DNA of 64,000 bases from positions 1 through 64,000 of the forward strand of contig QKJR01000041.1 in NCBI GenBank assembly GCA_003249215.1, given 5' to 3'. This document shows positions 1 to 64,000 of this stretch, piece by piece (within the stretch, counting starts at the first letter, position 1; each line of letters starts with the position of its first letter). Position numbers and translations under genes: made by a program. The notes under the pieces are model-generated. The model made no database searches, was not told the DNA's origin, and worked only from the letters and a program-made list of their open reading frames with translations. The DNA is from Rhodobacterales bacterium. GTDB taxonomy: Bacteria; Pseudomonadota; Alphaproteobacteria; Rhodobacterales; Rhodobacteraceae.

Positions 1-165
1 AAACGTGTTGCGAAAGAAGTTCTGGATCTTCTGGCGTATATCTTTGCGGCGCTGATCGTTGGAGTATCTGTCGAGGTGCTGAACTGGTGGATGCCAACTT
101 ATCTTGCAATCGGGCTGGTACTGATAGCTAGCATTGGGATCTGGCGCATTGTGCGAAGGAAGTGA
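1..165 (+). CDS. C-terminal fragment of a small membrane protein, truncated by the window start
   Basis: Frame 1 is open from base 1 to TGA at 163-165: KRVAKEVLDLLAYIFAALIVGVSVEVLNWWMPTYLAIGLVLIASIGIWRIVRRK; two hydrophobic stretches. Confidence 0.5.
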   Translation, partial: KRVAKEVLDLLAYIFAALIVGVSVEVLNWWMPTYLAIGLVLIASIGIWRIVRRK

Positions 166-254
166 TGACTGCGCTAGCCGTCCGCTTCGTCCGCAAAGCC
201 GTCCTTCGCGCAAGGCGCAGCGGAGGTCGTCCATCCCATCCACCGCGGCCCCCC

Positions 255-1811
255 TCAGGGTAGCTCGACCACCGCCTCGGCCTTGAGCGCGCTGGCCAGC
301 GATTTGAACCGCGCCTCGGCCACCTCACCAAAGAGCCCCGCGCCGCGTTTGCTCAGGCGCAGCGTGAGCGCGCCTGTCCCGGCGTCATAATCGAGGGCGC
401 CGGCATCCTGTGGCTGGTGAATGGCGAACATCGCGGCAAAGCGCATCGCCTTGCCCAGAACCTCGGCCTGCTGGATCTGCTCAGGCGTCAGCAGCGCGAA
501 GAGCGGCTCGAAGCGCGAGCCCGCGCGGCTGTTCTTGTAGCGGTGCAGGAGTGCGAGCCCGAGGAAGACCCGCTCGGGGTGGCTCAGCGCGGCCATGTTC
601 GCCCGCGTCACATTGTCGAAACACGCCTCGGCCCGGTAATCGGGGTGGGTGCGCCATGTGGTGTCGTGCAGCAGACAGGCCGCGCGGTGCAGCCGGTAAA
701 TCTCGGGCGGGACCTCGCCGAAGATCGGCGCGATGAAGGCGTGCAGCTTCTTGCCGAAGCCGGGCAGGCGCGCCTGCGTGCGCTCGGCGTGGCGGCAGCC
801 CTCGATCAGCGGATCGCGCTGGCGCAGCCGCTCGGGCATCTGCTCGTAAAGCAGCCCCTCGCGGATGCCATAGCTCGAGACGTCGATCTCCTTGGGGCCA
901 AAGGCCTCGACCAGTTCGCGCAGCACGAGCGAGGCCAACGGCACCAGCTCCATCCGCGCGGCGGAGGTGCCGGTCTTGGCCCGGAGCTCGCCCTGATCGT
1001 TCTTCTCGATCCAGTCGAGCGTTTTCAACAGGCCCTCCGGGTCCATCCGGTATTCGTGCAGCACCAGCAGCGGATAGCCGCGCCGCTCCATGTCGAGCCG
1101 CCCGATCGCCCGCCACGAGCCGCCCACGAGATAGATCCGTTCGTGGCCCGTGCCCATCGCGGCGGCGAGCTCGGCGATCACCGCGCGGATATGCGCCACG
1201 ACCTCCTTTTTGCCGCCCTTGACCTGTTGCAGCCGGAACGGCCCGAGCTGCGAGGTGACGCGGTTCCAGACCCGGCCCTGACGCACCTCGGCCAGTTCCA
1301 TCGAATTGCCGCCGATGTCGCAGATCAGCCCCTCGGCCTCGGGCCAGCCCAAAAGCACCCCCTGCGCGGACAGACGCGCCTCTTCCTGGCCGTCGATCAC
1401 ATGCAAAACGAGGCCGGTCTTGCGCTCGATCTCGGCGCGAAACTCGGGGCCATCCTCGGCGTCGCGCATCGCGGCGGTGGCGACGCAGGTCAGGGGCGAG
1501 ATGCCCATCCCCTTGGCCAGCAAGGAAAATCGGGTGAGTGCGGCGAGCGCCCGCTCGCGTCCGCGCGGATTGAGCCGCCCGGTTTCCGCGAGCCCCTGAC
1601 CGAGGCCCGCCATCACCTTCTCGTTGTAGAAATAGGCCGGGCTGCGCGCCGCGCCGTCAAACACCACCATCCGGATCGAGTTCGAGCCGACGTCTACAAC
1701 GCCCACGCGGCTCAGCGCCCGCGCGGAGGGGTCGTCGAAGAGCGGCTGGCCGAAGGGATCCCAGTCATCCCCCGCAGACAGCGCGGAGGGGGCTTCGGTC
1801 TTCTTGATCAT
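255..1811 (-). CDS. ppx: Exopolyphosphatase / Ppx-GppA family phosphatase
   Basis: VGVVDVGSNSIRMVVFDG N-terminal motif, CDIGGNSMEL and VGGSWRAIG motifs, C-terminal HD-like region; next to ppk. Confidence 0.92.
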   Translation of the reverse strand: MIKKTEAPSALSAGDDWDPFGQPLFDDPSARALSRVGVVDVGSNSIRMVVFDGAARSPAYFYNEKVMAGLGQGLAETGRLNPRGRERALAALTRFSLLAKGMGISPLTCVATAAMRDAEDGPEFRAEIERKTGLVLHVIDGQEEARLSAQGVLLGWPEAEGLICDIGGNSMELAEVRQGRVWNRVTSQLGPFRLQQVKGGKKEVVAHIRAVIAELAAAMGTGHERIYLVGGSWRAIGRLDMERRGYPLLVLHEYRMDPEGLLKTLDWIEKNDQGELRAKTGTSAARMELVPLASLVLRELVEAFGPKEIDVSSYGIREGLLYEQMPERLRQRDPLIEGCRHAERTQARLPGFGKKLHAFIAPIFGEVPPEIYRLHRAACLLHDTTWRTHPDYRAEACFDNVTRANMAALSHPERVFLGLALLHRYKNSRAGSRFEPLFALLTPEQIQQAEVLGKAMRFAAMFAIHQPQDAGALDYDAGTGALTLRLSKRGAGLFGEVAEARFKSLASALKAEAVVELP

Positions 1812-1863
1812 TGTCCGTCCTGCGGTGACTCGGGCGGTCGTGGTGCCCGGACCAACCTACCGC

Positions 1864-4029
<2,166 letters not shown>

Positions 4030-4045
4030 TTGCGCGGGTCTTTGT

Positions 4046-4771
4046 TCATGTGTTTTCGGGCGCTTGCGGCGCATTCTGCGGCGGCGCGTCGAGACTGTCC
4101 AGCACCTGCGCGGCCAGGGGGCGGGTGATCGCACGATGTTCGGCCAGGGCGCGGGCATCGAGCGCCGCGACAAGGCGCCGCGCCATCGCGAGCGAGCGAT
4201 CCATCCGGCTCACGAGCCAGGGGATGAGGGCCGCGGGCACCGCAAGCTGACGGTCGGCAAAGAGCTTGACCAGCACCGCCGAGAGGAGCGCGTCGTCCGG
4301 CGGCTCGATCCGCACGAGGGCGGTGGCGGCCATTCGGCTGAGAAGGTCGGGCAGGCCAAGGCCCCAGTCGCGCGGTGGGGTCTTGGCAGTGATCAAGAGC
4401 CGCCCGCCCTCGGCCTGCATCAGGTTGTGCAGGTGAAAAAGCGCCTCCTCGCGGCCCGGATCGCCCGCTACCGCCTCGGCATCCTCGAGCACCACGGCGC
4501 CTTGCCGGGCGAGGGTGGGGGCGTCGGCATCGCACAGGCTGTGGGCCGGGGCGATGGCCGCGGCGTTTTCCTCGGCCCAGATTGCGGCGAGATGGCTCTT
4601 GCCCGCGCCCTCGGGGCCAATGAGCAGCATCCGCCCCGCGGGCCAGCTTTCGGGGTGATCGAGCGTCGCGAGCGCCAGCGCATTGGCCGGCGCCACGTAG
4701 AAATCCTCGCGCCCGCGCGAGGGGCGCAGCGCAAGGTCGAAGGCAAGCTGGCGGGTCGGGTCAGAGGCCAT
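4046..4771 (-). CDS. hdaA: DnaA-related regulatory inactivator (Hda family)
   Basis: [28 protein letters not shown] and Walker [14 protein letters not shown]; short DnaA AAA+ homolog beside ppk, an arrangement common in Rhodobacterales. Confidence 0.85.
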
Positions 4772-5900
4772 CCTTGGACGTCGTTTCGGGCTCGGGCCCC
4801 AGCGTGTCGGGCGCGGGGCCAAGGGTTTCGGGGGGCGCTTCATCGCCCCATTCGAGCCCCTTGTAAAGCCGCCCCTGCAGGTAGTGATCGAGCATGAAGC
4901 GGATGATCACGCCGATCATCGCGGCGACCGGCACGGCGACCAGCATCCCCACGAAGCCAAAGAGCGTGCCGAAGGCGGAAAGCGCAAAGATCAGCCAGAG
5001 CGGATGCAGCCCGACCGAGGAGCCCACGAGCTTGGGGGTGATGATATTGCCCTCGAGGAACTGCCCGGCGGCAAAGATCGCCACCACGATCCCGATCGAG
5101 AGCCAGTCGCCCCAGAACTGGAAAAGCGCGAGCCCGATGGCCAGCGCCCCGCCGACGAGCGCGCCGACGTAGGGAATGAAGGTGAGCCCGCCCGCGATCG
5201 CCCCGGCGATGAGGCCGAAATTGAGCCCCGCGAGCATCAGCGCAACGGCATAGAAGGTGCCGAGGATCAGGCAGACCGAGATCTGGCCCCGCACGAACCC
5301 CGAGAGCACCCGGTCGATATCGCGCGCGATGCCGCGGATCGTGGGCGCATGGTCGCGCGGCAGCCAGCCGTCGACCTTGGCCACCATCCGGTCCCAGTCC
5401 AGCAGCATGTAGAAGGCCACGACCGGCACGACGACGATGAAGACGACGAAGTTCACCACCCCCATCGCCGAGCCGAGGACCGCGGTGGCGAGCTCTCCCC
5501 CGCGCGCCTTGACCGCCTCGCCGAGGCTCGTGAGCGTCTCGTTGACGACCGAGCCCGGTTCCATGATCGAGGGGAATTGCGTGGTCAGGAAGCTTTGCAG
5601 CCGGGTCGCGATCTCGGGAGCGGTGGCGACGAGTTGCGTCAGCTGATGGATCAGGGTCGGGATGACGGCAAGGCCGAAGATGATGAAAGCGAGCGTCGCG
5701 AGGATCGCGATCGTGGCGGTGGCCGCGACCCGGCTGAGCCTCATGCGCTCGAGCCGGTCGGCCACGGGATCGAGGAAATAGGCGATCGCGCCGCCCACGA
5801 GGAAGGGCAGGATCACATCGCCCATGCCCCAGAGCAGCACGGCAAGGCCAGCGGCCGCCACGCCCCAATAGGTCACCTGCTGCCGCACCGGCAAGGCCAT
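4761..5900 (-). CDS. AI-2E family transporter / PerM-type permease
   Basis: Multiple TM segments, FLVGGAIAYFLDPVADRLER, GNIITPKLVGSSVGLHPLWLIFALSAFGTLFGFVGMLVAVPVAAMIGVI signature. Confidence 0.9.
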   Translation of the reverse strand: MALPVRQQVTYWGVAAAGLAVLLWGMGDVILPFLVGGAIAYFLDPVADRLERMRLSRVAATATIAILATLAFIIFGLAVIPTLIHQLTQLVATAPEIATRLQSFLTTQFPSIMEPGSVVNETLTSLGEAVKARGGELATAVLGSAMGVVNFVVFIVVVPVVAFYMLLDWDRMVAKVDGWLPRDHAPTIRGIARDIDRVLSGFVRGQISVCLILGTFYAVALMLAGLNFGLIAGAIAGGLTFIPYVGALVGGALAIGLALFQFWGDWLSIGIVVAIFAAGQFLEGNIITPKLVGSSVGLHPLWLIFALSAFGTLFGFVGMLVAVPVAAMIGVIIRFMLDHYLQGRLYKGLEWGDEAPPETLGPAPDTLGPEPETTSKDGL

Positions 5901-5913
5901 CGCACTCTCCCTT

Positions 5914-7875
5914 TCAAGGTCTTGGATAGATTGGCAGGTTCGGGGGCGGGTTCAAGGGGGGCGGGGCGTAGGTGTCCGGGTTCGTTAGCCAACGTTCGTA
6001 TTCGTCATCAAAGTCAAATCGGTCTTCGCCGTCGTCATCCCATTGGGCCGAGTTTTTGGGCCAATGCGCAGGGATATACAGCGAGGATGGGACGGTAACG
6101 CCCGGCCCGCCAAAGGTTGTGTTCAACTGTTCCTGCATCAGTCTAGAGAATGCTTCCAAGGATTGATCGGAGAGGCGCAGGCCAAACCACTGTATCCCGT
6201 CGGCGTTGATGCCGTTCAGTCGAGAGTTGACGATCAACGCTCCCTGAAGACCTGTGCGCTCGACCTCGGCAAATGCCAAATTCGCCCGCACGAGTTTCGC
6301 ATCTTGAAGCGCTGCGCCACCAAGTTGGGTATTGGTGAGGGTTGCGTCAGAAAAATCTGCCCCCATGAACACCGCTCCCTGAAGTGAGCTTCTATGAAGG
6401 CGCGCATTGCTGAATATTGCGCCCGCACACATGGCGGAACCCAGATCAGCTTGTTGCAGATTTGCACCGATGAACGTTGCCGCGGTGAATGTGCCGTGTC
6501 GCAGCGATGCGCCAGCAAGATTTGAGCCATTGAAATTCGCCCCCGACAGATCAGCCTTGTCGAGGTTGCAGTTTTGCAAGTTCGCTCGACTTAGATCGGG
6601 AGTGTAGCCTCGGCGCCGTGAGCAAGTTGAGCGCCAAACATGGAAATCGCGCCTCCATTCCACGAGCTTCCGCCGATCGGATTTCGTCTCGTCAAGCCCA
6701 GGCCAGAGCGGACAAGGCAGCCCGAACACCGATTCCGTGTTTTCCCGCGTGTCTTTGCCATCATGAGATTCTACGCTCCGTTGGGCGCCGTCGCGGCGAC
6801 CGAGAATGGTCAGCGCGAATTGAATATCTTCGCGCGGCCGGGGTAGGGTCTTTGCCCAGCCTTCCATCGCATCATCGAGATCTGTCGGGTTGATGCCGCA
6901 GGCGCCGAAAGCGCGGTTCGATGCCTTAAAAGCGATTTGGCTTTCTGGCAAATCGCGCGCGTTGCGTCTCGCCGTTTCCTCCGCCCGCTCTAATGCTTCG
7001 CCATAGGCCCTGTCCCAGATATCTTGGGGGCTCGGCTTCGCGTCTGAGGCGGGCGCATTGTGTCGAACGTAAGCGCATATGATTTCCATTACCCGCACAT
7101 GGTCGCGCCCGTTGTCGTATCTGACCGTGTCCTGAGATATGCGCTCCAGCGACAAGAGACCGCCGATGCGCACTTCGATGTTTGGGGCGGTTTCCTTGAA
7201 GACCTGCCATGTGCCTTCGAGGCCGATAGTCTCGCCGTCGCTGAGTGCGATACCTTCACCTTGCCATTGGATGATGGTTCGCTCAGATGGCCAGGTCGTG
7301 ACTGTCTGGTAGTATCCCTCCTCGACTTCGTCCGCTCGTTCATTCCAGAACTGTCTCCACTCATTTTCACCGAGCTCTGTGCGAGGTTGCCCGGCTTGTT
7401 TCATCGCCTCTTCTTGGCGGTAGCTGATACGCTTTGGTTGTCCGGTCCATATCGTCACCGGCCGTCCGATCCGCTCCATCACCTTCTCCGCCCCCAACTG
7501 CTCGACCGCCTTGGAAATCCGGTCGGTCATGTGCCCTTCTTTCTGGTATCTCACGGTCTGATATTTCAGCACCGTGCCCCAGATCACGAAGGGCGCGCCA
7601 AGGATCGCAGCGATCAGCGCGCCCGCGCCGAGGTTGGGCGAGGAGGAGCCAGAGGGGGCAGAAACGACGTTCCGAACCGTGTCGTAGAGGACGAACCCTG
7701 CCGCCCCGAACGCCCCGAGAACGAGGAGGGGGATCAATATCAGGACAGCCGAAGCGATGAAGCCCAGAAAGTGCCCGAGCGGGCGGGCGACGCGCCAGTT
7801 TGGTGAGTTGCTTATGCCAAGCCAATCGAGCAAGTCGCTGGGGTGGTTGTCGTGCTTGTCGCGATGCTCTCTCAT
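5914..7875 (-). CDS. Membrane-anchored pentapeptide-repeat protein
   Basis: N-terminal TM pair followed by [51 protein letters not shown], a pentapeptide repeat A(D/N)LXX series. ATG at 7875 preferred over the TTG at 7905. Confidence 0.8.
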
Positions 7876-8017
7876 TCCAGCAATACCTTGGGCAATGGTC
7901 CGCAATCCCGGACGGGCTCAGGCTATCACGGCGTCGCGCCATTCCAACCCGATCTTGCCGCGCGCGCCCTTTTCCGTTAGCCCAAGGCGAACGGAAATTC
8001 CCACCCACAGGTCCAAG

Positions 8018-9355
8018 ATGCGCCTTTCCCGCTATTTCCTCCCCGTCCTTAAGGAAACCCCCGCCGAGGCGCAGATCGCGAGCCACCGGCTGATGCTGCG
8101 CGCGGGCATGATCAAGCAACAGGCGGCGGGCATCTATTCGTGGCTGCCGCTGGGCTACAAGGTGCTCAAGCGCGTCGAGCAGATCGTCCATGAGGAGCAG
8201 ATCCGCGCCGGGCACATCCCGCTCCTGATGCCGACGCTGCAACCGGCGGATCTGTGGCGCGAGAGCGGGCGCTATGACGATTACGGTCAGGAAATGCTGC
8301 GCATCCGCGACCGGCATGACCGTGACATGCTCTACGGCCCCACGAACGAGGAGATGATCACCGACATCTTCCGCTCGAACGTCTCGAGCTACAAGCAGCT
8401 GCCGCTGACCCTCTACCACATCCAGTGGAAGTTCCGCGACGAGGTGCGCCCGCGCTTCGGCGTGATGCGGGGCCGCGAATTCCTGATGAAGGACGGTTAT
8501 ACATTCGACCTCACCCGCGAAGACGCGCTGCATGCCTATAACCGCCACCTCGTCAGCTATCTGCGCACCTATGAGCGGATGGGCCTTCAGGCGATCCCGA
8601 TGCGTGCGGACGGCGGCCCGATTGGTGGCGACTATACCCACGAATTCCTCGTGCTGGCGGAAACCGGCGAATCCGAGGTGTTCTATGACAGCGAAGTCAC
8701 CGATCTGACCTTCGGCGACCGCCAGATCGACTATGACGACCGCGCGCAGTGCCAGGGTATCCTCGAGGAATTCACCTCGCGCTATGCCCGCACCGACGAA
8801 ACCCACGATGCGGCGCTGTTCGAGCAGATCCCCGAAGAGCGCCGTCGCGTGGCGCGTGGCATCGAAGTTGGCCAGATCTTCTATTTCGGCACGAAATATT
8901 CCGAAGCGATGGGCGCGACCGTGGTCACCCCCGATGGCGGCCGCGTGCCCGTCGAGATGGGCAGCCACGGGATCGGCGTCTCGCGGCTCCTCGGCGCGCT
9001 GATCGAGGCTAACCACGACGACAAGGGCATCATCTGGCCCGAGGGCGTGACGCCCTTCCACTGCGGGATCGTCAACCTCAAACAGGGCGACGCGGGCACC
9101 GATGCGGCCTGCGAGGGGCTCTATGCCGCGCTGGTCGCGAAGGGGCTCGAGCCGCTTTACGACGACCGCGACGAACGGGCGGGCGCGAAATTCGCGACGA
9201 TGGACCTGATCGGTCTGCCCTGGCGGATCACCGTCGGCCCGCGTGGCCTTGCCGCCAACGTGGTCGAGCTGACCTGCCGGCGCACCGGCGAGAGCGAGGA
9301 GCTCTCGGCCGAGGCCGCCGTCGCGCGCATCGCGCAGATCTACGACGGCATCTGA
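8018..9355 (+). CDS. proS: Prolyl-tRNA synthetase
   Basis: [50 protein letters not shown]; class II motifs; start chosen internal to the longer ORF. Confidence 0.97.
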
Positions 9356-9843
9356 TGCGGGGGCTTCTGGCCCTGTTCACCGGGCTTGCGGGAGCGGCGA
9401 CGCTCTCGCAATTCCCGGAATTCTCTCAACAATATCTGCAGCGGCTCGGTGGTCAGGCCGAGGCGCTGGCGGGCGTCGTGGCCGAATTCGACGCCTCCGC
9501 CGATAAGGCGGGCCTGACCCGCGCGGGCGCGCTGGCCGAGCTCGAGGGCTCGGCCTTTCTCGCTGCGCATCAGGGCGACATGCGGGCGCTGATCACGCGA
9601 TCCGAACATGCGAGCGCCGATTATGCGCTCCTGCGGGCGGCGGGGCCGGTGGAACGCCTCCTGCTGCCGCATCGCTTCCGCGATACCGAGACGCTCGCGG
9701 CAACCTGGGAGGATTTCCGCCCGGCCATGCCGGTCACCCCCACCGGCTTCACCACCGCCGCGATCGGTTTCGGTGCGGGCTGGGCGGGGTTCTTGGCGCT
9801 TTCGGGTGCCGCCCTGCGACCGTTCCGGCGCAAAACCGCGTGA
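9355..9843 (+). CDS. DUF2937 family membrane protein
   Basis: [34 protein letters not shown]; overlaps the proS stop codon (TGATG). Confidence 0.75.
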   Translation: MRGLLALFTGLAGAATLSQFPEFSQQYLQRLGGQAEALAGVVAEFDASADKAGLTRAGALAELEGSAFLAAHQGDMRALITRSEHASADYALLRAAGPVERLLLPHRFRDTETLAATWEDFRPAMPVTPTGFTTAAIGFGAGWAGFLALSGAALRPFRRKTA

Positions 9844-9949
9844 CCGATCTGGACTTGAGTAAAAGACTCAGGCTATTTGACCTCCGTCAAGGCGCCCATC
9901 CCCTGGGATGCGGCAGATCGGCAAGCGTCAGGCCAGTCGGGAGATCGAG

Positions 9950-11095
9950 ATGAAATCTGTGCTCATCCTTGCGAGGGCGGTGCTCTGCGCCACGGCGCTG
10001 CAGGCCGAAGAAGCGCCCTATCCGAGCCTCGAGGCCTGGGGCGAGGCGCTGTTTTCCGATGTGAACCTCTCGGCCAACCGCACCCAGGCCTGCGCGACCT
10101 GCCACAACCCCGACGCCGGTTTCGCCGATCCGCGCGAGACCGAGGCGGGGCGGGCGGTATCCTTGGGCGACGATGGCCATTCGCTGGGTGATCGCAATGC
10201 GCCGACGGCGAGCTATGCGAGTTTCTCGCCGCCCTTCCATCGCCGGGCGGATGGCAAATGGGTGGGTGGGCAGTTCCATGACGGGCGCGCCGCGACCCTT
10301 GCCGATCAGGCCAAGGGCCCGCCACTCAATCCGATCGAGATGGGCCTGCCCGAGGCCGCGGCGGTGGCCTCGCGGCTTTGGGAAAATCCGCGCTATGTCG
10401 CGACGCTCGCGGCGCTGAAGGGGCCTCAGGCAACCCGCGATCCGCAGGCCGCCTTCGATGCGATGGCCGAGGCGATCGGCGCCTACGAGGCGACGCCCGA
10501 GTTTCAGCCTTTCGATTCCAAATACGACCGGTTCCTGCGGGGCGAAGAAAACCTGACCGATCAGGAAGAGCTCGGGCGGCTGCTGTTCTTCTCGAGCCAG
10601 TTTACGAATTGCAACATTTGCCATCAGTTGCAGGCGAGTCCCGGCGCGGAAAAAGAGACTTTTTCCAACTATGAATACCATAACATCGGTGTGCCCGCGA
10701 ACCCCGCGGCCCGCGCGCTGAACGGCGCGGCGCCGGGCTTTGCCGACCGCGGCCTGCTCGACAATCCCGAGATCACCGACCCGGCCGAGGCGGGCAAGTT
10801 CAAGGTGCCGACGCTGCGCAATGTGGCCGTCACCGGCCCCTATATGCATAATGGCGTCTTCAAGGATCTGCGCACGGTGATCCTGTTCTACAACACCTAC
10901 AACACCAAGCGCCCCGAGCGGCATGTCGACCCCGAGACGGGCAAACCGTTCGATCCGCCGGAGGTGGCTGAGAACCTCTCGCTGACCGAGCTCGAGACCG
11001 GACCCGCGCTCGACGATCAGCGGATCGACGCGCTGGTCGCCTTTCTCAAGACGCTGACCGACAAGCGCTACGAGCCGCTCATCGAGGGAAACTGA
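9950..11095 (+). CDS. Di-heme cytochrome c peroxidase / MauG family protein
   Basis: Two CXXCH motifs (CATCH, CNICH), signal peptide MKSVLILARAVLCATALQA, KVPTLRNVAVTGPYMHNGVF motif. Confidence 0.9.
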   Translation: MKSVLILARAVLCATALQAEEAPYPSLEAWGEALFSDVNLSANRTQACATCHNPDAGFADPRETEAGRAVSLGDDGHSLGDRNAPTASYASFSPPFHRRADGKWVGGQFHDGRAATLADQAKGPPLNPIEMGLPEAAAVASRLWENPRYVATLAALKGPQATRDPQAAFDAMAEAIGAYEATPEFQPFDSKYDRFLRGEENLTDQEELGRLLFFSSQFTNCNICHQLQASPGAEKETFSNYEYHNIGVPANPAARALNGAAPGFADRGLLDNPEITDPAEAGKFKVPTLRNVAVTGPYMHNGVFKDLRTVILFYNTYNTKRPERHVDPETGKPFDPPEVAENLSLTELETGPALDDQRIDALVAFLKTLTDKRYEPLIEGN

Positions 11096-11098
11096 CCG

Positions 11099-11240
11099 GG
11101 CAGGGGGCTCTGCCCCCTCGGGCCGTTCGGCCCTCACCCCCGGGATATTTTCGTCAGGTTGAAGACAAGACCGCATGCCCTTCAACCTGATCGAAATATC
11201 CCGGGGGAGGCCCGCAGGGACGGGGGCAGCGCCCCCTGAC
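11099..11240. repeat. Dispersed intergenic element, inverted pair (copy A)
   Basis: Cores 11137-11164 (reverse) and 11181-11207 (forward), each flanked by GC hairpins (GGGGGCTCTGCCCCC, GGGCCGTTCGGCCC, GGGGGCAGCGCCCCC). Confidence 0.95.
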
Positions 11241-11317
11241 CGATCCGTGATCCCGCGCGACCTTGACCTTTCGTGCGCCCCGGGTCAGCTTGCGCCAGCC
11301 TTTTCCGCCGGGACATC

Positions 11318-12607
11318 ATGAGCCGCACCGCGCCCTTCTCGCCCTTCGAATTCCTGATCGCCTGGCGCTATCTGCGCGCCCGCCGCGCCGAGGGCGGGGT
11401 TTCGGTGATGACCTGGATCAGCCTGATCGGCATCATGCTGGGCGTTGCCGCGCTGATCATCACGCTGGCCGTGCGCGCGGGCTTCCGGGCCGAATTCGTC
11501 GACACGATCCTCGGCTCGAACGCCCATGTCACGGTCTATTCCACGCCCATGGAGGTGGTCGCGGGCTCGGGCGTCTACAGCCGCCAGATGCGGGACTATG
11601 ACGACCGCGCGGCGCGTATCGCTGCCGTGCCGGGTGTCACGCGCGCCGCGCCGCTGATCCGGGGGCAGGTGATGGTAAGCGGTCCGGACCGCTCGAATGT
11701 CGCGGAAGTCTATGGAATCACGTTCGAAAATCTCGAAACGATCCCGCGCGTCGCGCATTCGGATCAGGCCTATGGCGATCTGTCGCGCTTCGGCGAGGGG
11801 ATTGCGATGGGCTCGGGCCTCGCGCGTGAGCTTGGTGTCACGATCGGCGACAAGGTCAAGCTGATCTCGCCCGATGGCGCCAAGACCGCCTTCGGCACGA
11901 GCCCGCGGGTCTCGAGCTACGAGGTCGTCTATATCTTCACCGCCGGGCGCTGGGACATCGACCGCACGCGGATCTACATGCCCTTCGCCGAGGCGCAGAG
12001 CTATTTCAACCGCGAGGGCGGCGCGGACGAGATCGAGGTCTATGTCTCCGACCCCGAGCATGTCGACGACTGGACCACGCAGCTCCTCGCCGCCGGCGGC
12101 GAGGGCACGATGATCTGGAGCTGGCGCGATGCCTCGGGCTCGTTCCTGCGCGCGCTCGATATCGAGGACAATGTGATGTTCGTGATCCTCGCCGTTCTCG
12201 TGCTGATCGCGGCGATGAACATCACTTCGGGGCTGATCATGCTGGTCAAGAACAAGGGCCGCGATATCGGGATCCTGCGCACGATGGGCCTGACCGAGGG
12301 CTCGGTGCTGCGCGTCTTCTTCCTCTGCGGGGCCTTTACCGGGGTGATCGGCACGGCGCTCGGGGTGGCGCTCGGGGTCGTCTTCTCGCTCAATATCGAC
12401 CATGTCCTTGGCTTCGTGAACTGGCTCAACGGCGGCAACGCCTGGGATCCCTCGATCCGCGGCATCTATGAATTGCCCGCGAAGCTGCAACTGCACGACG
12501 TGCTCAAGGCGGTGGGGCTTTCGCTGGGGCTGAGCCTGATCGTGACCATCTTCCCGGCACGGCGGGCGGCCCGGCTCAACCCGGTGGAGGCACTGCGCTA
12601 TGAGTAA
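11318..12607 (+). CDS. lolC: Lipoprotein-releasing ABC transporter permease (LolC/E)
   Basis: FEFLIAWRYLRARRAEGGVSVMTWISLIGIMLGVAALIITLAVRAGF and FxPARRAARLNPVEALRYE C-terminus; overlaps lolD. Confidence 0.93.
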   Translation: MSRTAPFSPFEFLIAWRYLRARRAEGGVSVMTWISLIGIMLGVAALIITLAVRAGFRAEFVDTILGSNAHVTVYSTPMEVVAGSGVYSRQMRDYDDRAARIAAVPGVTRAAPLIRGQVMVSGPDRSNVAEVYGITFENLETIPRVAHSDQAYGDLSRFGEGIAMGSGLARELGVTIGDKVKLISPDGAKTAFGTSPRVSSYEVVYIFTAGRWDIDRTRIYMPFAEAQSYFNREGGADEIEVYVSDPEHVDDWTTQLLAAGGEGTMIWSWRDASGSFLRALDIEDNVMFVILAVLVLIAAMNITSGLIMLVKNKGRDIGILRTMGLTEGSVLRVFFLCGAFTGVIGTALGVALGVVFSLNIDHVLGFVNWLNGGNAWDPSIRGIYELPAKLQLHDVLKAVGLSLGLSLIVTIFPARRAARLNPVEALRYE

Positions 12608-13277
12608 TGCTCTGCAGCTCGAAATGTTGGAAAAGTGCTACAATCGCGGCCAGCCGAACGAGATTGCGGTACTGCGCGGTGTGAATTTGACAATTCCTGC
12701 CGGGCAGGCCGTGGCCCTGGTCGCGCCCTCCGGGGCGGGTAAATCGACGCTTCTGCATATCGCGGGGCTGCTCGACGTGCCGGATGCGGGGCGGGTGGCG
12801 ATTGCCGGACAGGATCTGACCGGTGCCTCGGACCGGGCGCGCACGGCGGCGCGGCGTGCCGATTTGGGCTTCGTCTATCAGTTTCACCACCTGCTTCCCG
12901 AGTTCTCGGCGCTTGAAAACATCGTTCTGCCGCAGCTCGCCAATGGCACCGCCCGGCGGCCGGCCGAGGCGCGGGCGCGGGATCTGCTGGCCCGCGTGGG
13001 CCTGTCCGAGCGGGCCGATCACCGGCCCTCGGCGCTCTCGGGCGGCGAGCAACAGCGCGTGGCCTTCTGTCGGGCGCTCGCGAACGGGCCGAAACTGTTG
13101 CTGGCGGACGAACCCACCGGCAACCTCGATCCGGCGACCTCCGAGCGGGTCTTTGACATGCTGATGGCGCTCGTGCGCGAGACCGGGATGGCCGCGCTGA
13201 TCGCCACGCATAACCTCGAGCTTGCCGCCAAAATGGACCGCGTTCTGCGGCTCGACGGCGGCCTTCTGACGGAGTGA
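12600..13277 (+). CDS. lolD: Lipoprotein-releasing ABC transporter ATP-binding protein
   Basis: Walker A APSGAGKST, LSGGEQQR signature, LLADEPTGNLD Walker B. Confidence 0.93.
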   Translation: MSNALQLEMLEKCYNRGQPNEIAVLRGVNLTIPAGQAVALVAPSGAGKSTLLHIAGLLDVPDAGRVAIAGQDLTGASDRARTAARRADLGFVYQFHHLLPEFSALENIVLPQLANGTARRPAEARARDLLARVGLSERADHRPSALSGGEQQRVAFCRALANGPKLLLADEPTGNLDPATSERVFDMLMALVRETGMAALIATHNLELAAKMDRVLRLDGGLLTE

Positions 13278-13280
13278 GAG

Positions 13281-13601
13281 ATGATCGTCTACGGGATCAA
13301 GAGTTGCGACACGGTGAAGAAGGCGGTGAAGGCGCTCGAGGCGGCGGGCCATGAGGTGCAGTTTCGCGATATCCGCGTCGAGCCGTTGGAGCCTGAGGAA
13401 ATCGACGAATTTTCAAAGGCTTTCGGCGAGAAGTTGATCAACCGCTCGTCGACCACCTGGCGTGGCCTGTCCGAGGCAGAGCGCGCCCGGGCGCCCGAGG
13501 CGCTGATCGCGGAGCATCCGACGCTGATGAAGCGCCCGGTGATCCGCGGCAAGGCGCTGACCATCGGCTGGGACAAGGCGGCCCAGGCCACGCAACTCTG
13601 A
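13281..13601 (+). CDS. ArsC/Spx/YffB family thioredoxin-fold protein
   Basis: MIVYGIKSCDTVKKAVKALEAAGHEVQFRDIRVEPLEPEEI; single N-terminal Cys typical of this family. Confidence 0.85.
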   Translation: MIVYGIKSCDTVKKAVKALEAAGHEVQFRDIRVEPLEPEEIDEFSKAFGEKLINRSSTTWRGLSEAERARAPEALIAEHPTLMKRPVIRGKALTIGWDKAAQATQL

Positions 13602-13664
13602 GCGCTTCAGGCGATCTTAACCTCTTTGCGCGACCCTGACCCTTCGATGACCGAAGGAGGGCTG

Positions 13665-13856
13665 ATGCGGCGCGCGATCCTGTGTGTTTTTCTGCTCGCG
13701 GCCTGCGGCAAGGCCGAGACGCTGCCCGAACCGGCCTCGGCACCGCGCTATGCCGGCGAGATCGCGGTGGCGAGCAGCGTCTCGGCCAGCGGCGTCGCTG
13801 CGGCCCGTGGCGGGGTCTATGCGGGCGAGGTGCTCTCGGCGTCCTCGGGCTATTGA
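13665..13856 (+). CDS. Small predicted lipoprotein
   Basis: MRRAILCVFLLAACGKAETLPEP contains lipobox LAAC; 63 aa. Confidence 0.55.
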   Translation: MRRAILCVFLLAACGKAETLPEPASAPRYAGEIAVASSVSASGVAAARGGVYAGEVLSASSGY

Positions 13857-14170
13857 GCGGTTGCGGGAAGAGGGGCGACCGGCGTGCCGCCGCACCGTTC
13901 CCGGGGCCGCGCTTGCAGCCGGTGCGCGAAGGGACGCGTCGCCCTGTCGGCGCTCGCCTGGCCCGTTTCGGCCCTCGTTTCGAGAGCCCGCAGGGCCGAT
14001 ACAGGCCGCAACACAGGCCGCAAATTGTGCGTCGGTGCCCAAACCAAACGCCGCCCCGCGAAGGGCGGCGCGAGGGCCTGAGGACAGGCCCGTTTGCGAC
14101 GTTCAGACTCGAGGTCCTCCCGATGGTCCCGCGCGGTCGGGGGTAGGGAGGATGTCGATCCTGCCCGGGA

Positions 14171-14377
14171 TCAGAGCAGCTTGAGATCCGACGCCGAGGC
14201 GCGGCCATCCCGGCCCGACTGCAGCTCGTAAGCGACTTTCTGATTGTCCTGAAGACCTTTCAGCCCGGCGCGCTCGACCGCCGAGATGTGGACGAAAACG
14301 TCCTTGCCGCCTTCATCGGGCGCGATGAAGCCATAACCTTTGGTGGTGTTGAACCATTTCACGGTGCCAGTGGCCAT
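14171..14377 (-). CDS. Cold-shock protein (CspA family)
   Basis: MATGTVKWFNTTKGYGFIAPDEGGKDVFVHISAVERAGLKGL; RNP1/RNP2 motifs. Confidence 0.95.
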   Translation of the reverse strand: MATGTVKWFNTTKGYGFIAPDEGGKDVFVHISAVERAGLKGLQDNQKVAYELQSGRDGRASASDLKLL

Positions 14378-14593
14378 TCCGTCTCTCCTTCGTTTCTCCC
14401 GCGGCGAGATTGCCCCGGGCCGTGCAGCCAAATCTTTCGAGTCTTCCGGCTGCCCCGCGAAGGGAGCGGTAGGAAAGTCTGCAGTCACGCACGGAGAATG
14501 CTGCCACAGGTGCAGCAAAAATCAATCGAAATTCAGAGAAAACCGGCAAACCTCCGCCGGGCGGCAATAATCCGTGCGGCGGCGCAGCAACTT

Positions 14594-15052
14594 TCAGCGG
14601 CCAATCGCCGCCTTTGTGGCAAAGATCACGATTCCGATCGTCAGCAGGGCGAGCGCGAGCCAGATCCAGCGCGGAAGGGTCCGCGGGGCCGAATCTGTCG
14701 CCGCCGGGCCTGGAACGACGAGCAATGCCAGCCCGAGCAGGGTTCCGACCCATTCGAAAGCGCGCAGCAGGGCCGACATCGGCACCTCGGAGACCGGGAA
14801 GATCCCGGCGAGATCGAGGCCATAGACCAGAACGAAACCGAGCCCGAAGAGCCGCAGCGCCAAGGCGGAGCGGGCGCCGCGCAGCCCCGCGATCAGCGCG
14901 CCGAGGCCCAGCAATGTGAGGAAGGCGTTGAAGGCTGCCAGCAGCGCGGGCGGATAGGCCGGAAAGCTGCGCGTCTCGACGAGGCCGCCGGGGATCATCG
15001 CCGCGAGGGTGAGGGCGCTGGCAATCAGCAGGGCGGGTGCGCGGCGGATCAT
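14594..15052 (-). CDS. Small integral membrane protein, uncharacterised
   Basis: 152 aa with about 5 hydrophobic segments (LLIASALTLAAMIPGGLVETRSF; LLGLALLVVPG). Confidence 0.65.
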   Translation of the reverse strand: MIRRAPALLIASALTLAAMIPGGLVETRSFPAYPPALLAAFNAFLTLLGLGALIAGLRGARSALALRLFGLGFVLVYGLDLAGIFPVSEVPMSALLRAFEWVGTLLGLALLVVPGPAATDSAPRTLPRWIWLALALLTIGIVIFATKAAIGR

Positions 15053-15099
15053 CGGGATATTGTCGATTCCGGGGGCCAGTTCGGGCGCCGAAAGACGCC

Positions 15100-15120
15100 G
15101 GGGGCGGCAGCCGCCCCCGT
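15100..15120. terminator. GC-rich hairpin just 3' of thrS
   Basis: CGGGGGCGGCAGCCGCCCCCG palindrome immediately downstream of the thrS stop; weak T-tract on the minus strand. Confidence 0.4.
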
Positions 15121-15132
15121 GTCCTTTGGCGA

Positions 15133-17079
15133 TCAGCGCAGATCGGGCGGAGTTGCCTCGGATTTCAGCAATGAAATCACGGACTCGAGCGCCTGCGTCT
15201 CGGTCCGGTTCTCGCCGAGGCGGCGCACCGAAACCGTCCGCTCCTCGACTTCCTTCATGCCGATGGCGAAGATATAGGGCACTTTGCCGAGCGAGTGTTC
15301 GCGGACCTTGTAGTTGATCTTCTCGTTGCGGGTATCGGCCTCGGCGCGGATCCCCGCGGCCTTCAGCGCCGCCACCACCTCGAGCACATAGTCATCCGCC
15401 TCCGACACGATCGAGGCGACGACGACCTGCCGCGGCGCGAGCCAGAGCGGCAGCTTGCCGGCGAAGTTCTCGATCAACATGCCGATGAAGCGCTCGAACG
15501 AGCCGAGGCAGGCGCGGTGCAGCATGATCGGGCGATGGCGTTCGCCATCCGAGCCGATGTAATGCGCATCGAGCCGCTCGGGCAGGTTCGGGTCGACCTG
15601 CAGCGTGCCGCATTGCCAGTCGCGGCCGATCGCATCGGTCAGCACAAACTCGAGTTTCGGCCCGTAGAAGGCGCCTTCGCCGGGGAAGAGCTCATAATCA
15701 TAGCCCGCGTGCTGGCAGGCATTGCCAAGCGCGGCCTCGGCGTGATCCCAGCTCTCCTCGCTGCCGATCCGCTTGTCGGGGCGGGTCGAGAGCTTGATGC
15801 GCCAGTCGGTGAAGCCGAGATCGGCATAGACCCGCGAGAGAAACTCGATGAATTTCTTGGTCTCGGCCTCGATCTGATCGACGGTGCAGAAGATATGCGC
15901 GTCATCCTGTGTGAAGCCGCGCACCCGCATGATCCCGTGCAGCGCGCCCGAGGGCTCGTAGCGCGCGCAGGAGCCGAATTCGGCCATGCGCAGCGGCAGA
16001 TCGCGATAGCTTTTCAGGCCCACGTTGAAGATCTGCACGTGGCAGGGGCAGTTCATCGGCTTGAGCGCATTGATCACCTTCTCGCGGGCATTGTCCTCGT
16101 CGACCTCGACGATGAACATGTTCTCGCGATAGTTCTCCCAGTGACCCGAGGCTTCCCAGAGCTTGCGGTTCACCACCTGCGGCGTGTTGACCTCGACATA
16201 GCCATCGGCGCGCTGGCGGCGGCGCATGTAGTCCTGGAGTTCCGTGTAGATCGTCCAGCCGTTCGGATGCCAGAAGACCTGACCGGGCGCCTCTTCCTGC
16301 ATGTGGAAGAGGTCCATTTCGCGGCCCAATTTGCGGTGGTCGCGCTTCGCGGCCTCCTCGAGCATGGTCATGTGGGCCTTGAGCTCGTCGCGGTTGCGGA
16401 AGGCCACGCCATAGATCCGCTGCAGCATCGGGCGGGTGCTGTCGCCGAGCCAATAGGCGCCGGCGACATGGGTGAGCTTGAACGCATCGGCCGGAACCTG
16501 ACCCGTGTGCTGCAAATGCGGGCCGCGGCAGAGATCCTGCCAGCCGCCATGCCAATACATCCGCAGCGGTTGCCCCTCGGGGATGCGGTTCACCAGCTCG
16601 ACCTTGTAGGGCTCATTGGTGGCCATGTAGTGCTCGACCGCGCGGGCACGCTCCCAGATCTCGGTCCTGACCGGCTCGCGGGCGTTGATGATCGCCTTCA
16701 TCTTGGCCTCGATCTGGCCCAGATCCTCGGGCGTGAAGGGCTCGGCGCGGTCGAAGTCATAGAACCAGCCGTGGTCGCGCACCGGGCCGATCGTGACCTT
16801 CACATCGGGCCAGATCTCCTGCACGGCGCGGGCCATGATATGCGCGAGGTCATGGCGGATGAGTTCCAGCGCCGGAACCGTGTCCTTCATCGTGTTGATC
16901 GAGATCTTGGCATCGGCCTCGATCGGCCATTGCAGATCGTAATGCTGGCCGTTCACCTGCGCCGAGATCGCGGCCTTGGCGAGCGAATTCGAGATCGAGG
17001 CGGCCACTTCCGCGGCGGTCGTGCCGGCGGGATAGTCGCGCTTGTTGCCATCGGGGAAGGAGAGAGTGATCTGGGACAT
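15133..17079 (-). CDS. thrS: Threonyl-tRNA synthetase
   Basis: [32 protein letters not shown] domain; class II aaRS motifs ([13 protein letters not shown]). Confidence 0.97.
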
Positions 17080-17210
17080 GGATGTCCTCCTCGTCGGTTT
17101 GGCGCCCACGGAACGCCCGGTTGCAAGTTATGGTCCGGGTTCTATGGCGCGGGCTTGTGGACAAGTCAACGGGGCGCTGCATCGCGGCGCTGCGACAGGT
17201 TGGCCGGCGG

Positions 17211-17353
17211 GGCAGGGGGCTGCTCGCCCCCTCGGGCCGTTCGGCCCTCACCCCCGGGATATTTCGATCAGGTTGAAAGCAAAGCGGTTTCTCCTTCAAC
17301 CTGACCCAAATATCCCGGGGGTGTCCCGCAGGGACGGGGGCAGCGCCCCCAGC
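17211..17353. repeat. Dispersed intergenic element, inverted pair (copy B)
   Basis: Cores 17251-17277 (reverse) and 17295-17321 (forward); same flanking hairpins as copy A. Confidence 0.95.
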
Positions 17354-17418
17354 CCGGTCGACATCTTGTGCCAGCACCGTTACCAAGGCGGCTATTCCGC
17401 GCGCGTCAGGAGGCCCCG

Positions 17419-18162
17419 ATGACCGATTTCCTCACCACCCCCGAAGGCCGCCGTCTGGCCTATACCCGCACCGCGGGCCGCGGCCCGGGGATCGTCTTCC
17501 TGCACGGGCTCAAATCCGACATGGAGGGGACCAAGGCCGTCGCGCTTGAGGCCTGGGCGCGGGCGGAGGGGCGCGCCTTCCTGCGCTTCGACTGTTCCGG
17601 GCACGGGAAATCGGGCGGCGTTTTCGAAGAGGGTGCGATCGGCGACTGGTTCGAGGATGCACGCGCCGCGATCGCCGCGCTGACCGAGGGGCCGCAGGTT
17701 GTTGTCGGCTCCTCGATGGGCGGCTGGCTCGCGCTTTTGATCGCGCGCGAGTGCCCCGAGCGCGTCGCGGGTCTCGTGACCATCGCCGCCGCCCCGGATT
17801 TCACCGAGGACGGCTATTGGGCGAGCTTCGACGCGGCGGCCCGCAAAATACTGGAAACGCAGGGCTATGTCGATATTCCCTCGGACTATGGCGCGCCCTA
17901 TCGGATCACCCGGCGCCTGATCGAGGAGGGGCGAAACCGTCTCGTATTGCGCGCGCCACTCGCCCTGCCGTTCCCGGTGCGGCTCTTGCAAGGTACGGCC
18001 GATACGGCGGTGCCCTACGATTGGGCGCTGCGGCTGCTCGACCATGTCGAGGGCGACGATATCCGCCTCACGCTCGTCAAGGGGGCCGATCACCGGTTTT
18101 CCGAACCGGCCGAGCTCGCGCTGATCGAGGCTGCGGTGGCCGAGGTGCTTGCCGCGCTCTGA
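17419..18162 (+). CDS. Alpha/beta hydrolase (palmitoyl-protein thioesterase ABHD10-like)
   Basis: FLHGLKSDMEGTKA, FDCSGHGKSGG, GSSMGGWLAL nucleophile elbow, GADHRFSEP. Confidence 0.85.
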   Translation: MTDFLTTPEGRRLAYTRTAGRGPGIVFLHGLKSDMEGTKAVALEAWARAEGRAFLRFDCSGHGKSGGVFEEGAIGDWFEDARAAIAALTEGPQVVVGSSMGGWLALLIARECPERVAGLVTIAAAPDFTEDGYWASFDAAARKILETQGYVDIPSDYGAPYRITRRLIEEGRNRLVLRAPLALPFPVRLLQGTADTAVPYDWALRLLDHVEGDDIRLTLVKGADHRFSEPAELALIEAAVAEVLAAL

Positions 18163-18307
18163 GCTGCGCCGCCTCGCGACCCTGTGATCCGATTTCCGCC
18201 GATTGCCCCCCGGGCAAGGCCGCGCCGGGGTTCAAGCCCGGGCCGGGATCGGGCAGAGTGGCGCCAAGAGCGCGCGGATCCAAGCGCGCCAAGCGAGGAG
18301 CCAAGCC

Positions 18308-19018
18308 ATGACCCCCGATCCACTGCTGTTCCTGCCGGGGTTCATGTGCGATGCGCGTCTCTTCTGGCACCAGATCGCCGCCTTTTCCACCGAGCGCATG
18401 GTCTCCGTTGCGCCGCTTCTGGGCGAGACCATAGAGGAGATGTCCGAGAATGTGCTCGCCGCGGCACCGGCGCGGTTCTGTCTCGTCGGGCATTGGCTCG
18501 GCGGGGTCGTCGCGATGGAGATGCTGCGCCGCGCCCCCGACCGCATCGCGCAGATCGCGTTGATCGACGTCTCGCCGCTGCCGGAAACGCCGCAGGCGGC
18601 GGGGCTGCGCGAGCCGCGGATCGTACGGGCCCGCACCGGGCGGCTCGACGAGGTGATGCTCGAGGAAATCCCGCCAGCCGCGCTCGCCCCGGGGGCGGGC
18701 AGTCACGATACGCTTGCGCTCGTGCTCGACATGGCCGAGGCGCTCGGCCCCGAGGTCTTCACCCGGCAATCGCGCGCGCTGATGCGCCGCCCCGATCAGC
18801 AGCGGGCGCTGCGCAACACCAAGGTGCGCGCGACGCTGATCTGTGGGGAATACGACACGATCTGCCCACCGCGGCGGCACGAATTCCTGGCCGAGCTTAT
18901 GCCGCATGCCGACTTCCGTCTGATCCTGAGCGCGGGCCATCTCGCGCCGCTCGAGCAGCCGGAGAAGGTGACCCAGGCCTTGCAGGACTGGCTTGGCGCT
19001 CCGCTTTTGCTGAAATGA
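18308..19018 (+). CDS. Alpha/beta fold hydrolase
   Basis: LLFLPGFMCDARLFWHQ, VGHWLGGVVAMEM elbow, ICGEYDTICPP, SAGHLAPLEQPEKV. Confidence 0.85.
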   Translation: MTPDPLLFLPGFMCDARLFWHQIAAFSTERMVSVAPLLGETIEEMSENVLAAAPARFCLVGHWLGGVVAMEMLRRAPDRIAQIALIDVSPLPETPQAAGLREPRIVRARTGRLDEVMLEEIPPAALAPGAGSHDTLALVLDMAEALGPEVFTRQSRALMRRPDQQRALRNTKVRATLICGEYDTICPPRRHEFLAELMPHADFRLILSAGHLAPLEQPEKVTQALQDWLGAPLLLK

Positions 19019-19154
19019 CTAATTTTGACGATTCTTTGAAATATTGTTAAACATATTGGTTGATTATAGTTACAATATGTCCAATATGGGTGCGGGGGTG
19101 CTTATTGAAACGATTGGTTCTGGTCGGCTAATTTGCCGCCCACGGGAGGGGCCG

Positions 19155-19460
19155 ATGCGCAGTGCAGTTCTTTTCAGCCGCCGCGATGGCGCGATTTTTC
19201 TTCATGCACCGGATCTGGGGCTTGTGGCCCGCCTTGCAGGCGACAAGAGGCGCAGCAGTCCGCGGGTGGCGGCCTTGCTACGCTGCGAGGGCGATCTGCG
19301 GCGTTCGATCCGGCTCGCACAACAGGCGATCTCCCTGGCATTCCTGGCCGAACTGGCCGCCTGCGAGGCGCTGCGGGGCCCGTTGGGAGTCGCCAATCCG
19401 GTGAAGACGCGCGCCGCCGTTTCGGGGGCGGGGCTGCGCGACGAGACGGTGGAGCTTTAG
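19155..19460 (+). CDS. Small hypothetical protein
   Basis: MRSAVLFSRRDGAIFLHAPDLGLVARLAGDKRRSS...; preceded by a GGAGG-like sequence. The ORF extends upstream to 19044 but that part is AT-rich. Confidence 0.4.
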   Translation: MRSAVLFSRRDGAIFLHAPDLGLVARLAGDKRRSSPRVAALLRCEGDLRRSIRLAQQAISLAFLAELAACEALRGPLGVANPVKTRAAVSGAGLRDETVEL

Positions 19461-19485
19461 CCCCACCGGCCTGGCGTGGCGGGGC

Positions 19486-20046
19486 TCAGACCCCGCGCGA
19501 GAGTGCTGCGACCCCGGTGCGTGCCACGTCGATCAGGCCCAGCGGGCGCATCAGTTCGGCGAAAGCGTCGATCTTCTCGGGTGTGCCGGTCACTTCGAAG
19601 ACGAAGCTCTCGAGCGTCGAATCCACGACATTGGCGCGGAAGATATCGGCCAGACGCAGTGCCTCGACCCGCTTCTCGCCGGTGCCCGCGACCTTGAAGA
19701 GCGCGAGTTCCCGCTCGACCGCCTGACCCTCGACGGTGAGGTCATGGACCTCGTGCACCGGCACGATCCGCCCGAGCTGCGCCTTGATCTGGTCGATCAC
19801 CGCCGCCGTGCCGCGGGTCACGATGGTAATGCGCGAGCGGTGGCCCTTGTGGTCGACCTCTGCCACGGTCAGGCTGTCGATGTTGTAACCGCGCCCGGAA
19901 AAGAGCCCGATCACCCGCGCCAGCACGCCTGCCTCGTTGTCGACGATCACCGCCAGCGTATGCGAGCTTTCCACATCCGAGTGGAAATCGCGCAGGTCAT
20001 AGGCCGAATGCGAGGTCGAGCCCTTCTTGATGTTCAGAGCGGCCAT
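19486..20046 (-). CDS. ilvH: Acetolactate synthase small subunit
   Basis: SHTLAVIVDNEAGVLARVIGLFSGRGYNIDSLTVAEVDHKGHRSRITIV ACT domain. Confidence 0.95.
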   Translation of the reverse strand: MAALNIKKGSTSHSAYDLRDFHSDVESSHTLAVIVDNEAGVLARVIGLFSGRGYNIDSLTVAEVDHKGHRSRITIVTRGTAAVIDQIKAQLGRIVPVHEVHDLTVEGQAVERELALFKVAGTGEKRVEALRLADIFRANVVDSTLESFVFEVTGTPEKIDAFAELMRPLGLIDVARTGVAALSRGV

Positions 20047-20070
20047 TGCCCTCTCCTTGTTCCTTGGTCT

Positions 20071-20118
20071 TTCAACCTGATCCAAATATCCCGGGGGTCC
20101 GGGGGCAGCGCCCCCGGC
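20071..20118 (+). repeat. Dispersed intergenic element, single (copy C), between ilvI and ilvH
   Basis: TTCAACCTGATCCAAATATCCCGGGGG then GGGGGCAGCGCCCCC. Confidence 0.95.
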
Positions 20119-20125
20119 CTAGGTC

Positions 20126-21871
20126 TCACACCAGCGCCGCGCCACCCGCGAAGGCCGCCGCATCCGCCGAGAGCAGCATCTCGTTATGCGGCTTGCCGGA
20201 CGGGATCATCGGGAAGCAGTTCTCGTGCTTCTCGACGAGGCAATCGAACAGAACCGGCCCGTCGTGCTCGATCATCTCCATGATCGCATCGTCGAGGTCC
20301 TTCGGATCCGAGCAGATGATCCCCTTCCAGCCGAAGCTCTCGGCCAGTTTCACGAAATCGGGCAGGCTTTCCGACCAGCTCTGCGAATAGCGCCCGCCGT
20401 GCAGCAGGTCCTGCCATTGCCGCACCATGCCAAGCCGTTCGTTGTTCAGGATGAACTGCTTCACCGGGGTGCGGAACTGGGTCGCCGTGCCCATTTCCTG
20501 CATGTTCATCAGCCAGCTGGCCTCACCCGCCACGTTGATCACCAGCGCGTCGGGATGCGCCACCTGCACCCCGATCGAGGCCGGGAAGCCATAGCCCATC
20601 GTGCCCAGACCACCGCTCGTCATCCAGCGGTTCGGCGCGTCGAACCCGAGGTATTGCGCGGCCCACATCTGGTGCTGGCCCACTTCGGTCGTGATGTAGC
20701 GATCACGCCCCTTGGTCAGCGCCTCGAGCCGTTCGAGCGCATATTGCGGTTTGATCACCTTGCTCGAGCCCTCATAGGCGAGGCAGCGGACCTTCTTCCA
20801 CTCGTCGATCTTGCCCCACCATTTGGCGAGGCCCGCCTTGTTGACCTTGCGCCCGCGCGCCTTCCAGATCTTGAGGATGTCCTCGAGCACATGGCCCACA
20901 TCCCCCACGATCGGCAGGTCCACCGGCACGATCTTGTTGATCGACGAGGCGTCGATGTCGATATGCGCCTTGGTCGAACCCGGGGAGAAATCCGACACCC
21001 GCCCGGTGATCCGGTCGTCGAAGCGCGCGCCGATGTTGATCATCAGATCGCAGCCATGCATCGCGAGGTTGGCCTCATAAAGACCGTGCATCCCGAGCAT
21101 GCCCATCCAGTTCTTGCCGCTTGCCGGATAGGCGCCGAGCCCCATCAGCGTCGAGGTGATCGGGAAGCCCGTGGCATCCACCAGCTCGCGCAGGAGCTGG
21201 CTCGCGGCGGTCCCCGAGTTGATCACGCCGCCGCCGGTGTAGAAGATCGGGCGCTCGGCGTTCTCGATCAGCTCGACGAGCTTGGTGATCGCCTCGATGT
21301 CGCCCTTCACCTGCGGCTTGTAGTGATCGACGCGCGCGGCCTTGGGCCCGGTATAGGCGCCGGTCGCGAATTGCACATCCTTGGGCAGATCGACCAGCAC
21401 CGGACCCGGGCGCCCCGAGGTCGCCACGTGGAAGGCCTGATGGATCACCTCGGCCAGCTTGTCGGCATCCTTCACCAGCCAGTTGTGCTTGGTGCAGGGG
21501 CGGGTGATGCCGATCGTGTCGGCCTCCTGGAAACCGTCGGTGCCGATCATGAAGGTCGGCACCTGGCCCGAGAAGACCACGAGCGGAATGCTGTCCATCA
21601 GCGCGTCGGTGAGGCCGGTCACCGCGTTCGTCGCGCCCGGCCCCGAGGTCACCAGCACGCAGCCCGGCTTGCCGGTCGAGCGGGCATAGCCCTCGGCCAT
21701 ATGCACCGCGGCCTGTTCGTGGCGCACGAGGATGTGGCGGATGTCGTTTTGCTGGAAAATCGCATCGTAGATCGGCAGGACCGCGCCGCCGGGATAGCCG
21801 AAAATGACATCGACCCCCTGATCCTTGAGCGCCTGCACCACCATTTCCGCGCCGGTCATCTGCACTGACAT
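20126..21871 (-). CDS. ilvI: Acetolactate synthase large subunit
   Basis: MTGAEMVVQALKDQGVDVIFGYPGGAVLPIYDAIF, RHEQAAVHMAEGYARSTGKPG; ThDP-binding GDG-like region. Confidence 0.95.
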   Translation of the reverse strand: MSVQMTGAEMVVQALKDQGVDVIFGYPGGAVLPIYDAIFQQNDIRHILVRHEQAAVHMAEGYARSTGKPGCVLVTSGPGATNAVTGLTDALMDSIPLVVFSGQVPTFMIGTDGFQEADTIGITRPCTKHNWLVKDADKLAEVIHQAFHVATSGRPGPVLVDLPKDVQFATGAYTGPKAARVDHYKPQVKGDIEAITKLVELIENAERPIFYTGGGVINSGTAASQLLRELVDATGFPITSTLMGLGAYPASGKNWMGMLGMHGLYEANLAMHGCDLMINIGARFDDRITGRVSDFSPGSTKAHIDIDASSINKIVPVDLPIVGDVGHVLEDILKIWKARGRKVNKAGLAKWWGKIDEWKKVRCLAYEGSSKVIKPQYALERLEALTKGRDRYITTEVGQHQMWAAQYLGFDAPNRWMTSGGLGTMGYGFPASIGVQVAHPDALVINVAGEASWLMNMQEMGTATQFRTPVKQFILNNERLGMVRQWQDLLHGGRYSQSWSESLPDFVKLAESFGWKGIICSDPKDLDDAIMEMIEHDGPVLFDCLVEKHENCFPMIPSGKPHNEMLLSADAAAFAGGAALV

Positions 21872-21931
21872 CCGTCTTTCCTTCCGTTTGCTCCGCGGGT
21901 TTCCTGCCCGGAGCCGACTAGCATTTCGCAA

Positions 21932-21960
21932 CAAAAAGCCCTCGCGGATCGGGCGAGGGC
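21932..21960 (-). terminator. Rho-independent terminator upstream of ilvI (attenuator terminator)
   Basis: Minus strand: GCCCTCGC-CCGATCC-GCGAGGGC-TTTTTGTTG; 8-bp perfect stem plus T-tract, about 60 nt before the ilvI ATG. Confidence 0.85.
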
Positions 21961-21985
21961 GCATGGGAACCGTTATGGTCAACCG

Positions 21986-22033
21986 TCACCGGCCCATGCG
22001 CGTTTTCCCTACGACGACAAGAAGCGAGAGCAT
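21986..22033 (-). CDS. Candidate ilv leader peptide MLSLLVVVGKTRMGR
   Basis: Minus strand: ATG CTC TCG CTT CTT GTC GTC GTA GGG AAA ACG CGC ATG GGC CGG TGA, with a Leu-Leu-Val-Val-Val run immediately upstream of a hairpin and terminator. Confidence 0.75.
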   Translation of the reverse strand: MLSLLVVVGKTRMGR

Positions 22034-22284
22034 CGCTGATCCTTTCCATTGCGTTGCGGCGGACATTAGAAAGCCGTGCGGGGGGCGTCAACGGCAAATC
22101 CGTGAATATTATGTCGCAGGTGGCTGGAAATTCGTTCCAAAAGTTGCGCCCTGCGATCTTTCGCCGGAATAAACGCAATTCCCGGGGCGGAGTTTCCGGC
22201 CGGGGGGGCGCGGATTCCAGTCAGCGTTTCTGACCGAGTCGCGGCACTTGCCCGGCGTCGCGTCTTGGGGAAGGGTGGGATTTC

Positions 22285-22370
22285 GAGTATTTGGGCCAAG
22301 AAAAAGCAGCCGATCGAGATCCACCCGAGGGTCGGGTGCATTTCCTGGCGAACATACTCCCGCCGGAGGC
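22285..22370. repeat. Second-family element, inverted pair (partly diverged)
   Basis: GAGTATTTGGGCCAAGAAAAA (reverse) and TTTCCTGGCGAACATACTCCCGCCGGAGGC (forward). Confidence 0.8.
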
Positions 22371-22392
22371 ATCCTGCCGCGCAAGAGGCGCC

Positions 22393-22818
22393 TCAGACCG
22401 GGATCATCGTGCCCTGCAGCACCGCGACATGGCGCCGGGGGCGGTCCGGTTCCTCGGCCCAGACATCGGCCGCCACGATCACGAGCCGCCGCCCGGGCTT
22501 GATCACCCGCCCCTCGGCCACAAGCCGCCCCGATCCCGGGCTGAGCAGGTTGATCTTGATCTCGACCGAGAGCACATCGGCCTCGGGCGGCATCAGACTC
22601 AGCGCGGCATAGCCCGCCGCGCTGTCGGCGATCGCGAAGGCGAGCGCGGCGTGGGAATAGCCCTGTTGCTGGCGCAGATGGGGCGCGACCTCGGCCGCGA
22701 TCACGCAGGTGCCGGGGCCGGTGGCGATCAGCTCGGCGCCCATCGTCTGCATCATGCTTTGCGTGGCGAAACTGGTCTGCATCTTGGCCGCGATCTGCGG
22801 GTCGAGTGTCTCGGTCAT
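22393..22818 (-). CDS. PaaI-family hotdog thioesterase
   Basis: ATQSMMQTMGAELIATGPGTCVIAAEVAPHLRQQQGYSHAALAFAIADSAAGYAALSLMPPEADVLSVEIKINLL. Confidence 0.85.
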   Translation of the reverse strand: MTETLDPQIAAKMQTSFATQSMMQTMGAELIATGPGTCVIAAEVAPHLRQQQGYSHAALAFAIADSAAGYAALSLMPPEADVLSVEIKINLLSPGSGRLVAEGRVIKPGRRLVIVAADVWAEEPDRPRRHVAVLQGTMIPV

Positions 22819-22836
22819 GCGGATCTCCCTCGGGGC

Positions 22837-23610
22837 TCAGTCTTGCCGCCTGCGTTCCGCAGGGGAAGCCTGCAGCAGCGTGGGGTCCAGAAGACGTTGC
22901 GTCAACTCGGCCGCGCGGGCGGGCTCGGGGCCCCGGCAGGACAGGATCTCGACCGCCAGTGCGGCGCGGGCCTCGGGATCGCTCGCCGGGCGGGTCGCGA
23001 TCTGATCGAGGAAATGCCAGTCGCGCCGCGCCTCGTCCCAGTCGATCAGGGCGGGGCCTTCGGGCGTCAGGATCAGATTGCCGGGATTGAGATCGCCGTG
23101 GATCGCGCCCACCGCCGCCCCGGCCATCGGGGCGAGGGCCGTGGCGAGGGCTGCCGCCAGATCGGAAGGCAGCTCCGCGGGCAGGGGCGCCTCGGCCGCA
23201 CCGGGCAGGCCGGGTCGCGCGGGCAGGTCGCGCACGGCCGCATGAAAGGCGGCAAGCTGCGGCGCCAGACGGGCGAGATCGGCCGGAGTTCCGTGGCGCC
23301 CGACAAGGAACGGCTCGGCGCACCAGCCCCCGGGCGCGCGCCGCCCGTCCGATGCACGCAAAGGCTCGGGCACGCGCAGCCCCGCGGCGCGGGCCGCCGC
23401 ATGGAGGGGCACGAGCCAGGCGAGCGCCGCCTCGGAATGGCCCGTCGATTTGACCACCCAGTCGCGCCCGTCCGCGTCGCGCGCGCTCCAGACCGCATTG
23501 CGCGCCCCACCCGCAAGCGGCGCAATCGGCACCAGCCCGGGCCAGAGCCCCTCGGGCGGGCGCGGTGCGGAAGGGGGAGGGTTTGCCGCGTGGGGCGTGC
23601 CGGTCGTCAT
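22837..23610 (-). CDS. Phosphotransferase (choline kinase/APH fold)
   Basis: AIHGDLNPGNLILTPEGPALIDWDEARRDWHFLDQIA, Brenner-type HGDLNxGN motif. Confidence 0.85.
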   Translation of the reverse strand: MTTGTPHAANPPPSAPRPPEGLWPGLVPIAPLAGGARNAVWSARDADGRDWVVKSTGHSEAALAWLVPLHAAARAAGLRVPEPLRASDGRRAPGGWCAEPFLVGRHGTPADLARLAPQLAAFHAAVRDLPARPGLPGAAEAPLPAELPSDLAAALATALAPMAGAAVGAIHGDLNPGNLILTPEGPALIDWDEARRDWHFLDQIATRPASDPEARAALAVEILSCRGPEPARAAELTQRLLDPTLLQASPAERRRQD

Positions 23611-23827
23611 GCTTGATCCTGTCTCTTTCCGCGCAGGCTCGTCATCCCGATCGCGGGGAGGGAGTTTGACCGCCGATGTCCACGGCGAAAAGGGCCCTCG
23701 GGTGCCTTGGCGTCATTTGGTAAGGTGATAGGACCAGATCGGTCCAATTTTCTTGACCTTCTCGCCGAACCCGTCCAAGGAACGCTCACGCATGCCCGAA
23801 GGGGGCAACAAGGGTAGGGAGGACGAA

Positions 23828-24397
23828 ATGGGCGCTTTGCTGGCGCTGTCGCGTCTGATCGACCGGATCAATGAACTGCTTGGCAAGGGGGTCTCCTGGC
23901 TCATCCTGGCGGCGGTGCTGATCTCGGCGGTCAACGCGACCATTCGCAAGATCTTCAACGTATCGTCGAACGCATGGCTCGAGGCGCAGTGGTATCTCTA
24001 CGGGGCGGCCTTCCTGCTCGCCGCGGCCTATACGCTCAAGCAGAACGAACATATCCGCATCGACATCGTCTATGGCGCCTGGTCGCGCCGGGTGCAGCAC
24101 TGGATCGACCTGATCGGGCACCTGTTCTTCCTGATGCCCTTCATGATCCTGATGACCTATCTGTTGGTGCCTTATGTGCTGCGCTCGGTGCGTTCGGGCG
24201 AGGTTTCGACCAACGCGGGCGGGCTGATCATCTGGCCGGCCAAGGCGCTGTTGCTTGCGGGCGTGCTCACGCTGCTCGCGCAGGGGGTGTCCGAGATCAT
24301 CAAGAAGATCGCGGTGATGCGCGGGCTGATCGAGGATCCGCATCCCGCGACCGGCCACCACGGCCATGATCCGATCGTCGAAGAGGAGGCGCTGTGA
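23828..24397 (+). CDS. TRAP transporter small permease (DctQ family)
   Basis: 4 TM segments, WLEAQWYLYGAAFLLAAAYTLKQNEHIRIDIVYGAW; overlaps DctM-like gene. Confidence 0.9.
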   Translation: MGALLALSRLIDRINELLGKGVSWLILAAVLISAVNATIRKIFNVSSNAWLEAQWYLYGAAFLLAAAYTLKQNEHIRIDIVYGAWSRRVQHWIDLIGHLFFLMPFMILMTYLLVPYVLRSVRSGEVSTNAGGLIIWPAKALLLAGVLTLLAQGVSEIIKKIAVMRGLIEDPHPATGHHGHDPIVEEEAL

Positions 24398-26283
24398 TGA
24401 TGGAGCTCATCGCGCAGAACATGGCGCCGATCATGTTCATCTCGCTTATCTTCTTCCTTCTGCTGGGCTATCCGGTCGCCTTCGCGCTGGCCGCGAACGG
24501 TCTTTTGTTCTTCGTCATCGGCGTGGAACTCGCGCCCTTGTCGAATGGCACGATCAACCTGAGCTGGCCTTTGCTCAACGCCATGCCGGAACGGTTCTGG
24601 GCGGTTCTCAGTAACGAGACCTTACTTGCCATTCCGTTCTTCACCTTCATGGGGATCGTGCTCGAGAAATCGGGTATGGCCGAGGATCTCTTGGACACGA
24701 TCGGTCAGCTCTTCGGGCCGATCCGTGGCGGTCTCGCCTATGCGGTGATCATCGTGGGCGCGCTTCTGGCGGCGACCACGGGCGTTGTCGCGGCCTCGGT
24801 GATTGCGATGGGTCTGATCTCGTTGCCGATCATGCTGCGTTATGGCTATGACCGGCGGATCGCGTCGGGGGTCATTGCTGCCTCCGGCACGCTGGCGCAG
24901 ATCATCCCGCCTTCGCTCGTGCTGATCGTTCTGGCCGACCAGCTCGGCCGTTCGGTGGGCGACATGTACAAGGGCGCGCTCATCCCCGGCATGGTGCTGA
25001 CCGGCATCTATCTGGGTTACGTGCTCCTGATGTCGATCATCCGCCCGGCCGCGATGCCGGCCCTGCCGAAAGAGGCACGCACGCTCGGTTCGGGGGTGCT
25101 TTCGCTCTTCGTGGCGCTGGCGATCGGTGCGGCCGTCTTCGTCGGGCTCGAGAAATATCTCGAGGCGAACCATGATCCGAAGAACTCGGCGATCCTCGCC
25201 GCGATGGCCGCCGTTCTGGTGATCTATGCCGGGGCGAGCCTCGACAAGATGCTCAAGATCAACGCGATGAGCCGGCTTGCGCAACAGGTCGTCATCGTGC
25301 TGATCCCGCCGCTCGCGCTAATCTTCCTCGTGCTCGGCACGATCTTCCTCGGGGTGGCCACGCCGACCGAGGGTGGCGCGATGGGCGCGGTCGGCGCGCT
25401 GATCCTCTCGGGGATGAAACGCCGGCTGAGCTATGAGGTGGTGCGCGATGCGCTCGCGGCCACGACGCGGCTCTCGGCCTTCGTGATGTTCATTCTGCTG
25501 GGCGCGCGGGTCTTCTCGCTGACCTTCTACGGGGTGAACGGGCATCTCTGGGTCGAGCATCTCCTGACCTCGCTGCCCGGGGGCGAGCTTGGCTTCCTGC
25601 TCGTCGTCTCGCTGCTGGTCTTCTTCCTCGCCTTCTTCCTCGATTTCTTCGAGCTGGCCTTCATCATCGTACCGCTTCTGGCCCCGGCGGCCGAGAAGCT
25701 GGGGATCGACCTGATCTGGTTCGGGGTGATCCTGGGCGTGAACATGCAGACCTCGTTCATGCACCCGCCGTTCGGGTTCGCGCTCTTCTTCCTGCGCTCG
25801 GTCGCGCCCAAGGTGCCCTATCTCGACAAGGTCACCGGCAAGCTGACCGATCCGGTCAAGACCTCGCAGATCTATTGGGGCGCGGTGCCGTTCGTGTTCA
25901 TCCAGATCATCATGATCGGGATCGTGATCGCCTTCCCGCAGATGGTGATGCATTACAAGGGCAAGCCGGTCGATACCTCGAACGTGACCTTCACCGTGCC
26001 GGATTTCGGCGGTGGTCTGGGTGGCGGCCTCGGTGCTCCGGGCGGTGGTCTCGGTGGTGGTCTGGGCGGGGGCGGGCTCGGCCTGCCGCCGCTGGGCGCG
26101 CCCGGTGCGGCCCCGGGTGGTGCGGCGCCGGCCGTGCCTGCGCCCGGTGGCCTTGGCGGCCTGCCGCCGGGGCTCGCCGGTCCGGGGGCGGCCACGGGCA
26201 CGCCCGCGACGCCGCCGCAGGGCAGCGGCGCGAGCCTCGGGATCCCGGCGCCCATGGGCCTCGGCGGCCCAATCGGGAACTGA
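24394..26283 (+). CDS. TRAP transporter large permease (DctM family) with Gly/Pro/Ala-rich C-terminal tail
   Basis: FFLLLGYPVAFALAANGLLFF, GNTLLAIPFF-like and IIPPSLVLIVLADQLGRSVGDMYKGALIPGMVL motifs; tail GGGLGGGLGAPGGGLGGGLGGGGLGLPPLGAPGAAPGGAAP. Confidence 0.92.
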   Translation: MMMELIAQNMAPIMFISLIFFLLLGYPVAFALAANGLLFFVIGVELAPLSNGTINLSWPLLNAMPERFWAVLSNETLLAIPFFTFMGIVLEKSGMAEDLLDTIGQLFGPIRGGLAYAVIIVGALLAATTGVVAASVIAMGLISLPIMLRYGYDRRIASGVIAASGTLAQIIPPSLVLIVLADQLGRSVGDMYKGALIPGMVLTGIYLGYVLLMSIIRPAAMPALPKEARTLGSGVLSLFVALAIGAAVFVGLEKYLEANHDPKNSAILAAMAAVLVIYAGASLDKMLKINAMSRLAQQVVIVLIPPLALIFLVLGTIFLGVATPTEGGAMGAVGALILSGMKRRLSYEVVRDALAATTRLSAFVMFILLGARVFSLTFYGVNGHLWVEHLLTSLPGGELGFLLVVSLLVFFLAFFLDFFELAFIIVPLLAPAAEKLGIDLIWFGVILGVNMQTSFMHPPFGFALFFLRSVAPKVPYLDKVTGKLTDPVKTSQIYWGAVPFVFIQIIMIGIVIAFPQMVMHYKGKPVDTSNVTFTVPDFGGGLGGGLGAPGGGLGGGLGGGGLGLPPLGAPGAAPGGAAPAVPAPGGLGGLPPGLAGPGAATGTPATPPQGSGASLGIPAPMGLGGPIGN

Positions 26284-26290
26284 CAGGAAG

Positions 26291-26316
26291 CGGCGCCCCC
26301 CGGGGCGCCGTTTTCG
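26291..26316 (+). terminator. Rho-independent-like terminator after the TRAP gene
   Basis: CGGCGCCCCCCGGGGCGCCGTTTTCG: perfect GC stem followed by TTTT. Confidence 0.75.
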
Positions 26317-26505
26317 CTTCGGGGGCAGGGCGGGGGATTGCCCAGCCCCTCACGCGACAGTTGCGTTTTTGGAAATCCGCTCTATATAGACCTCGCTACT
26401 CTGTTCTGACCCATACTGTTTCCTTCACCGGCCTCAGTCTGATCGACGAAAGACCAGCCAAGCTGCCGCATTCCGCGGGCAGTCCTACTTAGAAGGAAAC
26501 ACACG

Positions 26506-26712
26506 ATGGCCAACGGCACCGTGAAATGGTTCAACGCCACCAAAGGCTACGGCTTCATCCAGCCGGAAAGCGGCTCGAAAGACGTCTTCCTGCACATCTC
26601 GGCCGTCGAGCGCGCCGGTCTGTCGCAGATCGCGGACGGTCAGAAAGTCACCTTCGAGATCGAAACCGGCCGTGACGGCCGTCAATCGGCTCGCGATCTG
26701 GCTCTGGCCTGA
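26506..26712 (+). CDS. Cold-shock protein (CspA family)
   Basis: MANGTVKWFNATKGYGFIQPESGSKDVFLHISAVERAGL. Confidence 0.96.
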   Translation: MANGTVKWFNATKGYGFIQPESGSKDVFLHISAVERAGLSQIADGQKVTFEIETGRDGRQSARDLALA

Positions 26713-26749
26713 TCGAAGGGTCGTCCCGGTCCGACCGGGAGGGATTGAA

Positions 26750-26777
26750 ACGGCGCCCCGACGGGCGCCGTTTTGCG
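26750..26777 (+). terminator. Rho-independent terminator after csp
   Basis: AACGGCGCCCCGACGGGCGCCGTTTTGCG. Confidence 0.8.
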
Positions 26778-26786
26778 TTGGGGGGG

Positions 26787-27689
26787 TTAGAGGAGATCCC
26801 ACTCGATGAGATATGAGCGTCCTACCAAGTCTTCGAGCCTTCTTGCCTGAATGGCATCCATGCTGAACGCTTCATTCTCTGGCGTGTCGGCGGAAACAAG
26901 CGTCACGAGCCCCAGCTTCAGGATGTCGCTGGCCGCTCCATTCTCGATAATCCCTTCGACACTTTCGGGAGGGGGGAGCTCTAGAGGCCAGTTTTCTAGC
27001 TCGGGGGCAATGGAAAACTTGCGGGGCACAATAACACCGGCTCGGACCTTCAGCCCGGAGGCTAGTATGCTTGCTACGATGGTCAAGCCGTTCCTCAGCG
27101 TGGCCGTCTTGAGGGGCTTGGGACTTGGATAGGCGCCGACCAATCTGGAGCGATATTCCCGCAGTGGCTTGATCGGGACGCTTGAAACCGTGCCCAGAGA
27201 TTGCAGAAACAGATTGAGCGTCGTTCGTTCCGGGTTGCCCTGAACCACACCGGCCAGCGTCGCCGAATGGCGTTCTGCCGACAGGGGATCGCGCGAGGAC
27301 TGGCTTCCGAGGCCGGGTGCAAGGTTGGTCAGGACGCCTCCGTCACATCGTCGCTTGTAAAGTGAAATGAGTTCTTCTTCGCGCCTCAGGCAATCTGTCT
27401 CATCATCACCGAAGATGCGATCCACGCAGTAGATGATCTCATTACCAGCGTTCACGATCTTCCTGATCGTGTTGCATTTGAAGGGATTGCTCTTGTAGAT
27501 TGCAGTCGCCCGCAGTGCTTCGGTTTCGTGATTAAGGAGGCGAAGCCCTTTTCCCTTTCCGGCGTAGAAGGGAAGGCGATCGGGAGTCATCAGGAGATAT
27601 GTGTAGAATACCCCGTCAGGAAGAACGCGAAGAAATTCCTTCGCGCTCTGGCGGTTTCCCTGAAATGCAACTGAGGTTGTTTCAAACAT
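26787..27689 (-). CDS. Uncharacterised protein with N-terminal GIY-YIG-like (LEM-3-type) domain
   Basis: DGVFYTYLLMTPDRLPFYAGKGKGLRLLNHETEA resembles YxYxL...PFYxGKGKGxRxxxH of the LEM-3-like GIY-YIG family; low-GC codon usage relative to neighbours. Start ATG 27689 or GTG 27698. Confidence 0.6.
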   Translation of the reverse strand: MFETTSVAFQGNRQSAKEFLRVLPDGVFYTYLLMTPDRLPFYAGKGKGLRLLNHETEALRATAIYKSNPFKCNTIRKIVNAGNEIIYCVDRIFGDDETDCLRREEELISLYKRRCDGGVLTNLAPGLGSQSSRDPLSAERHSATLAGVVQGNPERTTLNLFLQSLGTVSSVPIKPLREYRSRLVGAYPSPKPLKTATLRNGLTIVASILASGLKVRAGVIVPRKFSIAPELENWPLELPPPESVEGIIENGAASDILKLGLVTLVSADTPENEAFSMDAIQARRLEDLVGRSYLIEWDLL

Positions 27690-27819
27690 GTTTTTCACTT
27701 CAATCCGGGCGCGCGAATAGGTCAGACGCTACGTCGGGATTGAAGCCAAAATAGGGCGGGCGCTGGACAAGTCGCGACGCCGCGTTGAGGCGCAGGGTTG
27801 GACTCACTGCCCTCCAAAC

Positions 27820-27850
27820 CAAAACGCCCGCCAACCGGCGGGCGTTTTGC
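27820..27850. terminator. Bidirectional hairpin terminator 3' of phaZ
   Basis: AAACGCCCGCCAACCGGCGGGCGTTTT. Confidence 0.8.
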
Positions 27851-27866
27851 GTTTCTGGCGGAAAGC

Positions 27867-29144
27867 TCACACCGCCCGGATCGGCGCCACCTTGGCCTTG
27901 CCCTTGGGCGCATCGCCGGCATTGGCGTCGATGAATTCGAGCACAAGCGGGCGGATGTTGTTGCGCCACGACGAGCCCGCGAAGATGCCGTAATGCCCGG
28001 CGCCGGGTTCGAGGTGCTGGGCCTTCTTGGCTTCCGGCAGGCCGGTGCACAGCTTCAGTGCCGCCACGCATTGCCCGGGCGCCGAGATGTCGTCGTTCGC
28101 GCCCTCGACCGTCTTCACCGCCACTGTGGTGATCTTGCCGATATCGACGCGCTTGCCGTCGACGGTAAATCGGTTCTGGGCGATCTCGAGCCCCTTGAAG
28201 ATCCGCTCGACCGTGGACAGATAGAACTCGGCGGTCATGTCCATGACCGCGAGATATTCGTCATAGAAGACGTTGTGATGGTCGCGCTCGCTGCCCTCGC
28301 CCTTGGCCTCGGCCACGATCTTGTCGGAGAAAGCCTTCGAATGCTTCTCGGCGTTCATCGAGATGAACGAGGCAAGCTGCATCAGACCGGGATAGACCAT
28401 CCGGCCCACGCCCTTGTATTTGAAGCCCACGCGCTGGATCACCATATGCTCGAGCTGGCCCATGGTGACGCGGCGGCCGAAATCGGTGACCTCGGTCGCG
28501 GCGGCGTCGGGGTCGATCGGCCCGCCGATGAGGGTCAGGGTGCGCGGCTGGGCTGCGGGCTCTTCCTCGGCCAGATAGGCGGTGGCGGCCAGCGTCAGCG
28601 GCGCCGGCTGACAGACCGCGATCACGTTGATGTCGGGGCCGAGCGTGCGCATGAACTCGACGAGATAGAGCGTGTAATCTTCGACGTCGAATTTGCCCTC
28701 GCTGACGGGAATGTCGCGGGCATTGTGCCAGTCGGTGACATAGACCTCGCAATCGGGCAGCAGGCTCGCCACGGTCGAGCGCAGGAGCGTCGCATAATGG
28801 CCCGACATCGGCGCCACGAGCAGCACCCGGCGCGCCATCGGGGCCCGGCCCTGGACGTTGAAGTGAATGAGCGAGCCGAAGGGCTTGTCGAGCACCGTCT
28901 CGACCGCGACGGTATGGTCGCGCCCGTCCACGCCGGGGATCGAACGGATGCCCCAGTCGGGCTTGATCACCATCCGCGCGAAGCTGCGCTCGGTGACGCG
29001 GCCCCAGGCCGAAAGCATCTTGAACATCGGGTGCGGTGTCATGCCCCAGATCGGGTAGGAAGCCATCGCCCGCGCCGAGGCGCCCATCCACTCATTGGTG
29101 TTCCTGATGGTCTCCATCAGGTCGTAACTCATCATACCTTTCAT
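27867..29144 (-). CDS. phaZ: Intracellular polyhydroxyalkanoate depolymerase
   Basis: LLVAPMSGHYATLLRSTVASLLPDCEVYVTDWHNARDIPVSEGKFDVEDYTLYLVEFMRTLG; adjacent to phaC. Confidence 0.92.
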   Translation of the reverse strand: MKGMMSYDLMETIRNTNEWMGASARAMASYPIWGMTPHPMFKMLSAWGRVTERSFARMVIKPDWGIRSIPGVDGRDHTVAVETVLDKPFGSLIHFNVQGRAPMARRVLLVAPMSGHYATLLRSTVASLLPDCEVYVTDWHNARDIPVSEGKFDVEDYTLYLVEFMRTLGPDINVIAVCQPAPLTLAATAYLAEEEPAAQPRTLTLIGGPIDPDAAATEVTDFGRRVTMGQLEHMVIQRVGFKYKGVGRMVYPGLMQLASFISMNAEKHSKAFSDKIVAEAKGEGSERDHHNVFYDEYLAVMDMTAEFYLSTVERIFKGLEIAQNRFTVDGKRVDIGKITTVAVKTVEGANDDISAPGQCVAALKLCTGLPEAKKAQHLEPGAGHYGIFAGSSWRNNIRPLVLEFIDANAGDAPKGKAKVAPIRAV

Positions 29145-29240
29145 GGGCGCTCCTTGCCGCAGGCTTTTCTCAAAACGCCGCTTTACCCGTTTCGTTTTGC
29201 GGCGTTATGTTGACCTCAAGGATAGGGAGGAAACGGCACT

Positions 29241-31046
29241 ATGACAACTCAAGACACAGAGACAGACGTTGTACCTTCCGCCGCCAGCGCCAAGATGAAG
29301 GAGAATATCTCCCGCATCGAGGCCCTGACGCAGCGGCTCGTCGAGGCGCTTTCCCACAAGCGCGCGCCCAACCCCGCGCTCGAGGGGCCCGGGCTCGATC
29401 TCTATCTCAAATCCGGCGCCGCTCTGGTGAAGAGCCTCGCGGACAACCCCGCGCAGATGCTCGAGGCTCAGGTCAATTACTGGGGCCAGGCGATGAAGCA
29501 TTACGTCGATGCGAGCCATGCGCTCGCGCAGGGCACGCTGAAACCGCCGGCCGATCCGGGGCCCAGGGACCGGCGTTTCACCAACCCGCTCTGGGACAGC
29601 CATCCCTATTTCAACTTCGTCAAGCAGCAGTATCTGATCGCCTCGAAGGGGATCGAGGAGGCCGTCGACAAGATCGAGGGCCTCGACGAGACCGACCGCA
29701 AGCGGATCGACTATTTTACCCGCCAGCTCGTCGACATGATGGCGCCGACGAACTTCCTCGCGACCAACCCCGATGCACTCGAACGCGCGCTCGAGACCGA
29801 GGGCGAGAGCCTGGTGAAGGGGCTCGAAAATCTGGTGCGCGACGTCGAGCGCAACCATGGCGATCTGGTGGTGACGCTGGCCGACCGCGACGCCTTCCAC
29901 GTGGGGCAGAACATCGGCACCGCCGAGGGCTCGGTCGTTTATCGCAACCGGATGTTCGAGCTGATCCAGTACAAGCCGACGACCGAAAAGGTCCACAAGA
30001 CGCCCTTGCTGATCTTCCCGCCGTGGATCAACAAGTTCTACATTCTCGATCTGAAGCCCGCCAACAGCCTGATCCGCTGGATCGTCGATCAGGGCTTCAC
30101 GCTCTTCATGGTGAGCTGGAAAAACCCCGACCGCTCTTATGCCGATGTCGGCCTCGAGACCTATGTCGAGGAGGGCTATCTGACCGCGATTGAACAGGTC
30201 AAGCAGATCACGGGCGAGAAGAAGATCAACGCCGTCGGCTATTGCATCGCGGGTACCACGCTCTCGCTCACGCTTGCGCTGATGGAGAAACGCAAGGACA
30301 AGTCGATCAATTCGGCGACCTTCTTCACCACGCTGACCGACTTCTCCGACCAGGGCGAGTTCACCACCTTCCTGCAGGACGATTTCGTCGACGGGATCGA
30401 GGCGCAATGCAAGATGGACGGGATACTGTCGTCCTATTTCATGACGCGCACCTTCAGCTTCCTGCGCGCCAACGACCTGATCTGGCAACCGGCGATCCGC
30501 AGCTACATGATGGGCGAGGCGCCGCCGGCCTTCGATCTGCTGTTCTGGAACGGCGACAGCACCAACCTGCCGGGCAAGATGGCGATCGAATATCTGCGCG
30601 GGCTGTGTCAGGGCGATCTCTTCACCGGCAAGGGCTATCCCATCCTGGGTGAGACGGTGCGGGTGTCGGATGTCAAGGTGCCGCTCTGCGCGATCGCCTG
30701 CGAGACGGACCATATCGCGCCCTGGATCTCATCGTTCAACGGCGTGGCGCAGATGGGCTCGGCCGACAAGACCTTCATCTTGTCGGAATCCGGTCATATC
30801 GCGGGGATCGTCAATCCGCCCTCGAAGAAGAAATACGGCCACTACACGTCCGAGGCGCCGGTCCATAATCCGAACGAATGGAAGAGCATGGCCACGCGCC
30901 ATGACGGGAGCTGGTGGCCGCGCTGGGGCGAATGGCTTGCGGGGCGCTCGGGGACGATGGTCGCCGCGCGGATCCCGGGGGATGCCGCGCATCCCGCGCT
31001 CGCACCCGCGCCCGGCACCTATGTGGCCGAAGAGGTCGACGCCTGA
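29241..31046 (+). CDS. phaC: Class I poly(R)-hydroxyalkanoate synthase
   Basis: PPWINKFYILDLKPANSLIRW, GYCIAGTTLSLTLA lipase-like box, EWLAGRSG. Confidence 0.96.
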   Translation: MTTQDTETDVVPSAASAKMKENISRIEALTQRLVEALSHKRAPNPALEGPGLDLYLKSGAALVKSLADNPAQMLEAQVNYWGQAMKHYVDASHALAQGTLKPPADPGPRDRRFTNPLWDSHPYFNFVKQQYLIASKGIEEAVDKIEGLDETDRKRIDYFTRQLVDMMAPTNFLATNPDALERALETEGESLVKGLENLVRDVERNHGDLVVTLADRDAFHVGQNIGTAEGSVVYRNRMFELIQYKPTTEKVHKTPLLIFPPWINKFYILDLKPANSLIRWIVDQGFTLFMVSWKNPDRSYADVGLETYVEEGYLTAIEQVKQITGEKKINAVGYCIAGTTLSLTLALMEKRKDKSINSATFFTTLTDFSDQGEFTTFLQDDFVDGIEAQCKMDGILSSYFMTRTFSFLRANDLIWQPAIRSYMMGEAPPAFDLLFWNGDSTNLPGKMAIEYLRGLCQGDLFTGKGYPILGETVRVSDVKVPLCAIACETDHIAPWISSFNGVAQMGSADKTFILSESGHIAGIVNPPSKKKYGHYTSEAPVHNPNEWKSMATRHDGSWWPRWGEWLAGRSGTMVAARIPGDAAHPALAPAPGTYVAEEVDA

Positions 31047-31270
31047 GACAGCGCCGGGCCCGTCCTCGGGTCCGGGGTCAGACCGGGGCGGGGCCGCTCT
31101 CGGCCTCGGTTACGACCGGGGGCGGGACGCCGGGGAAGGCTCTCGACGTCGCGATGCCACGCGCGCGGGGCTCTGCAAAGCCGCGGGGCAAGGGGGTGAT
31201 TGAAGAGCCGGGAGCGGTGATTCAATTCTGCCCGAAAACTGGCCAAGATATTCTTCAGCTTGTAAAATTT

Positions 31271-31312
31271 CTGCAACGCAGCAAATTCTTCTTGTAATGC
31301 TGCAGTGCAGCA
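31271..31312 (+). promoter_or_regulatory. Two candidate PhaR binding sites upstream of phasin
   Basis: CTGC-AAC-GCAG (31271-31281) and TGCTGC-AGT-GCAGCA (31298-31312). Confidence 0.6.
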
Positions 31313-31387
31313 TTTATATACTTGAAGCAAGCGAAGGGGCCCTCGCCGCACTCATCCTCATCGGGCCCGATGAACCGGAGAAGAGAA

Positions 31388-31831
31388 ATGGCCAAGACCC
31401 AGGATTTCACCAAGATGATGCAGGACATGATGGCCTCGATGCCCATGGACACCGCGAAGATTCAGGACGCCTTCAAGTCGCAAGCGGCGCTCGGCGAGAA
31501 AATGACCAAGGTTGCGCTCGACGCCGCCGAGAAATCGACCGAGATCTCGGCGAAATGGGCCAAGGAAACCATCTCGAAGGTCGGCGCTCTCGCCGCCAAG
31601 AAAGAAGAGCCCGCGGATTACGCCAAAGCGGTGAGTGACTTTGCTTCGGCCTCGGCCGAGATGGCCGCCGAAAACCTCGCCGCCTTCGCCGAAGTCGCGA
31701 AGAAAGTGCAGATGGAAACCGTCGAGCTGATGATGGCCGCCGGCAAGGACTTCCAGGAAGACGCGACCGCCGCGGTCAAGAAAGCCACCGAGGAAGTCAC
31801 CGCCGCCGCCAAAAAAGCGACCGCGAAATAA
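31388..31831 (+). CDS. phaP: Phasin family protein
   Basis: MAKTQDFTKMMQDMMASMPMDTAKIQDAFKSQAALGEKMTKVALDAAEKSTEISAKWAKETISK...AAAKKATAK; within pha locus. Confidence 0.92.
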   Translation: MAKTQDFTKMMQDMMASMPMDTAKIQDAFKSQAALGEKMTKVALDAAEKSTEISAKWAKETISKVGALAAKKEEPADYAKAVSDFASASAEMAAENLAAFAEVAKKVQMETVELMMAAGKDFQEDATAAVKKATEEVTAAAKKATAK

Positions 31832-31880
31832 GTTCCTCCCGCGGACCGGCAACCTCCTCCCTGCCGGAACGCACCTATGA

Positions 31881-31911
31881 AGGGCGGGCCTCGGGCTCGC
31901 CCTTTTCTTTT
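31881..31911 (+). terminator. Rho-independent terminator between phaP and phaR
   Basis: AGGGCGGGCC-TCG-GGCTCGCCCT-TTTCTTTT. Confidence 0.8.
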
Positions 31912-31972
31912 GTTGCTTTTGCCGGTGCGGCGCATAATGATTGCTGCACTGCCGATAAAGGGGAGGAACCCG

Positions 31973-32530
31973 ATGACCGACGACGCCAAGCCCTTGCTGA
32001 TCAAGCGTTATGCAAGCCGCCGTCTCTACAATACCGAGACCAGCGATTACGTCACGCTCGAGGATATCGCGCGGTTCATCCGCGACGGGCGCGAGGTCCA
32101 GATCGTCGATCTCAAGACCGGCGACGACCTGACGCGGCAATATCTGCTGCAGATCATCGCCGAGCATGAGAGCCGCGGCGAGAGTGTCCTGCCGATCGAC
32201 GTGCTGACCGATCTGGTGCGCAGCTACACGACCTCGGCGCAATCGGTGGTGCCGCAATTCCTCGCCGCTTCCTTCGAGATGCTGCGCGAGGGGCAGTCGC
32301 AGCTCATGGAGAATTTCTCCTCCTTCCCCAACCCGATGGCCTCGATGCCCGGCTTCGACGCGCTGCAGCGTCAGCAGCAGGCGTTCCTCAAATCGATGAT
32401 GGCGGGCTGGGCGCCCTCCGCCTCCTCGGGCCCCGAGGGCGAGGCCCCCGCGCCGGCCGGCGACCGGGACGAGCTCAAGGCCATCAAGAAGCAGCTCGCC
32501 GATCTGCAGTCGAAACTTTCGAAACTCTGA
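31973..32530 (+). CDS. phaR: Polyhydroxyalkanoate synthesis repressor PhaR
   Basis: LIKRYASRRLYNTETSDYVTLEDIARFIRDGREVQIVDLKTGDDLTRQYLLQIIAEHE. Confidence 0.95.
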   Translation: MTDDAKPLLIKRYASRRLYNTETSDYVTLEDIARFIRDGREVQIVDLKTGDDLTRQYLLQIIAEHESRGESVLPIDVLTDLVRSYTTSAQSVVPQFLAASFEMLREGQSQLMENFSSFPNPMASMPGFDALQRQQQAFLKSMMAGWAPSASSGPEGEAPAPAGDRDELKAIKKQLADLQSKLSKL

Positions 32531-32606
32531 TCACGCGGCGCGCAATCCACGCCTGCGTCATCCCGGGGGGCTGCGGCCCCCTTTTCCTTCCCGCGAGGTC
32601 TGAGCC

Positions 32607-33563
32607 ATGGCAGCTAGGGTGACGCTCTGGGCGCTCGAGGTGCTCGTCGCCACCGCCGAGGAGGGCGCGATCACCGCAGCCGCCCGGCGCCTCGGTGTCT
32701 CGGCCTCGGCGGTGAGCCAGCAGCTCGCGGCCCTCGAGGCGGCGCTTGGCGCCGAGCTCGTCGACCGCTCGGCCCGGCCCTTCGCGCTGACCCGGGCCGG
32801 CACCGCCTTCCTGCCGCACGCGAGCGCGATGCTCGATGAACTCGCGCGAGGGCGAGCCGGGGTGGGGCAGGCCGATCCCGCCGGGTTGCGCAGCTTCCGC
32901 CTTGGCATGATCGAGGATTTCGAGGCCGAGGTCACGCCCGCGCTTCTCGCCGGAATGGGGGCCGAACTCACCGCCTGCCGGTTCCTGCTCGAGACCGGGC
33001 CGAGCCACCGCCTCGCGGCTCAGCTCGAGGCCCGCGCACTCGACATGGTCGTCGCGGCCGAGGGCGGGCCGCGCAGCGAGGGGCTCGTCTGCGAGCCGCT
33101 CCTGACCGAACCCTTCGTGGCGGTCTGGCCCGCGGGCCGCGTGGGCGCCGATCTGCCCTTTATCCACTACGCGACCCGCACCCTGATGGGCCGCCAGATC
33201 GCCGAGCATCTGACCCGCGAAGGCGCAGCGCCCGGCACGCGTTTTGAGCTCGACAGTTATCCCGCGATCCTTGCGCTGGTGGCAGCGGGGCAGGGCTGGA
33301 CGCTGCTCACGCCCGCGGGGGTGCGGCATGGGGCTCGGATGGGGGCTCGGATGGGGGCGGGGATCTCCGGGCTCGATCTCGCGCCGTCGCCCTTCGCGCC
33401 CCTCGCGCGACGGATCGTGCTCTGTGCCCGGGCGGGGATGATGGGCGATCTGCCTGCCCAGGTGGCGGAGCGGCTCCGCATGTTGCTCGCCGAGCGGATC
33501 GTAGCGCCGGCCCTGACCGAGGCGCCCTGGCTCGGCGCGGCGCTTCGCGTCGAGGCGGGGTGA
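32607..33563 (+). CDS. LysR-family transcriptional regulator
   Basis: N-terminal HTH: TAEEGAITAAARRLGVSASAVSQQLAALEAALGAELVDRSARPFALTRAG. Confidence 0.9.
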   Translation: MAARVTLWALEVLVATAEEGAITAAARRLGVSASAVSQQLAALEAALGAELVDRSARPFALTRAGTAFLPHASAMLDELARGRAGVGQADPAGLRSFRLGMIEDFEAEVTPALLAGMGAELTACRFLLETGPSHRLAAQLEARALDMVVAAEGGPRSEGLVCEPLLTEPFVAVWPAGRVGADLPFIHYATRTLMGRQIAEHLTREGAAPGTRFELDSYPAILALVAAGQGWTLLTPAGVRHGARMGARMGAGISGLDLAPSPFAPLARRIVLCARAGMMGDLPAQVAERLRMLLAERIVAPALTEAPWLGAALRVEAG

Positions 33564-33576
33564 AGGATGTCGGGCA

Positions 33577-33644
33577 GGGCAGGGGGCTCTGCCCCCCACG
33601 GCGCTGCCGCGCCTCCCCCCGGGATATTTCAGTCAGGTTGAAGA
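33577..33644 (-). repeat. Dispersed intergenic element, single (copy D)
   Basis: AGGGGGCTCTGCCCCCC...CCCCCGGGATATTTCAGTCAGGTTGAA. Confidence 0.95.
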
Positions 33645-33884
33645 TAAGAGCTCTTTAACCAGAATCGTTTAGGCAGGAGAGGCGGGACAGGCGGGGACGC
33701 CGATGGCCGCTCAGGTTGAAGGCGCCGCGCTTGCCCGCCCCTCTGCGGCCCGAGCGCGGCGCCCGACCTTCCCACCCCGCAGCAGTGAACTCGGCACTAT
33801 ATCCGCGGCTACAGGTGCGGGTCACCGCGCCGTTGATGGCCTGCGCGATCGAAATTGGCTTGTCCCGTGGCGGGGGGCGTGGCC

Positions 33885-33965
33885 CTCTCAGCTCTCAGCT
33901 CTCAGCTCTCAGCTCTCAGCTCTCAGCTCTCAGCTCTCAGCTCTCTCTCAGCTCTCAGCTCTCAG
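33885..33965. repeat. Heptanucleotide tandem repeat (CTCTCAG)x11
   Basis: Eight perfect CTCTCAG units, one unit with a 4-bp CTCT insertion (33941-33951), then two more perfect units. Confidence 0.95.
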
Positions 33966-34082
33966 CTTAGTGTGAAGGGGCCGCGGGTCAGAGGGGCGCA
34001 ACATGCCACGAAGGGCGAGTGTTCTCGTCGGGCGTCCCGTCCAAGAGCAAGGCGCGCGCGCCACAAGACGCCAACCCTCGCC

Positions 34083-34146
34083 TTTCAACCTGAACGAAAT
34101 ATCCCGGGGTGAGCCCCGGAGGGGCGAGGGGCGGAGCCCCTCTGGC
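34083..34146 (+). repeat. Dispersed intergenic element, single (copy E)
   Basis: TTCAACCTGAACGAAATATCCCGGGG then GGGGCGGAGCCCC-type hairpin. Confidence 0.95.
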
Positions 34147-34236
34147 CGCCTCAAATGCCCGTTCCCGGACCGAGGGGGTAAGCAGCGCGCGGCTTCGCCG
34201 CGCGCCCTCGGGCGCCCCCAACGGGGGCGCAACCGC

Positions 34237-35880
34237 TCAGACGAGCCGGCTCTGTTCCTTCGCGGCCTTCACGAAACCCGCAAACAACGGATGCGGCGCG
34301 AAGGGTTTCGACTTGAGTTCCGGGTGAAACTGCACGCCGATGAACCACGGGTGATCCTTGACCTCGACGATCTCGGGCAGCCGGCCATCGGGCGACATGC
34401 CGGTGAATTCGAGCCCGCAGGTCTCGAGCTTCTCGCGATATTTGATATCGACCTCGTAGCGGTGGCGATGCCGTTCCTCGATATCGGTCGCGCCATAGAC
34501 CTCGGCCACCTTCGACCCCTCGCGCAGCACCGCCGAATAGGCGCCAAGCCGCATGGTGCCGCCCTTGTCGTCGGTCACCTTGCGCTCGACCCGGTGATTG
34601 CCCTGCACCCATTCCTTGAGGTGATAGACGACCGGGGTGAAGCGCTTGCCCCCCGCCTCGTGATCGAATTCCTCGGACCCCGCATTGGTCACGCCCGCAA
34701 GGTTGCGCGCGGCCTCGATCACCGCCATCTGCATACCGAGGCAGATCCCGAGATAGGGGATCCCCTTCTCGCGCGCATATTGCGCCGCGCGGATCTTGCC
34801 CTCGGTGCCGCGCTCGCCGAAGCCGCCGGGCACGAGGATCGCGTTGAAGCGCTCCAGATGCGGGCCCGGATCCTCATGCTCGAAGATCTCGGCGTCGATC
34901 CACTCGGCCTTGACCTTGACCCGGTTCGCCATCCCGCCATGGGTCAGCGCCTCGGCGATCGACTTGTAGGCGTCTTCGAGCTGGACATATTTGCCGACGA
35001 TCGCCACGCGAACCTCGCCCTCGGCATGGGTCAGCCGGTCCATCACATCCTCCCAGCGCGCCATGTCGGGCTTGGGCGCGGGCGAAATCCCGAAGGCATC
35101 GAGCACCGCCTGATCGAGGCCGACGCGGTGATAGGCCAGCGGCGCCTCGTAGATCGACTTCAGATCATAGGCCGGGATCACGCTGTCGGGGCGGACGTTG
35201 CAAAAGAGCGCGATCTTGGCGCGTTCCTTGTCGGGGATCGGGTGCTCGGAGCGGCAGACGAGCACATCGGGCTGCAGACCGATCGAGCGCAGCTCCTTGA
35301 CCGAGTGCTGCGTGGGCTTCGTCTTCAGCTCTCCGCTCGCCGCCAGATAGGGCAGCAGCGTAAGGTGCATGAAGATGCACTGGCCGCGCGGGCGCTCCTG
35401 CGCGAATTGCCGGATCGCCTCGAAGAAGGGCAGCCCCTCGATATCGCCGACCGTGCCGCCGATCTCGCAGAGCATGAAATCGACCTCGTCATCGCCCACC
35501 GCGATCCAGTCCTTGATCTCGTTGGTGACGTGCGGGATCACCTGAATCGTCTTGCCGAGATATTCGCCGCGGCGCTCCTTCTCGAGCACGTTGGAATAGA
35601 TCCGCCCCGAGGAGACCGAATCCGTCTTGCGGCAGGCGACACCCGTGAAGCGTTCGTAATGGCCCAGATCGAGGTCGGTCTCGGCGCCGTCGTCGGTGAC
35701 AAACACCTCGCCATGCTCGAAGGGCGACATCGTGCCCGGATCGACGTTGAGATAGGGATCGAGCTTGCGCAGCCGCACCGAGAAGCCGCGCGCCTGCAAA
35801 AGCGCGCCAAGCGCCGCCGAGGCCAGGCCCTTGCCGAGCGACGAAACGACGCCGCCGGTGATGAAGACATAACGTGCCAT
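34237..35880 (-). CDS. pyrG: CTP synthase
   Basis: [78 protein letters not shown]. Confidence 0.98.
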
Positions 35881-36079
35881 GGAGACCCCCGTGATCGGCG
35901 AAATGTTCGACTGGTTCCCGGCGCGAATGCCCCGGGATCACGGGATTTAATGCTTACACGATTCGCAGCCCGCCCGCAACCGGACCGCAAGCAGTTGGGT
36001 TATTCTGGACAAAATGCCCTAGGTCTGGGGGTGAGTGCCCTGCCGCCCGGGGGGCGGTTCCAGATCTCGACAGGCCGCC

Positions 36080-36454
36080 TCAGTTCGCCGGAGGCGGCGT
36101 GACCGGCGCGTCGCTCGCCGGCGGCGGCACTTCGATCGCGGGCGCGGGCAGTGCGGGCGCATCCGCGGCGGGCGCGTCGGTCGTGGTGGCCGGCGCGGTG
36201 AAGCGGTCGAGCACCGAGGATTCGCCGGCCTTCTGCGCAGCCAGAACCGTCAGCGTGACCGAGGTCACCAGAAAGCCCGCGGCCAGGATCCAGGTCAGCT
36301 TGGTCAGCGCATTCGCGGCCTGACGGCCGGTCATGACGCCACCGCCGCCACCGCCGCTCATGCCAAGCCCGCCGCCCTCGGAGCGTTGCAGCAGCACCAC
36401 GCCGATCATCAGCAGCGCGAGGATCAGGTGGATGGTGAGGACGACAGTTTCCAT
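36080..36454 (-). CDS. secG: Preprotein translocase subunit SecG
   Basis: METVVLTIHLILALLMIGVVLLQRSEGGGLGMSGGGGGGVMTGRQAANALTKLTWILAAGF. Confidence 0.92.
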   Translation of the reverse strand: METVVLTIHLILALLMIGVVLLQRSEGGGLGMSGGGGGGVMTGRQAANALTKLTWILAAGFLVTSVTLTVLAAQKAGESSVLDRFTAPATTTDAPAADAPALPAPAIEVPPPASDAPVTPPPAN

Positions 36455-36648
36455 GCGGGGCCGGGCCTTCTTTCGTTGGACGCCCTCAGATAGGCGCAAT
36501 GGCCCCGCCGCGCAAGGCCCGAATACCGTCCGCCCTGCGCGGCCCGGTCCCGACGGGCGCGACGACGCAGCCGGCCCAATGCGCCCGGCTCCCGCCCCAA
36601 TGCCCCCATCTCGCGCTCCTCCGCCCCGGGCTGTAGAGCCGACCTCCG

Positions 36649-36680
36649 TTTTTCCTGGCCCAAATACTCCCGCCGGAGGC
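36649..36680 (+). repeat. Second-family element, single
   Basis: TTTTTCCTGGCCCAAATACTCCCGCCGGAGGC. Confidence 0.8.
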
Positions 36681-36790
36681 GATCCCGCACCCGTCCCGCG
36701 TCAATCCCTGAAAATCCCGAAAAAGCGGTTCCCCCCGGCGCCCGGCCCCGCTATATGTCGCGCGGTTTTGCAACCTCCGAGGAGAGAGAC

Positions 36791-38089
36791 ATGGCCAATG
36801 TCGTGGTGGTCGGCGCCCAATGGGGCGACGAAGGCAAGGGCAAGATCGTGGACTGGCTGAGCGAACGCGCCGATGTGATCGCGCGCTTCCAGGGCGGTCA
36901 CAACGCGGGCCACACGCTGGTCATCGACGGCAAGGTCTACAAGCTGAACGCGCTGCCCTCGGGCGTGGTGCGCGGCGGCAAGCTCTCGGTGATCGGCAAC
37001 GGCGTCGTGCTCGACCCGTGGCACCTGGTGGGTGAAATCGCCAAGATCCGCGAACAGGGCGTGGTGATCTCGCCCGAGACGCTGATGATCGCGGAAAACA
37101 CGCCGCTGATCATGCCCTTCCACGGCGAACTCGACCGCGCGCGCGAGGAACAGGCCTCGGGCACCAATGCCAAGATCGGCACCACCGGCCGCGGCATCGG
37201 GCCCTGCTACGAGGACAAGGTCGGCCGCCGGGTGATCCGGGTCGCCGATCTCGCCGATCCGGCCACGCTCGAGATCCGCGTCGATCGCGCGCTCGTCCAT
37301 CACAACGCCTTGCGCGCCGGTCTCGGCCTCGAACCGATCGACCGCGCCGCGATCATCGCCGCGCTGAACGAGATCGCCCCCGAGGTGCTGCAATATGCCG
37401 CCCCCGTCTGGAAGGTGATGAACGAGATGCGCCGCGCCGGCAAACGCATCCTCTTCGAGGGCGCGCAGGGCAGCCTGCTCGACATCGACTTCGGCACCTA
37501 TCCCTATGTCACCTCGTCGAACGTGATCGCGGGGCAGGCGGCGACCGGCGTCGGCCTCGGGCCGAATGCGATCGACTTCGTTCTCGGCATCGTCAAGGCC
37601 TACACCACCCGCGTCGGCGAAGGCCCGTTCCCGTCCGAGCTGAAGGATGACGACGGCGAGCGTCTGGGCACCCGCGGCCGTGAATTCGGCACCGTGACCG
37701 GGCGCAAGCGCCGCTGCGGCTGGTTCGATGCGGCGCTGGTGCGCCAGACCTGCGCGATTTCCGGCATCAACGGCATCGCGCTGACGAAACTCGACGTGCT
37801 CGACGGCTTCGAGACGATCAAGATCTGCACCGGCTACGAGCTCGATGGCGAGGTGCTCGACTATCTGCCGACCGCCGCCGATCAGCAGGCGCGCTGCAAG
37901 CCGGTCTATGAAGAGGTCGAAGGCTGGTCTGAATCGACGGAAGGCGCGCGGAGCTGGGCCGATCTGCCGGGCGCTGCGGTGAAATACGTCCGCCGCGTCG
38001 AGGAGCTGATCGGCTGCCCGGTCGCCATGCTCTCGACCAGCCCCGAGCGCGATGATACGATCCTCGTGACCGATCCCTTCGAGGATTGA
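36791..38089 (+). CDS. purA: Adenylosuccinate synthase
   Basis: [44 protein letters not shown]. Confidence 0.98.
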
Positions 38090-38187
38090 TCCCGCACCCG
38101 GGTGCAGGCGCTGGCGCGTCCGGATCCGGGCGCGCCCCTCGGCCCGGTGCCGACCTCAGGCCCGGGCAGGGCGCGAAAGGAGGTCAC

Positions 38188-38796
38188 ATGAACTGTCTTC
38201 TGATCGACGGTCATCCGGATGCGCAGAGGTTGTCGGCGCATCTCCTCGACAGCTATGCCGCGGCCCTGCCCGCGGGCACCGAGGTCGCGCGCCTCGCGCT
38301 GCGCGATCTTGCCTTTGCGCCGCACGCCCTGCGCGATTACGGCGATCTGCCGGCGCCCGAGCCCGATCTCGAGGCGCTCTGGGCGGCGATCGTCGCGGCC
38401 GATCATCTGGTGCTGGCCTTCCCGATGTGGTGGGGCGCCGAGCCCGCGCTGGTGAGCGACGTTTTCGCCCGCGTTTTGCTGCCCGGACGGGCCTTTCGCT
38501 ATCACCGCGACGACCCCTGGTGGGACCGGCTGCTCGCCGGGCGCTCGGCCGATGTGCTGATCACGATGGACACGCCGCCCGCCGTGCTGCGCTGGCTCTG
38601 GGGCTTTCCGATCGGGCGGCGGCTCGGGCGGCAGGTGCTCGGCTTCGTTGGCTTCGCGCCGGTCCGGTTTCACCTCTTCGGCCCGGTGCGCCGCGGCGGC
38701 GCCACCCGCGCCCTGCCGCGCTGGCGCAAGCGGCTGGCGCGCGCCGCCGCAACCGCCCCGACCCTCAAACGCCGTGCAAAGGAAATGCCCCGATGA
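38188..38796 (+). CDS. NAD(P)H dehydrogenase (quinone) / flavodoxin-fold oxidoreductase
   Basis: CLLIDGHPDAQRLSAHLLDSYAAAL, FPMWWGAEPALVSDVFARVLLPGRAF; AAAGGAGG upstream. Confidence 0.85.
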   Translation: MNCLLIDGHPDAQRLSAHLLDSYAAALPAGTEVARLALRDLAFAPHALRDYGDLPAPEPDLEALWAAIVAADHLVLAFPMWWGAEPALVSDVFARVLLPGRAFRYHRDDPWWDRLLAGRSADVLITMDTPPAVLRWLWGFPIGRRLGRQVLGFVGFAPVRFHLFGPVRRGGATRALPRWRKRLARAAATAPTLKRRAKEMPR

Positions 38797-39050
38797 GCCT
38801 GAGCTACCAAACCCGCCGCCGTCTCTCGCTTCTGGTTCTGGTCGTGGGGCTGCCGCTCTATATCGTCGCCGCAATCAGCCTGACGGGGTGGCTTACCGCG
38901 CGCTTCGGGCGACTGCCGATCTGGGCGGAATTCGCGGTCTATGTCGGGCTCGGCGTGCTCTGGATCGCGCCGCTCAAACCCGTCTTCACCGGTGTCGGCC
39001 AGGCCGATCCCGATCTCAAGAACGACGCGCAAGGCCCTGATGTAAAATGA
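38793..39050 (+). CDS. DUF2842 family membrane protein
   Basis: MSLSYQTRRRLSLLVLVVGLPLYIVAAISLTGWL...WIAPLKPVFTGVGQADPD; 4-bp overlap with upstream gene. Confidence 0.8.
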   Translation: MSLSYQTRRRLSLLVLVVGLPLYIVAAISLTGWLTARFGRLPIWAEFAVYVGLGVLWIAPLKPVFTGVGQADPDLKNDAQGPDVK

Positions 39051-39054
39051 AAAC

Positions 39055-39080
39055 GGAGGGGATTTCCCCTCCGCTTCCGG
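39055..39080. terminator. Hairpin between convergent genes
   Basis: GGAGGGGATTTCCCCTCC. Confidence 0.5.
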
Positions 39081-39097
39081 TGCCTCTCGCACGATGA

Positions 39098-42000
39098 TCA
39101 GGCGCGGCGTTCGTAATAGCGGCTCGCCGCGCTGATCGCATATTGGCCGCGCTTGACCTTGGTGATCTTGCCCTGACGCAGGAGCTTGCCGAAGACCTGC
39201 AGCCGCTCCTCGCGGGTTGCGGCCTCGTCCACGGCGGCCACCTTCTTGAGGATCTGCGGCGGCGAGAAATGCGGCCGGCCCTCGATCTGCGCGGTATAGG
39301 CGGCGGCGGCCTCGAGCAGTTCGGAAAGACCCTGCGCCCCCTGCGCCTCGGCGAATTCGGCAAAGCTCGCGGCCTCGGCCGGCGCGATCGGCGCCGGATC
39401 TTCCTCGGCAAGCTCGAACGCCTCGTCCTCGACCTCGGAGCGGATCAGTTGCGCGGCGGTCACCCGGCGGGGGCGCACGACATGGGCGGCCAGCGCGGGT
39501 TGCGGGCTCTCCTGATCAACGCGCTGCTCGGACACGAGGATGAGCGGCGCCGGGCGTGGCTCGACCTGCGAGGGGCGCTGGGTCGTGGTGCCATGGGCGA
39601 CCGGGCGGCGCGGGCGCACGGCCTGATTGAGATCGTCGCGGAAGGGCTGGGTCTCGTCCGCGGCCTTGGCGCTGCCGCCGCGCGACAGCCGGTCGGCCAC
39701 GGTCGCGGCGACCGCGGCCTTGAGATGCGAGATCGCCGAGAAGCGGCGGCGGTTCTCGCTGCCCGAGAAGGCCTCGTCCGCCTTGTCCATCAGCCGCGAC
39801 AGATCGGTATCGGCACCGGTCGCCTGGGTCACCGGATGCACGCTCTCGGCGGGGCTTTCGACGGCGATTTCGGCGGCGATTTCGGTTTCGGCATCGGCGG
39901 GCAGTTCGGGCGCCTCTTCGAGCTCCGGCTCGGTCGCGTCGGTTTCCGCGGTCTCGAAAGCGACATCGTCCAGAACGAGCTCTTCCTCGGCGAGTTCGTC
40001 GCCTTCGGGCGCAAGCGCCGCGGCTTCTTCCGCGTCGTCGGCCTCGGAAACCGGCACCGGGGCGATCTCGGCGGTCGGCACCAGCGCCTCGATGTCGGCC
40101 ACGATCTCGGCTTCGGCGACATCTTCGGCGGGCGCGGGCATCTCGAACCCGGTCAGGTCGAGCGGCTCGGACGCCTCCGGTTCGGAGACCGGCAGCTCGG
40201 GGGTTTCGAGCGCGGCGAGCTCGGCCATCAATTCGGCTTCCTGCTCGGGGCTGAGCGCGCTGCCGATCTCGTCGGCATTCTCGTCCTCGAAGGTCTCGGT
40301 CGCCGGGGCGACGAAACTGGCGATCAGCGCCTCGGCCGAGAGGGGCTCTTCGCTCGAGACGCTCTCCTCCGCCACGGGTTCGGCCGGCGCTGCCTCGGGG
40401 CGGCGCACCTTGATCACGCGCGCCCGGATCAGCGGGCGGTTCGGCGCGATCGGCGAGGGCGGCAGATCGTCGGGCACCTCGACGGTTTCGGTGGTGTCCA
40501 GGGCTTCGGCCCCGAGGTCTTCCACCGCGGCGGTTTCCGCGATCGCGGTCAGATCCTGCGGCACCTCTTCGGGCTCGGATTCGGGCTCGGCGGCGTTCAC
40601 TTCCACGGCTTCCTCCTCGATCGCCTCGCTGGCGATCAGGGCGGAGAAGTCGATTTCCTCGCCGGCATCGGCCATCGGCTCGGCGGTCTCGAGCGGCTCG
40701 GCGGTCACGCCGGCCGCGCCTTCCTCGTCGAGCGCGGCGAGCACCGAGGCAAGCGTATCCTCTTCGCCGAGCACGAGCGGTTCGGCCGGGCTGTCCTCGG
40801 GCGCATCTTCGGCGTCCGCATCGGCCATCGCCTCGGTATCGGCGTCAAGCAGCGCTTCGGGCGTGCTCTCTTCGGTGGCGGCCAGCGTCGCAATTTCGGC
40901 GGCCCGGGCGGCGCGGGCGGCGCGGCGCTCCTGGCGCAGGCGAATCCGTTCGACGCGAGCGGCTTCCTCGGCCTCCTCGGCGGCGAGCCGTTCGGCCTCG
41001 ACGCGCGCGGCTTCTTCGGTGGCAAGGCGCTCGGCCTCGGCGCGTTCGGCCTCCTCGGCGGCGAGCCGCTCGGCCTCTGCGCGCGCGGCTTCTTCGGCGG
41101 CGAGACGTTCGGCCTCTGCGCGCGCGGCTTCTTCGGCGGCGAGCCGCTCGGCCTCGGCGCGTTCGGCTTCTTCGGCGGCGAGCCGCTCGGCCTCGGCGCG
41201 TTCGGCTTCTTCGGCGGCGAGCCGTTCGGCCTCGACGCGCTCGGCTTCCTCAGCGGCGAGCCGTTCGGCCTCGACGCGCTCGGCTTCGTCGGCGGCGAGC
41301 CGTTCGGCCTCGGCGCGCTCGGCTTCTTCGGCTGCGAGACGCTCGGCGTCGGCGCGCGCGGCTTCCTCAGCGGCGAGCCGTTCGGCCTCGGCGCGCGCGG
41401 CTTCTTCGGCTGCGAGACGCTCGGCCTCGGAGCGTGCGGCTTCCTCGGCAGCGATGCGTTCTTCCGCATCGCTCATCTCTGCGGTTTCATCCGCGCTCAG
41501 CGGGCCGGAAATGTCGAGCTCATATCCAAATCCGCCGATCTCGGCGACGGAGCCCTCGAGCGCGGAGTCGTCCGGCTCGAACTCGGCCTGCGCGACCGTT
41601 TCGGGCGCGATCGCCTCTTCCGCGGGCTCGGGGGCTGCGGCGGCCGGGGTCTGGGCCGCGCGGGCGGTGGCGACGGCGGCGCGGATTCGTTGCAGCTTGG
41701 CGGCGACGCTGTCGGGCACGGCGGGCGTGGTTTCTTCGGCGGCGGCGGCATCGGCGGGCGCATCGGCAGGCACCGCGAGCGCCGCCCCGAGCACCATCGG
41801 CGCCTCGTCCACCGCAGGCACGGTGCCGGAGGTTTCGGGCTCGGATCGGTCGGTCTGGGGGGCTTCGGGCGCCTGCGGGCGCAGGATCACGCCATTGACG
41901 CCCACCTTGGCCTCAACACGGCGCGCCATCTCACGCTCGGCGATCCGGTGCAGCATCTCGGCATCGGGCTGTGGCGGTTCGGCCCCGAAATACCGGTCCT

Positions 42001-42124
42001 CCGCCGCGAGATCGCGGAAATATTCCGCAATCGCCTTCATCGTGTTGAACGGCTCGTCGAACCCCTCAAGGGTGCACGAGAAGGTGCCGTAGGACACCGT
42101 CAGGATCTTGCTCGCACCGACCAT
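39098..42124 (-). CDS. Large acidic Ala/Glu-rich coiled-coil protein (1008 aa), conserved N- and C-terminal modules
   Basis: N-term [51 protein letters not shown]; central 13-aa repeat [13 protein letters not shown]; C-term [55 protein letters not shown]. Confidence 0.8.
40970..41445. repeat. Imperfect 39-bp tandem repeat (about 12 units) inside the 1008-aa gene
   Basis: Plus strand unit GGCGGCGAGCCGCTCGGCCTCGGCGCGTTCGGCTTCTTC recurring; encodes ([13 protein letters not shown])n on the minus strand. Confidence 0.9.
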
Positions 42125-42265
42125 CGAATACCTGCCTTATGCCGATCTTTGTTTGATCCACCTTCGGGGTAAACTGGTGCTTAACCGTGAACAAAAAAAG
42201 GCAAAAAAGAGGAATTTCACCGGTCGAGATTGCGCTTCCTTGCCTTAATTGTCATCAATCGCCCC

Positions 42266-42937
42266 ATGACAGGGTTAATTATACACCAAAGCGGCGGGGT
42301 TGTGTTGCTCGGCGGTGGTGCCGTAGCGGAAGCCGACGTTCACGCCGCATTGACAATCGCGCCGGTTCTCGTGGCTGCGGACGGCGGCGGTGACCGCGCG
42401 CTCGCCATGGGGCTCGTGCCCGATGCGGTGATCGGCGACATGGACAGCCTCTCGGCCGAGGGGCGGGCAGCATTGGGCTCGCGCGTCCATGAGATCGCCG
42501 AACAGGACAGCACCGATTTCGGCAAATGCCTGATGCATGTGGCGGCCGATTTCTATCTCGGGCTCGGCTTCACGGGGCTGCGGCTCGATCATACGCTCGC
42601 CACGCTCGCCTATGTCGCGGCGCGGCCCGATCTGCGGGTGATCCTGCTGGCTGAGGAAGAGGTGATCTTTCGCGCGCCCGCGCGGCTCGATCTCGATCTG
42701 CCTTTGGGGATGCGGTTCTCGCTGTTTCCCTTCGGCACGGTGACCGGCCGCTCCGAGGGGCTGCGCTGGCCGATCGCGGGGATCACCTTCACGCCCTCGG
42801 GCCGGGTCGGCACCTCGAACGAGGTTTCGGGGCCGGTCACGCTCGAGATCGAGGGGCCGATGCTGGTGATGGTGCCGCGTGCGGCGCTCAGCGCGGTTCT
42901 GGATGCACTGCTGCCAGCCGGGTCCGCCGGGCCGTGA
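42266..42937 (+). CDS. Thiamine pyrophosphokinase
   Basis: VAADGGGDRALAMGLVPDAVIGDMDSLSAEGRAAL, EQDSTDFGKCLMH, GFTGLRLDHTLATL. Confidence 0.9.
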   Translation: MTGLIIHQSGGVVLLGGGAVAEADVHAALTIAPVLVAADGGGDRALAMGLVPDAVIGDMDSLSAEGRAALGSRVHEIAEQDSTDFGKCLMHVAADFYLGLGFTGLRLDHTLATLAYVAARPDLRVILLAEEEVIFRAPARLDLDLPLGMRFSLFPFGTVTGRSEGLRWPIAGITFTPSGRVGTSNEVSGPVTLEIEGPMLVMVPRAALSAVLDALLPAGSAGP

Positions 42938-43841
42938 CGCGCTCGCGGTGGATGATGTAGAGCCCCGAACTCGCGATGATCGCGACCCCGATCCAGGTCA
43001 GCCAGTTCGGGAAATCACCGAAGACGAGATAGCCGAACAAGGTCGCCGTCAGCATCTCGAAGTAATGGATCGGCGCGAGCGTGGCGGAGGGGGCGAATTT
43101 CAGCGCATAGGTCATCGACATGTGGCTGATCGTGGCGGCAAGGCCCACGCCGAAGCACCAGAGCCAGAAGATCCCCTCGGGCGCGGCGAGCCGGATCTCT
43201 GGGCTGCCCATGGCGCCGCCGATCAGCAGCACGGGCAGGCAGAGCGCCGCGGCAATCACCGCGGTATGGAACTGCATCGTCACCGGATGGGTCAGCCGCG
43301 AGAGCGCGCGGGTGATCAGGATATAAAGTGCGAAGCTCACCGCCGTGCCCACCGGGAAAAGCGCGATGGCGCCGAAATGGGTGAAGGAGGGCTGGATCAC
43401 GAAGAGGGCGCCGATGAAGCCCACGGTGGCGGCCCCGAGCCGGCGCGGCCCGACCTCCTCCTTGAGCACGAAATGCCCGATCAGCAGGATCACGAAGGGC
43501 TCGACGAAGGCGATGGCGAGCGCATCGGCGATCGGCATCACCTGCACCGCGGCCACGAAGCAATAGGTGGCGAGGATCGAGACCGCCGCCCGCGCCGTGG
43601 TCAGAATCAGCGCCCGCCCCGAGAGCCGCCAGCCGAGCCCCATCAGTGCCACGATCGGCGCCATGAGCGCACCCTGCACGACGAAGCGGCCGAGCGTGAC
43701 GGTGCCCACCGGCACCGCCTGGGCTGCGAGTTTCGAGGCCACGTCGATCAGCGGGGCAATCGTGCAGAAGCCGAGCATCAGCGCGATGCCGAGGATGATG
43801 CGGTCGGTGCCGGGCGCGGTGGGCGGGGTCTTGGTGCTCAT
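42888..43841 (-). CDS. EamA/DMT-family transporter
   Basis: 10 TM-like segments with two EamA repeats; APIHYFEMLTATLFGYLVFGDFPNWLTWIGVAIIASSGLYIIHRE. Confidence 0.9.
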   Translation of the reverse strand: MSTKTPPTAPGTDRIILGIALMLGFCTIAPLIDVASKLAAQAVPVGTVTLGRFVVQGALMAPIVALMGLGWRLSGRALILTTARAAVSILATYCFVAAVQVMPIADALAIAFVEPFVILLIGHFVLKEEVGPRRLGAATVGFIGALFVIQPSFTHFGAIALFPVGTAVSFALYILITRALSRLTHPVTMQFHTAVIAAALCLPVLLIGGAMGSPEIRLAAPEGIFWLWCFGVGLAATISHMSMTYALKFAPSATLAPIHYFEMLTATLFGYLVFGDFPNWLTWIGVAIIASSGLYIIHRERVTARRTRLAAVHPEPR

Positions 43842-43992
43842 GCCTGCGGGCTACCGCGCGCCCCGCGCGCCGTCCATCCCGAAAGCGACGCCGGATGCGA
43901 CATGCCCGGGGCCGGGCGGGCTGCGGCGGGCTTGATGCGGCGGGCGGGGCGGGCTATCCCCTGCGCGAGACAATCCCGAGCAGGAGAGAGCC

Positions 43993-44241
43993 ATGAGCGA
44001 TGCCGCCTATTCCGTCGCCGCCGACGAGCTGAAACAGTTCATCGAGCAATACGAACATCTCGAAGCCGAGAAGAAGGACATCACCGAACAGCAAAAGGAC
44101 GTCATGTCCGAGGCCAAGGCCCGTGGCTATGACACCAAGGTGATGAAGAAGATCATCGCGATGCGCAAACGCGACAAGAACGATCTGGCCGAGGAGGAGG
44201 CCATCATGGATATCTACAAGGCCGCGCTCGGCATGATCTGA
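43993..44241 (+). CDS. gapR: GapR / DUF2312 DNA-binding protein
   Basis: AADELKQFIEQYEHLEAEKKDITEQQKDVMSEAKARGYDTKVMKKIIAMRKRDKNDLAEEEAIMDIYKAALGM, the classic DUF2312 sequence. Confidence 0.92.
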   Translation: MSDAAYSVAADELKQFIEQYEHLEAEKKDITEQQKDVMSEAKARGYDTKVMKKIIAMRKRDKNDLAEEEAIMDIYKAALGMI

Positions 44242-44426
44242 GCCGCAGGAGGGCGCGGTCCGGCCGCGCCACTTTGGTGCCTTAGGCGCCGGCATCGGAC
44301 GGGCAGGGAGGCGATGCCCCTCTGGCTCCCCGCCCGATCTGTTCGCCCGGCACCCTGCCAGTCCTATCCCGCCAGTCCTTCACGGCACGATGGCGCTTCG
44401 CCTCGACAGGCGGCGCCGCTTTTGCC

Positions 44427-44485
44427 TTCAACCTGATGAAAATATCCCGGGGGTGAGGGCGAAGCCCGAGGGGGCAGAGCCCCCT
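44427..44485 (+). repeat. Dispersed intergenic element, single (copy F)
   Basis: TTCAACCTGATGAAAATATCCCGGGGG then GGGGGCAGAGCCCCC. Confidence 0.95.
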
Positions 44486-44506
44486 GTCTTCGCAACGGCC
44501 CCCGCC

Positions 44507-45400
44507 TCAGGGCGCGATGAACTCGACGCCCTCCATCGCTGCGATCTCGGCGACGTCTTCTTCATAGGCGGCGGTGATCTCCTCGATCAGCGCCTCGGTC
44601 CAGCCGGGCAGGGCGATCTCGACCTCGAGCGTCTCGGGGCGGGCGAATTTGCCCAAGAACGCGCTCACCACCTTGCGGCGCTGAGTGATCGACTGCGGCG
44701 GATGGCTCTTGAAATAGCTGCGCAGCCGGATCAGGCCCTCGCGGCTCATGATCTGGGCGATCAGCGCATCCTCGCCCGCAAGCGCGACCTCGGGGGCGAT
44801 CCCGCCCATCCGGCGCAGCACCTCGGGCCAGATCAGCGGCAGATCCTCGTTGCACCAGATCACCAGCGGCCGCCCCTCGGCCGCCTCGACCATCTTGCGC
44901 ACGACCGGCGCCCAGCGCAGATCGCGCGGGTCGCGCCCGCACATCATCTTCTCGTAATCTACACCCTTCTGGCGCGCCTCGAGCGCGGGGATCAGCGTGG
45001 CGGGATTGATCAGCGCCATGTGGAACTCGACCGCGGCCTGCGGGAAGAGATTGGCGAGCGGCGCGAGCTTGCCGCCCGCCATCGTGTAGAAGCCGCGGTC
45101 GCTGATCACCCGCGCGGGCACGCAGAGGAAGAAGTCATGGCTGAAGACGATCCGGTGCAGGTGGTCGTCATCGGTGCAGGCGGCAAGGATCGTGTCCTGC
45201 GTTGCCTGATCGGCCGGATCGCCGCGCAGCGCCAGAAGCGCGTCGCGCAGCACGAGGCGATAGCGGTTCGGGGCGGGCACTGCGATATGGCCCGCGGCCA
45301 GCACATCAGGATTGTCCGCGAGGGTCCGGATCAACCGGTCCTCGTCGGTGGAATGCGCCCCGAGATGAAATACGACCTGCATCGGTTCTTGTCCTGCCAT
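44507..45400 (-). CDS. Uncharacterised protein, sulfotransferase-like N-terminus
   Basis: MQVVFHLGAHSTDEDRLIRTLADNPDVLAAGHIAVPAPNRYRLVLRDALLALRG; long open frame, alternative start 45382. Confidence 0.7.
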   Translation of the reverse strand: MAGQEPMQVVFHLGAHSTDEDRLIRTLADNPDVLAAGHIAVPAPNRYRLVLRDALLALRGDPADQATQDTILAACTDDDHLHRIVFSHDFFLCVPARVISDRGFYTMAGGKLAPLANLFPQAAVEFHMALINPATLIPALEARQKGVDYEKMMCGRDPRDLRWAPVVRKMVEAAEGRPLVIWCNEDLPLIWPEVLRRMGGIAPEVALAGEDALIAQIMSREGLIRLRSYFKSHPPQSITQRRKVVSAFLGKFARPETLEVEIALPGWTEALIEEITAAYEEDVAEIAAMEGVEFIAP

Positions 45401-45461
45401 TGACGTCAATCTAGCGGCGCTTTTCTGGACAGGCAAACCGGTTTCGGTATAAGCCCGGCGC

Positions 45462-47258
45462 ATGGTAACTGATCATAAGACTCGGATAATGGCACAGCCC
45501 TCCGGCCTCTCCTCTGGCGCCCCGCCAGCCATGACCCCGGCCCCGGCCCCGGCCCCGGCCCCGGCCCCGGCCCCGACACCGGGCGGCGCGGGGCCCCGGG
45601 CCCCCACCGGGCGGCGCGAGGGCCTGCGCGAGAGCGGATCGGGGCTCTGGTCGGCGGGGGCGGTGGCAATCGCGGGGTTGATCGCATTGCCGATCCTCGC
45701 GGTGATCTGGGTCGCGCTGAACCCGACCGAGAATATCTGGCCGCATCTGCTTTCGACGACACTGCCGCGCTATCTGGGCAATACCGCGCTTCTGGCCGGG
45801 GGCGTGGGGGTGCTGGTGGCGGCGATGGGCACCGGGGCTGCCTGGATGGTCGCGATGTACCGCTTTCCCGGCTCGGCCTGGTTCGAATGGCTGCTGCTGC
45901 TGCCGCTCGCGATCCCGGCCTATATCGGTGCCTATGCGCTCGTCGATTTCCTCGATTATTCCGGCCCCCTGCAGGTCGCCCTGCGCGAGAGCTTCGGCTG
46001 GGCCTCGGCGCGCGACTATTGGTTTCCGCCGGTGCGCTCGCGCGGTGCCGCCATTCTGGTGCTGGCCTCGGCCTTCTATCCTTACGTCTATCTGCTCGCC
46101 CGCGCGGCCTTCCGCGAGCAATCGGGCGGCAGCTACGAGGTGGCGCGCGCGCTCGGCGCGGGGCCTATCGGGCTCTTCTTCCGGGTGGGCCTGCCGCTTG
46201 CGCGCCCCGCGATCGCCGCCGGCGCCGCCATCGCGATGATGGAGACCGTGGCCGATTTCGGCGTGGTCGATTATTTCGGCGTCCAGACCCTCACCACCGG
46301 CATTTTCACCACCTGGCTCGAGGCGGGCAATGCCGGCGGCGCGGCGCAGATCGCGCTCGTCATCCTCGGTGTCGTCCTCGTGCTGCTGGCCTATGAGAAA
46401 CGCTCGCGCCGCCATTCGCGCTATTACCAATCCGCCCGTCAGCCGCGCCCGATCCTGCGCACGCGGCTCGAGGGTGCGGCGGGCTGGTTTGCGAGCGCCC
46501 TCTGCGCCGTGCCCTTCACGCTCGGGTTTCTGTTGCCAGTGGCGGTGATCACGCGCCAGGCGCTCGCCAATCCCGAGGCCTGGTTCGGCCCGGGCCTCGG
46601 CCGCGCGCTCGTCCATACGCTGAGCGTGGGGGGGGCGACGGCGCTCGTCACCGTGGCGGCGGCGCTCTTCATGGTCTACGGCGTGCGGATGACCGGGCGG
46701 CGGCTGCCGCGGCTCGTGCTGCCGATCACCACGCTCGGCTATGCCGCGCCGGGCGCGGTGCTGGCGGTGGGGATCCTCTTGCCGCTTGCCGCGCTTGATC
46801 ATGCGGTGGCGGATGCGATCTGGGGGCTGACCGGCTGGGATCCGGGGCTGATGCTGACCGGGACCGGCTTTGCCATCGTGCTCGCGCAGGTCGTGCGGTT
46901 CTTCGTGCTGGCGCAATCGGCCGCCGATACCGCTTTTGGCCGGGTCTCGCCCTCGCTGCCGATGGCGGCGCGCTCGCTCGGGCGCTCGGCCGGGGGCGTG
47001 CTGCGCGAGGTCTATCTGCCGCTGATGCGCGGCTCGGTCGCCTCGGCGCTTTTGATGGTCTTTGTCGAGAGCGTGAAGGAACTGCCCGCGACGATGCTTC
47101 TGCGGCCCTTCAACTATGAGACGCTCGCCACGCGCGTGCATGAAAAGGCGAGCCTCGAGAACCTCGGAGATGCGGCGCCCGCGGCCCTTCTGGTGATGGC
47201 GGTGGGGCTCGTGGCCACGCTGGTGCTCGCGCGGACCAATCTCGCCAAGCGGCTCTGA
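45462..47258 (+). CDS. Fe(III)-type ABC transporter permease (two-domain FbpB/ThiP-like)
   Basis: Two MetI-type EAA-like loops (YEVARALGAGPIGLFFRVGLPLARPAI; MAARSLGRSAGGVLREVYLPLMRGSVASALLMVFVESVKELPATMLLRPFNYETLATRV). Confidence 0.88.
   Translation: MVTDHKTRIMAQPSGLSSGAPPAMTPAPAPAPAPAPAPTPGGAGPRAPTGRREGLRESGSGLWSAGAVAIAGLIALPILAVIWVALNPTENIWPHLLSTTLPRYLGNTALLAGGVGVLVAAMGTGAAWMVAMYRFPGSAWFEWLLLLPLAIPAYIGAYALVDFLDYSGPLQVALRESFGWASARDYWFPPVRSRGAAILVLASAFYPYVYLLARAAFREQSGGSYEVARALGAGPIGLFFRVGLPLARPAIAAGAAIAMMETVADFGVVDYFGVQTLTTGIFTTWLEAGNAGGAAQIALVILGVVLVLLAYEKRSRRHSRYYQSARQPRPILRTRLEGAAGWFASALCAVPFTLGFLLPVAVITRQALANPEAWFGPGLGRALVHTLSVGGATALVTVAAALFMVYGVRMTGRRLPRLVLPITTLGYAAPGAVLAVGILLPLAALDHAVADAIWGLTGWDPGLMLTGTGFAIVLAQVVRFFVLAQSAADTAFGRVSPSLPMAARSLGRSAGGVLREVYLPLMRGSVASALLMVFVESVKELPATMLLRPFNYETLATRVHEKASLENLGDAAPAALLVMAVGLVATLVLARTNLAKRL
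45535..45575. repeat. Hexanucleotide tandem repeat (CCCCGG)x6 plus partial in the permease N-terminus
   Basis: Six perfect CCCCGG units from 45535 to 45570, then CCCCG; encodes (Pro-Ala)n. Confidence 0.95.
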
Positions 47259-47316
47259 GCGACCGGACGGCTGAGGCGCTTGCGCGGCGCAGGCGGCGAT
47301 TGTAAGGGGGAAGGGC

Positions 47317-47392
47317 GCCGGCGTAGCTCAGTTGGTAGAGCGTCTGATTTGTAATCAGGGGGTCGGGGGTTCGAGTCCCTCCGCCGGCACCA
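47317..47392 (+). tRNA. tRNA-Thr (anticodon TGT)
   Basis: GCCGGCG-TA-GCTCAGTTGGTAGAGC-G-TCTGA-TTTGTAA-TCAGG-...-GGTTCGAGTCC-CGCCGGC-A-CCA: 7-bp acceptor stem, canonical T loop, encoded CCA. Confidence 0.97.
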
Positions 47393-47447
47393 GATCTCCC
47401 GTTGTCCCGACCTCGCTTCCCCCACGCCTGCCGTGGCGCGAGCCCGC

Positions 47448-48206
47448 TCAGGTCAGGACCCGGCGCAGCCCCGCCTGCACCTTGAGAAGCGCCGGCAGAT
47501 AGAGCGCGACCAGATCCTCGGCGCTGCCCTGCACCGCGGCGACCCCGGTATTGAGCGCGCCGACCACCTGACCGCGCGCGGAGATCAGCGGCACCGCGAC
47601 CGAGCGCAGGCCGATCTCGACCTCCTGGTCGATCAGCGCGTAACCCTCAGTGCGCACCTGCGCGAGGCGGCCCATGATCTCTTCGGGGTCGGTCAGGCTG
47701 AAGGCGGTGCGCGGGCTGAGGTCCGAGCGGTCGATCAGCGCGCGGGCCTCATGCTCGGGCAGCGCCGCGAGCAGCACCCGCCCCATCGAGGTGCAATGCG
47801 CCGGCAGCCGCGAGCCGGGCATCAGGCCGATCGACATCACCCGCCGCTGCGCCGCGCGCGCCAGATAGACGATTTCGGTCTCGTCGAGGATCGAGACCGA
47901 GGTCGATTGCCCGATCTGATCGGAGAGCTGATCGAGCCAGGGCTGCACGAGCTGCGCGAGCGGCAGCGCCGCGAGCGCCCCCATGCCAAGCCGCAGCACC
48001 CGCGGCGTGAGGGTGAAGAACTTGCCATCGTAATCGGCATAGCCCCCCTCGTGCAGGGTCAAGAGACAGCGCCGCGCGGTGGCGCGGTCGAGGCCGGTGA
48101 TCTCGCTCACCTCGGCGATGCTGAGTCGCGGGCGGTCCGCGCGAAAGGCCTCGATCACGCTCAGACCCTTGAGCATCGAGGCGATGATATCGGTCTTGTT
48201 CGCCAT
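47448..48206 (-). CDS. IclR-family regulator (PcaR/PobR-like)
   Basis: SMLKGLSVIEAFRADRPRLSIAEVSEITGLDRATARRCLLTLHEGGYADYDGKFFTLTPRVLRLG; divergent from pcaIJF. Confidence 0.88.
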   Translation of the reverse strand: MANKTDIIASMLKGLSVIEAFRADRPRLSIAEVSEITGLDRATARRCLLTLHEGGYADYDGKFFTLTPRVLRLGMGALAALPLAQLVQPWLDQLSDQIGQSTSVSILDETEIVYLARAAQRRVMSIGLMPGSRLPAHCTSMGRVLLAALPEHEARALIDRSDLSPRTAFSLTDPEEIMGRLAQVRTEGYALIDQEVEIGLRSVAVPLISARGQVVGALNTGVAAVQGSAEDLVALYLPALLKVQAGLRRVLT

Positions 48207-48252
48207 GCGCACAGGAATTTCAACATTCCGAACAAATGTCAACATGCGCACA
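48204..48252. promoter_or_regulatory. Candidate IclR operator region with direct and inverted repeats
   Basis: CATGCGCACA at 48204-48213 and 48243-48252; TCAACAT at 48220-48226 and 48239-48245; GGAAT-N6-ATTCC at 48214-48229. Confidence 0.55.
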
Positions 48253-48312
48253 AATTCCCTTCGCCTCGGGGCGGGCCGGGCCTAGGGTCCGCGTCAGCAT
48301 TTGGAGGAGTCC

Positions 48313-49047
48313 ATGGACAAACGCATCCCAACATTGGCCGAGGCCGTCGCCGGCATCGCAGACGGCGCCACGGTGATGATCGGCGGCTTCGGCGGATCGG
48401 GCGCGCCGATCGAACTGATCCACGCGCTGATCGACCGCTTTCTCGCCACCGGCAGCCCGAAGAACCTGACCGTCATCAACAACAACGCGGGCAACGGTCA
48501 CGTGGGCATCGCCGCCCTGATCGAACAGGGCATGGTCGCGAAGATGATCTGTTCTTTCCCGCGCTCGGCCGATCCCAAGGTCTTCACCGACCTCTATCTC
48601 GCGGGCAAGATCGAACTCGAGCTGGTGCCGCAGGGCACTTTGGCCGAGCGCATCCGCGCGGGTGGCGCGGGCATCCCGGCTTTTTACACGCCGACGAGCT
48701 ATGGCACCGATCTGGCGAAGGGCAAGCCGGTCGAGACCTTCGACGGCCGGCCTTACGTGCAGGAGCGCTGGCTCAAGGCCGATCACGCGCTGCTCAAGGC
48801 GGAACTCGGCGATCACTATGGCAACCTGACCTATCGGATGGCCGCGCGGAACTTCAACCCGCTGATGGCGATGGCCGCGGCGAACACGATCGTGCAGGTG
48901 AGCCATGCGGTCGAACCCGGCGGCATCGAGCCCGAACAGGTGATCACCCCCGGCATCTTCGTGCAGGGCATCGTCGAAGTGCCCCACCCCGCGCAGGAAG
49001 AAGAGCTCAACCGCGCCGATGCGCATTACCCGGAGGTCGCCCAATGA
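48313..49047 (+). CDS. pcaI: 3-oxoadipate CoA-transferase subunit A
   Basis: GATVMIGGFGGSGAPIELIHALIDRFLATGSPKNLTVINNNAGNG. Confidence 0.93.
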   Translation: MDKRIPTLAEAVAGIADGATVMIGGFGGSGAPIELIHALIDRFLATGSPKNLTVINNNAGNGHVGIAALIEQGMVAKMICSFPRSADPKVFTDLYLAGKIELELVPQGTLAERIRAGGAGIPAFYTPTSYGTDLAKGKPVETFDGRPYVQERWLKADHALLKAELGDHYGNLTYRMAARNFNPLMAMAAANTIVQVSHAVEPGGIEPEQVITPGIFVQGIVEVPHPAQEEELNRADAHYPEVAQ

Positions 49048-49715
49048 CCGACAAACTGAGCAATGCGCAGATCGCCTGGCGTGCCGCGCAGGACATTGCC
49101 GATGGCGCCTATGTCAACCTCGGGATCGGCTTTCCCGAGATGGTCGCGAAATTCCAGCCGCCCGGCCGCGAGGCGGTCTTCCACACCGAGAACGGCGTTC
49201 TGGGCTTCGGCGAGGCGCCGAAACCGGGCGAAGAGGACTGGGATCTGATCAACGCCGGCAAGAAGGCGATCACGCTGAAGCCCGGGTCCGCCTTCTTCCA
49301 CCATGCCGACAGCTTCGCGATGGTGCGCGGCGGGCATCTCGATGTGGCGATCCTCGGCGCCTATCAGGTCGCGCAGAACGGCGACCTCGCGAACTGGTCG
49401 ACGGGCCCCAAGGGCGTTCCGGCCGTGGGCGGGGCGATGGATCTGGTGCATGGCGCGCGCCGTGTGGCGGTCATCACCGATCACGTCACCAAGGACGGCA
49501 AGCCGAAGCTCCTGGAGGCCTGCACTCTGCCGCTGACCGGGGTGGGGTGTGTCACGCGGGTCTATACCAGCCTTGCCGTGATCGACATCGAAGGCGGCAA
49601 GTTCGTGCTGCGCGAGAAACTGCCCTCGATCAGCTTCGATGAGCTGCAGGCGCTGACTGGCGCGACACTTCACCTCGATGGTCCTGTGGCCGATCTCATC
49701 GTTCCGGAGGTTTGA
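49044..49715 (+). CDS. pcaJ: 3-oxoadipate CoA-transferase subunit B
   Basis: IADGAYVNLGIGFPEMVAKFQPPGREAVFHTENGVLGFGEAP; ATGA overlap with pcaI. Confidence 0.93.
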   Translation: MTDKLSNAQIAWRAAQDIADGAYVNLGIGFPEMVAKFQPPGREAVFHTENGVLGFGEAPKPGEEDWDLINAGKKAITLKPGSAFFHHADSFAMVRGGHLDVAILGAYQVAQNGDLANWSTGPKGVPAVGGAMDLVHGARRVAVITDHVTKDGKPKLLEACTLPLTGVGCVTRVYTSLAVIDIEGGKFVLREKLPSISFDELQALTGATLHLDGPVADLIVPEV

Positions 49716-49716
49716 G

Positions 49717-50919
49717 ATGACCGAAGTCTATATCTGCGACTATATCCGCACCCCGATCGGCCGGTTCGGCGGCGCGCTCGCCATGGTGCGCGCCGACGAT
49801 CTCGGCGCGGTGCCGCTGCGTGCGCTGATGGCCCGCAACACCGGCGTCGATTGGGAGGCGGTCGATGACGTGATCTATGGCTGCGCCAACCAGGCGGGCG
49901 AGGACAACCGCAACGTGGCGCGGATGTCGCTTCTGCTCGCCGGGCTGCCGGTCACGGTCTCGGGCACCACGATGAACCGGCTTTGCGGCTCGGGGATGGA
50001 TGCGATCATCACCGCGGCCCGCGCGATCAAGGCGGGCGAGGCCGATCTGATGATCGCGGGCGGGGTCGAGAGCATGTCGCGCGCGCCCTTCGTCATGCCC
50101 AAGGCGGAAAGCGCCTTTTCGCGCGCAAACGAGGTGCATGACACCACCATCGGCTGGCGCTTCGTCAACCCGCTGATGAAGGCGCAATATGGCGTCGACA
50201 GCATGCCCGAGACCGGCGAGAACGTCGCCGAGGATTTCGCGATCTCGCGCGAGGATCAGGATGCCTTCGCGCTGCGCAGTCAGGCCAGGGCCTCGGAGGC
50301 GCAGGCCAACGGGCGCCTCGCGATGGAGATCACCCCGGTCGAGGTGCCCCAGCGCAAGGGCGATCCCAAGATCGTGGACCGCGACGAGCATCCGCGCGCG
50401 ACCACGATCGAGGCGCTGCAGGGGCTGAAGGGCTTCGTGAAGAAGGGCGGCACGATCACTGCGGGTAACTCTTCGGGGGTGAACGATGGCGCGGCGGCGC
50501 TGATCCTCGCTTCGGAAGAGGCGGTCAAGCGTCACGGCCTGACGCCCATCGCGCGGGTTCTGGGGGGCGCTGCCGCCGGGGTGCCGCCGCGGATCATGGG
50601 GATCGGCCCGGCACCGGCCTCGAAGAAGCTGATGGCGCGGCTCGGGCTCACGCAGGCCGATTTCGACGTGATCGAGCTCAATGAGGCCTTTGCCAGCCAA
50701 GGCCTTGCCACGCTGCGCGACCTCGGCATTGCGGACGACGACGCCCGGGTGAACCCGAACGGCGGCGCCATTTCGCTTGGCCATCCGCTTGGCATGTCGG
50801 GCGCGCGGATCACCGGCACGGCGGCGCTCGAACTGGTGAAGACCGGCGGAAAACGCTCGCTCTCGACGATGTGCATCGGCGTGGGGCAGGGGATCGCCGT
50901 CGCGCTCGAACGGGTCTGA
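49717..50919 (+). CDS. pcaF: 3-oxoadipyl-CoA thiolase
   Basis: EVYICDYIRTPIGRFGGALAMVRADDLGAVPL; MNRLCGSGMDAI; GGAISLGHPLGMSGARI. Confidence 0.95.
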   Translation: MTEVYICDYIRTPIGRFGGALAMVRADDLGAVPLRALMARNTGVDWEAVDDVIYGCANQAGEDNRNVARMSLLLAGLPVTVSGTTMNRLCGSGMDAIITAARAIKAGEADLMIAGGVESMSRAPFVMPKAESAFSRANEVHDTTIGWRFVNPLMKAQYGVDSMPETGENVAEDFAISREDQDAFALRSQARASEAQANGRLAMEITPVEVPQRKGDPKIVDRDEHPRATTIEALQGLKGFVKKGGTITAGNSSGVNDGAAALILASEEAVKRHGLTPIARVLGGAAAGVPPRIMGIGPAPASKKLMARLGLTQADFDVIELNEAFASQGLATLRDLGIADDDARVNPNGGAISLGHPLGMSGARITGTAALELVKTGGKRSLSTMCIGVGQGIAVALERV

Positions 50920-50941
50920 GCCTTCGGGCCCTGACATGAAA

Positions 50942-50971
50942 GCGCCCTGCCGCAGTGATGCGGCAGGGCGC
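50942..50971. terminator. Strong bidirectional hairpin between convergent pcaF and tautomerase operon
   Basis: GCGCCCTGCCGCA-GTGA-TGCGGCAGGGCGC, 13-bp perfect stem; followed by CTTTTG-type tract. Confidence 0.85.
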
Positions 50972-50987
50972 AGTCTTTTGGCGCGGC

Positions 50988-51320
50988 TCAGCGCTGGGCG
51001 AAATAGCGCGCGGGGTCCATCATCGTGACCCGGACGCTGATCGGCGTCTGGGCCACGTCGCTCATCATCTCGCGCAGCCGCTCCATCGCACCGCGGATCT
51101 GCTCCACGGTGCGACCGGGCTTCTCGAGAACCCGCAGGTCGATCGTCGCGCCGGGCTGATCGGCCAGCCCATGCACCGGCCAGAGCGTGAAATGGCAGGC
51201 CTCGACCGGCACCGAGAGTTGCGCGCAGAGCATCTCGCGCACCGCGGGCAGCGCCGCCTCGAGCGCGGGCCCGCGCGCCTGCCAGAGCCCGTGGTCGACC
51301 TGCATTGACATCAACGGCAT
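50988..51320 (-). CDS. Tautomerase/CHMI-like small protein
   Basis: MPLMSMQVDHGLWQARGPALEAALPAVREMLCAQLSVPVEACHFTLWPVHGL...TVEQIRGAMERLREMMSDVAQTPISVRVTMMDPARYF; size and VTMMDPA-type ending suggest tautomerase/isomerase fold. Confidence 0.55.
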   Translation of the reverse strand: MPLMSMQVDHGLWQARGPALEAALPAVREMLCAQLSVPVEACHFTLWPVHGLADQPGATIDLRVLEKPGRTVEQIRGAMERLREMMSDVAQTPISVRVTMMDPARYFAQR

Positions 51321-51333
51321 CGGCTCCTCCTGC

Positions 51334-52176
51334 TCATTCGGTCTCGGCGACCATGACGAAATCGAAGGGCGAGCGCCAAGCCGTCTCGCCGCCGATATGT
51401 TCGAAGGGCGCAACCAGCGTTTCCTTGACGCCGAAGACCGCGTCGTCGCCGAGGTAATAATCGTCGCCGACGAAGGTATGGGTGACGATCGTCTTGTGCC
51501 CGGGCGCGGTGACCCTGAAATGCATATGCGCCGGGCGGTTCGGGTGGCGCCCGAGACGCCCGAGCATCTTGCCCACCGGCCCGTCATCGGGGATCGGATA
51601 GCTGACCGGCTTGATGCCGACGAAGCGATAGACCCCGTCCGAGCCGGTGAAGAACCGCCCGCGGTTGTTCCACTTCGGCTGGATACCCGGCTGCTGCACG
51701 TCGTAATAGCCTTCGGCATTGTCCGACCAGACATCGACGCAGGCGCCTTCGAGTGGCTCGCCATGCAGGTCGATCACCCTTCCCTCGAAAAGGCAGGTCT
51801 CGCCCTTGCCGTCGAGACAGATGTTTTCGCCCATCTGCCGGATCGGCGCCCCGGCGACGTGGAACGGCCCGAAGACGGTGTTTTCAGTCGCGCCGGTGGG
51901 GCGGCGGTTGTTGATCGCATCGACCAGCATCGACACGCCCAGCACATCCGAGAGCAGGATGAATTCCTGCCGCTCCTCGGTGCAGATCTGGCCCGTCCTG
52001 GTCAGAAAATCGATGCCGAAATCCCATTCCTCCTGCGTCAGCTCCACATCCTTGATGAAGTCGTGCATGTGACGCACCAGCGATTCCATCACGGTCTTCA
52101 GCCGCTCGGGCACCTCCGCCCCCATCCGCGCATTGACCGTCGCATCCGAGGCCTCTTCGGTGAAAAACTTGCTCAT
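51334..52176 (-). CDS. Intradiol ring-cleavage dioxygenase, hydroxyquinol 1,2-dioxygenase type
   Basis: VSMLVDAINNRRPTGATENTVFGPFHVAGAPIRQMG, DVWSDNAEGYYDVQQPGIQPKWNNRGRFFTGSDGVYRFVGIKPVSYPIPDDGPVGKML...PAHMHF. Confidence 0.9.
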   Translation of the reverse strand: MSKFFTEEASDATVNARMGAEVPERLKTVMESLVRHMHDFIKDVELTQEEWDFGIDFLTRTGQICTEERQEFILLSDVLGVSMLVDAINNRRPTGATENTVFGPFHVAGAPIRQMGENICLDGKGETCLFEGRVIDLHGEPLEGACVDVWSDNAEGYYDVQQPGIQPKWNNRGRFFTGSDGVYRFVGIKPVSYPIPDDGPVGKMLGRLGRHPNRPAHMHFRVTAPGHKTIVTHTFVGDDYYLGDDAVFGVKETLVAPFEHIGGETAWRSPFDFVMVAETE

Positions 52177-52178
52177 GC

Positions 52179-53240
52179 TCAGGTTCCTTCCTTCACGATC
52201 TTGGGTGGGATGCCGGGCACGGGCGTCGCCGTGCGGGGCGGCCTGTGGCGCAGCGGCAGGAGTTCGATGCCGGTCTTGTCGGTGAAAAGCCCCCAGAGCC
52301 CGCGCCGCGCGAAGAGCATGATCGCGATGCCGAAGAGCCCGAGGAGGATCAGATAGAGCGTGCCGTAATCGGCAAGCAGCCGTTGCAGGACATAAAAGAC
52401 CAGCACGCCGACGATCGGGCCGGGCAGGGTGCCGATGCCGCCGATCACGGTGATGAAGATCACGAAGGCGGTCCAGTCCACCACCGAGAAGGCGGCGTCG
52501 GGCGTGACCCGGGTGATCTGCAGGAACATCAGCGCGCCGCAGACCCCGGTGCCGAGCGCGCTCAGCACGAAGACGATCGCCTTGAGCCGCGCGGGATCGA
52601 CGCCGACCGAGCGCGCGGCCTCGAGATTGTCGCGGATCGCTTGCAGCCCGAGCCCCGCGCGCGAGCGCAGAAAGAGATAGCTCGCGCTCAGCGTCGCCAC
52701 CGCCAGCGCAAGCGCGAGCCAGTAGCTCAGCACATCCGCCGCCGCCGCGTTCGAGATCCCGAGCAGATGGCGGATCGGCTGCACGCCGAACATCTCCTGC
52801 GTCGTGCCCTTGGGCAGCGAGGTGCCGGTGCCGCCGCCGAGCGCCTTCCATTGCGCAAGCGAAAGCCGCACGATCTCGGCACTGACCCAGGTGCCGATCG
52901 CGAAATAGGCGCCGTTGAGGCGGAAGGTGAAGATGGCGATGGGCACCGACAGGGCCGCCGCCGCCGCGCCCCCGATTACGATCCCCCAGAGCGGATCGAC
53001 CCCGCCGAGGATCACCGCGGCGAACATCGCATAGGCGCCGGTGCCGACGAAGGCCTGCTGGCCGACCGAGACGAGCCCGGCGAAGCCCGCCAGAATGTTC
53101 CAGTTCATCGCCAGCACCAGCAGGGTCAGCACCGTGAACAGGTCCTGAATGATCGCGCGCGAGCCGTAGAACGGCACGAGGGCGAGGGCGGCGACGATCG
53201 CGAGCGCGACGGGCAGGGCAATCTTGGAATTGTGGTTCAT
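52179..53240 (-). CDS. Branched-chain-amino-acid-type ABC transporter permease (LivM family)
   Basis: GFAGLVSVGQQAFVGTGAYAMFA; IGGIGTLPGPIVGVLVFYVL. Confidence 0.92.
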   Translation of the reverse strand: MNHNSKIALPVALAIVAALALVPFYGSRAIIQDLFTVLTLLVLAMNWNILAGFAGLVSVGQQAFVGTGAYAMFAAVILGGVDPLWGIVIGGAAAAALSVPIAIFTFRLNGAYFAIGTWVSAEIVRLSLAQWKALGGGTGTSLPKGTTQEMFGVQPIRHLLGISNAAAADVLSYWLALALAVATLSASYLFLRSRAGLGLQAIRDNLEAARSVGVDPARLKAIVFVLSALGTGVCGALMFLQITRVTPDAAFSVVDWTAFVIFITVIGGIGTLPGPIVGVLVFYVLQRLLADYGTLYLILLGLFGIAIMLFARRGLWGLFTDKTGIELLPLRHRPPRTATPVPGIPPKIVKEGT

Positions 53241-53252
53241 CTGTCTGCCCTC

Positions 53253-54116
53253 TCAGTCATTGGCGCGCGGGAAGAGGCCGCGCGGGCGCACCAGCAGGAC
53301 CGCCACGAAGGCGACATGCCCGGCGAGGATCTGCCATTCCGGGTTGATCGCGGCGCCGAGCGCTTGGGCCACGCCGATCACGATCCCCCCCGCGAGCGTG
53401 CCCCACAGGCTGCCCAGCCCGCCGATGATCACCGCCTCGAAGGCGTAGATCAGCCGCGCGGGCCCGATCGTCGGGTCGAAATTGGCGCGGATGCCGAGGT
53501 AAAGCGCGGCGATCGTGGCCACCACGAGCGCGAGCCCGGTGGCGATGGCGAAGACGTTGCGCGGGCGGATGCCCATCAACCCCGCCGTCGCCGCATCGTC
53601 CGAGGTGGCGCGGAAGGCGCGCCCGAGCGCGGTGCGATAGAAGATCTGGTTGAGGATCAGGATCACCGCCACCGCCGAGATCAGCGTCAGGAGCGGCATC
53701 ACCCCCAGCGTGACCGGCCCGAGCGCGAGCGAGGCGGAGTCGAGCGCCCCCACCGACAGTTTCTGGCTGTCGGCGCTGAAGCCTTCGAGCAGCCCGTTCT
53801 GGATCACGATCGAGATCCCGAAGGTCACCAGCAGCGGTGGCAGGATATCGGCACCGAGCACGCGGTTCAGGACATGCGCCTGCAAGAGCCAGCCGAGCCC
53901 GAACATCACCGGCGCCGCGATCAGTGCCGCGAGGAATGGGTTGAGCCCGAACACCGTGCTCGCCGTCAGGATCAGATAGGCGCCGAGCACGATCAGATCG
54001 CCATGCGCCAGATTGACGAGCCGCATGATCCCGAAGACGAGGCTGAGCCCCGCGGCGAAGAGCGCATAGAGACCGCCCAGCAGGATCCCCTGCACGATGG
54101 TATCGACCCAGATCAT
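53253..54116 (-). CDS. Branched-chain-amino-acid-type ABC transporter permease (LivH family)
   Basis: GLYALFAAGLSLVFGIMRLVNLAHGDLIVLGAY; ALYLGIRANFDPTIGPARLIYAFEAVIIGGLGSLWGTL. Confidence 0.93.
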   Translation of the reverse strand: MIWVDTIVQGILLGGLYALFAAGLSLVFGIMRLVNLAHGDLIVLGAYLILTASTVFGLNPFLAALIAAPVMFGLGWLLQAHVLNRVLGADILPPLLVTFGISIVIQNGLLEGFSADSQKLSVGALDSASLALGPVTLGVMPLLTLISAVAVILILNQIFYRTALGRAFRATSDDAATAGLMGIRPRNVFAIATGLALVVATIAALYLGIRANFDPTIGPARLIYAFEAVIIGGLGSLWGTLAGGIVIGVAQALGAAINPEWQILAGHVAFVAVLLVRPRGLFPRAND

Positions 54117-54826
54117 GCGCTCACTCCGAAATAGGCGTCGTGGATGGCTTCGCGCGACAGGGTTCCCGGCGGCCCCGACAGGGTGACCCGCCCCTCCATC
54201 ATGCAATAGACGCGGTCGGCCACTTTCAGCGCCTGACCGATGTCCTGCTCGACCACGACGATCGAGGCGCCGCTCTCGCGGATCTTCGGGAAGGCGGCGT
54301 AGATTTCCTTGACCACCACCGGGGCGAGCCCGAGGCTCAGCTCGTCGCAGAGCAGCACCTCGGGGTTGGACATCAGCGCGCGGCCGATCGCGACCATCTG
54401 CTGTTGCCCGCCCGAGAGCGCCGTGCCCCCGTGATGGCGCCGCTCGCGCAGGATCGGCATCATCTCATAGATCGTCTCGAGCTGCCAATAGCCGCCGCCC
54501 TTGCGGCCATGCGCCCCGATCAGCAGGTTTTCCTCGACCGAGAGCGAGGGAAAGAGCCTGCGTCCCTCGGGCACCATGGCGATGCCGCGCGCGAGCACAT
54601 CGGGCGCGTCGAGCGTGCCGATCGCCTCGCCCTTGCTCCGGATCATCGCGGGTTCGTTGCGCAACTGCCCGGTGATCGAGCGCATCAGCGTCGACTTGCC
54701 TGCGCCATTCGCGCCGATGATCGCGACCGTCTCGCCCCGGTGCAGTTCGATATCCACCCCGAAAAGCGCCTGAAAATCGCCGTAGAAGGCAGTCAGCCCA
54801 TGGGTGGAGAGCAATGTCTCGGTCAT
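54113..54826 (-). CDS. Liv-type ABC transporter ATPase (LivF family)
   Basis: GANGAGKSTLMRSITG, LSGGQQQMVAIGRALMSNPEVLLCDELSLGLAP. Confidence 0.93.
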   Translation of the reverse strand: MTETLLSTHGLTAFYGDFQALFGVDIELHRGETVAIIGANGAGKSTLMRSITGQLRNEPAMIRSKGEAIGTLDAPDVLARGIAMVPEGRRLFPSLSVEENLLIGAHGRKGGGYWQLETIYEMMPILRERRHHGGTALSGGQQQMVAIGRALMSNPEVLLCDELSLGLAPVVVKEIYAAFPKIRESGASIVVVEQDIGQALKVADRVYCMMEGRVTLSGPPGTLSREAIHDAYFGVSA

Positions 54827-55542
54827 ACCTCGATCCCCAGATAGATTTCCCGGACGGCGGGCGTGTCCATCACCACTTCGGGCGCGCCGATCGTCAGCAT
54901 CTTGCCGAAATTGAGCACCATCAGCCGCTCGACCACCGAGGTCAGCGCGTGCAGCACATGCTCGATCCAGATAATTGCGGTGCCCTGCGCATGGATCGAC
55001 TTGATCGTCTCGATCAGCGCCACGCATTCGCCATCGGTCAGCCCGCCCGCGATCTCGTCGAGCAGGATCAGCTTGGGCGAGGTGGCCATCGCGCGGGCCA
55101 GTTCGAGGCGCTTGCGCTGCAGAAGCGACAGGCTGCCCGAGGTCGCCTCGGCCAAGTCGCCAAGCCCGGTGCGGTCGAGAATGTCGACGCAGAGCTGCTC
55201 GGCCTCGCGCCCGCCCTGACCGCCGCCGAAATTGGCCGCGACCAGAAGGTTTTCATAGACGCTCAGATGGGTGAAGGGCTGCGGGATCTGGAACGAGCGT
55301 CCGATCCCGGCCTTGACGCGCGCCATCGGGCTTTGACCGGTGACATCAGTGCCGTCGAAGGTGATCGTGCCGGCATCGGTGCGGATATTGCCGGTGATCA
55401 GGTTGAACAGCGTCGATTTCCCGGCGCCGTTCGGCCCGATGATGCCGAGCACCTCGCCCGGCGCCACCTCGAAGCTGACATCGTCGGTGACCTTCAGCGC
55501 GCCGAAGGATTTGGACACGGAGTTGAGAGACAGAATGGCCAT
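54823..55542 (-). CDS. Liv-type ABC transporter ATPase (LivG family)
   Basis: IGPNGAGKSTLFNLITGNIRTDAGTITFDG; LILLDEIAGGLTDGE. Confidence 0.93.
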   Translation of the reverse strand: MAILSLNSVSKSFGALKVTDDVSFEVAPGEVLGIIGPNGAGKSTLFNLITGNIRTDAGTITFDGTDVTGQSPMARVKAGIGRSFQIPQPFTHLSVYENLLVAANFGGGQGGREAEQLCVDILDRTGLGDLAEATSGSLSLLQRKRLELARAMATSPKLILLDEIAGGLTDGECVALIETIKSIHAQGTAIIWIEHVLHALTSVVERLMVLNFGKMLTIGAPEVVMDTPAVREIYLGIEV

Positions 55543-55637
55543 GAAGGCTCCTTGCGCGGGGTCGGGCGGGGCGGATGCGGGCGGGGCAGGCGATCGGGCA
55601 GGGGGGCTCCGGCGGGGGCGCCGCCGGAGCCCCCGGC

Positions 55638-56909
55638 TCAGCTCAGCGCCTCGAGGGTCCCAGTCAGCGGGATCTCGGGGGCATTGCCGTTCTCGACGAT
55701 GACCAGATCGAAATCGCCGCCGTCACGCACGCGCCATTGCCCGCCCACGAGCGGCGTCTTGGCGACGTTCTTGCGGGCGAATTCGGGCACGTTGTCCTGC
55801 CCCCATTTCAGATGGCCGACGACCGTCTGCAGATCGGTCGCGCCCACCGCTTCGGCCAGCGCATCGCCATCCGTCGGGTCCTCGGTGCGCGCCAGCGCGT
55901 CGGTGGCCACCTCGAAGAGCGCATGGACGAAGCCGAGCGGCATGGTCCATTTGCGCTGGGCGACGCTCTCGAATTCCTGCGCGAGTTCGGCGGCCGTCTG
56001 CCCGGTCAGCGAGGAGGTGAAGGGATGCCAGGGCGACCACCAGACCTCGTTGGTCAGGTTGTGCGCGAGCGGCCCGAGCGCCGCGACGCTCTCGGGGAAG
56101 AGCAGCGCCTTGGCGACCGAGACCATCTTTGGATTGAAGCCCTGCTGCTTGGCCTGGGTCCAGAAGGTGGTGAAATCGGGCGGGATCGGAATACCCACGA
56201 GGATCTCCGCCTGCGCCTGTTTGAAGGCGTTGATCTGGCTCGAGAAATCGTCACTCAGGTTCTGATAGCGGCCCGGGTCGGTCAGCTTGTAGCCGGCCTT
56301 TTCGAGCGCGGGCGGCATCCCCACCACCGGCGAGCTCCAGGCGTTGCCATCGCCGTCGTTGGGCCAGATCGCGCCCACGGATTTGTTGGTCTCGATCTGA
56401 TCCCACATGTTCATGAAGGTCGCGATATTGTCCTCAAGCCCCCAGAAGAAGTGATAGACGTAATCGAATTCCTGCCAGCCGGCGGGGGTGTTCGGGTCGC
56501 CCTGCTGACCGATGAACCAGGGTTGCCAGGGGGCGACCGTGGAGATGACGGGAATGCCCTCGCTCTCGGCGATGGTGCAGACCGGATTGGTGGTTTCCGG
56601 CGTCGAGGCGACGCAGATCAGGCTCACGCCGTCGCGCACGATCAACTCGCGGGCGACATCGGCGGCGCGGTTCGGGTTCGACTGGCTGTCCTTGACCACG
56701 ACCTCGATCGCGATCCCCTTTGCGGCGGCGGCCTTGACCGCGCGCTCGACGATATAGCCGTCGGCCTGTGCGAAACCGCTCAGCGGCCCGGTCTGCGGGC
56801 TGACGTAGCCGATCTTGATGGTCGATGTCCGGGCCAGAGCGGGCAGTGCCAAACTGCCTGCGGCCGCGGCTGCTCCGGTGCGGAGCAGGTGGCGTCTTGT
56901 GAGCATCAT
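55638..56909 (-). CDS. ABC transporter substrate-binding protein (LivK-like, Tat-type signal)
   Basis: MMLTRRHLLRTGAAAAAGSLALPALARTSTIKIGYVSPQTGPLSGFAQADGYIVERAVKAAAAKGIAIEVVVKDSQSNPNRAADVARELI. Confidence 0.92.
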   Translation of the reverse strand: MMLTRRHLLRTGAAAAAGSLALPALARTSTIKIGYVSPQTGPLSGFAQADGYIVERAVKAAAAKGIAIEVVVKDSQSNPNRAADVARELIVRDGVSLICVASTPETTNPVCTIAESEGIPVISTVAPWQPWFIGQQGDPNTPAGWQEFDYVYHFFWGLEDNIATFMNMWDQIETNKSVGAIWPNDGDGNAWSSPVVGMPPALEKAGYKLTDPGRYQNLSDDFSSQINAFKQAQAEILVGIPIPPDFTTFWTQAKQQGFNPKMVSVAKALLFPESVAALGPLAHNLTNEVWWSPWHPFTSSLTGQTAAELAQEFESVAQRKWTMPLGFVHALFEVATDALARTEDPTDGDALAEAVGATDLQTVVGHLKWGQDNVPEFARKNVAKTPLVGGQWRVRDGGDFDLVIVENGNAPEIPLTGTLEALS

Positions 56910-56939
56910 AGTCTCCTCCCTTGATGCGCTATGGTCGTC

Positions 56940-58001
56940 TCAACTCCCCGGGCGACGGCCCTCCCACGCGTCTTGCAACAGCGCCCGGATCGCTCCTCTT
57001 TCGACCGGGCGGGGGTTCCAGTAGGGGTTCTTGACGGCGAGATCGGCGGCGCGGTCGAGATCGGCCTCGGCCAGTCCCAGATCGCGCAGGGCCATCGGCG
57101 CGCCGAGGCCTTTCGCGAAATCCCACAGCCCGCCTCCGATCTCGCCGCCGAACAGCGCGGCCAGCGGCGCCATCGCCGCGGCGGCGGCCGCGGCGTTATA
57201 GGCGGCGGTATGCGGGATCATCACCGAATGGGTTTCGGCATGGGGCAGATCGAAGGACCCGCCGAGCGTGTGACAAAGCTTGTGATGCAGGGCCATGCCG
57301 ACCGAGCCGAGCACCGTGCCGCAGAGCCAGGCGCCATAAAGCGCATCGCTGCGGCCCTGAGGATCGCGCGGATCGGCGACGATCGCGGGCAGCGCGGCCT
57401 TGAGCGCGCGCACCCCCTCGAGCGCCAGCAGCGAGGCGACGGGGTTGCGATCCTGCGCATAGACGCCCTCGATCGCATGGGCCATCGCATTGAGGCCCGA
57501 GGTCACGCTCATCCCGACCGGCAGGCCGAGCGTCAGATCGGGGTCGTAGATCACCGCCTCGGGCAGCACGCGCCTATCGCGCAGCGTGGTCTTGAGCCCG
57601 TTCTCGGTCTGCCCGAGGATCGGCGTCACCTCGGAGCCCGCATAGGTCGTCGCGATCACCAGTTGCGCGCAGTCGGTGCGCCAGGCGATCGCCTTGCCGA
57701 GCCCGATGGTCGAACCGCCGCCGAGCGCCACGACGCAATCGGCGCCGGTCTCCGCAAAGACCGTCATCGCGGTCTCGGTCACCTCGACGGGGGTATGCAT
57801 CGCCGCGCCGGAAAACACCCCGGCCGCCAGATCGCCGAGCGTTGCGGCCAGCGCCTCGGCATCGGCCTTCTGGAACGGCGTCGACAGGATCAGCGCGCGC
57901 CGGCCGCCGAGGCCGCGCAACGCGTCCGCGACCCGGGCCACCGCCCCGCAGCCGAACACGATCCGCGCCGGATTGAGGCTGCAGGTGAAGTTCAGTGACA
58001 T
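56940..58001 (-). CDS. Maleylacetate reductase (iron-containing alcohol dehydrogenase family)
   Basis: VALGGGSTIGLGKAIAWRT, IATTYAGSEVTPILGQTENGLKTT, NAMAHAIEGVYA, HHKLCHTLGGSFDLPHAETHSVMIPH. Confidence 0.92.
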   Translation of the reverse strand: MSLNFTCSLNPARIVFGCGAVARVADALRGLGGRRALILSTPFQKADAEALAATLGDLAAGVFSGAAMHTPVEVTETAMTVFAETGADCVVALGGGSTIGLGKAIAWRTDCAQLVIATTYAGSEVTPILGQTENGLKTTLRDRRVLPEAVIYDPDLTLGLPVGMSVTSGLNAMAHAIEGVYAQDRNPVASLLALEGVRALKAALPAIVADPRDPQGRSDALYGAWLCGTVLGSVGMALHHKLCHTLGGSFDLPHAETHSVMIPHTAAYNAAAAAAAMAPLAALFGGEIGGGLWDFAKGLGAPMALRDLGLAEADLDRAADLAVKNPYWNPRPVERGAIRALLQDAWEGRRPGS

Positions 58002-58158
58002 TCGTCCTCCCATCCCGGCCGCATGGTCCGGGCTCCCTGAGCTTGAGGATAGGCGCGCCCGGCGGGCAGAGGATCGGAAAGGCGCATAATTACATAACTT
58101 GTCATTATGTTATTCCACGCCTGTCCGGTCCCCGCTCGGTGCCGCCGGGGCGGCGGCG

Positions 58159-59805
58159 TCACGCGCTGAGCGCGGCCTCTTCGGCAGGGACATTCAATGT
58201 TTTCATGATCTTGTCGAAACGCTCACGCAGCGCCTCGGGGGTCTTCGCGGTCAGGGCCACATAGAAATCCGGGCGGATCAGAACATAACGGGCGTCGATA
58301 TCCTCGAGCCAGGCCTTGTAGGTGCCTTCGCGGTCGATCACCTCGCACGCACCGCCCGGCGCGCAGATCTGCACCCCGAACCCTTCGAGCGCGGCAAGCT
58401 GCGCGCGCTGCCCGGGGCTCAGCACGGCCAGCGGATCGGTCTCATAGCCGATCAGCACCCAGCCCTGACCCACCGCCTGATCGAAGCGGTCGATCCTGCC
58501 CTTGGCCTCGACCACGCCCTGCACCGACAATTCGCCCGCATGCGTGCTGTCTGCGGCCCAGGCGCCCGGCCCGAGATGACAGATGTCGGTGGGCACCGGG
58601 GTATCGCCACGTTCGGCGAGCGCCGCGATCATCGCCGCATCACGCTCGGCCGCCGCCGCCGCATCGGCGATGCAGATGATCTGCCCGAGTTCCTTACTGA
58701 AGTCGATGTAATGCCGGGCATGGTCGATCCGCTCCGAGGAATAGCTCGCCAGCGCCTCGAGGCCGAATTTCCCCTCGAGGATGCCGTTCAGACGCCAGCC
58801 CATCGCCACCGCGTCGCGCACCCCCGCGCACATCCCCTCGCCGGCGAAGGGCGGCATCAGATGCGCGGCGTCGCCCCCGATCAGGCAGCGCCCCTTGTGC
58901 CACTCCCGCGCCCAGCGGGCCTGAAAGCGATAGACCGCGGCCCGTTCGAGCGCGGCGTTCTCGGGGGTGAGGCCCCAGGGTTCGAGCAGCTTCCACGCGT
59001 TCTCGGGCTTTTGCAGCTCGGCCGGGTCCTCGCCCGGCAGCACCATATATTCCCAGCGGCGCCGGTCTGGCCCGCCTGCGACCGGACCGGGGCCACCGGG
59101 GACCACCGTGGTCGGGCGCGCCGGGTCGCAGAGCTGCCATTGCGCGGGGTCCTGCGGGCGGCTGGCGACGTAATCGAACTGCGGGATCATGTCGAGGATC
59201 AGCCAGTCGAAGAAATAGCCGCGGTCCTCGGTCTCGATCCCCAGCGCCTGGCGCACGAAGCTGTTGGCGCCATCGGTACCGGCCACGAATTTCGCGCGGA
59301 TCTGCCGGGTCTCGTCGGGCGTGCCGCCCTCCTCGGGGGTGCGGCGCAGCGTCAGGCTCACGCCCTCGGCGTCCTGCGTCAGCGCCGATCCCTGCCAGCC
59401 GCGCAGGATCTGCACTGTGGGCAGGGCGCCCGCGATCTCCATCAGCCGGGTTTCGAGGAAGGGCTGGTTGAACCAGTAGCGCACCCGCCAGCCCGAGGCC
59501 GACTGGCTTTTCCAATCGACGATCTGCAGGTTCTGGCCGTCGCGGTTGCGCCAGTAATAGAGCTCGTCATGGAAGTTGATCGCAGGGTCGTTCTCGGAAT
59601 CGATGCCCAGCGTGGCGAGGATCCGCGCGATCTCGTGGTCGAAGGTCACTGCGCGCGGCAGCGGGTAATGCCGGCTCCAGCGTTCGATCAGCGTCACGCG
59701 CTTGCCGCGCTGTCCGAGCAGGATCGCCAGCAGATGCCCGACCGGGCCCCCGCCCACGATCGCCACGTCTGCATCGAAGCCCGGGGGCTTGGCCAAAGTC
59801 GTCAT
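58159..59805 (-). CDS. FAD-dependent aromatic hydroxylase (MhpA/resorcinol hydroxylase-like)
   Basis: VAIVGGGPVGHLLAILLGQRGKRVTLIERW (GxGxxG), LIGGDAAHLMPPFAGEGMCAGVRDAVAMGWRLNGIL. Confidence 0.88.
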   Translation of the reverse strand: MTTLAKPPGFDADVAIVGGGPVGHLLAILLGQRGKRVTLIERWSRHYPLPRAVTFDHEIARILATLGIDSENDPAINFHDELYYWRNRDGQNLQIVDWKSQSASGWRVRYWFNQPFLETRLMEIAGALPTVQILRGWQGSALTQDAEGVSLTLRRTPEEGGTPDETRQIRAKFVAGTDGANSFVRQALGIETEDRGYFFDWLILDMIPQFDYVASRPQDPAQWQLCDPARPTTVVPGGPGPVAGGPDRRRWEYMVLPGEDPAELQKPENAWKLLEPWGLTPENAALERAAVYRFQARWAREWHKGRCLIGGDAAHLMPPFAGEGMCAGVRDAVAMGWRLNGILEGKFGLEALASYSSERIDHARHYIDFSKELGQIICIADAAAAAERDAAMIAALAERGDTPVPTDICHLGPGAWAADSTHAGELSVQGVVEAKGRIDRFDQAVGQGWVLIGYETDPLAVLSPGQRAQLAALEGFGVQICAPGGACEVIDREGTYKAWLEDIDARYVLIRPDFYVALTAKTPEALRERFDKIMKTLNVPAEEAALSA

Positions 59806-60108
59806 GATGTCCTCCCTGAGGGTCTCTCCCGTCGTTCTCCTCAACGTCCGGAAGGGGCCGCAATATAACTGCATGATCATTTAGTATCGAAAAATGAATG
59901 TTCGTCAAGTTTGATTAATCGTCATTTTTGCGACCGGGCTGCGGGCGTCACGGGCTTGTTCGGAAAGGAAATTTCTCTGGCTGCGTCCTGCGAGGGCGGC
60001 TTGAGGCGCCGCAGGGGGAGGGGCCGCATTGGCCCCCGGCGGGTTTCGCAGCGGCGCCCGAGGGGCTAAAAGTGAATGTGATTCGTAGATGACGAAAGCC
60101 GAGGTCAG

Positions 60109-60750
60109 ATGCCCGAATTGCCCAGCGAGGGCCGCGTGGCCCGCCGCCAGAGACGCACCCGCGAAGCCCTGATCCATGCCGCGAGCGCGATCATGACCGA
60201 GAAGGGCGTCGATGCCGCGACGATGCTCGAGATCGCCGAACGGGCCGATATGGGGGCGGGCACGGTCTATAACTATTTCGGGTCCAAGGATGCGCTCGCG
60301 GTCGCGGTGCTCGAGAGCCTGATGCAGGATCTGGCGCGGCGCATCGAATCCGTGACCGACGCCTTCGAGGATTCCGCGCGCGTCTATGCCTTCGGTCTGC
60401 GCTCGGTGCTCGACACGGCGACGCAGGATGCGCGCTGGGGCCAGATGCTGCACCGCTCCGAGGTGATCGCGGATGCGATGTATCGCGCGATGGGCCCTTT
60501 CGCGATCCGTGACATGGAGCGCGCCACCGCCGCGGGCCGGTTCACGATCGCCGATGCGGGGCTGAACTGGCGGCTGACCTGTCACGCGCTGATCGGCGCG
60601 GCCCTGCTGATGACCAAGGGCGATCTGCCGCTTGCGGCCAAGCCCGAGGTGATCACCCGGCTATTGTGCATGACCGGCCTTGGGCTGGAGAGCGCGCAGG
60701 ATCTCGCGCACAGCGATCTGCCAGCCTTGCCCGCAGCCCTGCCCGGCTAG
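60109..60750 (+). CDS. TetR/AcrR-family regulator
   Basis: RRQRRTREALIHAASAIMTEKGVDAATMLEIAERADMGAGTVYNYFGSKDALAVAV. Confidence 0.92.
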   Translation: MPELPSEGRVARRQRRTREALIHAASAIMTEKGVDAATMLEIAERADMGAGTVYNYFGSKDALAVAVLESLMQDLARRIESVTDAFEDSARVYAFGLRSVLDTATQDARWGQMLHRSEVIADAMYRAMGPFAIRDMERATAAGRFTIADAGLNWRLTCHALIGAALLMTKGDLPLAAKPEVITRLLCMTGLGLESAQDLAHSDLPALPAALPG

Positions 60751-61700
60751 GCGCGTAAGGCTGCGAACTGCTGTTCCTTCTCGATGCGCGCCTCGAGCGC
60801 CGCACAATGCGAGCGGATATGGTCGATGACCGTCTGCGCCGCCGTGGGCTGGTCGCCGCCCTTCAGGCTCAGGATCCCGAGCTGGCGTTCGGGGTGGTCG
60901 ACGCGCACCGGCAAGGTGGTGATCCGCAGCGCGTCGCGCACCATGTGGACCACCGAATAGGGCAGCACGGTCAGGCAGTTGGTGCGCGCCAGAAAACTGG
61001 TGATCGAGGCCAAAGTGCCGCCCGAGAAGGTGAATTTCACGTTCTCGCTCGCGCCGATCGACTGGATCACGCGCTTGAGGTCGCGAAACAGCGGGCTGTC
61101 CTGCGGCGGCGAGACCCAGGAGAATTCGGCGATGTCGGCCAGCGTGATCGCGCCGCGCCGGGTCAGCGGATGGCCCTGACGGCAGGCGATCACATTGCGC
61201 CCCGACAGGATCGGCAGGAAGTCCATGTCGATCGGGATCTGCCGGGCGTGCATCGGCAGCACCGCCATGTCGATCGTCTTGTTGCGCAGCCTGGTCGCGA
61301 GACTGTCGAAATAGCCATAGGCCTGTTCGAATTGCAGCCCGCTCACCTGTTCCTGCAGATCGGCGAGCAGCGGCGTGATCACCCCATCCATGAAGAGCGG
61401 CGTGCCGCCGATGCGCAGATGGCCGGCCCGCCCGCTCTGGACCCGGTCGACGAGCACGCTCGCCTCGAGCGAGAGATTGTGGATGCGCTGCCCGATCCGG
61501 GCCAGTTCGAGCCCGAGATCGGTCGGGCGCAGAGGCCGCCGGCCCGGCTCGAAGAGCGGCACGCCGAGGCGTTTCTCGAAGATCGCCATCGTGCGCGAGA
61601 CCGAGGGTTGCGATTTGCCGAGCGCCTCGGCGCCCTCCGTCAGCCCGCCGCGCTCGACGATCATCGCCAGGATTTCGAGGTGCTCGCTGTCGATCTTCAT
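60747..61700 (-). CDS. LysR-family regulator
   Basis: HLEILAMIVERGGLTEGAEALGKSQPSVSRTMAIFEKRLGVPLFEPGRRPLRPTDLG. Confidence 0.92.
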   Translation of the reverse strand: MKIDSEHLEILAMIVERGGLTEGAEALGKSQPSVSRTMAIFEKRLGVPLFEPGRRPLRPTDLGLELARIGQRIHNLSLEASVLVDRVQSGRAGHLRIGGTPLFMDGVITPLLADLQEQVSGLQFEQAYGYFDSLATRLRNKTIDMAVLPMHARQIPIDMDFLPILSGRNVIACRQGHPLTRRGAITLADIAEFSWVSPPQDSPLFRDLKRVIQSIGASENVKFTFSGGTLASITSFLARTNCLTVLPYSVVHMVRDALRITTLPVRVDHPERQLGILSLKGGDQPTAAQTVIDHIRSHCAALEARIEKEQQFAALRA

Positions 61701-61852
61701 ATCAAAACCTGATCCATACCCGCCGCAAAACCGATCAAACGCGCGAATTTTCGCCCTAACATACCCAAGCGCGATTTAATTCACGCAGGAAGCGGGCGCG
61801 GCGTCAAGAGGAGGGCGTCCCCGCGGATCAGGGATAACAGGGAGGAACCGCC

Positions 61853-63610
61853 ATGGCGGAGATTGAAACCGATGTGCTGATCATCGGAACGGGGCCCGCG
61901 GGCTCGGCGACGGCGGCACTGCTGTCGAGCTACGGGATCGCGAACATGGCGATCAATCGCTATCGCTGGCTGGCGAATACGCCGCGCGCCCATATCACCA
62001 ACCAACGCGCGATGGAGGTGCTGCGCGATCTTGGCCGCACGGTCGAGGACGAGGCCTATCTCCATGCCACGCATCAGGATCTGATGGGCGAGAACATCTT
62101 CTGCGAGAGCCTCGCGGGCGAGGAGATCGGCCGGATGCAGGCCTGGGGCAACCACCCGCTCTCGCGCGCCGAACATCAGATGTCTTCGCCCTGTCTGATG
62201 AACGACCTGCCGCAGACCTTCATGGAGCCGATCCTGTTCAAGACCGCCTGTTCGCGCGGCACGCAGGCGCGGATGTCGACCGAATATGTCAGCCACGTTC
62301 AGGATGCCGAGGGGGTCACCACCACCTGCCTCGACCGGCTGACCGGCAAGAGCTTCACGATCCGCTCGACATATCTGGTGGGCGCCGATGGCGGCAAGTC
62401 GCTGGTCGCCGAGCACGCGGGCCTGCCCTTCGAGGGCAAGATGGCTGTCGGCGGCTCGATGAACATCCTCTTCCGGGCCGATCTGTCGAAATATGTCGCC
62501 CACCGGCCCTCGGTTCTCTACTGGGTGATGCAGCCGGGCGCCGATGTCGGCGGGATCGGGATGGGGCTGATCCGGATGGTGCGGCCGTGGAACGAATGGC
62601 TCATCGTCTGGGGCTATGACATCAACGGCCCCGAGCCCGAGGTGACCGAAGACTTCGCCACCGGCGTCGCGCGGCAGTTGATCGGCGATCCCGAGCTCGA
62701 GATCGAACTGCTGAGCGCCAATACCTGGACGGTGAACAACTTCTACGCCACCACGACCTCGGCCGGGCGGGTCTATTGCATGGGCGATGCGATCCACCGC
62801 CATCCGCCGTCGAACGGGCTCGGCTCGAACACCTCGATTCAGGACGCGTTCAACCTCGCCTGGAAGCTTGCCATGGTGCTCAAGGGGCAGGCGGGGGCGG
62901 GCCTCCTTGACAGCTACACCGCCGAGCGCGCGCCGGTCGCGAAACAGATCGTGACCCGCGCGAACCAGTCGATCGGCGAGACCGGCCCGATCTTCGAGGC
63001 GCTGGGCATGGGCGGCGGCGTCGATCCCGTTCAGATGCAGAAGAACCTCGAGGCGCGCTGCAACGCGACGCCCGCCGCCGAGAAACAGCGCGAGGCGATC
63101 CGCAAGGCCATCGCCTTCAAGAAATACGAATTCGATGCCCATGGCGTCGAGATGAACCAGCGCTATCGCTCGGGGGCGATCGTGACCGATGGTCAGGTCG
63201 AGCCGGCCTTCGAGCTCGATGCCGAGCTGCATTATCAGCCGACCACCTGGCCCGGCGCGCGTCTGCCCCATGCCTGGGTCTATAGCGCCGATGGTGCGCG
63301 CGTCTCGACGCTCGATCTGTGCGGTCACGGCAGGTTTTCGATCCTGACCGGGCTTGGCGGTCAGGCCTGGGTCGGGGCGGCGCAGAAGGTGGGGGCGGCG
63401 CTGGGGATCGAGATCGGGACCCATCTGATCGGCCCGCGTCAGGCCCATGCCGACCATTCCGGCGACTGGGCGCGGCTGCGCGAGATCACCGACAGCGGCT
63501 GTCTGCTGGTGCGGCCCGATCACCATGTAGCCTGGCGCGCCTATCGTCTGGCCGACGACCCCGAGGGCGAGCTGATGCGGGTGCTGAGCACGGTGCTGGC
63601 CCGGACCTGA
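61853..63610 (+). CDS. FAD-dependent phenol/aromatic monooxygenase (TfdB-like)
   Basis: ETDVLIIGTGPAGSATAALLSSYGI, RAHITNQRAMEVLRDLG, YCMGDAIHRHPPSNGLGSNTSIQDAFNLAWKLAMVLKG. Confidence 0.9.
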   Translation: MAEIETDVLIIGTGPAGSATAALLSSYGIANMAINRYRWLANTPRAHITNQRAMEVLRDLGRTVEDEAYLHATHQDLMGENIFCESLAGEEIGRMQAWGNHPLSRAEHQMSSPCLMNDLPQTFMEPILFKTACSRGTQARMSTEYVSHVQDAEGVTTTCLDRLTGKSFTIRSTYLVGADGGKSLVAEHAGLPFEGKMAVGGSMNILFRADLSKYVAHRPSVLYWVMQPGADVGGIGMGLIRMVRPWNEWLIVWGYDINGPEPEVTEDFATGVARQLIGDPELEIELLSANTWTVNNFYATTTSAGRVYCMGDAIHRHPPSNGLGSNTSIQDAFNLAWKLAMVLKGQAGAGLLDSYTAERAPVAKQIVTRANQSIGETGPIFEALGMGGGVDPVQMQKNLEARCNATPAAEKQREAIRKAIAFKKYEFDAHGVEMNQRYRSGAIVTDGQVEPAFELDAELHYQPTTWPGARLPHAWVYSADGARVSTLDLCGHGRFSILTGLGGQAWVGAAQKVGAALGIEIGTHLIGPRQAHADHSGDWARLREITDSGCLLVRPDHHVAWRAYRLADDPEGELMRVLSTVLART

Positions 63611-63730
63611 GGCACGGCCCCGCCTCGTTTGCGGTCCGCGGTCGGGGCCAGCCTCAGGCGGGACGGCCGGGGGCTGTTTCCGCGCGCCCCGGGGTGCTAG
63701 GTCTTGGGCGAGCGGGCAGGGCAGGGGCGC

Positions 63731-64000
63731 CGTGGACTTCGAGACGATCCATCAGTCCGGCCCGATCCGGGTCACCCGCCTCGGGCCTGAGGCGCCAGCG
63801 CCGGGCGGGGATCTCGTGATCGCCTTCGCCTCGATCGGCCACGACCCGAGCCGCGCGCCCTCGCCCGAATTCGTCGCGACCGCGCTGGGCCGCGGCACCG
63901 CCGCCGCGCCCCGGCGCGCATTGTTCGTCAGCGACGAGAGCCGGAGCTGGGCCAATGCCCCCGCCTTCGCCCCCGCCCTGCGCGCGGGCCTCGTCGCCGA
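63731..64000 (+). CDS. N-terminal part of an uncharacterised protein, truncated by the window end
   Basis: Open from GTG 63731 to window end: VDFETIHQSGPIRVTRLGPEAPAPGGDLVIAFASIGHDPSRAPSPEFVATALGRG... Confidence 0.55.

Follow-up and report, generated by a model that had tools for sequence, protein, structure and literature searches.

A predicted branched-chain amino acid-responsive attenuator 5' of ilvIH in Rhodobacteraceae and its relationship to the RNA Atu_C8

The sequence 5' of ilvI in a Rhodobacterales bacterium very probably encodes a ribosome-mediated transcription attenuator of ilvIH that senses branched-chain amino acids (BCAA), as judged from sequence features and folding models. 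It lies on the minus strand of contig QKJR01000041.1, within a 64,000 nucleotide stretch of DNA referred to here as the window. A short leader ORF is followed by a hairpin, stem A, which encloses a smaller hairpin, B, and then by an intrinsic terminator, T (Table 1). The anatomy of this leader, its conservation, its choice of codons and the gating of stem A by ribosome position together argue for ribosome-mediated attenuation of ilvIH.

Table 1. Features of the ilvIH leader region, in window coordinates
Feature	Position	Strand	Basis and details
Leader ORF MLSLLVVVGKTRMGR + TGA, 15 codons	21986..22033	-	Sequence; ATG 22033, stop TGA 21988-21986
BCAA codons of leader ORF MLSLLVVVGKTRMGR			CTC, CTT, CTT, GTC, GTC, GTA
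Stem A (9 bp), 5' arm GCGCATGGG	21993..22001	-	Sequence, folding, conservation; within leader codons 11-14
Stem A, 3' arm CCCATGCGC	21959..21967	-	Sequence, folding, conservation
Inner hairpin B, CCG-GTGA-CGG	21983..21992	-	Folding, covariation; loop holds the leader stop codon
Intrinsic terminator T, GCCCTCGC-CCGATCC-GCGAGGGC-TTTTT	21933..21960	-	Sequence, terminator scan, conservation with covariation; GCCCTCGC 21960-21953, loop CCGATCC, GCGAGGGC 21945-21938, TTTTT 21937-21933
Predicted promoter, TTGACG (22091-22086), 17 nt spacer, TAATGT (22068-22063)	22063..22091	-	
Shine-Dalgarno-like AAAGGA, 6 nt 5' of the leader ATG	22040..22045	-	GGAAAGGATCAGCG kept in close relatives
ilvI, large subunit of acetolactate synthase; predicted target of the attenuator	20129..21871	-	NCBIfam NF006581, 1118 bits (cut-off 974); TIGR00118
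ilvH, acetolactate synthase small subunit	19486..20043	-	NCBIfam NF008864, 220 bits (cut-off 119)

The leader ORF, 9 bp hairpin and terminator had been placed on the minus strand by the first-pass annotation and are correct base for base. Stem A and terminator T overlap by 2 nt (21960-21959). On the minus strand, 520 nt separate the upstream gene, whose ORF ends at 22393, from the ilvI ATG at 21871. The promoter motif TTGACGCCC...CCTAATGTCCGC is found at the same position in nearly all members of the family; a scan for consensus promoters made no call at TTGACG-17-TAATGT, and the promoter prediction therefore rests on conservation. The source genome has one match, 5' of ilvI, to a profile model built solely from the ilvI leaders of the family (R1). 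No Rfam leader family matches the window at the gathering cut-off, and the best sub-threshold match is RF02502 (Atu_C8). The sole Rfam match at the gathering level is a tRNA gene at 47317-47389 on the plus strand. The plus strand also carries a large membrane ORF like a TRAP-type permease (24394-26283), which has an unusual Gly/Pro/Ala-rich C-terminal tail of about 100 residues (GGGLGGGLGAPGGGLGG...).

The ilvI upstream regions of 61 relatives were collected. In all of the 36 readable family genomes the same place 5' of ilvI holds a leader ORF (8-20 codons), followed by stem A and a terminator; a 37th was left out of the count as its contig starts inside ilvI. The leader peptides include MLSLLVVVGKTRMGR, MSSLLVLVGEWRMGR, MFALVVVVGNWRMGR, MIDPVVIVRIWRMGR, MNVLLVIVRKLRMGL, MTNTVVLIGRAR and MRHNVVLI, among others. 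The 5' arm of stem A is unchanged in most relatives, and in canonical members the pairs of stem A are nearly invariant and therefore have no covariation support of their own. In divergent family members the sequence of stem A differs, but the layout is kept. Conservation of an RMG peptide was considered as a cause of the invariance of stem A and is unlikely, because leaders 5' of exporter genes read RLD, CMV, RPG and RVD. Helices B and T do covary in the Rhodobacteraceae family alignment, with a whole-structure covariation score of 0.134 versus a shuffled mean of 0.076; slid structures score 0.02-0.05, and covariation counts are inflated by the kinship of the sequences.

The codons of the leaders are strongly biased. 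Leu, Val and Ile account for 54% of the 346 leader codons 5' of stem A, compared to 21.5% in ilvI of the same genomes, and the leader BCAA codons are mostly rare synonyms. Among the Val codons, GTA makes up 48% in the leaders and 1.7% in ilvI; the corresponding figures are 54% and 8.9% for CTT among Leu codons, and 59% and 9.9% for ATT among Ile codons. CTG and GTG are nearly avoided. These counts come from related genomes and are hence not independent. The BCAA codons are kept while the remainder of the leader peptide drifts, and usually 7-8 nt separate the last of them from stem A. Modelling has indicated that sensitive attenuators require a particular choice of codons (PMC1183508). The leader codon choice matches this demand, which counts in favour of an attenuator.

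RNA 3' of a ribosome set at each leader codon was folded, with the ribosome footprint taken to end 12 nt beyond the first A-site base. In this model, for the window and canonical relatives alike, stem A forms with a probability of about 1 while the A site is at codons 6-8, and the probability is 0 once the A site has reached codon 10, the switch point being one codon behind the last BCAA codon. Stem A thus behaves in the model as expected for a sensing hairpin. Beyond this hairpin, which in the model is gated by the position of the stalled ribosome, the region has two further features of a classical attenuator: a short leader ORF in which codons for the amino acids made by the pathway stand in tandem, and an intrinsic terminator before a biosynthetic gene. 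The proposal of the first-pass annotation that Leu/Val(/Ile) codons direct ribosome-mediated attenuation of ilvIH is strongly supported by the conservation, BCAA codon enrichment, rare codons, exact spacing and operon context.

Named species genomes were scanned for GCGCATGGG-N20-48-CCCATGCGC, giving at least 117 loci. Among the 117 matches listed, 77 are 5' of ilvI, six are 5' of a major facilitator superfamily (MFS) gene and three more carry the whole element, two of them where a sequence slice ends and one 5' of an ABC transporter-like gene (L112). A further 31 are in unrelated phyla, have neither leader nor terminator, and are chance matches. The ilvI loci among the matches listed are from Rhodobacteraceae (Thioclava, Gemmobacter, Ruegeria, Phaeobacter, Yoonia and others), where the overlap of A and T is 2 nt, and from Hyphomicrobiales (Agrobacterium, Rhizobium, Sinorhizobium, Aminobacter, Ochrobactrum and others), where a gap of 6-8 nt separates the two. 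In the Hyphomicrobiales form the modelled switch of stem A is exactly at the Val run, and the stop-codon hairpin has two-sided changes in 6 of its 7 pairs. The covariation score of this whole structure is 0.134, compared to a shuffled mean of 0.075, and none of 500 shuffles scored as high. In several Hyphomicrobiales (L114, L131, L251-L257) the leader ATG is about 10 nt after the -10 sequence and there is no Shine-Dalgarno sequence; translation there probably starts on a leaderless mRNA, as for S. meliloti trpL.

The window aligns with RF02502 end to end (1-122) at 24.4 bits (E 0.011), below the gathering threshold of 50 bits; it therefore shares a homologous architecture and is not a member of the family as defined. 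The window does have the Atu_C8 order of parts, in which a BCAA leader comes first, then a GCGCAUGGG/CCCAUGCGC stem and then a terminator. An Agrobacterium ilvI leader (L114) matches RF02502 with 121 bits, and other matches are at L131, L151, L129, L104, L112, L182, L156, L164, L178 and L248-L265. One copy is directly 5' of ilvI in 12 of 12 Hyphomicrobiales genomes, which were picked for holding the stem motif. A second copy is 5' of an MFS gene in five of the 12 and of an ABC transporter-like gene in one. Atu_C8 had been considered as specific to the exporter gene, and this was overturned by the copies 5' of ilvI. Rfam lists Atu_C8 as an sRNA of Rhizobiales; judged by sequence, it is best read as a homologous ilvI leader RNA. 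It encodes a BCAA leader peptide, and the sRNA label of RF02502 looks incomplete.

Outside the family, R1 matches (E 1e-18 to 1e-6) are 5' of an MFS gene whose product matches TIGR00710 (efflux_Bcr_CflA) above its cut-off. R1 also matches 5' of the MFS gene in three family members that have a different stem in the ilvI leader. The ilvI stem A is non-canonical in L033, L035 and L046, with the canonical-type element of the same genomes located 5' of the MFS gene (L094, L093 and L092); in canonical genomes the element is mostly at ilvI only. Elements 5' of a Bcr/CflA-family MFS gene are at L066-L070, L073, L092-L094, L129, L151, L178 and L182. The leaders of the exporter genes are mostly Val-rich (MHILIVVVGERRLDR, MNPKSVVVVVSRRCMVR, MITVVVVVMRERRVDR), and in a class sample seven of about 12 close exporter orthologues have the leader. 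If the exporter responds to stalling at Val codons, one possible reason would be the slowing of ribosomes by antibiotics. A third context is the copy 5' of the ABC transporter-like gene in Sinorhizobium sp. A49 (L112:1141-1260). Weak R1 matches elsewhere (e.g. L095-L100) are ordinary terminators with neither leader nor stem A.

In the proposed mechanism, when charged tRNA-Leu and tRNA-Val are ample the ribosome would reach the stop codon and cover the 5' arm of stem A, leaving stem A open. Formation of the terminator would then end transcription 5' of ilvI and give a leader RNA about 120 nt long. When Leu-, Val- (or Ile-) tRNA is short, the ribosome would stall on CTT CTT GTC GTC GTA, just clear of stem A, which could then fold together with inner hairpin B. 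Transcription of ilvIH would follow because the folded stem A would antagonise the neighbouring terminator; this lowering of termination is an inferred step. Terminator pairs at the foot of the stem, beside the U-tract, matter most for termination. The pairs shared by A and T are those of this foot, which favours foot-sharing together with abutment: stem A would likely take two foot pairs of T by the U-tract and abut T so closely as to keep it from zipping inside the RNA exit channel.

The relationship between stem A and T is where the element departs from expectation. The first-pass annotation regarded the leader as a match to established attenuation, and this is right only in part. The would-be antiterminator shares just 1-3 nt with T in 31 of the 36 family genomes, and none in the five divergent ones, where a gap of 2-5 nt is found, or in Hyphomicrobiales, where the gap is 5-9 nt. 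In equilibrium folding of the window T has a probability of 0.85-0.94 when stem A is formed, compared to 1.00 for a ribosome that has reached the stop codon. Modelling of alternative structures, which had been suggested at the outset, bears out the gating of stem A by the ribosome; A and T are not clearly exclusive. A strong antiterminator with a large overlap was found at no ribosome position in most of the genomes folded. A pairing of the leader start GCTCTCGC with the 3' arm of the terminator, also envisaged earlier, was rejected as it is not conserved among relatives (ATGGATGCGATT in L011, ATGTCTTCGCTT in L010). Given the small or absent overlap and the predicted co-formation, support for either/or pairing is weak or lacking, and in these models the antitermination step is unexplained by base pairing alone.

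Classical either/or attenuation would nevertheless apply if the true antiterminator were stem A extended by pairing of the GGG after the Val run with the CCC of the T 5' arm. Folded in isolation, 22010-21955 does extend stem A by AGGG/CCCU pairs, and a ribosome on early codons brings T below 0.5 in L006, L010, L012, L018, L021 and L029. In the window, however, T is never below 0.67 at any ribosome position, and the GGG is hidden by a ribosome stalled at GTA, the last and rarest codon. Not all members keep the extension, and it is missing in Hyphomicrobiales, where T is 0.73-0.97 whatever the ribosome position. This explanation is somewhat unlikely. Co-formation of A and T in folding would also suit a stem A that is chiefly an RNA polymerase pause hairpin, synchronising polymerase and ribosome ahead of a constitutive terminator. 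Such known hairpins are likewise opened by the advancing ribosome, and GGTTCCCATGCG at the 3' arm of stem A (21961-21972, minus strand) resembles the pause consensus GG..TGYG. The G at -10 of this motif is not kept in all members; a consensus pause site as the cause of the 3' arm conservation has been left as an idea, the motif being only partly conserved. A pause hairpin alone would give no amino acid-dependent readthrough, so the BCAA codons and their rare synonyms would go unexplained, and this role as the main one is quite unlikely.

It is very unlikely that the element is mainly an sRNA gene whose terminated leader RNA or peptide acts in trans. Rfam files the homologous RF02502 as an sRNA, and rnTrpL and peTrpL of S. 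meliloti are precedents (PMC10117765, PMC7298713). Against this, the complete element is directly 5' of ilvI or, less often, of a transporter gene on the same strand, and it is the BCAA codons that are kept in the drifting peptide. Any trans role would be additional to the cis role. That a short ORF and an inverted repeat accompany the terminator of an upstream unit by chance has practically no remaining probability, having already been refuted. The folding energy by itself is unexceptional (z about -1.8), as a chance combination would have it. The combination of a terminator, an adjacent 8 bp stem and a short BCAA-rich ORF ending inside the stem, however, occurs once in the window and is absent from both strands of 60 first-order Markov randomisations of the window. 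The conservation in every readable family genome and in Hyphomicrobiales is far stronger evidence against chance than the randomised windows.

These leaders might form an attenuator family in which the ribosome-gated hairpin would stop termination without competing for terminator bases, through abutment in the exit channel or contact with RNA polymerase. Such a family, possible though it is doubtful, would span Rhodobacteraceae and Hyphomicrobiales, include Atu_C8, and be common to ilvIH and to Bcr/CflA or ABC transporter genes. An Rfam sRNA of unexplained role, Atu_C8, becomes a likely cis-acting amino acid sensor in Agrobacterium, Rhizobium and Sinorhizobium relatives. It is tied to the Rhodobacteraceae ilvIH leader, and the same leader is also 5' of predicted efflux transporter genes. 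This raises the question of antitermination by a ribosome-gated hairpin that has little or zero overlap with the terminator. The additions to the prior literature, which was covered in part, are the near-absent competition, the stop-codon hairpin, the identity of Atu_C8 and the sharing with transporter genes, some of which may already be published.

The trp, his and ilv-type attenuators of E. coli have regulatory codons, a ribosome-gated hairpin and a terminator with a U-tract, as does the element described here. Their antiterminator takes much of the 5' arm of the terminator, whereas stem A takes 2 nt of it in the window and none in relatives. Atu_C8 has an identical stem A, an inner hairpin with the stop codon, a Val-rich leader ORF and a terminator; RF02502 covers Agrobacterium and Rhizobium ilvI leaders above its cut-off, while the window falls below it. 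The two differ in the spacing of A and T (+5 to +9 nt in Atu_C8, -2 in the window) and in the leader start, the start codon being close behind the -10 sequence in Atu_C8 and preceded by a Shine-Dalgarno sequence in the window. Atu_C8 is also filed in Rfam as an sRNA and not as cis-regulatory. The ilvBN (ilvL) leader attenuator of Caulobacter crescentus (Tarleton 1994, as cited in PMC4117421) is similar by its description, with tandem Ile/Val codons and a terminator 5' of acetolactate synthase genes. An alphaproteobacterial ilvB leader peptide was termed "previously described" in 2005 (PMC1273637) and S. meliloti ilvIH has been listed as cis-regulatory (PMC2573895), both citing Vitreschak 2004. 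As represented in these citing papers, the 2004 ilvB and ilvIH attenuators are alike in operon, in BCAA codons within a short leader ORF and in a downstream terminator; the 2 nt overlap, the hairpin with the stop codon and the invariant stem come from the present analysis of the window and its relatives. In light of these earlier reports, the proposed function of the ilvIH leader is of a known kind.
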